Source: Beroe forskalii
Lineage: Eukaryota; Ctenophora; Nuda; Beroida; Beroidae
Assembly: GCA_011033025.1 (NCBI GenBank)
Contig: WFMF01000065.1
Coordinates: 558,001 to 622,000 of the forward strand
Length of the DNA: 64,000 nt
Direction: 5' to 3'
Shown piece after piece: positions 1 to 64,000 of this stretch. Numbering within the stretch: position 1 is the stretch's first letter; the number at the start of each line of letters is the position of its first letter. The position numbers were made by a program, and so were the translations under genes. The notes under the pieces were generated by a model. The model was not told where the DNA came from. It did no database searches and was given only the letters and a program-made list of their open reading frames with translations.

Positions 1-3000
1 GTTATTGCTACAACAAAACATTGTAATCACCATGTAACTTGGCGGGCAATCACGAGGCCTAGTCATAATAGCAAGCCATCAAACTCCAGGGTGCAGCCTG
101 GAAATCTCACTAAAATTCATTCAAATTGCCGCGTTCAACTCTACCTCACGTTTCCTAATGAGAGATATTCTTGACTGTGCGCTTAGGAACATTAGTCATC
201 GCTAAGATCTAGAGTAATTAATACGCGAGGACATGTCTTGTGGCCACAAATATCTTATTTATCTCATGATATATGATAAACTCGAGCTAAACTAATTATT
301 ACATTGTATTTGAAAAGTTTACAAACGGGTTTTTTCTACGACTCTATCGTGAAGCAGCATACAACAACTAGTGGTAGCGCAACAAACGCCAAAGTTATTT
401 CATGTCAATTTTAACATACAAATTATGTTTAAAAGTTGTGTGCTACGTGGTTTTTGTATCATTATCTCAATATGAATTTGCGAAGGAGCACGACATTACA
501 CAAATTTTTGGGAAGCGTAAGCCCCCCGTTGATTTTCCATTGGGGAGGGGGCTAGATCTTACTTGTGAATTTGTAATCTTCAGAAGCTATTCATTTCAGT
601 GTTATTCATTTCAGAGCTAATTTTCACTATCATAAAGATACAATACACCTGAAATCATGTTTTTGTAAGTTTGAAATCTGAAAGGTGAATTTATGAAAAG
701 GTAATTTCTGTTCAACTGAGCTAAATATTACTCAAAATTTTGGGCATCAATATTTATGCCCAAATGTTGAATATAATTCTAGGTCCCTCAGATTCTTCTA
801 GAAAGCCACGGGTGCTTTTTTAGAAAATACAGAGGGCTTGCCCTTGGGGGTGTGGTCCCACGCGAGGGACCAAGCTGTACCATTAAGCAGGAAGCCCATT
901 TTAATTTCAAAGGCCTCGCCTTCGGCTCGTGAATTAAGAAAAAAAACGAGTCTACGCTATATCATATTAATTACACCTCATATCAAGGATGCTGAGAGGC
1001 GTGTCAGTGGTCAGCCCCTTCTTCTCTGCCACATTCAATAGCACATCATGAGCAACTCAACCATAAGTTGGCGTAACGTAGATCTCTTCAATTTATCTTA
1101 TGTGGAACAAATATACCATTTGGCGCATTCAGTTCACCATATTAAGGTGTGATAATTACATCATACCTAACTGGCTTGTTTCCGTACACAACCTATGACA
1201 CCTGCTAAACTTTATTGTTCCTGTAATTGTGGAGGTTTTTGTGTTTTGATCTGAATCGACCGCCGTTTTTCAAGCAAACCTTTGTAAGGAGTTTTTGTGT
1301 TATCCGTCGTACACAATATAATAAACAATGGTTAGCAGCTGAGGATCATTGCTAACTTTGAGTATAGAAGCGGTATCACACTTCTGTGATAAAATCTGGT
1401 AAATTGTTGATGTGGAAGTTTTACAGTTGGATGTCCCCTAGCACGCCCACTGCATGTCCTCAAAAATGCTCAGCTTACACTTTATAAAAACTTAAGTCTA
1501 TCTTATTGGCCCTTATTTAACTGACCTTTATCAATCAAGGACAATGACTATTTGAGTTTTTGTCCAAAGGGCCTGCTAAAATGGGACCGGTTAAATTAAT
1601 CAACTAGGCCAATGAATTAAGGTAAAATGAAACTTTTATTAGTGGTTTAATATGATTAGAAAACGATTCGATTTTTGACCATTGGGCCAGTTAAAAAACG
1701 GCTCTATGAAGGCCAATAAGGTTTATAAACCTTGTTTAACATATTCTGTTCCCATCCCCCACTCCCTGCCCAGAATCTGGACAAAGTGTGGCACTTTGGA
1801 AATCATGGCTCCATGGGGTCAGCCACGGAAACCATTTGACTGACAGTTCCTGGTCAATTGTTGATATTAAAGTTTTATGTTGATGCGAATGTTTAAGCAT
1901 ATGAACAACGAATTTAGCTCAAAATGCCTAAAACTTACAGAGTAGCAAATGCTCAAATGGTTCGTGATCATATCACGCATCTGTGACGACTGGTAAACGA
2001 GTCATTTGTCAAGATATCTGACTAGTGACTAGGGAATATCGGACTATAATCAAACCGTTTGGTCGTCTGGCGTCTTCTCGTCGCCGCAGGCGTCCAGTAA
2101 ATGGTACATGCATCGCTGCCCTCACAAACATATTATCACTCAACTGGCATTTAAAGAAGTAGGTGCCTGGGTAATTATGATAACGAAAGTGACACTGTGT
2201 TGTGGTTCCTTGCTGTGACGATAATTGCGATATTCGATGCCACACAGCAGGGCCATTAGTCAAACGATATAACCATGCTACATCCGCCCTTTCTTAGTCA
2301 AGTACCGCGCATGTAAGAAGTGTGGTAGTAATGGATTAACTGCTATTTAGTAAAGCAAGGAAGCCAATTGATTGTCTCTTGGTATGAAAGACTCTCCTGC
2401 CAAAAAAGCTCAAATTCACGAGCTTTAGTAGACTAAATTTTCACCAGGTCATTGGGGGTTCAGTTTTGACTGTTCAGTAAAGCGCTGAAACTCTACATGT
2501 CATATCAGCACAATCCAATTTTAGTTAGGAATGACCGACTTTTGTTATTTTGAATTGCGACTTACTTCCTCATCAAAAGCAATTGCCCTCGTGGAAACTC
2601 TTTTGGGCATAAAATGACTTTTTGGTGCCCTAATGTCAAATTTTTCCTCTCAATATGAATGTTCATACGGGCATAGATCTAGTATGAGACCCGCCTTAGA
2701 CCGCATTAGCACCACTGCTAGATCGAATGGGCATATGCATCGTTGCCCGTTCATAATTCATTAGGTTTGTTAAAGTTGAACCAAAAATGATTTTATTGAC
2801 TTCATACATGATACTATTCACTATTACCTAAATTATTTTTCAACAAAACTTTTAGGCAACGCTGTCTCAGCTGATATCAGATTGTGGAAAAAAGATAACA
2901 AGGTAACAGCAATCACAGAAAATATCAAGCGGTCATCAAACAGCCTTTTAAAGCTTGGAAAATCCCCAAAGCGGTAGAAATGAACTGAATAGAAAACGCC

Positions 3001-3450
3001 AGAACTGAGCGTGTTTCTCCCAACCATTAGAGGTGCTGTGTTAGAATAGGATGTGGGAGTGTGAGATGTAGTGTTCCCAGTATCCGTGGCTCCATGACCT
3101 CCTTTGACAAACTGCCTCACACTAAGTTATGACAGATGCACGGAGTCTCCTCCGCTCAAATCTACTTTACACAGATCCGGGAAATGGAATGTGAACTGGT
3201 ACTTGCAGCTGCTTTACCAACTTAACGTCATAATTCCGTGTTTAGGTGTGGTTAATTGTATCAGGGAGATTCATAGAACTATAGCAGCAAACAGCGGATA
3301 GCTGATGCCTTATATGTATAGAGATCAGTAAATTACTGTATGCTATTTCATGCTATTTAATGAAAATTAATTTGTAAAATTTAGCAGAACTTAATTTTGT
3401 AAGCTTGTGGTCCAGTTATTTCCCATACTTATAGGCAGGTCGGGGAAGGT
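1..3450. other. non-coding, no gene recognised
   Basis: I see no exon with family signatures on either strand. The sequence is mostly AT-rich. The longest open frame (minus strand, 2833-3120, 95 codons) has one hydrophobic stretch but no recognisable motif, and I do not call it. Confidence 0.5.
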
Positions 3451-5290
3451 ACCAGGTAGCTGTTACAAAGTACCAGTTACCTGGTACCTAATTAGCTTAT
3501 TGAGGAGTATCGTAGGAAGGTGCTATGGGTTCCCAAGGTAACTGTTACAAAGTACCAGTTACCTGGTACCTAATTAGCTTATTGAGGGGTATCGTAGGAA
3601 GGTGTTACCTGGGCTCCCAGGTAACTGCTATGGGCTCCCCAGGTACAAAGTATGGGTTCCCCAAGGTAACTGTTACAAAGTACCAGTTACCTGGTACCCT
3701 AATTAGCTTATTGAGGGTATCGTAGGAAGGTGCTATGGGCTCCCCAGGTAACTGTTACAAAGTACCAGTTACCTGGTACCTAATTAGCTTATTGAGGGGT
3801 ATCGTAGGAAGGTGCTATGGGCTCCCAGGTAGCTGTTACAAAGTACCAGTTACCTGGTACCTAATTAGCTTATTGAGGGGTATCGTAGGAAGGTGCTATG
3901 GGCTCCCCAGGTAACTGTTACAAAGTACCAGTTACCTGGTACCTAATTAGCTTATTGAGGGGTATCGTAGGAAGGTGCTATGGGCTCCCCAGGTAACTGT
4001 TACAAAGTACCAGTTACCTGGTACCTAATTAGCCTATTGAGGGGGTATCGGAGGAAGGTGCTATAGGTTACCAAGGTAACTGTTACAAAGTACCAGTAAC
4101 CTGGTACCTAATTAGCTTATTGAGGGGGTATCGTAGGAAGGTGCTCTGGGCTCCCCAGGTAACTGTTACAAAGTGCTAGTTACCTGCTACCTAATTAGCT
4201 TATTGAGGGGTATCATAGGAAGGTGCTATGGGCTCCCCAGGTAACTGTTGCAAAGTACTAGTTACCTGGTACCTAATTAGCTTATTGAGGGGTATCGTAG
4301 GAAGGTGCTATGGGCTCCCCAGGTAACTGTTACAAAGTACCAGTTACCTGGTACCTAATTAGCTTATTGAGGGGTATCGTAGGAAGGTGCTATGGGCTCC
4401 CAAGGTAACTGTTACAAAGTACCAGTTACCTGGTACCTAATTAGCTTATTGAGGGGTATCGTAGGAAGGTGCTATGGGCTCCCCAGGTAACTGTTACAAA
4501 GTACCAGTTACCTGGTACCTAATTAGCTTATTGAGGGGTATCGTAGGAAGGTGCTATGGGCTCCCCAGGTAACTGTTACAAAGTACTAGTTACCTGGTAC
4601 CTAATTAGCTTATTGAGGGTTGTCGTAGGAAGGCGCTATGGGCTCCCAAGGTAACTGTTACAAAGTACCAGTTACCAGTTACCTGGTACCTAATTAGCTT
4701 ATTGAGGGGTATCGTAGGAAGGTGCTATGGGCTCCCAAGGTAACTGTTACAAAGTACCAGTTACCTGGTACCTAATTAGCTTATTGAGGGGTATCGTAGG
4801 AAGGTGCTATGGGTTCCCAAGGTAACTGTTACAAAGTACCAGTTACCTGGTACCTAATTAGTTTATTGAGGGGTATCGTAGGAAGGTGCTATGGGCTCCC
4901 CAGGTAACCGTTACAAAGTACCAGTTACCTGGTACCTAATTAGCTTATTGAGGGGTATCGTAGGAAGGTGCTGTGGGCTCCCCAGGTAACTGTTACAAAG
5001 TACCAGTTACCTGGTACCTAATTAGCTTATTGAGGGGTATCGTAGGAAGGTGCTATGGGCTCCCAGGTAACTGTTTCAAACAAAGTTACCTGGTACCTAA
5101 TTAGCTTATTGAGGGGTATCGTAGGAAGGTGCTAGGCTCCCCAGGTAACTGTTACAAAGTACCAGTTACCTGGTACCTATTATTGAGGGGTATCGTAGGA
5201 AGGTGCTATGGGGTCCCCAGGTAACTGTTACAAAGTACCAGTTACCTGGTACCTAATTAGCTTATTGAGGAGTATCGTAGGAAGGTGCTG
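3451..5290. repeat. 82-bp minisatellite, about 22 copies
   Basis: A head-to-tail array with a unit of about 82 bp. Each unit contains GGTAACTGTTACAAAGTACC, an inverted GGTAACTG...CAGTTACC pair, CTGGTACCTAATTAGC, then TTGAGGGGTATCGTAGGAAG and a variable GCTCCCCA/GCTCCCAA junction. Copies differ by a few substitutions and small indels. One copy near 4670 carries an extra CAGTTAC step. A second, shorter block of the same unit lies at 6868-7316. Confidence 0.95.
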
Positions 5291-5499
5291 TCTTACCTTC
5301 CAATAGTGGTCAGCCTCGTCAGCAGTGCCAAATAGGGGATTTTCAGTCAGTGACTCTCTTTGCGCGCGAAGCGCGCAAAGCAAAAAGCTGGGGAAGTCTG
5401 TAGTTTGAGATTTTCAAGGAGTAATTCAGTTTTGGTAGGATATTTGACAGATGGCACATTAAATTAATATTGAAACTGGGATAGCCTGGGAGTTGTGAG

Positions 5500-5790
5500 G
5501 CCTTTAGATTGGGTCTTGGGTGGGTAAGGTGGGGCTTCAAGATTGGGATTGAGGCAGAGAAAGTGGGGCTTCAGGATTGGGACTGCACTGGGGTAGGAAA
5601 ATTTGGGCTTCAAGATTGGGATCGGGGTAGGAAAATTAGGGCTTCAAGATTGGGGCTTAATAGTGGTAAGAAAAGTGGGGCTTTACGATTGGAATAGGAA
5701 AATGGGGCTTCAAGATTAAAGCAAAAGTGGGACTTCAAGATTGGATTGCTCAATCCCAATCTTGAATGGAAAAATAGACTTTTTGGGCTT
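5500..5790. repeat. short G-rich tandem repeat (GGGCTTCAAGATTGGGAT)
   Basis: About ten imperfect copies of a unit of roughly 20-40 bp built on GGGGCTTCAAGATTGGGAT lie directly downstream of the 82-bp array. The open frames that cross it are low-complexity artefacts. Confidence 0.8.
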
Positions 5791-5879
5791 CACCCCATTC
5801 TAAATTCTAAATTCATTTTTGTTGTAGATTTCATATTTCAGACGCTTTGAAAATCAGCAAAGTTAGCGTTACAAAAAAT

Positions 5880-6760
5880 TATTATGAGGCAACAATTTGC
5901 CATCTACTTAGAACGTCTGACTTCTGGGGGCTGCCCCCAAACCCCTACTTGTCATTTAAAAACAGTTCATTAAAAGATTTCCTGTGCGAGACACAATTTC
6001 GGCTACAGTAAGGTAGGAATCTTTAAGAGGCGGCAATTTCTCATCTACTTAAAACGTCTGACTGCTAGGGCCTTGCCCCCAGACCCCTACTTTCATTTTG
6101 AAATACCCAAGTTCGTTTCAGGCACCTTGAAATTTCGGCTACATTTAGGGCAGGAATCATTATGAGCCGACAATTTCATCTACTCAGAACGTCCGGCTTC
6201 TGGGGCTACGCCCCAGACCCCTGCTGTCATTTTGAAAACTGTTCTTTAGATTTCCTGTGTCAAGCACCTTGAAATTTCAAAGCTAAAGTTTGGGTAAGAA
6301 TCATTACGAGGCGACAATTTCATCTACTTAGAACGTCTGGCTTCTGGGGCTGCTTGGACCCCTACTGTCATTTGAAATACAGTTCGGATAAGATTTCCTG
6401 TGTCAAGCACCTTGAAATTTCAAGCTGAAGTTTGGGTGAGAATCATTACGAGGCGACAATTTCATCTTCTTAGAACGTCTGACTTCTAGGGGCTGCCGCC
6501 CCGAGACCCCTGTCATTTGAAATACCAGTTCGTTTCAGATTTCCTGTGTCAGGCACCTTGAAATTTCAGTAAGAATTTAGGGTCTAGGGATAATTGCAGG
6601 CGACGTTTTCATCTACTTAGAACGTCTAGCTTCTGGGGGGCTGCCGCTTTGGGCCTAACTGTCATTTGAAATACAGTTCTTTGCAGATTTACTGTGCCAG
6701 GCACCATGATATTTCGGCTACAGTTCTGGGGGCTGCCCTTACTTGGTCTAAAGGCATCAC
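5880..6760. repeat. about 140-bp tandem repeat, 6-7 diverged copies
   Basis: Each copy runs through CATCTACTTAGAACGTCTG, CTTCTGGGGCTGCCCC, a GACCCCTACTGTCATTTGAA block, CAGATTTCCTGTGTCAAGCA, CCTTGAAATTTC and GAATCATTACGAGGCGACAA. The spacing is about 130-145 bp. Copies are more diverged than the flanking 82-bp array, so this array may be older. Confidence 0.85.
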
Positions 6761-6867
6761 TTCTTTTAAGAGAAGCAGTCTATTAATAAGCTATTAGAAC
6801 CTTGGCAAAAATTGTGGCAAACTGGGGAATTTTCAAAAAGCTGCTGACTGATTTCCCTCCTGGAAGG

Positions 6868-7316
6868 TAAAGTGCTATGGGCTCCCCAGGTAACTATTTT
6901 CCAGTTACCTGGTACCTAATTAGTTAAGAGGGGTATCATAGGAAGGTGCTATGGGCTCCCAGGTAACTGTTACCTACCTAATTAGCTTATTGAGGGCACG
7001 TGGGAATTGAACCCCACCTGTTACAGTACCAGTTACCTGGTACCTAACTAGCTTATTGAGGGTATCGTAGGAAGGTGCTATGGGCCCCAAGGTAACTGTT
7101 ACAAAGTACCAGTTACCTGGTACCTAATTAGCTTATTGAGGGGTATCGTAGGAAGGTGCTATGGGCTCCCAAGGTGGTCTGTTACAAAGTACCAGCTTAC
7201 CTGGTACCTAATTAACAGAGGTATCGTAGGAAGGTGCTATGGGCTCCCCAGGTAAGTGTTACAAAGTACCAGTTACCTGGTACCTAATTAGCTTATTGAA
7301 GGGTATCGTAGGAAGG
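6868..7316. repeat. second block of the 82-bp minisatellite
   Basis: About five copies of the same 82-bp unit as at 3451-5290, in the same orientation. Some are degenerate, and a short non-repeat insertion (around 6996-7020) interrupts one. The split suggests that the array between was inserted into, or grew inside, an originally continuous block. Confidence 0.9.
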
Positions 7317-8193
7317 AGTGTTCAAAAAGGTTTGAACAAAACAAGCGACTGCAATGTACGTTGTGTGAACAAAGGATTTAGTCGACCAGAGAACAATTGT
7401 GAGACGCTTTAGTAATAACATAAGTAAAGAAATCTAAGTACGTTGATGCCAATGATAGTCGACCAGAGAACACTGCTCGGAGCCTTTCCTTAGTAAACTT
7501 CCTCATTCTTGAGCCTGAACAAAACACACTTTTCGATTTCAAAGAGCCTCTGGGAGCTTCACAAGACATGCCTCAAGGCAGGAATACACAAAAAAACAAG
7601 AAATATAAACAAACCAAAAAGGGGGATTCAATTTTGTTTGCCCATGTGAGAAACATGACTCAGGACATTCTTTCCCATTACTTGTCCAAGAAATAAAAGA
7701 AGAATGGGAGGAGAAGATTTGATTTGCTTCATCGCCTTAAAAAAGAAGCCACAAACCGTATTTTTTCCAGCTCATTGAACAGACAGATTGAACAGACAGA
7801 TAACTTTCTAATTGAGAATATAGGGCCGTGTAGGAACAATGCCCAATTGGCTGTTTAGCGAACAATTTTCTGTATAGATATCACCCCAGCCTCTACTATA
7901 GACTATTAGTTATGCCAACATATATCAGCCAAACCGGTGACCTAATTGCCTCAGACGGACTATGAGGGCCATACGTGGTTTGAACAGCCTCCGCGAAGCG
8001 ACATTTTACCTACCTACCTATATGATGTTCCGTAGACTGAGGTTCTGCGTGACAATGGTAGCGTTTAATGAATGGTAAAGCAAGGTGAACTTGGTAACAA
8101 TAGGGTGACTGTCAGAGCGTAGAGAACAATGCTGCGCTCAGTAAACTCCACATCGAAACACTATCTGAGTGTGCGATATTACACGGGATCTTG
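7317..8193. other. non-coding, nothing recognised
   Basis: AT-rich sequence with no supported exon, RNA gene or transposon ends. Confidence 0.4.
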
Positions 8194-8313
8194 ATTTACT
8201 CCAACAATAAGTTTCATTTCCAGTTACGGATATATTTACTCCAACAATAACTTTCATTTCCAGTTACGGATATATTTACTCCAACAATAAGTTCCATTTC
8301 CAGTTACGGATAT
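8194..8313. repeat. 40-bp tandem repeat, three copies
   Basis: Three nearly identical 40-bp units containing TTTACTCCAACAATAA and CATTTCCAGTTACGGATATA. They differ at only one or two positions, which points to a recent expansion. Confidence 0.9.
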
Positions 8314-10019
8314 ATCGATCATGATCCACAGAATCAATGATGATCCGCAGAATTTTTTTCAGACTATTCTGAGGAATTTTCTGGGGAGTGAAGACAGAAT
8401 TAAATGTTAAACTGTAGAACTTTTCTTCCAGTTCCTAAGACTGGAACTAGTCCTACAGAGTTACATTAGTATAACTAAGAGAATCGTCGAAAGTAACTGG
8501 CAAATGCCCGTACCGTTCGCCACCTTGGCTTGGTACCGTTCGCAACCTTGGTTTGGTGCCGGTCTAAATGTTATTGTCCTCAGCAGAAAAAAACAATTCG
8601 TCACAAAGGGTTGGTAAAAAGCAAATATGCAGCTGAAAAAATATGCAGATCGACGTAGATGAGATGAAGGAAAATCTTTATCCACTAATGTAATGTCCTT
8701 GGAACCAGCAACCACTCTTACTAATACTTTTTAATTTTACTTCCCTTGGTATACTACCCTTTCGACGAGTTATTCTTGACTGATGAGCATTCAAGTTCAA
8801 CATCATTTTGTCTAATGCAGGTCTCACACCAGTGAACGGACCAATGCCATCCAGGAGAATCAACTATTCATCCGTTCATATTGGTGCATCCAAGACTTAA
8901 TTGATAATTATACTGACTTGATTATCGATAATACAAATTTATTATATCGATAATAGGCTGCTGGCTTCCCACTCTAAATAAGTAAATAGCTACTTAAGGA
9001 CACTTTTTATAACCCTAACCTGAACCATTACATGAACCTTGCCCGACCCTCAGGCTCCACAAAAACTCTAGTCTCTTAACACGACTTATAAGCAGAAGGG
9101 AAACACGTGTGTCGTGAGATGAAAATTCCCTTCCTAACGAAACATTGCAACAGAATAAAATAGAATCTTGAGTGACGGAATGAAGAATATCCCTCATTTT
9201 ACAATATATGTCAACAAGTCATATTCTTCTGCAACACACACAACCAAAAAAAGGAATTTAAACAAACACCCCCCTACTCGAACAAAGACCTTGTTAAATT
9301 ATCTAAACTGTGAATAGCTACCAATATAAACACTCTAATAGCTATATATCCATTATCCTATGTGCTGCGTTCAAAGACCACCTTTCAAATAGCCCAACAA
9401 ACACTCCTAACACACTCATTTACACCCCCCGTGAAGTGCAGGGGCTTTGTGACTTTGTTATCCTTCCTAGCACCTTTGTCTTTGTAACCCATACTCACAC
9501 ACTCATACTCGGTACCACCAGCTTTAGTCTTTACTTTACCCCCTCTCGGACTTATAGCAGCTGAATTATTATGGGGGTTTGATAAAACAAACCGACAAAA
9601 CGCACATGTGTAGATTAGAGATTATCTGGAAATTATCTCTATGGTAAGTATATTGGAATGAGTTTATCTCTCTCTGCTGCTGAGAGATCTGTTTCACGCA
9701 GCACACACTACATCATGAGTTGCTGCACCATGTGTTCCTCACATGGTGGTATCAACCGCACTCCAATCCCATAATCGCATCGTATTGCCATCAGAGGAGA
9801 CTCAATGGGAGTATTCACCCGGAGCAATTTCATTAAGCAGGTGCCTTGATAGACCCGGTCCCCGGATGATACCATGATTAAACTCCCCCAGACAATCAGA
9901 CAATGTGGAGCATGGATCACATGAAAACCATAATAGTATAGTCTCAATTTGTTACCCTTCATAATTAAATAACTATTATTGCAAAGTTTTTCTAATGCTC
10001 ACCCCCTGCCTCCCCACAG
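8314..10019. other. non-coding, probably SMARCB1 intron or upstream sequence
   Basis: No exon is recognised. The segment directly upstream of the first visible SMARCB1 exon ends in a pyrimidine-rich tract and CACAG acceptor (10010-10019), so at least its distal part is intron. Confidence 0.5.
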
Positions 10020-10580
10020 CTAAACATCCACGTGGGCAACACGTCTCTGGTTGACCAGTTCGAGTGGGACATCAGCTGTCCGCAGAACAGCCCTGAGGAG
10101 TTCGCCAGGATTCTCTGTCAGGAGCTAGGTCTGGGGGGCGAGTTCATATCTGCAATCTCATACAGGTAAATCACGGAGAGATAGGCGTAATGTGTTAGAA
10201 GCGAGTTATTAATCGTTCTTATAGACACTGGAGCCATGTAGTTCCTCGGTTTATTATGATGAGTTTCAATTTTTCATGACTTTTATAGATTTGTTTTTTG
10301 TACCGACCGAATTTCATTCGGAATTGTGAACGTCAAAACAATGTCCGGGCCTCTAACGAGATGCATCTCGTACAGTATCAGAGGCCAACTGGGGTGGCAT
10401 ATCAAGTACATGACCTTCACTGAATCCCCTCTCAAGACCATCGAGAGCCCCATGCGGACAGGCAACCTGGACAAGTGGGCCCCAACCATCGAGAACTTGA
10501 CGGATCAGGAAATGGAAAAGAAGATCAGAGATCAGGACAGAAACGCCAGGCGCATGCGCAGACTGGCAAACATGAACTAA
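10020..10580 (+). CDS. SMARCB1: SMARCB1/SNF5, last two exons (partial)
   Basis: SMARCB1 is a core subunit of the SWI/SNF (BAF) nucleosome remodeller in the nucleus. Two exons are visible: 10020-10165 and 10376-10580, joined through a TACAG|GTAAAT donor and a TCGTACAG acceptor. The first encodes the start of SNF5 repeat 2 ([19 protein letters not shown], then [10 protein letters not shown]). The second continues with [20 protein letters not shown] and ends in the conserved C-terminal basic helix ([20 protein letters not shown]), followed by a stop. That helix contacts the nucleosome acidic patch in the known complex. Phases fit: exon one ends two bases into a Ser codon and exon two completes it. 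The N-terminal winged-helix domain and repeat 1 are not seen in the 10 kb upstream, so earlier exons are either off the window edge or were missed. Family assignment is secure; the 5' extent is not. Confidence 0.93.
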
Positions 10581-12127
10581 TATATACGGCATACAAAGCA
10601 TTCTTATTATTTTATTCACGCGCATCTATTAATTTCGCTTTTTATAAAGCTGATTCATTTATCAAAACTATTTTTTAAAATTAAGGTTTCGAAAACCTAT
10701 TTCGTGCTGCAAGTGCAATCAATCAAGTACCTGATAGTGCCTACTGGTCCTAATTGTGAGACTAAGTAATGACTAATGACACTGACAGAACAATCTCTCT
10801 GTTTACTCAATGATCATGCCATTGAAATTAGGTTTCCTGCTTAGATCAAGAGATAATCTCCTGTATTTTGCCAAGAGAAAACCGTCCAAAAACCAGCAAT
10901 GTCTCAAATTTAAATATGACTGAAGCTACCTGTATTCAGTACCGCTCTACCAGTGCCCATAATTATTATTATTCCATCTGTTGACGGCCCAAAGTGGCAA
11001 ATCATGCCACTACCAGTACTACATGCAGCTGTCATTGAAGTAAATTAGCATTTAAATTTTGAATTTAATTTTGAATTAGTTGATTTGAGATTCATGATGA
11101 AAAGTTGGCATAATAATAGTTATATTTATAATAATAACGTTGACAGAAAAGTTACATTTCAAGTCCGATATGCCACTGTTAGTATATGTTTTAATTCATT
11201 CGGTCATTCGAAATCAATTTTGTTTTATTCATGGAATATTTGTGTTAAAACCTTAAACTTGATGGCAATGGCATTGTGATACTACAACTAGTAAAAAGAG
11301 TATACAAGTAATTAAAAAAACCTAAAATGGATACTTTATTGTATTTGTTGCTGTCCCCACCTCGAGAGATTAATAGAAAACAGTTTTGGAAGCTTGAGCC
11401 TCTGAACAAAAATAGACTACTTTACTCTTTTTACTGCCCTTTTGACGAGTTGCTTTTGACTGATGAGCACACACGGGATAGATCACACAAAATAGGTCAG
11501 AATATGTCTATACGTTGGCTGATCCAAATATCTGGTTCGAAAAAGTGGTTTAAAAGCCACTGAAGACACGAATTGTCTTCGCAAGGGCAGCTTCTAACTA
11601 AATCCGATTTTGCCTATTCCGGCGAATAAATCAGTCGATTTCGCAGGATTTTTAAAATCACTTTTCATCAATCCTGTTAATCAATGGTACGGTTAATCAA
11701 TTAGTATGGTAGATGTGAATGTGCCCATACTATGTAGATTTCTTATATCACATGTATTGTATAATCAACTAGTCTGTAGGGCACTAATAGTCTACCGAAA
11801 TGGCAGATTTGCTCCATAGAAGTAGAAATATATTGCTAACACTTCCCCTAACCAGTAACCAGGGGCGTTGCGTTGTTACTTGTTGTGAAACAAAGCTCCG
11901 TGCAGTAAAACTAGGGATCTTGTTGGAGCAAGCTAAACACATGTAATTATATCCCTGTTTGCGTCGCACACCTGACCTATGCGGGCTTAAGAATAAGAAA
12001 TATGAATGTTCTGTGGGCTCGATCAGTCAAAACAACGTGCAAAGGTCGAAGAGTGGTAAGGGTGCGGTCAGAAAGGCATTCTGAAAGAGCTTCAAGTTGA
12101 TAATTTGTATTTTTAAGATCAGTCTCC
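10581..12127. other. SMARCB1 3' flank, non-coding
   Basis: AT-rich sequence with no further exon. A segment at 11850-12000 (a CCTAACCAGTAACCAGG-like motif and CCTATGCGGGCTTA) resembles 19190-19440, so it is part of a dispersed repeat. Confidence 0.45.
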
Positions 12128-12560
12128 CCTGAGTCGTTGATTGGATTCCTATCAAGGTGCAGTCACTATATTCTTTTTGGTGTTCGTTGATTGGAATCCA
12201 ATCAAGTTGTTGTGGCTGTATTTATTCGGTGTTAGTTGATTGGATTCCAATCAAGGTGTAGTGACTGTATTCTACTCGGTGTTCGTTGATTGGATTCCAA
12301 CCAAAGTACAGCACGACTGTATTGTACTCGGTGTTCGTTGATTGGATTCCAATCAAGACGTTGTGGCTATATTTCCCCCGGTATTCGTTGATCGGATTCC
12401 AATCAAAGTGTAGTGACTTTATTCTTGTCGGTGTTCCTTGATTGGATTCGAATCAAGGTATTTTGGCTGTAGTTTCTTCGGAATTCGTTGATTGAATCCC
12501 AACCAAGGTATAGTGATTGTATTCTACTCGGTGTTCGTTGATTGGATTCCGATCAAGGTC
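12128..12560. repeat. palindrome-cored minisatellite TTGATTGGATTCCAATCAA, 5' block
   Basis: About eight units of 50-60 bp, each centred on the near-perfect palindrome TTGATTGGATTCCAATCAA, with spacers ending in CGGTGTTCG. The same unit reappears at 18040-18440. The 5.5 kb between the two blocks has G-rich junctions on both sides (near 12590 and 17990), as if a large insertion split one array. Confidence 0.9.
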
Positions 12561-13149
12561 ATAGCTTCATCCCCTCCCCCTAAGAAAAGGGGGGGGGATG
12601 AAGATTTTGGGTCAGATAAGGTAGGTGGGGGGTTGGCCCAATTTCAATGATTCTGGGGGATTTGAACAGAAGGGGGGAGTGAAAATATTAAGGGGGGATT
12701 GGGATCTGGCAGAAGAATTTCGAAATTTGATATGAAAATCCTATGTCCGTGAGGAATATTTTTTTAAAGACCCTCTGGCTTCTGGACGCTGCGCCCCCAG
12801 ACCCCCGCTCTCCTTTTGCAAGACTGCCATATCACTGTGATGCTTCAATTGCTTGCCATATCCAAGGCATATCAGCTTATCAATTATGTATCTATGATTT
12901 TATATTGTGCTGACAATGTTCCTGACGCTTGATTTCATTCCATGATTCCCTGAAGATTCAAGAATTAATTGACATAAAAAGTGAACTTCAATACCATTTC
13001 AGGCATTAGAAATATCATGTTATTATCTTATTATGACGTGTTAAAGCTCAAAATTGACTTAATTTCCAGCCAGACTTGTTCTTAACTTCTGTCAGTCACA
13101 TATAAAATAGTTAACATACTTTAATCTTGTCATTAAGGCGTAGATACTA

Positions 13150-14100
13150 AAAGCAGGAACTAGCGAAACCACCCCGAAACAAGCCGAAACAAGCGGAACG
13201 ACCCGAAACGACCCCGAACCAACCCAAAAACCTTCCGAAACAAGGCGAAACGAGCCGAAACAACCCGAAACAGCCCGAAACAAGCGAAACAACCCGAAAC
13301 AAGCGAATCAACCCGAAACAAGCAGTTTTGCATTTTCCACTTGTTTCGGCTTGTTTCGGCTTGTTTCGGCTTGTTTCAGCTTGTTTCGGGTTGTTTCGGG
13401 TTGTTACAGTTTTTAGTGAAATTTTGGCTTGATTCGGGGTTGTTTCGGGTTGTTTCGTGTTTTTGCTGCCAATCTGCCATATCAAGCGAAACAAGGCGAA
13501 ACAAGCGAACCAACCCGAAACAAGGCGAATCAACCCGAAACAAACGGAAAAGGCAAAACTGCTTGTAGTTCATGTCGATTCGGCTTGTTTCTCGTAGGAT
13601 GTTACCCTACCCTCGCGCGCGCGGCGCAATGTTCCACATTTGGACGTCACTTTGCACCTTCCTTGTCCAACAACAAGTCAGAAGAAAGGGACGGACATCG
13701 CCCGTCGACTTGTTTCGGGTTGATTCGCTTGTTTTCGGTTGATTCGCTTGTTTCGGGTTGATTCGCTTGTTTCGGGTTGATTCGCTTGTTTCGGGTTGAT
13801 TCGCTTGTTTCAGGTTGATTCGCTTGTTTCGGGTTGATTTGCCTTGTTTCGGGTTGTTGTGGGTTGATTCAACTTGTTTCGCCGAAACAAGGCGAAACAA
13901 ACCGAAACAAGGCAACAAGCCGAAACAAGCCAAAACAAGGAATCAACCCGAAACAAGCGAATCAAGCGAAATTTCGCCTTGTTTCGGCGAAACAAGTTGA
14001 ATCAACCCACAACAACCCGAAACAAGGCAAATCAACGAAACAAGCGGAATCAACACAGAAAAAGCAAATCAACCCCAAAACAACCCGAATCAACACGATA
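13150..14100. repeat. 10-bp GTTTCGG motif arrays in alternating orientation
   Basis: Blocks of TTGTTTCGGC / TTGATTCGCTTGTTTCGGG repeat with a period of 10 bp, or a multiple of it. Blocks of the reverse complement (CGAAACAAGC) lie at 13155-13320, 13485-13550 and 13880-14060. Forward blocks lie at 13340-13470 and 13708-13880. Adjacent opposite blocks could form long hairpins. The Phe-rich, Cys-containing open frames here are by-products of the repeat. Confidence 0.92.
13593..13709. repeat. dispersed repeat, inverted partner at 19018-19118
   Basis: The segment runs CGTAGGATGTTACCCTACCC, then a CG-rich run, then GTTCCACATTTGGACGTCAC and ends GAAAGGGACGGACATCGCCC. Its reverse complement with few changes is found 5.3 kb downstream. 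It sits inside the GTTTCGG arrays. Confidence 0.85.
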
Positions 14101-14790
14101 AACTGTGAATTCAAAGGAAAGCCCATGGTAAAAGTTTGTATAACTGTAGTACTGTATTAGTAGCTTGACTTCCATCCTCAGCATGTTGCAGAGTTGACAC
14201 TGACATGGGCTATTTCACTTCTTGTGTGCAAGTTAGATTTAAATTCCTCATGGATATGTCTAGTGTCCACACTCCACGGCCCCGCTCAAATATAGCATCC
14301 CCAATCCATACGTGTATCAATTTATAATACCTGGAGAGCGAATTTTGGGGCAGATTTTCTATTCTGGGCAATTACTTCACTGCCATATTTCCATTTAAAT
14401 CCAATACCTATTCATTCTCGGGAGCTTTTTTGAGAAATTTGCTCTTCTAGAAAGGAAATGTTGAAAGTTTGAAGAATTTTAAAACGAACGGAAAGTTCTT
14501 GTGGCAAAAATGACTATCCAATGCAAGAGCGGGGTTTGGAGAAATAACAGCACTATTATATCACTATTAACATGGATTGAACACTGAGTTCGACTTAAAA
14601 TCGTAAATCAGGAACATGACATGTATTAATGACTTGTGGCAGCTTGAGCTACGAAGTACAGGCCCGACGGCCAAGTTCAAGCTCGTTACTGATATGTATC
14701 TTCATAAATCATAGGGCAGAGGCATCAGATTGTAAAATAAGTTGAAAGTGCAAAAGAAAGAAAGATCCTCAGTGGCCGGGTAATTGCATA
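14101..14790. other. non-coding, nothing recognised
   Basis: AT-rich sequence with no supported feature. Confidence 0.4.
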
Positions 14791-15420
14791 TACCTTAGTA
14801 CAGAATATTTATACATCACAATATTTATACGAATTTTGATTTTTTCGTATAAATTTCATGTCGTATAAAATTTATGAAGTATAAATTATGTGTCGTACAA
14901 ATTTTCCATTCTTGTAGCCACTTGATCGACTGTGAACCGTGCATTGAAAAGTATTGAACAGGATTCTAGTGCTGAGATTTCTAGTCTATTACCTAACATT
15001 TCCCCAGAAATAGATGACATTAAAGTAAATAAGTAAATACAGGAAAAGCTGTTCTTCGAACTCTGCATGCAAAGACCATATCCAACGCTTTCACTAACTT
15101 TAAGACACCAGAAGGAAAGTCAAATATTTTACAAGGATAGCCTGCAGCTGGTATTGCTTATAAAGCACTTAGCAGTGAAAAGAATACGTGATACTCAAAA
15201 CATGAGGGATACTGATGGCTTAGTGGACCCATTCTCTTGTCTTACATTGAATAATTATTAAAAAAATTATAATATCAAAATTATAATATCAAAATTTTTA
15301 CTGAATTCATCAAACCGAATTTCTTTTTTTCTTGGTGGCTGATAAAATCGTATAAATTTAATGTCGTATAAATAAAATCCGTATAAAATTCGTGACGTAT
15401 AAATATTCTGTACTAAGGTA
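14791..15420. mobile_element. TA-flanked MITE with 24-bp perfect terminal inverted repeats
   Basis: The ends are perfect inverted repeats (TACCTTAGTACAGAATATTT plus TATAC at the left, its complement at the right). If the outermost TA is read as the target duplication, this is a Tc1/mariner-type non-autonomous element with CCTTAG termini. Just inside the ends, both sides carry several GTATAAA/CGTATAAA direct and inverted repeats. No coding capacity is seen. The superfamily is inferred from the TA only. Confidence 0.75.
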
Positions 15421-17070
15421 TGGTGGTTTTAATCTACAAGAGAAATAGGGAAATAGGTAGTAAAAACATAAGAATTTGTTTATTCTTGTAGAGAAAATCC
15501 TCCAAACTGGGGCTACAGCCTACGGCAAACTGCTTAAGCTGTTACTTTCGACCAAGAAGACCCGCAAACGTTAGAGCTAAGGCAGTCACACAAAGCTCCA
15601 TAAAGAGTAAAGGAGCTTTGAACTTTGAAACCATGCATAGTAACACTTTTTGACCCATAACGTTTCTTAAAATAACGTTATGATTGCATCACTACTTGGG
15701 CGAATGTGCAAATTCTGATCCATTAAAAACAATCATAATGTAATTCACAGCAGAACATCTGACATTTGTTTGAAATGATAGAAAGATTTTGCCGAGGGGT
15801 AGCACCGCACACAAAAATAAGTCGTGCACGAACATATGCCCCCCTATTTACTGTCGTGACAGTATAAATTCTTGCGCCTATTGTTCGCGCGACGCATAAC
15901 ATGCCAGGCAGGTTCAGCGGCAGTAAAGGGAAATGTCGCAAATGTGTCGTGGTTGCGTGAGAATCCTTCCATTTCGTTGCAGTACAGTAAGTTCATTGCT
16001 CCATACAGCCCGTGCACTTATCTCCATCGCTTTCATGTAATTCGACCGTACGTTCGTTCATCTTTTCACCTCTATGTCTTTATGTGAAAATGCAAGAACT
16101 CGAGAAACATCTCTAAATTGGCATCTCTATGCCATGGCCCAATAAAATTCGCCCGGTAAACTTGAATGAATTGATATCGAGTGGGACAATTTCCGAATTG
16201 ATTCGTGATGTTGTCCGAGGTGAGTCGTGTCATTTGGGACTAAAACACGGATGACGATGATACTGATAATACAGACATAAGTTTTAGTAAATGTCATAAC
16301 TTTAAAACACCAATTCGCAAGTTATATAGTCAAACATGAATGATAACTGATTACAAATAATTTTCTCCATTACGAATTGTGAGTTGCATTTCATTTTTGT
16401 TGCAAATTAAGGAATAACATGATTAATTATAATGATTAATGACGTTGCATTTAAAATGATCATTTTACCACGAATAAGAGATATCATTAGTATCATTTGT
16501 TGTCAGCTTGAGAAAGATCATAATTGTCATAATTTGATGACTGTTGGCAAAAACAAGACTGTTAAGTACCGTGCCTTAATGAGTTAACATAGTGATAGGA
16601 ACACAGAAAACATTCGACCTCTCAGTGATTACGTTATTATGTAATTATCAGTCGAACACAGTTGATCAGTTATCAGAATAGATTGGTGATGAATGGTGAA
16701 AATAGATAAGCATGGCCAGATATTTTATCTACATACTACAGTACGGAAGTGCTAATGGATCCGCAGTCAGCTCTAAATAGTTAGTTGGAAGGGAAAAAAT
16801 AGAAAAAATATCTGTGAGATCAGGATATGCATAATCTACAAAATATGTACGTGTACGCAGTGTTTCACAATTGACAGGTAAAATGAGCCGAATGAGTTGG
16901 TTAGGTAATAAAGTCGCCTATCATGAAAGGAGATACAATTATAAGTTCATAAGATTTGTATACACATCTCTAAGAGTGCCTAGATAGCTAGATGACTAGA
17001 AAGAACATATTTCTTGACAAACTGAATATCAATAAATATCCTATTAGTTGTACTACATAAATTATACGGG
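15421..17070. other. non-coding, nothing recognised
   Basis: AT-rich sequence. No exon, RNA gene or element ends could be supported. Confidence 0.4.
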
Positions 17071-17074
17071 TTGA

Positions 17075-17800
17075 TTCACGCTTGACTCTGACACTTATTT
17101 CGGATTGATTGATCATGGCCGGCTTCAGATTGATTCGGCTCGTTTCGATATTGATTCGAGGTTGAGTTTGATTCAGTTGATTTACTCCAGAAACAAGCCG
17201 AAACAAGCGAAACAAGCTGAAACAAGCGAATCAGCAAGCTGACGAATCGGCCCGAAACAACTGAACAAGCGAATCAGCAGAAACAAGCGAAACAAAATTG
17301 GAAAATGCAGAAACTGCTTGCTGAGGTTGATTCGCTTGTTTGTTTCGCTTTCAGGTTGAGTCGCTTGCTGAGTTGATTCGGTTTTGTTTCGAGAGCCGAT
17401 TCAAGCTTGTTTCCGGGGTGATTCGGCTTGTTTCGGAGTTGTTCAGGGTTTGGTAAAAAATAAAGCGGTCGGGCGATTCGGGTTGTTTTTGTGTTTTTCT
17501 TCGTATCAAGCGAAAAAAAAGGGAGGCCCAACCCCAAACAAGCGGGGTCGGGGAAACAAGCTGAACAACCCAGGGGGGGAAAAACAAAACCCTTTTTTCG
17601 GGTTTTTCAGGTTTTCCTTGTTTTGGGTTGTTTCCCCTTTTTCCTTTTTTTTCGGGTTGTTTCGGGGTTTTTTTTCAAACTCGTTTCCCCTTTTTCGGCT
17701 TGTTTCAAATTTTTTTGGGTTTTGGGTTTGGGGGGGTTTTGGGTCGTTCCCTTTTTTCGGCTTGTTTCGGGGGGGTTTCCATTTCCTCCCTTTTTAACGG
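17075..17800. repeat. second cluster of 10-bp GTTTCGG arrays
   Basis: The same CGAAACAAGC / GTTTCGGCTTG units as at 13150-14100, again in both orientations. From about 17500 onward the motif is embedded in unusually long G, T and A runs (see the finding on possible sequencing error). Confidence 0.85.
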
Positions 17801-18039
17801 TCCCCTTAAGGGGCATAATTTTTGGGGGAAAACTTGTGTCAAAATTTAAAAGGGCATATCTTAAAAAAATTTTTAAAATTTTTTTTGAGGGTTTTCAATT
17901 CTTGAAATTCAGGGGGTTCCCAAAAAGGGGGGGGTGGGGTTTTTAAAAAAACGGGGGGGGGTTTTGAGGGAGTTGAAAAAATTCAGGGGGGATTGGGGTG
18001 AAGCTACTTCAAGGGGGGCCCATTGACTGTATTTTTCTC

Positions 18040-18440
18040 AGTAATCGTTGATTGGTTTAAAACAAATTTTCCGACTTTTTTTACTCGGGTTCGTTGATTG
18101 GATTCCAAAACAGGGTTTCAGTGACAAAGTGTATTCACTCGGGGTTTTATTTTATTGGTTCCAATCAAAGGGGATTTAGTTTTAGTTTCCCCGAAATTCG
18201 TTTTATTTTGGGTCCCCAAACAAGGGACTGAGACTATATTTCTCAGTGGAAAGTGATTGGATTCCCAAACCCCCAAATTTAAAGTATTCTCTCAGTGGTG
18301 GGGGGGTTGGGTTCAATCAAAGGTGCCAAAATTTTTTCTTGTCGGGGTTTTTGATTGGATTCCAATCAAGGTTTTTTTTACAGCACTAGTTTCCTTGAAA
18401 TTCGTTGGGTTTGGGTTCCAATCCAAAATAAACTGATCAA
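18040..18440. repeat. palindrome-cored minisatellite TTGATTGGATTCCAATCAA, 3' block
   Basis: About seven degraded units of the array seen at 12128-12560, in the same orientation, with many homopolymer expansions. Confidence 0.8.
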
Positions 18441-19017
18441 ATCAAAGATGCACACAATTGCTCACACTTGCTGTTCCACGCAGACGTCACTTGTAAAAGT
18501 GTTTTTTTGTGTGCGTTTTTCATTTGATCAGTCCATTTGATCGACACAGAAGGATGAAACCACCTTAAATTAAAGTGATAGCACTTAATAAGAATTCATA
18601 TATAAGCCCCAGGTACCTAGATGAAATACTGTAGAAAGCAAGTGAGAAAAATGGAGATTTTACTTTTAACATAAAAGACAAAAGACACTAATGCAGATGT
18701 GTGCAGATTGCTTTGTAACAGAGGACCCAATGAAGACACATGTTTGCTGTTTGCACCTCAGCTGTGCGTGTTTATTCTGTTGCAAAAGTACATCAAAATC
18801 GAGCCTCTTTTATCAATGCAATGCCTCAGCTCCTCACAAATCATAACACTTACAAAACTTCATGAAGACCCTTCATGGAGAGCCAAATATGTTTTATAAA
18901 TATACACGAAATATATACATTAAACAAATCCTACTAATGACAATATGACATACACATGCAATGCAAACAAAGATTTGAAATATTTTTGTTGAGCAACAAC
19001 TTTCCTGCTTCAAAATT
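18441..19017. other. non-coding, nothing recognised
   Basis: AT-rich sequence without a supported feature. Confidence 0.35.
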
Positions 19018-19118
19018 ATCGACGGGCAATGTCCGTCCCTTTCTTCTCGGAAGGCGCAAAGTGACGTCCAAATGTGGAACGTTGCGCCGCGCGCGCGAGG
19101 GTAGGGTAACATCCTACG
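19018..19118. repeat. inverted copy of the 13593-13709 repeat
   Basis: Reverse-complement partner of 13593-13709, sharing CGACGGGCAATGTCCGTCCC at one end and GGGTAGGGTAACATCCTACG at the other. It is followed by CG-rich sequence (19190-19440) related to 11850-12000 and, through TTGCCAGGCGTTGC, to the small element at 61501. Confidence 0.85.
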
Positions 19119-19540
19119 ACAAAATTAAAAAGAAAAATATGCTAAGTCCACTGTGCGTGCGTTGTGGTCACGAATTTTTTTCCCCTAACCAGTGCGCGTA
19201 ACCAGGGCCCTGGTTAGGGCAAGAATTTTTTGTCAGATTTTGCATTGCCTGACTCCTCGCGCGAGCGCACTTGCCAGGCGTTGCTGGCCTTCTGCGCGCG
19301 CGGCGCGCCGTCGTTCCTTTAGCTGTAGGCCACGCGTGTAAGCACCTGGATTTGGTGGGCAAGGGTAGAGTCTGCGTTGAGCGCTGGTGTTCCCGTGAGA
19401 GCGCCGTACGCCACACCTATGCGGGCTTAGGAAGGGCGTTGATTCTCGAGAGGGTCTGTCAACGTCAGACAATTTGATGTATTGTGTTGAAAGTTCAAAA
19501 TCGATGAGCAAAAATTCAGAAAGGGCACGGGCCATGCCAG

Positions 19541-20440
19541 CTTTTCTTCATACTTGTATTGATAGTTTTAATGAATTTTTTTATCCTTAATACACATCTC
19601 TAACTTATCTTATTGTAATCAAAGCAAAACATTCAAAGATCCCACGCTCCCACAGTCAATGATAATTTGAATTAGAAACAGAACAGTACAAGTTTTAAAT
19701 TGATTGAAGATCTTAAAAGGCCTTCAAAAGTTATTCATTATGAGATTTTACAGCAGAGTTATTGTTTTGAAGTCAGTTTTAAGTCAGGTGTTGCAGTCAG
19801 TGAATTAATTAATTAATTAGTCTGATACGCTCCTTATTGTGAGCCCTTATTGTGAGTCAGTGAGTGCACAAGGGAAGTTCGAAGTATTGATTATGAAGTA
19901 TCGGTTATAAAGAATTGGTTATAAAGTATTGGTTGTGAAGCAAAGTAAAAGGCACAAATTTAGATTTAAGCTATCATACAGGTACAGACTTTTGACAGAA
20001 CAGTTAGGTTGAGTTATACTTTACCCCAGCAGCAGTCTCTGTTTACATGATTACTGAAAATAGGAATAGAATATGACCAAGCTGATAAATATCAATTTGA
20101 TGAAATTTGTTCATTTCTAATATGATTATGTGACCTTCTATGTAGATCAATTAATTGTCAAGGCCAGTGGCCAATACTATTGTGACTGAGTTAACAAGCC
20201 TATGATTTAAATAGTTGTATTTGATTGGATCATCAAAGAGAAATTCACTCGATTGAAAATCAGTATTTTGTTATATCAATATTTGAGATTGATCTTGTGG
20301 ACTTACTCTCAATCTCCAATTGATTTTTATTATCATTAAAATTGATGTGATTTGAATCTGAACAGTAATAACCCATTGCCTCACCTGACAGACCTAAATT
20401 AAACCTAATTTGCCACCAGTTAATTTCTCCCAAAATAGGT
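19541..20440. other. non-coding, upstream of the unidentified gene
   Basis: No exon is recognised. It contains a short TTAA run (near 19803) and a few GGTTATAAAG-like direct repeats at 19890-19940. Confidence 0.35.
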
Positions 20441-20445
20441 AGAAA

Positions 20446-22266
20446 GATGGGAAAGCACCCTGCTTCACTGAAATGGGTTATGAATTCTGCAAAACGCATG
20501 GTTACTGAGATGTACAATCCATTCCACTGGCATAAAGTTTCCAAGGTATTTCTATATGATTGTTTTATTGTTTAATAAATCTTCCAAAACTTTCAGTGAC
20601 ATAATAATAGTGATAATAAAATCAATTTTTACAGCTAGACAGTGACATAGCCAGAGGGTATGTAGACTATGCATTGTATACTCTTAAAAAGTCCCTTGCA
20701 TAGACTCAAATTTTGGAAAAATATCTAATCATAGCTAATAAGGCTTCATTTTACTGCTTGATGCATACCCTAGAAACATTTTGCATTCCCGGCCTCAAAC
20801 CCTAGGTACATCACTGTTGAAACCATTCCCATAGGAGTATTGCTGCCTTTTTAGGGCACAAGGGAAGTTAGTAAAAGACAAAATTTAGTAAAAAAGAAAA
20901 AAACTTTTTTGAATTAAAAAGAAATCTTTCTTCAAGACATCAATGACAGGAAAACTATTAATAAATTGATACAACACATATTAAATTAACTAACTGAGGA
21001 AGGTGCTTATCACCAAATGGAGTTTTCTGAAGACGAGAAATAATATAATCATTTTCAATGATGTATTCTCGAAACTGGCAGTAAACCAGCAGTGTGAAGT
21101 AGATCTGATTTGAATCCATTTTTGCATTCTTAGTGTTTTACTATGGGGTCCCCCTCAGTCAATGCTAAAAGCAATCAAGTTCAACAAAGCATCAATTGAT
21201 ATATTACAGTATATCTTACAGTATATCTTACAGTATATAAGGCGCCCGTAACGTTCATCGGTCGATAGAATGGAATTGGTTGATCGATCGACTTCAGAGT
21301 GTCGGCTCCAATTTTTCCACTGGCATAAAGTTTCCAAGCAAAATAAACTAGAAATAGAAAAGAAAGTTCCTGGTGCACTGGACCGTATGGAGAAAGGCGA
21401 AATCATTCCAGAATGGGAGTACCTTACTGAAGGAAAACTTGGTTGGGAGTACAGACAGGTCCTTGCTGGTATGTATCCTTTGTGAAGCAGATAATTATTC
21501 CTAGCTGGTCTGGTTCTCTTGGAGTAATCTCATCAATATCAACCCTGATGCGCGAGGTTGCGCTACATGCTAGTACCTTGTGCGCAGTTTTGGGAATCGC
21601 ACCAATTTCGCGACAACATCGCACGATTTGAGGGTCTAAACTTAAGAAAAATGAATTTTAAAGGTGACCATTCAATAGAGCTCAGCTGTACGAGTTTATA
21701 GGTGAAAAGATCATTAAGATACGCTATTCCTGCCAGGAGTTATGTTCAATAACAGTTCGCAACAGAAAACACGTTTTTCTAATTGCGCCGTCTTCCATGG
21801 TTCATTGTGGAGCTCAGGAGCGTGATATCCAAAATCTAAGATCAACTTGAAGTACAAAATTTTATCCTCTAGCGATTCCCGAAGGTTTCAAGTCTCTATC
21901 TTCAAAAATGCGGATTTCTATAGAACGACACCACGAGTCGATGTAAAATTGGTATAAGTTTATCCCGAATGAGGTTGCGCTACAAAATTGTAGATGAATT
22001 TTGCCAAGCCGCGCGCGCTGTAGCGCAACCTCGCTCATTTCGATTGATAAATCAACGTCTTGATCCGAGTTCGTATCATCGACAAGAAATTTCGATTTTC
22101 CTTGTAAATTTGCATTAAACAAGACGACAGCAGCATCTTCTCAAATCTGCTAATTATTGATTAAGTAATTATTTGTCATTTCAGGCGACTCAAATAAGGT
22201 GAAACAGAATCTGAGATGCTGGGGTACAAGAACCGGAGGAAAATTCTCAACAGATGAGATTAAGAG
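20446..22266 (+). CDS. unidentified gene, three exons (partial)
   Basis: I do not recognise the family. The first exon ends at 20545 (GTTTCCAAG|GTATTT). An ATG at 20446 (MGKHPASLKWVMNSAKR...) is a possible start, although an AG acceptor just upstream would equally allow an internal exon. Exon two is 21339-21468 (QNKLEIEKK... ending GWEYRQVLA) and exon three 22185-22266 (DSNKVKQNLRCWGTRTGGKF..., donor AAGAG|GTAATT). The phases 0 and 1 match across both junctions. The product is small, basic and rich in Trp and Lys. It has no visible membrane segment. Its short Trp-rich style would suit a mitochondrial accessory protein, but that is only an impression. The 3' end is not found. Exon three lies in the left arm of a giant inverted repeat, and the right arm holds a damaged inverted copy near 24916-25005. 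Confidence 0.5.
20522..21338. repeat. 24-bp direct repeats at the donor and acceptor of one intron
   Basis: The last 24 bases of the first exon (20522-20545, TTCCACTGGCATAAAG followed by TTTCCAAG) are repeated exactly as the last 24 bases of the following intron (21315-21338). Splicing at GT 20546 and AG 21338 removes one copy and leaves the reading frame unchanged. The intron also holds half of a dispersed element (21238-21296, GGCGCCCGTAACGTTC) also found at 50741-50980. Confidence 0.85.
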
Positions 22267-23248
22267 GTAATTTCAGATGGCACAGATTTTCGTGATTGAT
22301 ATTCCATTACAAAATATTTCCTTGTATTTCATTGAGACAAAGAAGTACTGAAAATCGATCACATAATCACGGTTTTGGTCGCTAAAACAGTGTAGCATTT
22401 TGGCCTGTTAACACCCGACAAGCAATACCCTATATTTTAAACACACATGATGCTTTGAAAGTGTCCACCATAAGATTTTTAATAAGCAAAGTCTCTATAA
22501 TGAGGCAGAAACAAGCAAATAAAGTAATCTTGTAAGTTGATTGTCGGCAAAACATCGTGGCAATGCGAAGTAGTCGGGCTCTCAAGTAATTAAATGTTAA
22601 AAACTGATATCTAGATAGTCCAGCAGCGAACAGAGGTATAAGAGTATAAAAAGTACAGACTTTGAAATAAAAACTTGAATCAAATTAACAGCAATTCCAT
22701 CAGCATTATACATTTACCTCGAATCAAATAGCCTAGAGAACAGTGAAGTGGAGTGAATAGCGGAAGCTCAAATTCTGTAATGCAACCATTTCGAGAAGTT
22801 GCAATCATACAAAAATTACAGAGGACTAGCAAAACTCACGACCTCCGGTCGGGTGCTCGACTGGGTTCTGCTAGAAAGCAGTACCTGAGACCTTATTTCA
22901 AAACGCTCATAACATACTGTGAATTTGCTGATGAGACAGTGCTTTACAATCCATATAGTCTAGTAAACCGATGTCAAGGGTCTAATTTCACGTCTTCTCA
23001 TACATTACGGAGTGGTGTCAGACCGGACAGACGCCAGACAAACATAATTACATAAATAAATATATATATGATGAAGAATTATATATAGTAAGATTAGGAA
23101 TGAAATAAAAGTCGAAAGATACGAAAGATACAAAAGATAGAATACAATATCACGAAATTAAGTTTGGAATTTGCATAATTGCGTTGATCTCTGCCATGTT
23201 GCCTTGGTAACATATTCTTTGGAATTGGTAAGAGCTGGGTGAGTATTA

Positions 23249-23406
23249 GGGATGATTCGCATATTTTATAATCAATTTTTGGCCAATTTTAACCCCCCTC
23301 CCTCCTAAGCAAGTTTACAGTAGTTACATTTGTTTATACAATAACATGTAACGTAGTCATTCGTAATCCCCCCCCTTAGGTGATTAAGTAACATGTGAAC
23401 GATCCC
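23249..23406. mobile_element. small MITE with GGGATCGTTCACAT-like ends
   Basis: A 158-bp element starting GGGATGATTCGCAT and ending GTGAACGATCCC. It shares interior sequence (ATCAATTTTTGGCC, CAAGTTTA-AGTAGTTAC, ATAACATGT) with a longer relative at 36048-36453 and a truncated one at 28289-28431. It lies at the centre of the giant inverted repeat. Confidence 0.7.
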
Positions 23407-24915
23407 TCGCTTAGCCTATGTGGAAGTTGTGAGCCCGAGGGCGAAAATTTGTTAAGGCAAATCGAATCAAAGCATGGACTCAAAGCATGGATGTATCGCT
23501 AAATAAATCTCAAAAGTTTTGAAATAGAAGGCTTGAGTCAAAAATGTGGTGTGATGCTTTAAATGAAATTTAAAACACTAGTTATCTTAGAAAAACAAAC
23601 AATAATCAGATTGATAGAAACAAACGAATGTTGGTAGCATGTCACTTTGAAACGCTTAACGCATCAATTACAACAAAACATGAAATGAGATACAAAACGA
23701 TGAAAGGAAATCGGTTAAAATGAGAAATTTACATTTGGTGAAACTCGGTTTTTGCAGCACTGTAACTCTGTAATAATAGGCAAATGAGAATGACGTAATT
23801 ACTATGGTTGAATATGGTATGTCAATGACTTTAAAAGTGTCTAGTATCATACTTTTCTCATGGGACAGTTGCACAATGTATCAGACTGTTGCGGTAATTA
23901 GGCGGCATTTATTTGACATCATTTCCTCAGTGTGTGAGAAAAAAGTAATCCACCATTGTTACTAATGATAATGACGTATTACTCTCACTCAGCTCTTGCT
24001 ATTTCCGAAGAATGTGTTACCATGACAACATGGCAATGCAAATGATCAACGCAAATTCCAAACTTTATTTCATGATTTTGTATTTAATTCTCTCGTGTTT
24101 GATTTTGTATCTTTTTACTTCTCTTCCTTGCGTATGATTTTAACTTTCTCAAAATGATTGCTTTCACAGAATTTTGCCTGCTGCTATCACTGCTTTCACT
24201 GCAGTTCACTGTTCTCTCGGCTATTTGATTCGAGATATATCCACTGCTGTTAGAAGTGATGTTAATTTGACATATTTTCTATTTCAGAGTCTGTACTTTT
24301 TATACTTTAATATTTCTGTTCGCTGCTGGACTATAGATAACAGATTTAGCATTTAATTTCGTGAGGCGAGAGCTTGACTACTTCCCATTGCCACCATGTT
24401 TTGCTAATAATCAAATGACAAAAGTCCTTCGTTTGCTTGTTTTTTTCCTCATGATAGAGACTTTGCTGGGAAACCGACTTGAAACCTCAGAAATTTTACC
24501 TCACAGCACTTTATCTCTCTTCTCTGACCCTAACCATACCCTTAACCCAACCCAAACCCTTGACCTTATTCCATATCCTAACCATAAACCTAACCAAGAC
24601 CCTAACCTTAGTCTAACTCTATAGTTGAAACATCATGCGGTAAAGTGTTGTAGGTAGAAAATTTCGAGGTTTAATGTCCGTTCCCCACTTAGCTGCTTAA
24701 AATCTTATGGTGGACACTTTCAAAGCATCATGTGTGTTTAAAATATAGGGTATTGCTTGTCGGGTGTTAACAGGCCAAAATGCTACACTGTTTTAGCGAC
24801 CAAAACCGTGATTATTTGATCGATTTTCAGTACTTCTTTGTCTCAATCACAATGAAATACAAGGAAATATTTTGTAATGGAATATTAATCACGAAAATCT
24901 GTGCCATCTGAAATT

Positions 24916-25005
24916 ACCTCTTAATCTCATCTGTTGGTAGAATTGTTGAGAATTTTCCTCCGGTTCTTGTACTCCAGCATCTCAGATTCTGTTTCACCTT
25001 ATGTA
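24916..25005 (-). pseudogene. inverted broken copy of exon three of the unidentified gene
   Basis: This is the reverse complement of 22185-22266, with flanking intron sequence on both sides. It carries substitutions (GACTCAAAT has become GACTTACAT) and an insertion of about 11 bp before GATGAGATTAAGAG that breaks the frame. It belongs to the right arm of the inverted repeat and shows no sign of being a functional exon. Confidence 0.75.
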
Positions 25006-25081
25006 AGTCGCCTGAAATGACAAATAATTAGTTGATCAATAATTAGCAGATTTGTGAAGATGCTGCTGTCGTCTTGTTTAA

Positions 25082-27524
25082 TACTCCAGTAGCTAGCCAA
25101 AGTTGAGTAGGCCTTTCGAGGTCCAGAGAATTTCTCATCGGAATTTGTTAGTTCAAATGATAACAATCAACTTTGAGGGGGGTAGAAATTTTCAAATAGT
25201 GGCGAACAGGTGACCACGCCCACTTTTCGTCATTTAATTGGTGCGCGTGTTCAAAAATTCATATCTCGGACTAGGAAGGTCGTAGAGACTTGTTTTTGGG
25301 CTCAATCGAATCGCAATGGCCATGTTTATATTTGACTTGTTAATAAACATATACTCTAAAATGCTCCTGAACAGAGTTACAGGCCAAAAAGCATTTTGAG
25401 CCAAAGCGATGGCTAAAAATCGATTATTTTATCATAACTTGGGCTAGGAAGGTCGCAGAGACTTCGTTCATAGCTCAAAAGAACCGCAATTGGCATGTTT
25501 ATATACAACTTGTGAATAAACATATGCCCTAAAATGCTCAGAAACCAAGTTATAGGCAAAAAACTGATTTTTGGTCATTTTCGCTGTGGAATTTTTGGCA
25601 AAAAATCAATGTAGCATCCATGTTTTGGGGTCGAGACCAAAATTTTACCCCTGAAAATGTTCTTTAAACATCCCTCGTTTGACAGAAAAAGGTTTTGGGG
25701 GTCTAGAATAGTCACAATGGCTATGTTGAACTATTTAGCAACTGGATTTGATGCCCAATTTTGACATTTTTTTGACATGCATGTCCAAAAATTCATATAT
25801 CGGGCCAGGAAGGTTGTAGAGACTTGTTTTTGGGCTCCAACGAATCGCAATCTCCATGTTTATTTTAGACTTGTTAATAAACATATGCATGTAAAATGCT
25901 CCTGAACCGAGTTACAGGCCAAAAATTTTTGAGCGAATGGCTCAAAATTGGTAATTTGTTCATAATTTGGGCTAGGAAGGTCTTAAAGACTTCGTTAATA
26001 GCTCAAAGGAACCACAATTGGAATGTTTATATACGACTTGTCAATAAACATATGCCCCAAAATGCTCAGAAACTCAGTTATAGGCCAAAAACTGATTGCT
26101 ATGCAGATTTGCCAAAAAAATGAATTCATGTTTTGATCCGCAAACCAAAATTTTAGACCCCAAAAATCTTTTTTCATCACAGGAGGGATGTTTGAAGTAC
26201 ATTTCGAAGGTCAAAATTTTGGTTTGCAGATCAAAACATGGATTCTGCATTCATTTTTTGGCAAATCTGGCATAGCGATAATGGCCAAAAATCAGTTTTT
26301 GGCCTATAACTGAGTTTCTGAGCAATTTGGGGTATATGTTTATTGACAAGTCGTATATAAACATGCCAAGTGTGGTTCTTTTGAGCTATTAACGAAGTCT
26401 TTAAGACCTTCCTAGCCCAAATTATGAACAAATTACCAATTTTGAGCCATCGCGTCGGCTCAAAATGCTTTTTGGCCTGTAACTCGGTTCAGGAGCATTT
26501 TAGAGCATATGTTTATTCACAAGTCGTATATAAACATGCCAATTGCGGTTCTTTTGAGCTATGAACGAAGTCTCTGCGACCTTCCTAGCCCAAGTTATGA
26601 TAAAATAATCGATTTTTAGCCATCGCTTTGGCTCAAAATGCTTTTTGGCCTGTAACTCGGTTCAGGAGCATTTTAGAGTATATGTTTATTAACAAGTCAA
26701 ATATAAACATGGCCATTGCGATTCGATTGAGCCCAAAAACAAGTCTCTATGACCTTCCTAGCCCGAGATATGAATTTTTGAACACGCCCACCAATTAAAT
26801 GACCAAAAGTGGGCGTGGTCACCTGTTCGCCCAGTGGAATAATATGGGGAATTTAGGAATTAAATTCCCAGTCAAATTTCCAAATGAGAAATCGAAAAAA
26901 GCTTAAATTCGACCGAAATAAGCTTTTCTGGACACATTCTGTTATGGATGAACTCAAAATCATGAAATTCATAGAGCTGAATACCATAATCGACCTTTCC
27001 CGGTGCCTAATCCGAATCCAGCAGCTGCATTCCCACCGCATTCCCAAACCAGCCATCACATTCCCAAACCAACCACCGCATTCCCAAACCAGCCACCGCA
27101 TTCCCAAACCAGCCATGGTATTTCCTTGTGTTTGACTTTGGTCAAAATTTTTTAGTGAAAACTATCAAAATAGCCATCATAAACATTTTAAAATAATTAC
27201 CATAGTCAATGAAAAACATTGTTGCACTTTTTATTGTTTCTCTAGCTAGCAATCGAACTTATTTTTGAAATTTCGATTTTCGGTCATTTTAGTGAAAACA
27301 AGTCAAAACCAGCTGGTCTTTACCCCAAGCCGAAAAAGCCTCTTTTTACTCTTAGTTACAGATTCCCAGCCACTTTTTAAAATTATTCCACCGGGCCTGT
27401 TCGCCACTATTTGAAAATTTCTACCCCCCTCAAAGTTGATTGTTATCATTTGAACTAACAAATTTCGATGAGAAATTCTCTGGACCTCGAAAGGCCTACT
27501 CAACTTTGGCTAGCTACTGGAGTA
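25082..27524. mobile_element. Harbinger-like foldback element with TAA target duplication
   Basis: The ends are TACTCCAGTAGCTAGCC and its complement, flanked by TAA (25079-25081 and 27525-27527). The unoccupied site survives in the left arm of the inverted repeat (TTTAATGCAAA read in reverse near 22118), so the limits are exact. The interior is a long foldback built from units of about 170 bp (CTAGGAAGGTCGTAGAGACTT, AATAAACATATGC..., GAGTTACAGGCCAAAAA), inverted about a centre near 26200. A hAT-type MITE (26830-27395) sits in the right arm. It has no transposase. A TWA duplication is typical of PIF/Harbinger, so the superfamily is inferred. Confidence 0.8.
26830..27395. mobile_element. hAT-type MITE, copy 1 (TIR CCCAGTGGAATAAT)
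   Basis: A 566-bp element with terminal inverted repeats CCCAGTGGAATAAT / ATTATTCCACCGGG and an exact 8-bp target duplication CCTGTTCG (26822-26829 and 27396-27403). The interior has four to five copies of a 20-bp unit (GCATTCCCAAACCAGCCACC) at 27035-27115. An 8-bp duplication and CAGTG termini are hallmarks of hAT. It is about 95 percent similar by eye to 36840-37401. Confidence 0.9.
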
Positions 27525-28273
27525 TAATGCAAATTTACAAGAAAAATCAAAATTTCTTGTCGATACGAACTCGGATCAAGACGTTGATTTATCAATCGAA
27601 ATGAGCGAGGTTGAGCTGCCTCGGCAAAATTCATCTACAATTTTGTAGCGCAACCTCATTCGGGATAAATTTATACCAATTTTACATCGACTGTGGTGTC
27701 GTTCTATAGAAATCCACATTTTTGAAGATAGAGACTTGAAACCTTCGGGAATCGCTAGAGGATAAAATTTTGTACTTCAAGTTGATCTTAGATTTTGGAT
27801 ATCACGCTCCTGAGCTTCACAATGAACCATGGAAGACGGCGCAATTAGAAAAACGTGTTTTCTGTTGCGAACTGTTATTGAACATAACTCCTGGCAGGAA
27901 TAGCGTATCTTAATGATCTTTTCACCTATAAACTCGTACAGCTGAGCTCTATTGAATGGTCACCTTCAAAATTCATTTTTCTTAAGTTTAGACTCTCAAA
28001 TCGTGCGATGTTGTCGCGAAATTGGTGCGATTCCCAAAACTGCGCACAAGGTACTAGCATGTAGCGCAACCTCGCGCATCGGGGTTGAATATGCAAGAAA
28101 GGCAATTAATATTGGATGAATGAATTAATTCAAGATAAGAATATAAAAACTGTGAAGGACTTTTTTATCTCAGATCATGGTGTTTTATAACCCATTTTGA
28201 TTGATATTAGTCACCTTTTTTACTCTGTTTAGGACTCATTTCAATAAATTTCAGAATTGTTGCTCCTTATTCA

Positions 28274-28431
28274 CGATACTTATGCTATGGGATCGTTCAA
28301 ATATTATTATGCTATCAATTTTTGGCCGATTAAAAACCCCCTCCCCCTCGTAATCAAGTTTAAAGTAGTTACTTAGTTACAATAACATGTGACATAATCA
28401 AGAAAAACAAAATTTTCAAGAAAAACAAAAT
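28274..28431. repeat. long direct repeat flanking the LTR element, left copy
   Basis: This 158-bp segment (CGATACTTATGCTATGGGAT ... GAAAAACAAAAT) abuts the left LTR directly. A second copy (36033-36192) abuts the right LTR. They differ at about three bases plus a 2-bp indel. The segment contains the first 143 bp of the GGGATCGTTC MITE that is complete at 36048-36453. Confidence 0.9.
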
Positions 28432-28638
28432 TGCTTTATTGCTCAGCTTGGATTGAGTACAGCGTAAAACAACGGGTTGATAAAGAGGAATAAAATTGCA
28501 CACTAGGTTAATCCAATCTCAAAATACACCAGGCAGGGACTGCTAACACTAGGAAAATATACTGGTTAGTAACATGATAAATCATAAATATTCAGGTTAA
28601 ATATTATCAAATAAAATCAATAATATGAATACAAAGCA
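28432..28638 (-). repeat. 3' LTR of the Ty3/gypsy element
   Basis: 207 bp with TG...CA ends. On the element strand it starts TGCTTTGTATTC and ends GCAATAAAGCA, which includes an AATAAA polyadenylation signal. Directly upstream on the element strand is a purine-rich AAGGGGAAGA (28639-28648), the likely polypurine tract. Confidence 0.92.
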
Positions 28639-29181
28639 TCTTCCCCTTGTGAAAAAAGCTTGAGTTTACTCATTGAGCAAAGTATTATCATTGCGGTCTG
28701 CCCTCGAAAATCGTAACAAACATCAAAATTTTTAATTACCACTCGCGTGCGCGGCATTAAAATAAGTTTTAAACCACAATTAATGGTAAATTTCATTACA
28801 ATATTATCTGTGCGCCTTCCGTATATACAAGAAATTGCCAAAACACGCAAAATGTCACAATTCAGAAATAATAAATACCTGGATCTCACATATAATGTGA
28901 GTTATAAATCTGTTATAAATGTTTTAAAAACACACAATTAAAATGTTTCTTGACTTAAATTTCCCTTATAGATACTTCAGATCAGGGAAACAAGATTAAA
29001 CCGTTTACCCACCTAATTTAGAATATTCCAGCTGATCAACTGGTTGCTTAATTCTAGTGCTAGTTCGGGTAGGCAAATCCCAGGTAGTTTCAATCACAGG
29101 TTTAGCTGGAATTTGAGTGTTAGAATGATTTGGTAAATCAGGTAATGCAGTGACAGGGTTATCACGTTGGGTTTCATTAAA

Positions 29182-29879
29182 TCAGGGTGCCATGTGCTCA
29201 TGCTCAAGATTACCGTGCTGTGTGGTGGTTTGGTAAGTAGGTTCCCTAGCAGAAGACTGCTCTCTCCTGGGCAAGGTGTCCTGATCCGGTTGAACACTCT
29301 TGACAACCTGGTCAAGGTGTTTGCGTGTCTTACCATTCTCTCCCTCAATCACGAACATCTTTGAGCCTTCCAATCCGCTTATGACGCCTATGTACCAAGT
29401 CTTATGGTGCTCATCCCAATACATGATTCTCTCTCCTTCACCGAACTGCCTGCTTGTCCGCTCCTTGTTGATCACTTTCTGCTCTTGACTGTGTAGTTTA
29501 GCTGTCTGTTTTGGCTGATTCAGCGGGTGTAGAATGCTGAATGCACTGCGAGTTCGTCTTCCAAGCATCGCCATTGCTGGCTCTTTCCCAGTAGCAGGGT
29601 GGACTGTGTTTCGGTACATCAATAGCCAACGAGCAACATTACCCATCAAGTCCTGTTTACTCATCTGCATCTTCTTGATTGCTCTCTTGAAATTCCCTAC
29701 AAGGCCTTCAGCAGCTCCATTACTCGCCGGATGGTAACTTGGAATAAATATGTGGTTTATTCCATTCTTCTTGGTGAAAATCGCCATCTCCAGACTTGTT
29801 AACTGTGGTCCGTTGTCAGATACCATGCAGACTGGTATTCCGTATCTCCCAAACAAGGTTCTCAATTCTTGAATCACTA
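29182..29879 (-). pseudogene. Ty3/gypsy integrase, C-terminal part
   Basis: This piece continues the integrase begun at 30514-31527 after a retroposon insertion. It carries the second catalytic Asp in VSDNGPQLTS, the HPASNGAAEGLV block with the catalytic Glu, and a C-terminal region with a GEGERIMYW-type SH3-like fold followed by a chromatin-tether-like tail. The reading frame is intact over 231 residues. Confidence 0.88.
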
Positions 29880-29888
29880 TTGCAGCCT

Positions 29889-30506
29889 ATTATTATTATT
29901 ATTATTATAAGAGACGGTAGGCTACTAAGCCTCCGTAGTGCCCCCAGACCCCACGGATTTGGAGGTCATATATGCACGACCATACCCTTCAAGAAACCTG
30001 GGTCGGCATGTTTCCATTCAGGTATGCGTACTATTTATAAGTAGGAAACGACCGGTTAACCGAACCGAAACCGAAATACCGGTTAACCGGGCGTTTTTAG
30101 CCAACCGAAATCGAAACCGTAACCGAATATTTTGATTTCGCAATTAACCGTTTGGTGAAATCGGTCGGTTAACCGAACCGAAACCGAAATACCGGTTAAC
30201 CGGCGTTTTCAGCAAACCGAAACCAAAACCGTAACCGGATTTATTGAGAAAAGGTAACCGGTCGTTTGGTATTTATAAGCATACTCACTTTAAGAGTACA
30301 ATCTCTCCCCACTAGCGTAGCTCTAGGGTGGAGGTTCAGGTGGTTTTCAGATGACAGCCGACCCTGAATTGTTTTAGTTGAGATGTTACAAAATGGTATT
30401 GACGGCGCGTGATTTGATATGTTGAGTTCGCGCGTATATGTTGAGTTCGCGCGTATAAATGGAGCTATCGCGCGCTGCACTCTGTTTGCCGCGCACGGGC
30501 TTTCTG
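29889..30506 (-). mobile_element. retroposon (SINE/LINE 3' end-like) inside integrase
   Basis: A 618-bp insertion flanked by a 9-bp target duplication TTGCAGCCT (29880-29888 and 30507-30515). On the minus strand it ends in a (TAA)n-type microsatellite tail, which is typical of LINE-mobilised elements. Its centre has two diverged copies of a GGTTAACCGAACCGAAACCG module, and its head repeats ATATACGCGCGAACTCAAC twice. No tRNA-type A and B boxes were recognised. Removing it rejoins the integrase in frame except for one TAG codon. Confidence 0.75.
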
Positions 30507-31481
30507 TTGCAGCCTAAATATTCGACATCCGCACAATCACCATCCACTTTGAGAACGCATCAATCACCACCATCCACATGTGGCCAAAGATCGGACCACA
30601 AAAATCCAGATGGATTCTCTCCCACGGACCGTTGGGAGTAACCCATGGATGGGGCACAGACTTCGGAGGTTTGCGTTGGTTCAACTGGCATACACTGCAT
30701 GCATGGGATGTGTGTTCAATGGAAGCATCCAAGCCGGGCCACCAAACAAAGCTCCTGGCTAATGCCTTCATAGACACTATTCCCATGTGCGTGCTGTGCA
30801 ATAGCTCAAGTATGTTACCACGCAACATCTCAGGAATCACTACTCTTGATCCCCATAGGAAACAACCTGAATCTTCTGACAATTCAGTTCTTCTCATCGT
30901 GTACAGTTTCAAATCGTCTTCTTTTCCGTCTTCCTTTTCGCTCCGGCCTTCTTTAATGAAGTGCAAAACCTTACTTAGCACTGGGTCTTTCCGTGTGTGT
31001 CCTGCTATGTCCTCTGAATTCAAAAGAGGTACATCATCTCCGAGATAGTGCACTGTGAAGATGGAATCCGATGCCTCGGAATCACTAACGAAACTGTAAA
31101 CACTGTGAGCTGTTGCCTCTCCTGAGTCGAATTCTTCACTCTCCTGGCTCTCTAGCGGGAATCTGGAACACATGTCAGCATTGGCATGTTTACCAGTGGG
31201 TCGGAACATGATGTCGTACTGGTATGAGCTGAGGAACAACGCCCATCTCACGATGCGACTGACGCCCATCTCTGGTATTCCCTTGCGTGGATGGAAGATG
31301 AACTCCAAGGGTTTGTGGTCTGTCACCAAGGTGAACTTCCTAGCAAACAGGTAACGATGGAACCGTTTAATAGACCACACAATCGACAATGCTTCTTTCT
31401 CAATCTGAGAATAATTGCGTTCACTCTTACTCAGGGTCCTTGATATGAATTCAATTGGCTTCTCTGTACCATCAGGATATA
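30507..31481 (-). pseudogene. Ty3/gypsy RNase H C-terminus and integrase N-terminus
   Basis: Translation starts in RNase H (KPIEFISRTLSKSERNYSQI, KEALSIVW, VTDHKPLEFIF). It then gives the integrase zinc domain with paired His (ELLHSTHMG) and paired Cys (CSVCQLN), then the first catalytic Asp of the DDE core (LDFCGPIFG, VVIDAFSKW). The 5' side is cut by the composite insertion at 31482. The 3' side is cut by the retroposon at 30506. Confidence 0.9.
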
Positions 31482-31652
31482 GACTATATAACCACGCGAC
31501 TAGAGAGAGACTTTTGCAATTCGCCACGCGCAGCGTGGTGAATTACAATTAGGCGCGAACGCAGTGAGTGTCTAATTGCTCATATAGTACGAACGCCAGT
31601 GAGTGCTATATGTGAAGATCAAAAGTCTCTCTCTTGGCGCGTGGTTATATAG
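31482..31652. mobile_element. small snap-back MITE (CTATATAACCACGCG ends)
   Basis: A palindromic element of about 165 bp with arms CTATATAACCACGCG...AGAGAGAGACTTTTG and CAAAAGTCTCTCTC...CGCGTGGTTATATAG. It abuts the next element (31659) at a TATATA. A related AGAGAGAGACTTTCGCGCGT occurs at 33148-33168. Confidence 0.7.
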
Positions 31653-31658
31653 TATATA

Positions 31659-33252
31659 CACGGCCGATTCGAAGTAAGTTTAATTTGGACAGATTTAGAC
31701 CCTAGCAGGACACCTTATGAATTATTTATATTATGCTTCATATTTGTGCATTGACTTAAGTATTTTGAAGCTTTTTTGAAGAGGCAGCAATCAGCATAAG
31801 AACATAGATTCTATCAAAACGTTCATTTCCATAAACTTTTGCAAAATCAACGGTACAAACAAATCGAAAAGATACAATCACGAAGTGAATATTTAATACA
31901 CACACTTTCCCACATTCTCAAGAATCCATTCACATTTTAATTATAATTGTACAACATGATTGGTAATGTGTAAATCATCAGCACAGACCAATACATTGGA
32001 ATGTGAACACTGAAGGACCGACCAAAACAAAGTGTACAATATCAAAATTGAGAACGAAAGAACTAGGTACCACTCATAGACGGTGTACATCAACATTTGC
32101 AATTGCAATTACTCTCAAAAATGTATAGCAGCCACATTCCATTCTATACCTGTGTTACGAGCAGACGTCACGTGACATACTTGTCTAACATATAACGGTT
32201 TGCAAATGTACACAGTAATTACAATGTGTTGTGTTGATTGGTATTTGGTGTTCGTTTTTGTGCATGTATGGGGGGGGGGCAACCCCCATAAACCCCCGGT
32301 GGATATCGAAAAATGGCAAATGGGGGTTTAATTTTTGGGGGTTTACGGGGGTTTATGGGGGCTTAATTTAGTTAAATTTTGCTGTTTTATGACTGATTTT
32401 GTTCACAATTTTTGGCATTTTACGGAATGGTACCATTTTTTGTTGACGATTTTTGGCCTTTTTTTGAAATGGTACCATTTTTTGTTGATGAATTTCGGCC
32501 CTTTTCTGAAATGGTACCATTTTTTCAGCGATTTTCAAGCCTTTTTTGAAATGGTACCATTTTCTGTTGCACATTTTCGAACCTTCCCTAAAATGGTACC
32601 ATTTTCGGCCATTTTTTGAAATGGTACCATTTTTTGTTGACAATCTTAGACCCTTTTTTGAAATGGTACCATTTTTTGTTGCCGATTTTCAAGCCTTTTC
32701 TGAAATGGTACCATTTTTTGTTGACGATTTTTGGCCCTATTTTGAAATGGTACCAATTTTCATTGAAGATTTTCGACCTTTTTCTGGAAAATTAAACCCC
32801 CATAAACCCCCAAGTGGATATCGAAAAAGGCAAATGGGGGTTAAATTTTTGGGGGTTTATGGGGGTTTATGGGGGTTGGCCCCCCCCCATGTATACATTT
32901 GCTAAATACAGTAAACGGGTCAGGTAAAACAGGGTAAATAAAGGTAAATAAACACCAGGGTAAATAAACATGGTAAATAAACAGGGTAAATAAAAAGGGT
33001 AAATAAACAGGGTAAATAAACAGTGTAATCATGTTTAATTAAGTTATGTAACATTCGGTAACTCAGCGTGTCAGAATCCGAATATAAATCTAGAGATGGA
33101 CTTTCGAAATCTACTGATGGACTTTTGAAATCTACTGATGGAGTTTTTAGAGAGAGACTTTCGCGCGTGTTTATATAACTCCATCTCTGGTTTCGTAACT
33201 CCATCAGTGATGGTTATACGTATACAGCACGCGCGAAAACAACACGGCCGTG
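31659..33252. mobile_element. composite element with CACGGCCG ends, TATATA duplication
   Basis: Ends CACGGCCG...CGGCCGTG are flanked by TATATA (31653-31658 and 33253-33258). It was inserted in the RNase H region of the LTR element between the codons for VLKH and PDGTEKP. It is non-coding. It contains the palindrome satellite MITE (32270-32888) and a (GGTAAATAAACAG)n array of about nine copies at 32928-33028. Confidence 0.65.
32270..32888. mobile_element. satellite-carrying MITE with AATGGTACCATT palindromes, copy 1
   Basis: A 619-bp element with G-rich inverted ends (GGGGGGGGGCAACCCCCATA... and ...GGGGTTGGCCCCCCCCC), flanked by ATGTAT on both sides (32264-32269, 32889-32894). Inside the ends lie ATATCGAAAAATGGCAAATG-type blocks in inverted orientation. 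The core is about nine copies of the 12-bp palindrome AATGGTACCATT, spaced 30-45 bp by GTTGACGATTTTTGGCC-like linkers. A larger relative is at 54382-55476. Confidence 0.88.
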
Positions 33253-33781
33253 TATATACATGTTTCAACACTGCTCCCAATCCGTGTTTACTGGCGTCAG
33301 CATCCAACTTGACAGGTAAGGCTGGGTTGTAAAATGTCAACACTCTGTTCGATGCCAGTCTCTTCTTTAGTTCGTCAAAGGCTCTCTCCTCTTCCACACC
33401 GAACTTCCAAGAATTCTTCTCTGATCTCAGCTTGTTCAAAGGCTCTATAACTGTTGACATGTCCGGGATGTAGCGAGAGTAATATTGTGCAGCTCCCAGG
33501 AACGACACTAACTCTGAGGCATTCTCAGGGTACTTAGCTTGCAGGATTGTATCAACCTTATACTTCAATGGCTTGACTCCCAGTCCACTCACGTTGTGTC
33601 CCAAGTAGGTGATGGATGGCTGCATGAACTTGCACTTATCAACTCTGCATCGGAATCCTGCCTCGGCCAGCCTGTCCACAACCTCTTCAACTCTCTTCAT
33701 GTGAACTTCATCGTTTGGCCCCAGTAATGCAAATATCATCCACTCTACAAGTCACACCTGGTATACCCTGTAAAACTTGGT
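33071..33781 (-). pseudogene. Ty3/gypsy RT thumb and RNase H N-terminus
   Basis: This part follows the RT active-site box (RVDDI, where most relatives have Tyr before Val-Asp-Asp) across a frameshift near 33740-33780. It continues with the GFRCRVDKCKFMQPSITYLG block, the connection LVSFLGAAQYYSRYIPDMS and the RNase H start VKLDADASKHGLGAV. Beyond about 33253 the frame runs into the inserted composite element and is not retroviral-type sequence. Confidence 0.88.
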
Positions 33782-34612
33782 CTATCTTCCTCTGAATATG
33801 GCTCCGGCTGAGCTCACTCCATAGGGTAACCTGACTGGTGCAAACAATCCCTTGTGCGTATTAACTGCTACTAACAGGTCAGACTCTCGTAGTCGCCAGT
33901 TGTTGTACGCTTGCTTGATGTCTAGCTTGGTAAATAACTCTCCTCCGACCAATTCAGCTAAACAATCTTCCATGGAGGGTAAAGGGTAGACTTTGGTATC
34001 AATGTTGGGGTTAACGGTTGTCTTATAGTCGCCACAGAGCCGGATGCTTCCATCGTCTTTCTTAACTGGCACTATGGGTGATGCGTACTCTGAGAAGCTA
34101 ATTGGCCTCCATAAACCTGAATCGACCAACTTATCGATAGCTTCACCGACAGAATCTTTAATAGCAAACGGGATCTGTCTGGCCTTGCAGAACTTCGGCC
34201 TCGCATCTGGTTTGAGGTCTAGCGATGCCTCAACCCCTTTGACTTCCCCAACACCTGGATCGAACACACTGCTGTGTTTGATGGACTCAACGAACTCTTT
34301 CCTGGATTTGACGTGGTTCACAGTCAAATTAACCATCTTGGTTAACCAGTCATCCCCCATCATAACGCGGATCCAGTCCTTTCCCAAGAGGGTGGGAAAC
34401 CTAGCATCAACCACACATAACGGCAACCTGTATCTATTACCCTTGAATTCAACAACTACGATGGCTCTGCATGAGGAATTAACAAATTGGCCATTAGCCA
34501 CACACAACTGTTTAGTACAGTTTTCTAACTTACAATTGGCCAATTTCAAATTTTCAAAATCAGTTTTGCTTATACAAGATAGCGTGGAACCCGTATCCAG
34601 TTCCATTTTCAA
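33782..34612 (-). pseudogene. Ty3/gypsy protease and reverse transcriptase N-terminus
   Basis: Retropepsin signature ELDTGSTLSCI near the start and the flap-distal PTLLGKDWI. Then come the RT fingers and palm (PIVPVKKDDGSIRLCGDYKT, YPLPSMEDCLAEL, FTKLDIKQAYNNW, LPYGVSSAGAIF). The frame breaks near 33782, just before the YxDD-type box. The gag-pol junction near 34620 also needs a frame change. Whether that is programmed or mutational cannot be told from one copy. Confidence 0.9.
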
Positions 34613-34614
34613 TG

Positions 34615-35153
34615 GTTTACCATTGACTTTAACAGTTTAACATTGAGGAATGGTTTACCTAATTTCAAATTCACAGAATTAACATCTACACTATAATCAA
34701 TATGATTATCATTGTCACAGGCGATAGAATTATAATCAATCGTTTCTGAAGAGTTAAAATTTGAATCATAAGTCTGATTCAATGGTTTGTTCACAACTGA
34801 ACAACAATCACACGACTCACCATCGTGCTCACTTATCTCTTCAGAATCACCTGCGACTTTCACTCTGTGGATGTAATTCGTAGCCACTGATCCGTAGCCA
34901 TGATCGATAACCTCAATACCGCCATCTCCATCTGATTCATTCCCCATAGCCATGCCATCAACATCTCCATTGGTCCCGACCTGGTGTGCATTCCTCTTAT
35001 GAAGCTTGGGGCACTGCTTCTTGATATGCCCCTGCTTCTTACAAAACCTGCATTTTGTAAAGCAGTTTGCAGCAACATGACCCTTGACCCCTCAGCGTAC
35101 ACTTATCACACGTAACTGATGTTTTCGGAGTACTGTTTGAACTGTGGTTCTGT
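34615..35153 (-). pseudogene. gag C-terminus with CCHC zinc knuckles, frameshifted
   Basis: One frame gives CDKC and, after a shift, the remainder of a knuckle (GHVAANC). It is followed by a complete CX2CX4HX4C knuckle (CRFCKKQGHIKKQC). Downstream is an acidic, Asn/Asp-rich linker of about 110 residues before the protease. At least two small indels separate this from the gag frame at 35154-35825. Confidence 0.8.
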
Positions 35154-35825
35154 TTAGGTGAAAACTGTTTCTTTCCATTTACCACCCGACCTGTTGTAGT
35201 TGGGTGTAAATGGCTTACGACCAACCGAATTAACACTGCTGTTCGGATGCATCACAGAATTGGATTGACTAGCCTGTTCTTTCAAAACGGCTTTCTGATA
35301 CACTTGGTCCAATGTCGTAGTTTCATTGCAGTCTGACAATAAAGCAGTTCTGATTTTTTCAGATTTCAGACCACCAATGAACTTGTTTTTCACCATCATC
35401 GTATACAAAGCTCCAAACCCACAGTTAACTGCTACTTCCCTTACACGTCCCATGAATACAGCAAGTGTTTCGTTGTCCTCTTGTTTGATCAGGCTGAATC
35501 TGTGCTGTTCAGAAACTGCATTTGGTGCAGGTGCAAGTTTCGATTTCAGAATTTCCAATAGCTGAGAAAATGTTTTCGTTGTTGGTAAATCTGGCGCACA
35601 GTATGACTTCAATAGTTTGTAAGCATTGCTTCCTAAGCTGGAAAGAAGGTAGCTTTTCTTGATTTCTTCAATCTTAGCCGTTTTCTCTGCTTCTTCTTCT
35701 GGTAGATTTGAGGCAGCATTAAAGATGGCAATAGTAACCATCTGTTCCAGTCTCTCGATCCAATTAGAAACAATACTTGGATCTTCACTGTTTATCGTGA
35801 GTTCTTCAATATTAAACGTCGCCAT
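35154..35825 (-). CDS. Ty3/gypsy gag (capsid) ORF
   Basis: It starts MATFNIEELTINSEDPSIVS at 35825, the ATG lying directly against the 5' LTR. The capsid-type helical region includes NWIERLEQMVTIA, LLSSLGSNAYKLLKSYCAP and DNETLAVFMGRVREVAVNCG. It ends early at 35154, with the nucleocapsid knuckles in other frames. The ORF could be read upstream into the LTR, but I choose the ATG at the LTR edge because it gives the usual gag N-terminus and leaves the LTR intact. Confidence 0.85.
   Translation of the reverse strand: MATFNIEELTINSEDPSIVSNWIERLEQMVTIAIFNAASNLPEEEAEKTAKIEEIKKSYLLSSLGSNAYKLLKSYCAPDLPTTKTFSQLLEILKSKLAPAPNAVSEQHRFSLIKQEDNETLAVFMGRVREVAVNCGFGALYTMMVKNKFIGGLKSEKIRTALLSDCNETTTLDQVYQKAVLKEQASQSNSVMHPNSSVNSVGRKPFTPNYNRSGGKWKETVFT
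35809..35824 (-). promoter_or_regulatory. candidate primer-binding site overlapping the gag start
   Basis: The base after the LTR is the A of the gag ATG, so the first TGG (the complement of a tRNA CCA end) is TGGCGACGTTTAA within the first gag codons. Its first seven or eight bases resemble the tRNA-Arg type primer sites (TGGCGACC...) of other gypsy elements. No other TGG-type site lies between LTR and gag. Confidence 0.45.
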
Positions 35826-36032
35826 TGCTTTATTGCTCAGCTTGGATTGAGTACAGCGTAAAACAACGGGTTGATAAAGAGGAATAAAATTGCACACTAG
35901 GTTAATCCAATCTCAAAATACACCAGGCAGGGACCGCTAACACTAGGAAAATATACTGGTTAGTAACATGATAAATCATAAATATTCAGGTTAAATATTA
36001 TCAAATAAAATCAATAATATGAATACAAAGCA
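35826..36032 (-). repeat. 5' LTR of the Ty3/gypsy element
   Basis: 207 bp, identical to 28432-28638 by eye except for C at 35935 against T at 28541. It carries AATAAA close to its 3' end. Confidence 0.92.
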
Positions 36033-36192
36033 CGATACTTATGCTATGGGATCGTTCAAATATTATTATGCTATCAATTTTTGACCGATTTAAAAAAACC
36101 CCTCCCCCTCGTAATCAAGTTTAAAGTAGTTACTTAGTTACAATAACATGTGACGTAATCAAGAAAAACAAAATTTTCAAGAAAAACAAAAT
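36033..36192. repeat. long direct repeat flanking the LTR element, right copy
   Basis: A 160-bp partner of 28274-28431, directly abutting the right LTR and continuing into the rest of the GGGATCGTTC MITE. Confidence 0.9.
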
Positions 36193-36453
36193 TTAATTTC
36201 ACATCCAATCAAATAATACAGGTCATATTGAATGGTAAATTATCGAGGCTATATTTATCTCATGTTCCATATTTCAAAATATTACAAATTTGAAATATAT
36301 TAGTTTCATTAGTTCATTGAATAATCAAACTAACCAAACACGCAATTTCATACACAAATTGATAAAACTTAATTGTGATAATAATTTAGTTGAGACGTGT
36401 TATCAGGCAGGGATGAAGGATGGAAGTGATTACGTAATATGTGAACAATCCCT
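36048..36453. mobile_element. MITE with GGGATCGTTCA / TGAACAATCCC ends
   Basis: A 406-bp non-coding element with inverted ends (GGGATCGTTC and GAACAATCCC) preceded by TAT and followed by TAT. It appears to have been the target of the LTR element, because its first 145 bp are repeated on the far side of that element. Confidence 0.7.
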
Positions 36454-36485
36454 ATAAAAAGTACTCCCTTTACCTGATCCAATAG

Positions 36486-37595
36486 CACCTGCTTTGATAT
36501 TATTTCATCGCCCAGGAAACCCTGACCCGTGGTGTGTGGAGTCCATTGAATACCCGAGGAGTAACCACAAGGCTCCCCACATTGTGTACACCCTAGAGGA
36601 TTACAGGGTAGTTGGCTGTGTGGACTGCATGGATGATATCCACTACATCAACTACATGTGGATCAAAGTCAACGAGATGGGTCGCTTTGTAATTTTAGCA
36701 TGGGATATATGAATACATAATATGATGTATTGGTAGGTGTTAATGACTGCGAAATATTGCGAAATATTGCCAAATATTATGTTAGTGAAACGCGATTTCA
36801 TGGTGTGTATTTATACTTTTATATGTCACAATGCACATTCCCAGTGGAATAATATGAGGAATTTAGGAATTAAATTCCCAGTCAAATTTCCAAATAAGAA
36901 ATCGAAAAAAAGCTTAAATTCGAACGAAAGAAGCTTTTCTGGACACATTCTGTAATTAATGAACTCAAAATCATGAAATTCATAGAGCTGAATACCATAA
37001 TCGACCATTCCCGGTGCCTAATCCGAATCCAGCAGCTGCATTCCCACCGCATTCCCAAACCAGCCATCACATTCCCAAACCAGCCACTGCATTCCCAAAC
37101 CAGCCACCGCATTCCTAAACCAGCCGCGGTATTTCCTTGTGTTTGACTTTGGTCAAACTTTTTTAATGAAAACTATCTAAATAGCCACCATAAAAATCTT
37201 AAAATAATTACCATATTTAATGAAAAACATTGTTGCACGTTTCTATTGTTTCTCTAGCTAGCAATCGAACTTATTTTTTTAAATTTCGGTCATTTTAGTG
37301 AAAACAAGTCAAAACCAGCTGGTCTTTACCTCAAGCCGAAAAAGCCTCTTTTTACTCTTAGTTACAGATTCCCAGCCACTTTTTAAAATTATTCCACTGG
37401 GTGCACATTGCATGATATTCATCTTCATGAATACTCATCGGCTTCCTGAGTACATTAGATAATTACTGACGTGATGAGTTCTCTCTGCTCTAAAACGCAT
37501 TGTTTCAGATGGGTCGTTGCCGGGACTGTGGCGCGTGTGTGGTGTGTCTTCCTCACCCTGAACCCGACCTGATTTGGCAGGATCCTCATCATTAG
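36486..37595 (+). CDS. COX5B: cytochrome c oxidase subunit 5B-like, last two exons (partial)
   Basis: COX5B is a nuclear-encoded, zinc-binding subunit on the matrix side of complex IV. Exon A starts after a CCAATAG acceptor (36486) and encodes HRPGNPDPWCVESIEYPRSN, a linker, then YRVVGCVDCMDDIHYINYMW. That matches the RIVGC-CEED-WFW block of the family. Exon B (37509-37595) encodes MGRCRDCGACVVCLPHPEPD and a stop, which supplies the second Cys pair (CX2CG). The donor giving an open, in-phase join is TTT|GTAATT (36688). It leaves four extra residues (MGRF) between the blocks. Without them the spacing from the conserved Trp to the Cys pair would equal that of vertebrate COX5B. The first Cys pair is CX2C rather than CXC and the C-terminal tail is unusual, so this may be a divergent paralogue. 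The 5' exons are not identified. Confidence 0.65.
36681..37516. repeat. 8-bp direct repeats ATGGGTCG around the COX5B-like intron
   Basis: ATGGGTCG at 36677-36684 near the end of exon A is repeated at 37509-37516 as the first eight bases of exon B. The intron between contains a complete hAT-type MITE (36840-37401) that has its own, different target duplication. Confidence 0.75.
36840..37401. mobile_element. hAT-type MITE, copy 2 (TIR CCCAGTGGAATAAT)
   Basis: A 562-bp element with perfect 14-bp terminal repeats CCCAGTGGAATAAT and an exact 8-bp duplication TGCACATT (36832-36839, 37402-37409). It has the same CATTCCCAAACCAGCCACCG interior repeats as copy 1 (26830-27395). It sits in the intron of the COX5B-like gene, transposon limits well inside the splice sites. 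Confidence 0.92.
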
Positions 37596-38512
37596 ACGTA
37601 CTGAGTCGGACATTAGGTGGACATGTCTAGATACTGTATGCAGGCAATGGACATTAGCAACAATTGAGCTGCAGAGTTTATGTGTACTGAAATTTCGAAA
37701 TCATGTCTCATGTTTTGCATTATATATAAATTATTATGTTTGATAACAATTCCAACGTTTTTGGTGTGTAACTGTATAGTTTTAGGAGCTTCCTATAAAA
37801 CCTGATATTGTGATGATTGAATTCATTTACTATGCTTAGAAATTTAGAATGTCCAAGAATGACAAGAACGTTCGTCGTAATCAATAATTCACAAAAATAT
37901 AAATTTTCCTATGATATTCATTCTGTAATCTGTGCGCCCGTTTTCCCGAAAATAATGATACATTGTTTTGAGTGTGACTTTAGGAATGTTTATAAATGAC
38001 ACGCCTCTCCATTTTATTCTTCGTTTCATTTTGACTCCATTCGAAATCGTTAGTTGGAAATTTCTCCTTGTATACTGTAGTTCACAAAATTTAGGCATTG
38101 TTCTCATGCTTTGCTACCGTGAACCAAAAAATAATGCGAAATTTATCATTATTTAGTCGTTTAACATCCAAAGACAAGTACACATTTTCCATGTAAATGA
38201 TTTGATATGAACTCAAAAAAACAATTTAATGATGATTTGAACTTGAATTCGACCCAAACCCTACATTAGTATTCTCAGTTATTTAACAAAGTAATGATTT
38301 GTGTTATTTCCTATCACTATATACATGCTATTCCCCATCAGTGATATAAATCAAACATCCACTCATTCATTACGCTGTTCAGCTGATGCCTGCCCCATCA
38401 AGTGATTGCTCATGTTGTGAAAGTAAAACGTCTCAGAATTGAGAATCTTGAATCTCATACTGTAAAGGAAATTGAAGCACTATTCCTTTTCATTCGCCCA
38501 ACTAGATAGAGG
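37596..38512. other. intergenic between COX5B-like and HSCB
   Basis: AT-rich spacer with no further exon, RNA gene or element ends recognised. Any promoter for HSCB would lie here. Confidence 0.45.
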
Positions 38513-39061
38513 ATGCTGCTGAGTTTAGCAAGACGTCTAGCTACCCAACTCCCACCCAAACTGTCTGACAACTTCTTCCACATCTTCTCCCTAGCACCCA
38601 CATTCAATTTAGACCTGAGTGAGTTGTCCCGGTCCTACCGTGAGCTCCAAGCCCTCTTCCACCCAGACCGGCATGTCAATTCCTCCGCTTTAGAGCAGGA
38701 GCGAGCAGCCAAGAACTCAGCTTATGTCAACAAGGCATACCGGTGTTTGAGGGAACCTTACACTCGAGCCAGACATTTGTTGGAAAACATGGACTATGAT
38801 CCTAATGTGCAGCTAGTGGATGTAGAGTTCCTGGGTGATATGATGGATTTCAATGATCAGATAGAGTTGTGTGAGGATGTAGAAACGTTGGAACATCTCC
38901 AGACTCACAACGAGGCCGCTATTGAGGAACTTTACTCCCAGTTTCAGGAGCATTTCGAGGCTGGAGAACTGCAAACCGCTGCTGAGAGGCTTTCTAAGTG
39001 CAAGTTTCTGCTGCAAACCAGGGAGAGAATCGACAAACATGCAGAGTTACTGGCTTCATGA
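38513..39061 (+). CDS. HSCB: HSCB, mitochondrial iron-sulfur J-protein co-chaperone
   Basis: HSCB (DNAJC20) delivers the scaffold ISCU with its nascent Fe-S cluster to the mitochondrial Hsp70 HSPA9 and stimulates its ATPase. The 182-residue ORF is uninterrupted. It begins with a short basic, amphipathic MLLSLARRLATQL, a plausible mitochondrial presequence. A J domain follows (FFHIFSLAPTFNLDLSELSR..., HPD at residues 50-52), and then the C-terminal three-helix ISCU-binding domain (FLGDMMDFNDQIE, LYSQFQEHFEAGELQTAAER, KCKFLLQTRERID). In-frame TAG just upstream supports the ATG. The gene seems intronless, and AATAAA follows at 39149. The N-terminal CXXC zinc domain found in vertebrate HSCB is absent. 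It could sit in an unseen upstream exon, but the presequence-like start argues against that. Confidence 0.95.
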   Translation: MLLSLARRLATQLPPKLSDNFFHIFSLAPTFNLDLSELSRSYRELQALFHPDRHVNSSALEQERAAKNSAYVNKAYRCLREPYTRARHLLENMDYDPNVQLVDVEFLGDMMDFNDQIELCEDVETLEHLQTHNEAAIEELYSQFQEHFEAGELQTAAERLSKCKFLLQTRERIDKHAELLAS

Positions 39062-39148
39062 CACACGATTACTTGTAAATTATTGGGAAAATGTTATTTG
39101 TTTTATCGAGGCGTGGTCAGAAGGCCTTTGTAGGTCTGAACAAATATG

Positions 39149-39154
39149 AATAAA
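39149..39154 (+). terminator. polyadenylation signal of HSCB
   Basis: AATAAA 88 bases after the HSCB stop codon, the first such hexamer downstream. Confidence 0.6.
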
Positions 39155-39404
39155 GTACTTCAGTAACGATAAATGAGCGATCAGTGATCAATGCATCTAG
39201 ATTGACAAACATCATTTTTTCAACTCGTTTTGAATTTCGTTGTATTGGCAAATACTTTCATTTTTGAATCATGAATGCAGTATTTTGTTTGGAGATAAAC
39301 CTCACTGACATTTTGTAACTTGTATGAAATTTTATAGATTTGCTATTATTGATTTGATTCTCAATTCTCTCCGACCCTTGTTATCTTGTTATCTACAATC
39401 TAAA

Positions 39405-40410
39405 CAGGGCTGGATCCAGAGCGGAAAAAGTGGGGGGGTTGTAAATTTCGGCGAGGGAGGTGGCGCGCAGCGCCGCCGAAGGAGCTATAACCCCAGCGGG
39501 GTCCAGGGCGGAGCCTAGTAAGAGGGGGCAGAAGCCCCGGAATTATTTCAGAAAATGAAGTCATTTTGCTAAAATCTCCTTCATATTTTCCATAGAAACC
39601 TTGGAATTTAGACTTTCAGTAATAGACAATATGAGCTAAATTAGGATTCGAAACACCTCACATTCATGATTTTTCATATTTCCTCTGAGACTCATTCTTA
39701 TTGTTTTTTGTGGTCCGCTCACTTCAGTCGCAAAATTGGAAAATGACCACAAATGAATGCGAATTGCAAGGTATATAAGTACTATGCGATTTATAGTTTT
39801 AGGTCCTAACTGATTTTTCTGAGCACTGCAAGTGGAAATTTTGAAAGTTCCACATCGAACACAACTAAGGATTACTAATGTAGCCACATATATGATAATG
39901 AATCACAACATAACAGCCCGCTGCAGACGATAATTTTCAGTGTTTTGGATCCCTGACTGAGTGTCTGACTGTTTCTACACCAGTTGTGTAACAGCTCGCA
40001 ACAGCTCACCGCAATCAAAATTTTCATGGGTTTTTCGCATTTGAATCTACCTCCAAAGTCAATTTGGTGCCGGCTGTTTCGGACTGGCTCTGTCTTGACC
40101 AGTGCAGAAAGCAGTTGTTTAAAATAATTTGATCAAAACAGCCCACCGCAGGTGTCCTAAGGTTTTTTGCATCCAAATATTGAAAATTATGTGTTTGAAA
40201 CTGAAAACTTGCTAACTGGGGTTAGAACTGGCTAAAGAATAATCAAGTCAATGAACTCTCCGTGTACATAAAACATAACAAATATTACAACCCCAACAAC
40301 CCCACTCTAAAACCAACAACCCCACAAGGCCACAACCCCACTACAACCCCACTCGAGAAAAAGTGGGGGGGTTGCAACCCCCCCAAAACCCCATTGTAGA
40401 TCCACCCCTG
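39405..40410. mobile_element. hAT-type non-autonomous element (TIR CAGGGSTGGATCYA)
   Basis: A 1006-bp element starting CAGGGCTGGATCCAGA and ending TAGATCCACCCCTG. It is flanked by an exact 8-bp target duplication AATCTAAA (39397-39404 and 40411-40418). CAGGG termini with an 8-bp duplication identify hAT. G-rich and C-rich subterminal blocks (AAAAAGTGGGGGGGTTG and its complement) are inverted. No transposase ORF is present. Confidence 0.92.
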
Positions 40411-40733
40411 AATCTAAATGATTAATTCATTGAACTTGAATTAATTAAATTGGCTATGTTGGAAGGTTTTAGTTTCTAAATTATTCAGTTAATTTTATGT
40501 CCCGTGATCTAAAGTTTTTTCTTGAAATTCGAATTTACCTGGTAGACTAATATTCTAGCCTCAACTTTCGTGTAACTTTGTTACCTTGCTTCAAAAAGCT
40601 CTTTTTTTGGCTGGCAAATATAATTTCAAGTTTCGAATGATGGGGAGATAACGACTAACGAGGTTACCTTTTAATGCCAATTTTCATTGATTCCATACCC
40701 TTCCAACTAGGCTGCTATCTCTGTTTGCTCACA

Positions 40734-41129
40734 ATGCCTCCCAAAAGAAAGAAGAAAGCAGAAGTAACTGAAGATGCCAAGCCACAGAAGAAGGCTAAGA
40801 CTGCTCCCAGTGCTGATAACGCAGACTCCCCCATTGCAGGACCTCACTTTATAATCGAGCACTGCAAGTCCTGATCCGTGTACAAGAGGAACGCTGTGCG
40901 TGTCAGCGACCTCCTGTCTACTCACCACCCAGACATCCCAGTTGAGATCAACCCGAGCAAACCTCGCTCTAAGAGCTTCGAGATAACCTACCACCCTGAC
41001 ACACAGGAATCTGGCACTGAGCCAGAAGGTGTGGTTATCTGGTCAGGACTTAAGCTGGGTCCTCCTAGGAAGCTGAAGTTTGTGGAGGATGACAAGCTGG
41101 TGGAACTGCTCAAGGAAAAGATGGAGTAA
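40734..41129 (+). CDS. SELENOH: selenoprotein H, UGA at codon 47 read as selenocysteine
   Basis: SELENOH is a small nucleolar thioredoxin-fold selenoprotein with a CXXU redox motif. The ORF reads MPPKRKKKAEVTEDAKPQKK (a basic nuclear-localisation type start), then GPHFIIEHCKS followed by TGA at 40872-40874. It continues in the same frame with VYKRNAVRVSDLL, PVEINPSKPRSKSFEITYHP and GLKLGPPRKLKF to TAA, 131 residues in all. The motif is C44-K-S-U47. The KPR-SFE and GPPRKLKF blocks are characteristic of the family. A SECIS element lies in the 3' UTR (41142-41212). A standard gene caller would stop at the TGA or start a second ORF at 40878. An earlier in-frame ATG at 40674 is less likely because MPPKRKKK matches the family start. 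Confidence 0.96.
40872..40874 (+). other. recoded UGA selenocysteine codon of SELENOH
   Basis: In-frame TGA inside the CXXU motif, with conserved family sequence on both sides and no frameshift. Its reading as Sec is inferred from the family and from the SECIS downstream. Confidence 0.95.
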
Positions 41130-41141
41130 TGTACACAGTGT

Positions 41142-41212
41142 GTGGAGGGTGCGTCATATGATGAACTGAGTTTAAACCGCTGGGAGACTTGGATCGGATA
41201 TAGCTCCTCTAC
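41142..41212 (+). promoter_or_regulatory. SECIS element in the SELENOH 3' UTR
   Basis: By hand folding: helix I pairs GTGGAGG (41142-41148) with CCTCTAC (41206-41212). The quartet ATGA (41158-41161) faces GGAT (41196-41199), giving U.U, G.A and A.G pairs. Helix II of about 12 pairs (TGAACTGAGTTT with AGACTTGGATCG) has one mismatch. The apical loop AAACCGCTGGG begins with the conserved AA. The element starts 13 bases after the stop codon. Confidence 0.88.
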
Positions 41213-43062
41213 TGCTGCAGATCACTTGTTCAGATCGTATCTTGGACAAAATATGCTATTTTAGTATTTTATTTTGTTTATATTTTCAAGTATTTCACAT
41301 TTTTATCAATGAATTGGGTATTTTTACAAATTTCAATGTTCATCTTGAATGATTCGTGACATTTTAACTTCAAATGAACTACCAAATTTAACTTATTGAT
41401 ATTAAGTTATTACAGTGACTCTCAGACTTAATTTTTCCTGGTCAGAATATGTAATTGACATGTAAAGTAATTTGATTTTTAAACTCCCCCCTATAATGGC
41501 TCCTTTTCATGCAGAGCTTAAATTATTTTCCTAATTGCTTTAAACATAATTACTGTTTGACTAGATAGGCTACATTGTTCTGACCACATGTTGTCATGTT
41601 ATGTAAGCATTGCGCAGGTCATATTTTTTATTCGTATTTTAGCGCAAGTTTGATAACTTTTGATTTGAATTATTTCATATAACACTTTGATAGTTTTAGA
41701 ACATTTCTAAATTGACTATGATAACATATTTTTATTTCAAGTCTCAACCACGTTATTAAGTCGTCTCTCATTACTTTACTTCTCTCCTACCTCCCCGAGC
41801 TACAGGCCGTATGCATGCTTGTTGATAGTAAATGGTTGACATGCTTTTAATCCAATCTTCCGATGTGTTTTGCTTGAGTGTTGTGCAGCAACATTTTAAC
41901 ACACCACCTCTTGAAGACCGGCACAGTCTAACATTATATGCTACATTTCATTGTGTTGAGTTGTTGAGTTGTACTTGATAGTGCACTCTTAGTTACACTG
42001 TTCATAGAACGGATTTCCTTCGAGAAAATATTTAGGGAAATAACACAAGGCTCCAGCGTCCATCATATTGTGTCCAAATGCATAATTGTCAAGATGGCCT
42101 GTTTGATACATCAACATTAATTGGAACTATGAAAGCACCTACAACTGTTCAACACTACTTGTTCACTCCATGACTTATGTTTCTCAATGACTTATGGCAC
42201 ACTGATGATGATTTTAAAGTAATTTGCATTTCAAAGTCAACTCTTGGTTGTGGAACTTGGCTTATGATAGCATCTAGAATGATAGTATCTAGAATACTGC
42301 GTGAACTGTACAAATCAATAACACGTGTGCTTGAATATTTGAATATTCAAGCAGGATATTATGATAATTTGACACATGTAAAATAACCACCCGTGCCATT
42401 GCATACAGAGAGCTCATTAATTATAGCTCTCAGTTACGAGATCATTAACCTCTCGTATTCTGGGCTCTATAGTATATAAGATGGTTGGAATCATCAATTT
42501 GCTTCTTTGAACTATGATAATGACATCACTCGTAACCACTTATTATCCATGTGCTGCCTCTAATGGCTGTATTGAGTTACAGAGGATGCTAGCTAAGTAT
42601 TGTCAGGTCACAGCATACATTACACGCATAGCAACAACAAACAATCAACATACAGACAACAGCCATTTACCCCTGCCATTCTCTAGCTTGGTTGTACTTC
42701 TCATATGTTTTGATAGTATTGCTTTTGTAATGGTCTTCACTGTTTACTTTTGAGCTTTTGATTGCCGGAATAGGATTTGATTTGCTGTGAGGTGTGATAT
42801 AAACGTTCATCATATTGTATGTTTGAATTTAAAGGATGTGGATCTACAGACTTACAGAACAATATTACACTTTAAATGCACTGTACGCACTTCTGATATC
42901 AGCATACTGTTAGTCAGTTTACTGTTAGTCAGTTAGTGGTGTATGTTCAGAATAATATGATCTGTCATCTGGGATTAACTTTGAATATGCTCATTGCTCA
43001 GGACTTGATCTTTACTTCTAGCTGAAATATTGCCGTGGGGATAATGATATCTTAATACTTAA
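41213..43062. other. SELENOH 3' region and intergenic, no exon recognised
   Basis: AT-rich sequence. If ODAD2 has upstream exons in this window they should be here, but I could not recognise any. Confidence 0.4.
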
Positions 43063-43759
43063 GGGGGCCGGGGGGGTCTGAGGTCAGTTTTCGGTTTTTG
43101 TTGTTTCTGATAGAGCTGAATGCCATTTACCAGATAGGTTTTTAACCTTAGATCAAAAATATTGTTCCTAGTTTCTGTTTAGCTAGGGTTCCCAAATCGC
43201 GATTTCGTAAAAATGATTACAGTGCGTTTCAAACTTTCGACGCCTTTGCTGACAAAACAACTTTAAAATCTATCTCCTCCTACAGTTTTTGAAGAAAACC
43301 CTTGAAACTTCTTGGTAGTTATGTTCTAGGGCATAAAATAAAACTTTTGATCGGTCAGATTATTGATTTTAGGCCTCAGAAGTGAAAATATGGGCTTTTT
43401 GAAATTTGAAAATCGTCATTTTGACCATTTTTGACAGGGGCCAACTTTGAAAATTCATATTTTCACGAGGCCTAAATCAAAATCTGACTTTCAAAAGTTT
43501 TGTTTTATGCCCTAGAACATAACTACCAAGTTTCAAGCGTTTTCCCTCACCAAAAATGTAGGAGGAGATAGATTTTAAAGTTGATTTTCGGCAAATTGCG
43601 TCGAAAGTTTGCGCGCACCGTGGAATAACAGGCGAAATTAGGATTTGAAAAATTCATAACTTCGGCTAGGAACAATATTTTTGATGCGGTAAAACTCTGG
43701 CGTTCAGCTCTATCAGAAACAACAAAACCGGGAAATTTATCTCAGACCCCCGGCCCCCC
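43063..43759. mobile_element. foldback MITE with TTAA target duplication
   Basis: A 697-bp long inverted-repeat element beginning GGGGGCCGGGGGGGTCTGAG and ending CTCAGACCCCCGGCCCCCC, flanked by TTAA (43059-43062, 43760-43763). Arms pair over most of their length (for example GTTTCTGATAGAGCTGAATG with its near-complement at the right). TTAA duplications are the signature of piggyBac elements. No ORF is present. The left arm includes CTGTTTAGCTAGGGTTCCC, the motif repeated just downstream in the ODAD2 leader array. Confidence 0.82.
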
Positions 43760-43889
43760 TTAAAGGCAAGCATTATACCCCCGGAGACTGAGAAAATGGC
43801 ATCTGTCATCTAAAGACGATTTGGATCATTTACTTTGCTGAGATGAGTTGAATTTTAACCTTAGATAAAACTAAAATAGATTGTATGTT

Positions 43890-44368
43890 TCTGTTTAGCT
43901 AGGGTTCCCTCAAAGACTGACTGACAAAAATGAGACCTATCTACTGTTCAGCTAGAATGCCTCCTAGGACTGACAACACTATAACACCTTTCTTATGTTT
44001 AGCTAGGATGCCCTCAAGGAGTGACAACACTAATACCTGTCTTATGTTTAGCTAGGACGCCTTCAAGGAGTGACAACACTTATACCTGTCTTATGTTTAG
44101 CTAGGATGCCTTCAAGGAGTGACAACACTAAAACCTGTCTTATGTTTAGCTAGGATGCCCTCAAGGACTTACAAAACTAACACCTGTCTTATGTTTAGCT
44201 AGGACGCCTTCAAGGACTTACAAAACTAACACCTGTCTTATGTTTAGCTAGGATGCCCTCAAGGACTGAGAACACTAACACCTGTCTTATGTTTAGCAAG
44301 GATGCCCTCAAGGACTGAGAACACTAACACCTGTCTTATGTTGAGCTAGGATGCCTTCAAGGACTGAG
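43890..44368 (+). repeat. 49-bp tandem repeat spanning an acceptor and start codon
   Basis: About ten copies of a 49-53-bp unit (TCTTATGTTTAGCTAGGATG, then CCCTCAAGGACTGAGAACAC and TAACACCTG). The last copy includes the ATG at 44351 that opens the first recognised ODAD2 exon. Each unit contains an AG acceptor-like TTTAGCTAG followed by ATGCC(C/T)TCAAGGACTGA. Confidence 0.92.
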
Positions 44369-47300
44369 AACGCGAGCGTTCAGCGCAGGAGTCAGATGCG
44401 ACGGAGCATGACCAACAGTCGCTCTCTGAGTAAGAAGCACAAGACTGAGGACTCGTACAGTGAGACCAGTAATGATGACATGGACGACGATGATGATACC
44501 AGGGACCGCAGGAAGGTAAGAGGAGGGATACTTATAGGAACGGCTATAAACTAAAGACGGTTACAAAGAAAATAGTCCGTCCTCAATTGGAAACGAGCTT
44601 TGTATTTTCTGACTTGACTTTCTTGGAGAGTTTCTAATTTCTACTTGATTAGAAGATCTGTGCCAATCACTATTACTCTATTATATTTACCGCCTTGAAA
44701 AGCAATGCTTATATGAACATAATATTATGGTACCGTTACCTACCCCACCCCTGACCCTCCTCTCTTGCCTCCATCAGATCAACGCTGACCTGCCCTCGGA
44801 GTACTGGCAGATACAGAAGCTCATCAAGTACCTGAAGGGCGGTAACCCCACCGCGACCCTCATTGCTCTCTGCTCACTGCGGGACTTCGACCTCTCCCAA
44901 GACATCTGCCAGATTGCCATCAGGGATGTCGACGGATTGGAGGCTCTGGTCAACCTGCTCGATACCACTGAGATCAAGTGAGTGGGAAGAAGGGTTGCCT
45001 AAGAAAGGGGTGGAGTGGGAATTTAGATTTTGCGATGATTGAGCCCTCGAATAGCACTCTTGATATTCAACCATCTCCATTTCCAGGTGTCAGATAGCCT
45101 CACTGAAGATCCTGAAAGACATCTCCCAATCCCGGCCCATCAGTCGCTCCCTTACCGACCTTGGCGCCATCCAGTCGCTGATCGGTCTCCTGTCCTCCAC
45201 CGTCCCTGACTTGCAGTGCCTCTCTGCTGAAACTATCGCTAACATCGCCAAACTAACCCGGGCCAGGAGACTGGTTAGGAAGGATGGTGGTATTGGGAAG
45301 TTCGTGTCCCTACTGAACATCCCACCCAATACTAATATTGATGTGCTCAAGGAGGATCAGCAAGCAGTCGAACTGCTCAGATGCGCAGCTTTAGGGCTCT
45401 GCTCTTTGAGCAAGAGCAAGAAGAATAAACGGGTAGGGTTTTTTACTTTTTATTTCATTCAGTAATCAGTTAAAGGCTCCACAATTTATTCTGAATGAGT
45501 GAGTCAGTCTTTTCGACCTTTCAGACGTCTGATTCCAAAGCGTTAGTTCTGGGAGCTAGAGTAATCATTTCATTCTAATATTAAATCTGCTACACCTAAC
45601 TAGACTCTAATGTTAATTTATTTGCTTGAATCCCATCGCATTCTTCAGAAAATGAAGAGTTCCGGGTTGATCCAGCATCTCAGTAAACTAATCACACTGG
45701 AAGTGGAAGCCATTCTGGTTCCGGTGGTAGCCACTTTGAGCGAGTGTTCAGTTGATCCAGAGTATCGCGCTGCCATCTGCGAAGGTGGCATCATTCAGTA
45801 CCTCAGCAAGTTCTTAGAATCAGAAAATCAGGTGACTATCCAAGCTCTGGATTTTTCTTCCAAAGTTCGGCCTCAATCCTCTCTAAATCGATAGAAGCTT
45901 CTTAAGATTTTTGATTTGTCCGGCAAAATCCGTTTCAATTTTAATTCTCCCTCAGGAATTAGTATCACATTGTGCCAAGGCTATTTTCCACTGTGCAGAA
46001 GACGTGAAAACGAGAACATTAATAAGGCAACACGAAGGACTCGAACCACTTGTCAGATTAATTAAATTCACAGAAAACGTCAATATGTTGGAAGGAGTAA
46101 CCGGCGCTATTTGGAAAGTTGCCATCGACAAAGAAAATTGTGAAGTTTTCAAAAATCTTAAACTATGCGAATCATTAGTGCCTTTATTACATAACCAACC
46201 AGAAGAAGTCATGATTAATGTGGCTGGCTCAATCGCAGAATGTGCCAAAATCCCAGAAAACATCGAACAGATCAGAAAAGCCGGTAACCATTCTTTATAT
46301 CAGGTTGTTGATCGACTTTTTTCTCAGCGAATCAATGTCAGCTAGACCCAAGAAAAATGTTTCTAGTCTAGTTTGATTAAAGTATCGCATAGATGCATCT
46401 GGAACTTTGGTGCTTGGTAGCTTTTGATTCACTGGAAAATTCATCAGCTACTGCGCTTTTTTTCGTGTTCCGACGCATTTTTGCGTCGTGCGCGGCTTTA
46501 AAGCACAGAATTTCAGCATCCAAATTTAGCCAATTTGCGCGAAAAGTACACCGCCGTTATCATTTCGACACGTACTTTTTAAACATGTTTTACCTAGCAA
46601 CGTTGCAGAGTGTATTGTACTTCCACGTGGTTCATGATGATTGAATGAAAAGTTATCAAACTACCAATTATCGAACATGTGAGATAACTGAATATTTTTC
46701 AGGCGGATTAACGCACTTGGTGAATCTACTGAGCGGCACTAACCCTACTTTGTTAATAAACGTGGCGTGTGCTCTTGGGAAGTGTGCAACTGAACCAGAC
46801 AGTGCTTCTATCATCGACAAATACGACGGTGTCAGATTGCTATGGTCTCTCCTCAAATCCCCAAACCCTCAAGTTCAATCCAGTGCGGCCTGGGCTATTT
46901 GTCCTTGTATCGATAATAACAAAGATGCCGGCGAAATGGTACATACTTATCTTTTATACGGGGGGGGGGGGGGGGGGGGGAATCTAAAAATTGAATTTAA
47001 GAATTTTGTAATCTGTTATTTGGATGCTCGTCAAATCATAGCCCACAATCTAGATACTGAACTGATCAGTCAATGCTTGACAGGTCAGAAGTCTCGTCGG
47101 TGGTTTGGAACTCATCGTTAGTTTACTGAAGTCAGACAACAGAGAAGTGCTGGCTAGCATCTGCAGTGCTGTCGCTAACATCGCCAAGGACGAGCAGAAT
47201 CTCGCAGTTCTCACTGACCACGGCGTGGTGCCGATCCTCTCCAAACTTGTGGTGGCTCATGCTAACGACGACTACGTCAGAGGACACATTGCAGACGCCA

Positions 47301-47735
47301 TCGGCAGGTGTTGTGTCTGGGGCAACAACAGGAAGGAATTCGGAGCTAGAGACGTTGTCAAGCCACTCGTCAAATACCTCAAGTCAAAGGACACTTTCGT
47401 GTACAAAGCGGCAGCTATGGCTCTCTATCATCTCTCTCTGGTTAGTATAGTTCAGTATATCTCTTGTACTGTGCCAATGTTATGAGATCACCCTGAAATT
47501 ACTAGTCCCACGAAATCAACACCGAAAAGTCGCCCTGTAATCCCCTGCCTAATATCAAAATTTAATTTCTCTGGAGCCAGAGAACTGCGTGGTGATGCAT
47601 GAGAACCATGCCAAGCAGTGGCTGGTGAACATGGTCGGAGACGACGACTGGAAACTGCAAGAGGCCGCCGCCGGATGCATCGCCAACATTCGCCACCTCG
47701 CGCTCGCCAACGACATCGACAAGTCTCAGCGCTGA
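44351..47735 (+). CDS. ODAD2: ODAD2 (ARMC4), armadillo outer-dynein-arm docking protein
   Basis: ODAD2/ARMC4 is needed for docking outer dynein arms onto doublet microtubules of motile cilia. Eight exons join in phase: 44351-44515, 44778-44977, 45087-45432, 45649-45831, 45956-46283, 46703-46938, 47084-47440 and 47577-47735 (1974 nt, 657 aa). After an Arg/Ser- and Asp-rich start comes [20 protein letters not shown], then an unbroken armadillo array. It includes [61 protein letters not shown] and the ending [20 protein letters not shown]. The order and blocks follow human ARMC4 from about its middle to its C-terminus. Vertebrate proteins are near 1,040 residues, so either N-terminal exons are missing or the protein is shorter here. 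The last acceptor (CTCTGGAG) is weak and the exon-eight start is my best fit. The intron at 46939-47083 has a 20-base G run. Confidence 0.94.
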
Positions 47736-48223
47736 ACCATAGATTAGAGATATCATCATGATATAAGATTATTAATTGTACTCAGAAGTTGTCAGATCGA
47801 TTTTACGATACATGTACATAATATGTAAATACTATCCAGTGTTTTTATCGAGTCATTAATCTTTAACTCCACAATTTGTACAATTAAAGACTGCGAGTCC
47901 TCAGAGATGTAAATATAATAATTGTAAGTTAACATTGTCTTGTCGATAAATAATACATTTCCCTGATAGCATGTTTTCAGCGTGTTGTAAATACTTTGTA
48001 ATATGATTAAATTATTGGCGAACCTAACTTATTCCATTGTATCATTCGCTTCCTTCATGATTGATGACTTTAATGTGGTTTCCTAACAAAATTCGTGATA
48101 ACCAGACAAGCTTTAACTCATTTATAAACGTCATTGTTGAACTTTTGTAAGTCTTAAACATAATATGCAATTCATAACAGCTAAAAACGTTATCAAGAAT
48201 AAATGTCCTCCGATTCCGCGGAA
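47736..48223. other. ODAD2 3' flank
   Basis: Non-coding. Candidate polyadenylation hexamers are ATTAAA near 47883 and AATAAA at 48198. Confidence 0.5.
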
Positions 48224-48737
48224 CGGGGGGGGATCAGGGACTAAGTGCAAGACACGAGGCCGGGGTGTTTGGCCCTTGGCATCTCACTTAGTCCAGTGTA
48301 CTAACTGAAATGGTCACCTTATGGGAAAATCAAAATCACTTCGTCAAATGGCATATTTTTTCCATATTTGGGCATTTTTTGCCAGATGACGTCATAATTT
48401 TTGGGGTGGGTCCCCACAAATTGTATTAAATTTCAGTTAATTTTGTAAATTGGCATCTTGGGGTGGGTCCCTACAAAACATGACAAATTTCAGTTATTTT
48501 ATGGGACAATCTACAGCGTTTTATGCTCATTTAGGGGTGGGTACCTTCAAATAGTGACAAATATCAGTACAATCTGCCGCTTGGATAGGTTTTATGCTAA
48601 TTTTGGGGTGGGTCATACAAATGGTGCCAAATATCATAGTTCATGGGATTATCTGAAGGGGTGGTGGTATTTCAAAATTGGGCAAAAAATCACTTAGTAC
48701 CCCTCGTGTCTTGCACTTAATCCATGATCCCCCCCCG
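48224..48737. mobile_element. G-rich TIR MITE between the ODAD2 and piggyBac-derived genes
   Basis: Inverted ends CGGGGGGGGATC...GATCCCCCCCCG are followed by pairing subterminal blocks (ACTAAGTGCAAGACACGAGG with CCTCGTGTCTTGCACTTAAT). A flanking CGCGGAA occurs on both sides (7 bp, possibly 8 originally). The interior has four copies of a unit of about 65-75 bp with TTGGGGTGGGTCCCTACAAA and CAAATTTCAGTTA. It is non-coding. Confidence 0.72.
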
Positions 48738-48836
48738 CGCGGAATGGCCCGTCTTTAGGCGTAGCTTTCCAACCAATGTCTATTCCTTCAACTTCAAGTT
48801 CAATATTCAATTTAAATATGATACCATGAAGTTCTT

Positions 48837-51800
48837 TCATCTGCATTCCATGTCCATCACAACCTCATGGCAGTTCTCTTTGTCATCATCTGAATCTCTA
48901 TCTGAACTGCAGTCATCCTCTTCACTCAGCAACGCTTCAGCCTCAAATGGATCAGTCCTCCTCAGATCAGTCGTCACATCCTCTGGTGTCACATCAGCTG
49001 TTGTCACATCTGGTGTCACACCATCTGTTGTCACATTCTGCTCCTCTGGCGTGGAACTCCCATCTCTTTCCCTCCCTGGAGGGGTGTAGCAGGTGGTACA
49101 CAAACTGATGAGATGTTTTGACATACAGGAGGGAGCCCCACATTCCTGACACAGTGTCATAACTCTGGGTACTTTCATCTTCTTCTCGTTGAACCAGGGC
49201 CCTCTCACACTCTCCAAGCAGTGGTAGCACCGCTTCTTATTTCCCTTCCCGCACTTATCAAACTTCTGTACCTGGTCCGTCTCAGGTACATCTGTGTACC
49301 TTCCCGCATACAGGTACTTCTTGTCATGAGTAACCTGGTACATCTTGGTAAGGATCACGTAGCTGTGTCCTGCGATGGGTCGGTTGTAGATGTGTGGTAG
49401 GGTCAGACTTCTGGCCAGCTCGTACCCAAAGTTACTCCCATAGATCTTCTTGCTGTTCAAGTTCACGATAATGGCAGAGTTCAGTCGAATGAGATCGAGG
49501 ATAAAAGCGAAACCACCCAGTGTCCATTTCAAACACTTCGGTTTACAAGTGTACTGAGGCGGTGATTGTTTTTGAGCTTCATGTCTGCCTTTGGTATACT
49601 CGTAAATCTGGGCTACTGCAGGCTTCTTCTTCTTGTCTTTGGATGTTCCCAGGATGGGATTGAGAGTTGTGAGAAATGTCCGATTCTTGAGCTTGCAGCA
49701 ATTCTCCGGACATTTTGAAGGCACCACATAGCTACAGAGATGGAGGTCTGCTGATGGCTCGTAGAACATGTTAGAGGAGAAAACTGGGTCTTCTTCTGGG
49801 ACAGTGCGGAGTTCCTCAGGGAAGCCTGGAGTTGAGGAAGAGAGCTCTCCTATCATAGAAATCTCCTTCGTGTCTCTCAACCACTCGGCTAGTCCTGCAC
49901 TTGTGTACGACCTGTTGATGATATCAGTTGTTAGATCATAGTGCATTAATTAGAACACGGATGCTCATCAATCAAGTTGGTCTCTGAATTTACACCACAT
50001 GCCCACCCTAGGATACTGGTTTTTTTCGTCGTTCAGGCCCAATTTTTTCCACCACAGGCCCACTTTTTAGCAGAAACTTGATCACAAAACGTGTCCATTT
50101 GAAACATCACTAATAGTGATGTTTCAAATAGACACGTTTTGTGATCAAGTTTCTACTAAAAAGTGGGCCTGTGGTGGAAAAAAAGTGGGCCTATTCACTA
50201 TTCACTGGTCCATTTCAGATAAAACAAGCCCAAATCCATTTGATACATAAAAAGCCCCAAATGAGACCACACAGACCCGTTTGAGACAAAACAATCTTGT
50301 ATGTCACCACCCTCTACCACCTTTAAGTTTATTTTCAAAAACTTCTCGGATTTCGAAATTTAATTCAAAATTTCAAAATACAGAAAAAAAAAAGCTTGTT
50401 CTAGGATGCCAGCCACCAGCGCATCCAGGAAAGAAAAGCTTACCGGCACTCACCTTCCTGTCGTGAGGTTTCTTCCCTTCAGAGAGTGTTGTTTGTCCAT
50501 CTCCTCGACCATGAACTGCACTTCCTGCTCTGGGGTTTTGTGGAAGTATCTGGTCGGGGGTTCCACTGGGGCGGTAGTGTACACATGAGCCCTGTACGTA
50601 TACTGACTTTCTACTCCGCTCACTGTCTTGAATATCAGTCCCCGGGTGTTGTTTATGTCCACTGGGATGTATTTCAACCCCAGCTTATCCTATACGGGTT
50701 GAGAATAATTGCCGTGTGGCGTGTATAGGGGAACTTAATATAAGGTGCATGTAACGTTCGTCGGTCGATCGAATGGAATTGGTCGATCGATCAACTTCAT
50801 TAGATCGACTGATGTGTTTTTAATAGAAAATCTTTAAGCTAGTAGGGAAACAACTAAATATTGCACATTTAAACACGATTCAAGTCAACAGGGAGCATTA
50901 AAACACATCATTCGTTCAACTGGAGTTGATCGATCGACCAATTCCATTCGATCGACCGACGAACGTTACGGGCGCCTAATACTGGAAATTGAATTTTCAT
51001 TTTCAATAATCTCAAACTAAACCTGAATTGACTCGTTTCTGATACTCAAATTCTTACAATTTCAGCTGAGCTATGGCATGTAAAAATTCCTGGATCCTGA
51101 TGAAATTGAATACGACCGCTATAATCCCTGCTGAGACATCAGTCATGTGCCATATTACGGAGTGAGATGAAAATGGCTGATGATATGGAGTGTGGACTGA
51201 TTGGCTGCAGTACTGACCTGTGTCCGTAGGAAATAGAAGTACTCTTCCAAGGTTAGGAACTTCTCAGGTACCACAGCTTCAGCGAAACGCTTGTTCATGT
51301 ACTCAAATATGTTACGAACCAATCCGAATTTGTCACTTCCTTGCCTCATCTTTTCCTCAACAAGGGAACAGGCTGGGTCAAATGACATGTGGTTCTTTAT
51401 GAAGTGGAATCTGAGAAAGTTGTTATTATTTTTTTAATGATTTTAAAAACATAGCCCAATGCGATATCCAATTTTTTAGCGATCTCTGTGCAGATCGCAG
51501 GATTTACGAAGGACTCGATAAAGTTGATCACAAATTTCCTGTTAGCGCGTCATTATGAAAAGACATTAAAATTGAATTGCGCGTCCCTATATGATAAAGA
51601 CGCGCAATTAAATTTTGATGTACTTTCGATGGAAATTGTATAGAAAGTTGACGCGCGAAAATTAAATTTGCGCGTCTTTATCGAGCCCTCAGTGAATAAA
51701 AATGTATCTGCACACACGCGTTATAGCCCCCTACCCCGTAATACTAATATTGAGCGATTAACTAACGAATTGGAGTGTTTCAACTTTTATTGAAAATAAT

Positions 51801-54800
51801 CACACGAGGCGTCGGCCGAGTCGACAATTTTCGATAACACACGATCCATGAGTTCGGTTTTGAATCAAAGCACCAATTTCAAATACCTGTTTCTGGTCAT
51901 GGTTGCTCCAAACATTGGCACATTATCCTTGCCCCCGAAGAGCCTGTCCACATTGGTATTATTGAGTTGCATCATCCCCCTGTAGTACATTAGTCCGATC
52001 ACTGCGTACACCTCCTCTCGAGTGACATAAGCACACTCCTTACTCGTGTTCCATGCTATCCCCTTCCAGTCGTCAACGTACCTGGACAGTGGGCATTAGA
52101 ACTTTAGTAATGCCATCACATTCCAGACCCCACCTACCTGGCCTGTTGGGATTAAGCAATAAATACGCCATCCTCTATGGTATATGTTGAACAGTGGAAG
52201 AGTCTTCCACTCTTCAAGTCCACAGTAGGCACCGAACATGGTATCCCTGCTATGTCCTTTGCGTTCTTTTATAAGGTAAAAATCGGCAAAAAATGCCACG
52301 ATCTGTGCAAAAATTATTTACAAAGGTTTTATTGTTGGAATGTGTTCAATAGGTCCCATGAATGTCTCAAAAGAGTGTTAGGTGCTACCTTGAAGGAAAA
52401 GTCAGGAGGGCCACGCCCTTTTTTCGACCGTGGAAATTTTGGGGAAAAATGAAAATTCAGTTTTAATATGATATATGACATGTGGGTACCCTAAACCTAT
52501 GTTTTTTGGGACGGGGAATCGATTCCAAACACTTTCAAAGTCGTATCTACCTTCCTTGACTCAAAACCGGCCACGCCCACTTTTTGCGTATGGGATTTTT
52601 TGACCACCACAAAGGTATTTTTCAGTGAAGTGCGATGTATGGCATGTAGGTACTCTAAACCTATGTTTTTTGGGACGAGAAATCGATTCCACGCATTATA
52701 AAAATCGTATCTACCTTCCTTGACTCAAAAACCGGCCACGCCCATTTTTTGCGCAAAGACATTTGAGGAGTCTAAAAGCTATTTTTTCAGATTAATGCGA
52801 TGTATGGCATGGGTACTCTAAACCCATGTTTTTGGGACGAGAAATCGATTCCACACATTATAAAGTCATTTCGACCTTCCTTGACCCAATATCAGCCACG
52901 CCCACATTTTGCGTATGGGATTTTGCCCACCATAAAGTTATTTTTCAGTTAAATACGATATTTAGGATGTAGGTACCTAACCCATGTGTTTGAACAAAGA
53001 AATGAATCGGTTCACACATTATCAAAGTCGTACTGAACTTCCTTGATCCGTTTGTGGCCAATACGGCTGCTTTTTGTGCAGAGTATTTTGACCAGTCTAA
53101 AATATATTGCTTCAGTCACATAAGATATAAGGCATGTTGGTACTCTAAACATGTTATTATCACAATTGATTATTGATTTCCTGAGTATCTGGTCAAACTA
53201 GCTGCAGTAGTTTAGGTTAGTCATTCGAGGTATAACACTTTTTGATGTTCTTCCCACATAAAAGTACATTGGTCTGCTATGGTCGTCCTCTACTGGTGAT
53301 AGACAAAATTCTGGAAACAAAACCAGCCCCGAAATCAAGGAGGCGCGGCGTCAACTAATGTCTAACCTATGAAACGGGTGATGTATCCCTATTCCTCCCA
53401 GCACACTACAAGGAATGAAATTTATTGAGGTGCTTTTCTGCTCCTGCCCGACCAGTTCCTTTCGGACTGCTACTGTCATAACTTCATAACTTTCTCCACT
53501 TCTAATTCTCTGTCTGTTGTGTGCTCTGCTATATCGAGGCTCTGCTGTTATTGAGGTGAAGTGTTTATCAATCCTCACTCACTGGCTTTGAATTTTTCTC
53601 TCCGTCTTTCACTGGGGTCGATAGATTCATTAAAATGTCAGACATTCACTCCTCCTTTCCATCCTGGATAGAAAGGATAAAATATGGACATCCACTTATG
53701 TTAATATCAATTCAATGCCCAGCTGCCCTCCAAGATTTCTATTCTGAATACTTCCTTGTCAGCTATCCCTGTAGGCATCCAACTTGATCCCCATTCTTCA
53801 CGACATGCCCAACCTTAAAACCTAACCTCTTGTTTTCTGCTCGGCCATTCTGTTAACCTGAGCACAGCGGGTTTTCTCTCTTGTCCTGCTTATCATTTCA
53901 GCCATGCCCATCTCTTTAACCCCGAGCAGGTTCGTTGTGTCCGAGTGTCCCACTATCACGAAGCCATTGCCAAGCGACCTCTTGAACCCTATTTTCTCGG
54001 CGAAATATCACTTTCAATGCTTCATTGGCAAAATTCCTGTTGTAGTAGAATTTCTGAAATTGTTTGCGATAGCAGCCAGAAGCCTGGTCAGCCCGAAGAG
54101 AGTTCCTCACAATTGGTCTTTCTGGTACCCCACATGTACAAATCTAATTACCATCCATATCAAGATATCACAATGATCCCGTTATGGCTTGGAAATCTTT
54201 TCATGGTAAGATGGTAGAGATTGGATTTATCTCTACAATTTATCCTGGATTTAGAGTACATACCTAAATGGGTGACTTATCACTTTTGGTCGCTGGGAAA
54301 GGAAACATGACTTTCGCTTGCTTACGTTAGGTGATCAAACATTTATCTGGTAAAATCACTTTCTTGGAATAGAGCCAAATTGGGGGGGGGGGGGCCAACC
54401 CCCTCAATTTTGGTGGATATCAAAAAATCGCCAATAGGGGTTTAATTTTGGGGGGTTTTGGGGGGTTTTAGGGGGCTTAATTCTTAGAGAAAAAGGGGAA
54501 TTTTTCTCAAATGGTACCATTTTTGTTCCTGATTTTTTGCACTATTTCAAAATGGTACCATTTTTGGTCGTGATTTTTGGCGGTTTTTAGAAATGGTACC
54601 ATTTTTGTTTCCGGTTTTTGGTACCATTTTTGTTTATAATTTTTGGAACTTTTATGAAATGGTACCATTTTCGATTCTGATTTTCAGCATCTTTTTCAAA
54701 TGGTACCATTTTGTTTCTGATTTTTTGCACCCATTCGAAATGGTACCATTTTTGTTCCTGATTTTTGCACCATTTCAAAATGGTACCATTTTTGGTCGTG

Positions 54801-57800
54801 ATTTTTTGCACCTTTTCAAAATGGTACCATTTTTGGTCGTGATTTTTGGCGATTTTTAGAAATGGTACCATTTTTGTTTCCGGTTTTTGGTACCATTTTT
54901 GTTTAGAATTTTTGGAACTTTTATGAAATGGTACCATTTTTCTTTCTGATTTTCAGCATCTTTTTCAAAATGGTACCATTTAGTTTCTGATTTTGCACCC
55001 TTCGAAATGGTACCATTTTTGTTCCTGATTTTTTGCACCATTTCAAAATGGTACCATTTTTGGTCGTGATTTTGGCGATTTTTGGAAATGGTACCATTTT
55101 TATTTCCGGTTTTGGTACCATTTTGTTTATAATTTTGGAACTTTTATGAGATGGTACCATTTTTGTTTCTGATTTTCAGTATATTTTTCAAATGGTACCA
55201 AATTTGTGTCCGATTTTATGCGCCTTTCGAAATGGTACCTTTTTTTATTCGTGATTTTGGCAACTTTTTCAAATGGTACCATTTTGTTTCTTCATTTTGG
55301 TGCTTTTTGAATCATACTAGAATATTTTTGCTGTCGATAGGGGTTTAATTTTGGGGTTTAATTTTTGCTGTCGATAGGGGTTTAATTTTGGGGGTTTAAT
55401 TTAACCCCCTGGTGGATATAACAAATTTCCAATACGGGGCTTAATTTTGGGGGGGTTTTGGGGTTGCCCCCCCCCCTAAATTCAGATTGGGTTCAGTGTT
55501 TGCTGGTTCTGCTGCACAACCAATACTCCTAGGCAAACTGCTCAACCTTTGGCTTTATCCATGGAGAAGAACCCTCCACCCTTCTACACCATGTCCTACA
55601 TCTATCCCCACATGTATGCATTATGTATGTGCACCTTAGGTGCTGGATGCCGTGAAGACCCTTCACAAGCGACTGAGGGGTGGCGACCATTAGGCGAATG
55701 TAAGTGAAATCCAAAAGCCTGTGCAGCAGAGGACAGATAGCTTAGAGACATAGCGGTTGTATATCAATATCGACCATTGGGCAATAGACCCCAATGACCA
55801 CAGATAAGAGGATTATCTGCCAATAAATACGCAAAAAGTGGGCATGGCTGGTATTGGGTCAAGGAAGGTCGACACGACTTTGATAATTTGCGGAATCAGT
55901 TTCTCGTCCCAAAAACATGGGTTTAGAGTACCTGCATGCCATATATCGCATTAATCTGAAAAATAGCTTTTCTACCTCAAAAATGACTTGCACAAAAATG
56001 GGCGTGGCCGGTTTTGAGTCAAGGAAGGTAGATACGACTTTTATAATGCGTGGAATCGATTTCTCGTCCCAAAAACATGGGTTTAGAGTACCTACATGCC
56101 ATACATCGAACTTCACTGAAAAATACCTTAGTGGCGGTCAGAAAATCCCATACGCAAAAAGTGGGCGTTGCCGGTTTTGGGGCAAAGAAGGTAGATACAA
56201 CTTTGATAATGTGCGGAATCGATTTCTCGTCCCAAAAAACATGGGTTTAGAGTACTTATATGCCATATATCGCATTAATCTTAAAAATAGCTTTTAGACC
56301 TCAAAAATGTCTTGCGCAAAAATGGGCGTGGCCGGTTTTGAGTCAAGGAAGGTAGATACGACTTTTATAATGCGTGGAATCGATTTCTCGTCCCAAAAAA
56401 CATAGGTTTAGAGTACCTACATGCCATACATCGAACTTCACTGAAAAATATCTTAGTGGCGGTCAAAAAATCCCATACGCAAAAAGTGGGCGTGGCCGTT
56501 TTCGGGGCAAAGAAGGTATATACGACTTTGATAATGTGCAGAATCGATTTCTCGTCCCAAAAAACATGGGTTTAGAGTACTTATATGCCATATATCGCAT
56601 TAATCTGAAAAATAGTTTCTAGACCTCAAAAATGTCTTGCGCAAAAATGGGCGTGGCCGGTTTTGGGTCAAGGAAGATAGATACGACTTTGAAAGCGTTT
56701 GGAATCGATTCCCCGTCCCAAAAAACATAGGTTTAGGGTACCCACATGCCATATATCATATTAAAACTGAATTTTCATTTTTCTCTCATAATTTCCCACG
56801 GTCGAAAAAGGGCGTGGCCCACCTGACTTTTCCCTTCAAGGTAGCACCTTAACACTCTTTGGATACCTTCATGGGACCCATTAGAACACATTCCAACAAT
56901 AAAACCTTTGTAAATAATTTTTGCACAGATGGTTTCATTTTTTCTCTTCTCTTATAACCTGGACAGTGGGCATTTATAAAAGCCATCGCCTTATCAATCC
57001 CCAAAGTACCTCAACAGTGGGCACTTAACATGGCATCCCCTTCCAGGCCTCAACCTACTTCGACTGTGGGCTCTAAACACGGCATCAATCATTTCGTAGG
57101 GGGGGCATTTGAATTCTATGTGAAAATTTCATGTGAACACATATAATGCTTTTCATGTGAACACATATAATGCTTTTTGATTTAAGTTAATCTGAAATCC
57201 AAATAAAGTCCAAGTGAATGAACTGACAAACAATTACCTCATTAATCGCTTCTGTTCCTCGGTAGGTGAAGGGTTCTCAGTTTCTAGTGACTTGAGAAAC
57301 TCCTCAAACACTGGATCACTGTCTCTGCTTTGTCCACCTGCAGTGTGCTCGCTGTTAGGAGCGCTCTCTGTTGATTCACTGTTGGAAGGTGTCTCACACT
57401 CAGGTACCTCAGCAGCATTTCTACTGGGGGACGGTGGTCCAGTAACCCCTGCTCCCTTGTCTACCTGAGACTCTGGAATCCCTGTCACGTCTACATCTGC
57501 TTCCTCGTCTGAGTCATCGTACAGAACTCCTTCTTTGTCGTAGTTAGACTCACTTCTTCTGGCTGCAAGGGAATGAATGGGTATGGGGGAAATTAGGGAG
57601 GTTTTACGAAGACATCCGTTTAATCACGCCGTAACCAATAAGTTGAGGGACGAAGGCAGCAAGAATAAAATTTCCCATTTTTCGAACCCTAATTTTCATC
57701 AAAGGGGAATCATGAAGAAGACATGAAGTAGGGGAGTTTCAAACATGATGGATGACCTTACCTTCTTTGACAGTCTGGAGGTAGTAAGCGATGCTATTGT

Positions 57801-58860
57801 TGGTATACTCGACTATCTTCCACACTACTTTGGGCTCCAGAAAGAAATCGAATGCTTGTCTTGGAGTGTTGATATGCTTGACAGCTGGTGTCAGTTGTGG
57901 AGGTTGTGTCTGTAGCGGGGTGGGAGGCGAGTCTGGGAGGTTGGTGGTGAAGTGGAGTCGTCTAGGCTCACTCTTCTTCTTCGTCTTCTTCTTCTCAGTG
58001 ATCCAACCTGCAGTTATGTACTGTGATAACATTTAATAGAGCTGCTAAAAGGGCATTTAGCGTTAGAAAAACAATGATAAGCTTGATACTATAGTGAGTA
58101 ACTGCGGGAGACTACCAGAAGACCTATATGAAAGTCCTCCGGAAGTCTCAGCACTTCCGGAGGACTCCCGGTAGTCTCCCGCAGTAATTCGCTCGAATGG
58201 CCGAGTGCAATACGTTCATTAGTCAGTCCATTTCAGGTGTAGGCTGTAGCTGTTCTCAGCGGGGTTACCTATCTTATCAAGTGTCAACGAACCGATTTGA
58301 AACGAGAGATCGCCACTGCACTCAACTCACCAACTTAGTAAGTTTTATTTCCTACATCCTATCCTTTGTCCTGACATAATGTATCATTGCCCTCTGTTAA
58401 ATCCTCCATTTGTTCTCAAACACGCATTTTGACCTTCCCTCCCCGTAGCACATACGGAATATTAACAAAAACATTGGTGCGGTGGCATTAACCCTTACTC
58501 TGACATCGGCGGTGGATCATTGTGTCACTCATAAAACACATTGATAAAACAGATTGTTCAGAGAGGGTTAGCACCATGCCCCAGCTTTATTATATTATTT
58601 TATCTGACCTACGCTACGCTCTTTTGACGCTGTAAATCATTAAATTGACCCCATTTCCCAGTTGACGAACAATTCAAAAGAACAGTTCACAGCAATTTAA
58701 CGGATCGAGCAACTATTCCTTATCTCCTACCTGTGATCAACCTGTCTTCCTTTTGTTCTGGCAAAGGATCGTAGTTGGAAGGCTTGATGGCAGTTTGCAG
58801 GTTTGAAATGGTTAACTTTGGCTTCTTCTTCCTTACTTTCTGTCCACTATTTGCGGACAT
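48837..58860 (-). CDS. piggyBac transposase-derived gene, copy 1 (complete, 7 exons)
   Basis: Exons in coding order: 58860-58731, 58007-57762, 57562-57238, 52081-51887, 51410-51218, 50689-50454, 49911-48837. All six junctions are GT-AG and phases agree, giving 2400 nt and 799 residues. The N-terminus is basic (MSANSGQKVRKKKPK). PiggyBac signatures follow in order: QAFDFFLEPKVVWKIVEYTN; TREEVYAVIGLMYYRGMMQL; a SDKFGLVRNIFEYMNKRF block; YIPVDINNTRGLIFKTVSG; SYTSAGLAEWLRDTKEISMI; GGFAFILDLIRLNSAIIV. At residues 670-716 is a cysteine-rich zinc module (CX2C, CX2CX4CX3H, CX2C). The three catalytic Asp are absent by alignment: LEEYF replaces the first DE motif, GRSYTS the second D, and KGRHEAQ the GGVD motif. 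An acidic Ser-rich exon (57238-57562) interrupts the N-terminal domain. No transposon ends flank it. Function is unknown; DNA or chromatin binding through the Cys-rich module is the natural guess. Confidence 0.85.
50038..50192. repeat. near-perfect 75-bp-arm hairpin in an intron of copy 1
   Basis: Arms CCACCACAGGCCCACTTTTT...ACATCACTA and TAGTGATGT...AAAAAGTGGGCCTGTGGTGG meet at a one-base centre. Only about three mismatches are seen. The matching intron of copy 2 (63230-63360) lacks it, so it is a later insertion or local inversion-duplication. Confidence 0.88.
50741..50980. mobile_element. GATC-palindrome MITE (AACGTTCGTCGGTCGATCG ends)
   Basis: An element of about 240 bp with inverted arms of about 60 bp (GTAACGTTCGTCGGTCGATC... 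and ...GATCGACCGACGAACGTTAC). It is rich in CGATCGAT palindromes. A solo left arm is at 21238-21296 inside an intron of the unidentified gene. The target duplication is unclear. Confidence 0.72.
51480..51720. repeat. imperfect inverted repeats with GCGCGTC motifs
   Basis: Several GCGCGTC/GACGCGC pairs (TTGCGCGTCCCTATATGATA, GACGCGCAATTAAATTTTGA, TTGCGCGTCTTTATCGA) form overlapping hairpins in the intron between exons four and five of copy 1. Confidence 0.55.
53091..54381. other. loop of the foldback element, no gene recognised
   Basis: Open frames at 53351-53578 and 53904-54176 have no family signature and do not fit the exon phases of the surrounding piggyBac-derived gene. Confidence 0.4.
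54382..55476. mobile_element. satellite-carrying MITE with AATGGTACCATT palindromes, copy 2
   Basis: A 1095-bp relative of 32270-32888. It has G-rich inverted ends (GGGGGGGGGGGGGCCAACCC and GGGGTTGCCCCCCCCCC) and AAATT on both sides. It carries ATATCAAAAAATCGCCAATA blocks and about twenty copies of the palindrome AATGGTACCATT, spaced mostly 30-45 bp. Here the linkers form a higher-order unit (TTTCCGGTTTTTGGTACC, GGAACTTTTATGAAATGG, GATTTTCAGCATCTTTTTC) repeated about three times. Confidence 0.9.
56958..57080. repeat. short repeats resembling the exon-four acceptor region
   Basis: Three diverged copies of a unit of about 50-60 bp (ACCTGGACAGTGGGCATT, ACCTCAACAGTGGGCACTTA, ACTTCGACTGTGGGCTCTAA, with GGCATCCCCTTCCAG between). 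They resemble the sequence around the exon-four boundary at 52060-52100. The foldback element lies between the two sets. Confidence 0.6.
58090..58190. repeat. CG-rich hairpin in the first intron of copy 1
   Basis: Inverted arms ACTGCGGGAGACTACCAGAA and AGTCTCCCGCAGTA enclose a nested AGTCCTCCGGAAGT/CACTTCCGGAGGACT hairpin. Confidence 0.75.
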
Positions 58861-60195
58861 GGTGCACTCTTATTTCAGTATCACTTAACAAAACTACTGG
58901 TGACAAAAATACCGTTTATAAGAACAACGCAAATCAAACCGTCCACAAAGAGAAAATTAACGAAAGGCCAAAATAAAATGAACTTCCTACTTTCCTACAA
59001 TTTTACGGGCCCGATGATAGCGTTGTTTACTTTGTTAATTAGATTGGGGCTGGATTTGCTGTCAGGTATTATACTTGCACACAGCGTTTACACACCATTT
59101 CAAGATATCGAGTGTAATCGAATTAGTGGAAAGCTTCTTGCTCCATCAAGGGTTAACATTATCCGGCGGGGCTGCTCTTAGAATGTGGAATAACCCGAAA
59201 TCCTGTGTAATGCACAGTGAGATGTGTGTAATACTGTGCGGTAACAATATACAATGTAAATAAAAGGGCCAATATAAATGTAATACTGTGTGGTAAAGTT
59301 CGTAATTCTTTGCTGATAGATATCACGATACATTGTATGTCGGGCAGCTGAACTACTGCACATGCAATAATAACCGAGAATGTAGTCTCTGCTGTGCCTT
59401 ATTGCTTTATTGGTGTGCGGACGGGAGTACTCGGGCGGAGTATCGTCCTGGAAGAGTTTTGTGAGGAAAGTTTTAAAGCATGTATAGCATCTGTGGTGTC
59501 CCGACTGTTTACTTCGAGGTGAAATACGGCGCTCGTTGTGCTTTTGTTGCGCGCAAATATGCTTTTTGCGGTGCGTGGTAGAACAACAAGAATTGCGCCT
59601 GCCGGCGCATTTCTTTTGCCCGTTGATCCTAAATACAGGCGCTTAATTTCCTGTTCCCCGGGGCCGGTATAAAAACATGCCGTCATTTGATCGTCGACCA
59701 TTGCCTGTCTCGCTGATTGACACGATGAGTTTACGATACGATACTGCTATCAAGTGGCACATCATAAAACCAAAGTACCACTACCAACATCATTGAATCA
59801 ATTTTATAAATATTTCATAAATAAGTATAGACTGAAAACAATAATCGCGAGCTCGTTTTCTCTAACATCGGCGAGCGCTTAAATTTCATGAAACTGTTAA
59901 GTTCGTACGTGATCACAGATCGCACGTGCATTTTATTGCGCGCGCAACACCTGCCATGTTCTGATTGCGCGCAACACTTGTCATGTTATGTGTTCTGTTT
60001 GCGCGCGTACCCATTCATTCTTGGTCGTTTCCTTATGAGTTTTGTTTGGCATCTCGTGCTCACATCAAACGTTGCACATTATCAAGCGTTTCTATTGAAG
60101 ACAATAATTATATACGATATCGCATTATTTTCTGTCCTTGCAAGTTTCTGCAGTTTGAGTTTATGTTGCTCAGCAGGCAGCTATCACAGTCAGAG
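58861..60195. other. intergenic between the two piggyBac-derived copies, part 1
   Basis: This is the promoter side of copy 1. No transposon inverted repeats pairing with the 3' side of copy 1 were seen. The sequence is AT-rich with some CG-rich patches (59560-59600, 59940-60010). Confidence 0.4.
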
Positions 60196-60416
60196 CTCAC
60201 TTCAGAGGATTTCTCATGGTGACTACTGATATTCAACCAATTAATGCAATGTACTTCCTGGGCGTCGAAATTTGTGATTTCAAGATCATCCTTGCCAACT
60301 TGAAGAGAAGGATTACTAAGCAAGATTAAAGATTCAGATATCGTAAGTTCATCAGGATTCAGGTACCGGGACAAAATTTCATCTCTTACTTTCCTCAGCT
60401 CAATTGCTAAGGTCAA
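60196..60416 (-). CDS. possible exon, unidentified acidic protein
   Basis: An open frame reads MTLAIELRKVRDEILSRYLN, then a segment with PSLQVGKDDLEITNFDAQEV and SSDCDSC. Composition looks protein-like: amphipathic helix first, acidic tail after. A CTTAG acceptor-like site lies just upstream on the minus strand (60406-60410). No family is recognised and no partner exon was found, so this may be chance or part of an undetected gene. Confidence 0.22.
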
Positions 60417-61500
60417 TCATCATTGATCAAACTCAAATAGTCAAATTGCTCATTGTGAATTGTCTCCTGTTTAAAAGAAAAATGTTAATTTGATTGAAAC
60501 CCAATCAAAATTTGATGGAGATTTCCAAGAAAATCGATTGACATTCATGCACCTCCTGTCATTGACAAGTTTGGTGAAATTGAAGAATGATGAAGTTTTT
60601 GAAAAGAATCAATAACCATGTTTCAACATTAGGATGGACAGAGCATTGAACCGGAATACCTGTGAGCTAGCTGCAGTGCACACAGTACAGGATGCCACTA
60701 CACCAAGCTATATTGGCGCGAGTGATATTATAAAGGAGCAGTCGGATGCTTGAAAATGGAGCATACGCGCATACGTACATACACACATACCAAATCGAAT
60801 CACACCACCTATTTCAGAAATAACAGTACAGTACGCGTAAAGGTAGTATACACACAACCCCCTCAAAACACGATCTCTGCTAACCTTTTCTCAATGCCTT
60901 TTTGTAAAACAAAAACGCGATTGGGAACAGGAAAAAATTTAGTATTTTATATTCAAAACATATTATCTATCAAGCACATCTGCACGCCGCAAAAGCACAA
61001 CGCGCGTCGTAATACGCCGCGCACGAAAGTGTTGGGACACCACGGTTTACTTGTCCTATTGCCTCAAACCAAATTCGCTAGTCCAGTATCAACTATCTAG
61101 AAATCAAAGAAAAACATGCGTTCTCCTATCAGAAATAGACCTTAGCCCCTTCTGGCCTTCAACGGTGAATCGAACTCCTGCGTGCGCAGCTTGTTCATGC
61201 GCTGCGTAATCGCGCACGCGGCTCACTGGCCGTTAATAACGACAGTGAGCCGCGCACAATTAACAGCGCATGGAAAACTAGCCGCGCACCTAGGAGTTCA
61301 AAATGACCCTGTAAAGATTCAATTCCTTAATAATTTTCGTGATAGCCCAACGAGCTGGAACTGGATGAAAGTGAACACGCTTTTGTTAAATTCATGTAAC
61401 TGTGCGATTCATGAAAGCTACAACATTCAAAGTCAAAGATCATACTATTCCCTGTGAACGTGACGAGGTGACGCTGCATTCAACCTAACCCCTAATACAT
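60417..61500. other. intergenic between the two piggyBac-derived copies, part 2
   Basis: Contains a degenerate CATACGCACATACA microsatellite (60760-60795) and a CG-rich hairpin at 61195-61275 (CATGCGCTG...CAGCGCATG with inner GTGAGCCGCG pairing). No gene recognised. Confidence 0.4.
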
Positions 61501-61592
61501 TTGCCAGGCGTTGCCTGGCCCCCTCGCGCGCGCGAAGCGCGCGCGCCCCGACTCGCATTTGAAAAAAATATGGGGCAGGCAACGTCTGGCAA
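61501..61592. mobile_element. 92-bp mini-MITE with exact 8-bp target duplication
   Basis: The inverted ends are TTGCCAGGCGTTGCCTGGCC at the left and (read inward from the right) TTGCCAGACGTTGCCTGCCC. They are flanked by TAATACAT on both sides (61493-61500, 61593-61600). The core is a CGCGCGCGAAGCGCGCGCG palindrome. An 8-bp duplication suggests mobilisation by a hAT-type transposase. A related end is at 19268. Confidence 0.85.
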
Positions 61593-61680
61593 TAATACAT
61601 TGCTTCAATACTTCAATACTCTTATACATTGCTTCGATACTTTAATTTCTAATTTCTAATTAATGTATCAGTAAGTTCCT

Positions 61681-64000
61681 TCACTTGCATTCCATTGCAT
61701 GCACAACTTCATAGCAGTTCTCTTTATCATCATCCTCAAACTCCATTTTGATGTCAACTGAGTTTGCGTCTGATCTGTCTTCTACCATATTCTCTCCAGC
61801 CCTCACATAACTTCTCACCCCGCTCAGATGACCCGTTGCCACACCGTCTGTTTTCACATCCTCCGTTTTCACATCCTCACTTTTGACATCCTCTGTTTTA
61901 AAGTACTCTGGTGGTACATATTCTGGTGTCACATCCTCTGTTGTCACATCCTGACCCTCTGTTGTCACCTCCTGATCCTCTGTTGTCACATCCTGCTCCT
62001 CTGGTATCACATCCTGATCTTCTGGTGTCACATCCTGATCTTCTGTTTTCACTTTCTCTGCTGTTACATCTTGATATTCTGGTGTCCCAACATCTGTTGT
62101 CATATCCTGATTCTCTGGTTTCACATCCTGATCTTCCGTTTTCGTATTCTCTGTTGTCACATCCTGCTCCTCTGGTGTCACATCACTCGTTGTCAGTGTC
62201 ACATCCTGATCCTCTGTTGTCCCACTCTGATCCCCAGTTGGCACATTCTCTGATGTCACATCTTTATCCTCTGCTGTCGCATCCGGATGCTCTGGTGTCA
62301 CTTCCTTTGGTGTCACCTTCTCTGTTGTCACATCCTGCTCCTCTGTTGTCACACTCTCTGTTGTCACACTCCCATCCCCTGCACCCCTCTCTGGAGGGGT
62401 GTAGCAGGTTGTACACAGACTGATGAGATGTTTACTCACGCAGGAGGGAGCCCCACATTCCTGACACAGTGCCATTGTCTTGGGCACTTTCGCCTGCCTC
62501 TCTCTGCACCAAGGTCCCCTGGCATTTTCCATGCAGTGGTAACACCGCTTCTTTTTGCCCTTCCCGCACTTCTCAAACTTCTGTAGCTGGTCCGTTTCAG
62601 GTACATCTGTGTACTTGCCAGCAGACAGGAACTTCTTGTCATGGGTAACTTGGTACATCTTCGTGAGGATCACGTAGCTGTGTCCTGGGATGGATCGGTT
62701 CTCAATGAGCGGCAGGGTCAGACTTCTGGCTAGCTCACACCCGAATTCATCCATGCTGATCTTCTTGTTGTTGTTCATGCTCACGATAATCGCTGAGTTC
62801 ATTCGGATAAGATCGAGGATAAAGGCAAAACCACCCGTTGTCCATCTATAACACTTCGGTTTGCAAGTGTACTGGGGCGGCGATTGTTTCTGAGCTTCAT
62901 GTCTGCCTTTGGTATACTCGTAAATCTGGGCTACTGCTGGCTTCTTCTTCTTGTCTTTGGATGTCCCCAGGATGGGATTGAGAGTTGTGAGAAATGTCCG
63001 ATTCTTGAGCTTGCAGCAATTCTCCGGGCATTTTGAAGGCACCACATAGCTACAGAGATGGAGGTCTGCTGCTGACTCGTAGAACATGTTAGAGGAGAAA
63101 ACTGGGTCTTCTTCTGGGACAGTGCGGAGTTCCTCAGGGAAGCCTGGAGTTGAGGAAGAAAGCTCTCCTACCAGAGATATCTCCTTCGTGTCTCTCAGCC
63201 ACTCGGCTAGTCCTGCACTTGTGTACGACCTGTCAATAGTATCACTGACGGACATGGGGCACTAATTAGAGCACAGATTCTGATCAATCAAGTTGGACGC
63301 TAAATCTACAATAATTCTCTGAATTTCTATGCCATGATTCCCATCTAACCCGGTACTCACCTTCCTGTCGTGAGGTTTCTTCCCTTCAGAGAGTGTTGTT
63401 TGTCCATCTCCTCGACCATGAACTGTACTTCCTGTTCTGGGGTTTTGTGGAAGTATCTGGTTGGGGGTTCCACTGGGGCGGTAGTGTACACATGAGCCCT
63501 GTACGTGTACTGACTTTCTACTCCGCTCACTGTCTTGAATATTAGCCCTTTGGTATTGTTGATGTCCACTGGGATGTACTTCAGGCCCAGCTTATCCTGT
63601 AAGGATGTAATATCTAGGCTCATTTGCAATGGTTTACATAGTGGACTTTTTTACTAGCTAACTCACGAAAATTTGCATGCCAATGCAGTTGAATTAAAAT
63701 TTTAACAAAAATATGCTGCTTTCAGAATTTTGATTCCCGGCCCATTTCATGATTTACTGTAAATCATGAAATTGGGGGCTTTTTAATTTTGGGCTGAAAT
63801 TGACTTTTTGGGCCATAAATGACCATTTAAGTATTATGAAGTTTGATGGAAATGGCGTACATAATAAGGTAGATTTTGGTCTGGATGATGACACTTACCG
63901 TTGTTATTAGGAAATAGAAGTACTCCTCCACAGTTAGGAACTTCTCTGGTACCACAGCCTCAGCGAAACGCTTGTTCATGTACTCGAACATGTTACGAAC
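61681..64000 (-). CDS. piggyBac transposase-derived gene, copy 2 (3' part, runs off window)
   Basis: Visible exons in coding order: from beyond 64000 to 63899, 63596-63361 and 63229-61681. They match exons five, six and seven of copy 1 (236 nt in both middle exons) and use the same splice sites. The encoded blocks are VRNMFEYMNKRFAEAVVPEK; KYIPVDINNTKGLIFKTVSG; SYTSAGLAEWLRDTKEISLV; GGFAFILDLIRMNSAIIVSM; and the same cysteine-rich zinc module (CYHCMENARGPW, LCQECGAPSCVSKHL, CTTCY). The exon-five end reads FLITT instead of FLRTQ. After the zinc module is a Thr/Glu/Asp/Val-rich tail of about 160 residues (VTTEDQDVTTE-type repeats, 61850-62390), much longer than in copy 1, before the shared acidic end. 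Head-to-tail placement indicates tandem duplication. Remaining 5' exons lie past the window end. Confidence 0.85.
61850..62390 (-). repeat. coding minisatellite in copy 2 (VTTEDQD-type units)
   Basis: About 25 imperfect units of 21-24 bp (TGTGACAACAGAGGATCAGG on the coding strand), all multiples of three so that the frame is kept. The equivalent stretch of copy 1 (48960-49050) has about six units. Confidence 0.88.

Follow-up and report, generated by a model that had tools for sequence, protein, structure and literature searches.

The gene described here is probably a domesticated, catalytically dead, DNA-binding host gene of the piggyBac superfamily, one of a tandem pair that the ctenophore Beroe forskalii derived from a T. 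ni-like transposase. It lies at 58860-48837 on the minus strand of the window, the 64,000-nt stretch of contig WFMF01000065.1 that was analysed. The residues needed for cutting are lost while the fold and the zinc tail are kept, which makes a DNA-binding host protein the most likely product. Domestication had already been proposed in a preliminary description of this DNA, and it is supported by the occurrence at one locus, introns common to both copies, purifying selection between them (dN/dS 0.259), relatives elsewhere, and loss of the triad with the zinc ligands kept. These features and the predicted exon chain are read from the sequence, and we infer that the product is most likely expressed, nuclear and dimeric, binds DNA and has a regulatory role.

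Exon structure of the gene and its tandem copy

Copy 1 consists of seven exons that splice in phase into 799 codons and a stop (58860-48837, minus strand), and all six introns are GT-AG. The seven-exon, exact-phase, 799-residue model put forward earlier was borne out by splicing the sequence in silico and, for exons 2-7, by the exon edges of copy 2. The features of copy 1 are as follows.

58731..58860, minus strand: exon 1, ATG, residues 1-43; its basis is solely an open frame and a GT donor
57762..58007, minus strand: exon 2, TPRQAFDFFL...TNNS, weak match (4 bits) to piggyBac protein starts
57238..57562, minus strand: exon 3, acidic insert; the initial 35 residues are the same in both copies
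52301..56930, no strand: repeat element of 4.6 kb, bounded by inverted ends and occupying most of intron 3
51887..52081, minus strand: exon 4, YVDDWKG...MTRNR; the frame alone scores 25.4 bits with PF13843
51218..51410, minus strand: exon 5, with the D268-equivalent E354 (codon 51247-51245)
50454..50689, minus strand: exon 6, with the D346-equivalent G441 (codon 50458-50456)
48837..49911, minus strand: exon 7, with E553 (codon 49580-49578) as the D447-equivalent in the remainder of the catalytic domain, then the C-terminal region, cysteine-rich domain (CRD) and acidic repeat tail
49089..49229, minus strand: CRD, C670-C716, CX2C...CX2CX4CX3HX4CX2C, T. ni order; net charge +4, pI 8.8

The 4.6 kb element is no part of the gene. 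Exon 1 has no homologue in copy 2 and no match across 93 kb, and comparative support for it is absent. Tandem copy 2 repeats exons 2-7 and extends beyond the window.

61681..63229, minus strand: copy 2 exon 7, acidic repeat tail expanded
63361..63596, minus strand: copy 2 exon 6, homologous to copy 1 exon 6
63899..64000 in the window (63899-64091 in full, extended coordinates), minus strand: copy 2 exon 5
64356-64550, 64794-65085 and 66096-66332, past the window (extended coordinates): copy 2 exons 4, 3 and 2

The tandem paralogue noted previously is real, with the correction that it has no recognisable exon 1. For exons 2-7, nucleotide similarity between the copies breaks off within ~20 nt of each predicted edge; the exceptions run 62 nt into intron 3 and 83 nt into intron 6, and the exon 7 tail, which is coded by repeats, aligns in pieces only. 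Because conservation ends near the predicted edges, copy 2 gives independent support for copy 1 exons 2-7. Five introns are common to both copies, all GT-AG and identical in place and phase, and BLAST of the introns between copies found similarity limited to two short stretches.

Selection and transposon ends

The preliminary description had suggested computing dN/dS between the copies. Over 647 codons the ratio was 0.259 (0.186-0.354), which indicates purifying selection, although a value from one paralogue pair with signs of gene conversion is no proof of constraint on either copy individually. In exon 6, dN between the copies was 0.008.

A transposon in decay, or chance exons wrongly joined into one model, is an extremely improbable explanation of the locus. 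piggyBac is not rare in this genome, which has 15 PF13843 matches (copy 2 among them), and this speaks for decay. Against it, neither copy has an internal stop, whereas a neutral simulation that placed 214 random substitutions in the core of copy 1 produced 8.2 stops on average, and none of its 2,000 runs stayed free of stops; the GT-AG exon edges are common to both copies; and five relatives elsewhere have 52-64% identity over aligned exon 7. A chance exon chain was rejected on the simulation, the common exon edges and a 105.1-bit match of the spliced protein (see below). An active transposon was likewise rejected, the triad being lost and the tested flanks being free of repeats. The earlier statement that terminal repeats are lacking holds within the 1.2 kb and 2.8 kb of sequence examined on either side of copy 1, where neither inverted repeats nor paired TTAACC/GGTTAA were found; one unpaired GGTTAA is present at 59151.

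Loss of the catalytic triad

E354, G441 and E553 fall at the piggyBac D268, D346 and D447 columns in three MAFFT modes, and a phmmer alignment to T. ni piggyBac (PDB 6x67) gave the same placement, with K556 at D450. This upholds the claim that the DDD residues are absent at all three sites and refines it, in that D346 became glycine while D268 and D447 became glutamate, leaving two of the three sites acidic. Copy 2 has the same residues (E/G/E), and its exon 6, like that of copy 1, has TTG at the D346 site. The apparent Asp in the copy 2 frame (IDRSYTS) is indeed intronic, as had been described: its codon sits at the end of intron 6, before the splice junction (ATTGACAG, followed across the junction by GTCG), and copy 1 has Asn at that place. 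In contrast, D/D/D was found in 9/9 comparison transposases, namely the best eight of the 15 same-genome PF13843 matches and P0001. Structure prediction reached a pLDDT of 31 for exon 7 alone with 2 sequences and 40 for the CRD stretch with 8 sequences, so the triad placement rests on sequence alignment.

With E, G and E replacing D268, D346 and D447, the active site is predicted to be dead, and neither cleavage nor joining of DNA is expected of the protein. According to Mitra et al., as reported in PMC2533014, alanine mutants of D268, D346 and D447 lose every transposition step but still bind transposon ends. In the printed Table 2 of PMC2533014, however, the second-assay value for D268E (9.96e-3) exceeds that of the positive control (3.15e-3); this fits poorly with the conclusion of that paper and counts against the preferred explanation.

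Two of the three catalytic positions keep an acidic residue, and in the relative P0006 the third site is D; both observations count against a domesticated, catalytically dead gene.

The cysteine-rich domain

The zinc module had been called intact, and this was confirmed. In the family profile alignment all eight ligands (C670, C673, C696, C699, C704, H708, C713 and C716) align with those of the T. ni piggyBac 6x67 CRD, and 8/8 are invariant in 7/7 family sequences; with P0001 added, 5/8 ligand columns remain invariant, a fall that counts against the preferred explanation. The order is that of T. ni (CxxC-CxxC-CxxH-CxxC) and not the PiggyMac-type His-Cys arrangement, with T. ni one residue shorter between Cys and His (C-x2-H vs C-x3-H in the gene). 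A search of the PDB with the CRD only returned chance-level matches alone.

Descent and relatives

We scanned for PF13843 (DDE_Tnp_1_7), the profile check proposed earlier for the piggyBac fold blocks. The spliced 799-residue protein scored 105.1 bits (E 6e-30; curated cut-off 22.4), whereas 4/7 unspliced frames matched, at 20.0, 22.8, 25.4 and 26.1 bits. The seven frames scanned were copy 1 exons 3-7 and copy 2 exons 6 and 7; no match came from exon 3 or from the exon 6 frame of either copy. The fold blocks are present in the spliced product. Against T. ni piggyBac, phmmer with the copy 1 protein gave E 4.7e-8, and a profile built from exon 7 pieces, the five relatives and P0001 gave E 9.4e-21, spanning the whole CRD. 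T. ni piggyBac (6x67) is the nearest solved structure by sequence, and its colinearity with the gene extends across both the catalytic domain and the CRD. A tree of 12 proteins placed the gene, on a long branch, with T. ni piggyBac and P0001 (split 99/99), separate from the eight same-genome transposases examined, which led us to reject close descent from any of these eight loci. The gene is probably a domesticated descendant of a T. ni-like transposase.

A protein search of the genome found one locus with the two tandem copies, and the sole other match was one decayed fragment. Other public sequences contained the five exon-7 relatives and one exon-6 relative, P0007 (91% identical); the homology of P0002 and P0007 ends at the intron 6 boundary. 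No relatives were found in viral contigs or in prokaryote genome contigs. Among 4,262 candidates searched with the spliced 799-aa query, the one protein match was P0001 (630 aa, 25% identity), the sole full-length one; it groups with the gene and T. ni but differs by its intact D/D/D triad, and is predicted on a 2.4-kb contig, which leaves little room for introns. No spliced relative was present among these candidates and the search gave no transcript evidence, which counts against the preferred explanation.

Function of the gene product

The product keeps the scaffold of the catalytic domain, together with the helical region beside it and a cross-brace zinc domain of T. ni type. Most likely it would work as a nuclear dimer that uses its helical DNA-binding region and basic CRD to bind specific DNA, with no cleavage; bound in this way, it could act as a transcription or chromatin factor, and the variable acidic C-terminal tail may contact partners. 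PMC7351741 describes a T. ni CRD dimer that binds a 19-bp palindrome, while the helical domain contacts the transposon ends, and PMC8086355 describes the PB CRD as positive and DNA-binding and the PiggyMac CRD as negative and not binding DNA.

A chromatin reader, whose CRD binds histone tails instead of DNA as in ciliate PiggyMac and Tpb2, is unlikely here but has a precedent, since ciliate domesticated piggyBac CRDs bind histone H3 (PMC8086355). In the same account, the pI of PgmL CRDs varies widely, being acidic in PgmL4 only, yet all bind H3; the CRD type or fold by itself is thus no predictor of ligand, which also counts against the preferred DNA-binding reading. The ligand order of our gene, however, is T. 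ni-type and its domain is basic. The chances are smaller that the protein serves an active piggyBac transposase as a partner subunit with no catalysis of its own. Paramecium PgmL proteins, which have no intact triad and keep the CRD, do act in complex with Pgm (PMC8086355), and other piggyBac loci in the Beroe genome have both D/D/D and long open frames. In the tree, however, the gene stands away from the eight same-genome transposases examined, which leaves no close active partner in sight. Further, we know of no programmed DNA elimination in ctenophores. Slimmer again are the prospects of a repressor that binds the ends of piggyBac elements and blocks the active enzyme. Dead end-binding transposases can compete with an active enzyme, and the piggyBac triad mutants still bind ends (PMC2533014), but none of the eight transposases examined is closely related, and since the protein search of the genome turned up just the two copies and a single fragment, there is no obvious family for it to target.

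Within the preferred reading of a DNA-binding host gene, a bolder version is possible but tentative: a piggyBac transposase may have been co-opted once, early, into sequence-specific DNA-binding regulators of comb jellies and duplicated in the Beroe lineage, PGBD5-like but independent. Catalysis would have been discarded, and the end-binding machinery (helical domain and T. ni-type CRD) kept under selection. If true, this would be an independent PGBD5-like event in a branch that is possibly the sister group of the remaining animals.

Comparison with known piggyBac systems

T. ni piggyBac is a mobile element with DDD and TIRs intact (PMC7351741), whereas the gene here is without the triad. The T. 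ni transposase is coded in one unbroken reading frame. Descriptions of domesticated piggyBac genes are few, with three counted in 2013 by PMC3902484, and in the open-licence literature (subscription papers being outside its scope) we found no earlier account of this ctenophore domestication.

PGBD5 resembles the gene in that introns split its transposase domain, catalytic aspartates are lost (3/4 in PGBD5) and terminal repeats are absent (PMC3902484), and it is under purifying selection (PMC12324416). Orthology through a single domestication predating the ctenophore-chordate split is nonetheless very improbable: PGBD5 has no recognisable CRD (PMC8086355), whereas the T. ni-type CRD of the gene is intact; its authors' tracing, from vertebrates, stops at lancelet (PMC3902484), whereas our gene is a tandem pair in a ctenophore; and the gene's nearest relatives are T. 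ni-like. The role of PGBD5 is itself disputed, since genome rearrangement and transposition were reported in PMC4625184 and no association with DNA or chromatin was found in PMC3902484 (2013).

Paramecium PgmL1-5 are similar to the gene in having no intact triad, zinc ligands kept in the CRD and several paralogues (PMC8086355). Unlike it, they belong to a ciliate, have the PiggyMac-type CRD order and, in the same account, eliminate DNA together with an active Pgm. As another intron-split gene that lacks the triad, but one whose CRD is of T. ni type, the case described here would allow the two halves of the molecule to be told apart and show how a host uses a piggyBac protein able to bind but unable to cut, and the gene supplies a non-bilaterian comparison for domesticated piggyBac.

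A seven-exon gene and its tandem neighbour

The preliminary description had placed an intron-rich, piggyBac-derived gene here, and its coordinates and protein length were both borne out.

58860 down to 48837, minus strand: copy 1, seven exons joining in phase to encode a 799-residue protein, with GT-AG at six of six introns
61681 to 66332 (extended coordinates, beyond the window end), same strand as copy 1: copy 2, adjoining copy 1

A Pfam DDE_Tnp_1_7 search on the spliced protein, the check proposed in that description, scored 105 bits. Taken alone against this profile, the exon 4, exon 5 and exon 7 frames of copy 1 reached 25.4, 26.1 and 20.0 bits, with no match from the exon 3 or the exon 6 frame. 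Across exons 2-7, nucleotide similarity between the copies stops ~20 nt or less from the predicted edges; it overshoots them by 62 nt at intron 3 and 83 nt at intron 6, and the copies match only in pieces in the repeat-coded tail of exon 7. Intron-versus-intron BLAST between the copies found one stretch each in introns 3 and 6 and none elsewhere. Two relatives from public sequences, one matching exon 7 (P0002) and one exon 6 (P0007), lose their homology at the intron 6 boundary, and these endpoints are consistent with the same splice position. We take the seven-exon chain to be one gene because of the spliced Pfam score, the copy 2 exon edges and the point at which the relatives stop. Comparison lends no support to exon 1 of copy 1, and in copy 2 this exon cannot be recognised.

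The acidic tail of copy 2 is hugely expanded by tandem repeats with units of 15, 21, 42 and 57 bp (window 61835-62371), and that of copy 1 holds just a few repeat units (48973-49036). Most of copy 1 intron 3 is filled by an element of 4.6 kb (window 52301-56930) whose ends are inverted (ATCTGTGCAAAAATTATTTACAAAGG) and whose arms are ~160-bp tandem repeats, together with a 41-bp array containing TGGTACCA. Its end sequence has 147 genome matches at ≤2 mismatches (75 forward, 72 reverse; 0 for the reversed control), and among the matches listed many form inverted pairs 3-5 kb apart, so that the element looks like a member of a foldback-type family. The corresponding intron of copy 2 has 243 bp, too few for such an element. 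On the plus strand, 45.1-47.5 kb holds frames with armadillo repeats; beyond copy 2 come ShK and papain-like frames.

Loss of the catalytic triad

In the columns of the piggyBac catalytic residues D268, D346 and D447, both copies carry E, G and E in three MAFFT modes, and D occupies all three columns in 9/9 comparison proteins (the 630-residue public protein P0001 and eight same-genome piggyBac proteins, the best 8 of 15 matches). Pairwise alignment with the Trichoplusia ni (T. ni) transposase gave the same E/G/E, with K at D450. The triad is thus lost, as had been proposed, albeit through conservative substitutions at two of its three sites. The apparent Asp of the copy 2 frame (IDRSYTS) is indeed intronic: its codon sits at the end of intron 6, where copy 1 has Asn.

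Mutagenesis of piggyBac led to the conclusion that aspartate is specifically required at D268, D346 and D447 (PMC2533014). In one assay of Table 2 of that paper, excision was absent for D268E and D346E and ~0.3% of control for D447E; the printed value for D268E in the second assay exceeds control, at odds with that conclusion. In the piggyBac structure D346, like D268, is a metal-ion ligand (PMC7351741), so the glycine at this position is the loss hardest to square with activity. P0007 is the sole relative reaching the D346 site, and it too has TTG there. The seven family members vary at the third site: five have E, P0002 has V and P0006 has D. The E at the D268 site is known from the two copies alone.

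An intact zinc module and a proposed mode of action

The zinc module (cysteine-rich domain, CRD) was found intact, in agreement with the earlier claim: all eight ligands (C670, C673, C696, C699, C704, H708, C713 and C716) are present and invariant in 7/7 family sequences. Adding P0001 to the alignment leaves 5/8 ligand columns invariant. An exon 7 family profile that also included P0001 aligned with T. ni piggyBac across the entire CRD (E 9e-21); the fifth Cys and the His are here one residue further apart. The ligand order is of the T. ni type, which binds DNA, and not of the PiggyMac type, which binds histone H3 (PMC8086355). The CRD has a net charge of +4 and a pI of 8.8.

With a dead catalytic core and intact binding parts, the protein would bind without cutting. 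Transposon ends are reported to be still bound by piggyBac triad mutants (cited in PMC2533014), and in the T. ni structure the CRD dimer bends a 19-bp palindrome while the helical domain contacts DNA (PMC7351741). We infer that the product is probably a dimeric DNA-binding nuclear factor, its expression, location and binding all being putative; candidate roles would be gene regulation, chromatin organisation or restraint of elements.

Selection and divergence of the copies

Between the copies, dN/dS was 0.259 (bootstrap 0.186-0.354) over the 647 aligned codons to the CRD end and 0.317 across all 741 codons. Exon 6 is almost frozen (dN 0.008, dS 0.289). When 214 random substitutions were placed on the copy 1 core, a mean of 8.2 stops arose and 0/2,000 runs were stop-free; the actual copies have no internal stops. 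Synonymous divergence is uneven: exon 2 and residues 405-539 have a dS of ~0.1 and other parts ~0.3-0.6, which suggests gene conversion between the copies.

Window 49620-49911: low-dS patch between copies, dS ~0.1
Window 50454-50566: low-dS patch between copies, dS ~0.1
Window 57762-58007: low-dS patch between copies, dS ~0.1

Of the two, copy 2 is apparently the more changed, because in the 38 exon 7 core columns where they differ P0002 agrees with copy 1 in 23, with copy 2 in 4 and with neither in 11. The look of an unconstrained copy is given by contig C225 (about 511390-511720), where a stretch of ~0.3 kb matches the 5' part of exon 7 at 83-84% identity and carries 38 bp of intron 6 plus stops and gaps; this is a decayed DNA-level fragment of a third copy. 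A protein search of the 216-Mb assembly, its counts being lower bounds, found nothing further besides this fragment and the two copies.

The mitochondrial contig

Contig C1134 of the same assembly is mitochondrial (13,339 bp, GC 17.5%, TGA = Trp). Its frames of ≥90 aa all share one strand, and nad5 is followed by long unidentified frames (cox1 was labelled by Pfam match, the other genes by eye). Published Beroe forskalii mitogenomes measure 13,357, 13,339 and 13,338 bp (mean GC 17.3%), and they too are reported to read TGA as Trp and to have unidentified frames after ND5 (PMC6991124). The ~55 first residues of the long post-nad5 frame (from 7546) also begin an open frame at 4311, suggesting a duplication.

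Relatives and known systems

In a 12-protein tree, a 99/99 split unites both copies, on a long branch, with T. ni and P0001, and the eight same-genome transposases stand apart from them; the T. ni row filled just 39% of the alignment columns. Three other same-genome piggyBac loci (L005, L007 and L008) have D/D/D, open frames of 806-848 aa and long N-terminal extensions, and form a clade of their own. No prior account of a gene like the one described here was found in titles and abstracts of the open-licence literature. Among domesticated piggyBac proteins as described in PMC8086355, PGBD5 has no recognisable CRD, unlike the present gene, and PgmL proteins share a triad that is not intact but carry a PiggyMac-type rather than a T. 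ni-type CRD. The combination of an intron-split gene, a missing triad and a T. ni-type CRD matches neither PGBD5 nor PgmL.
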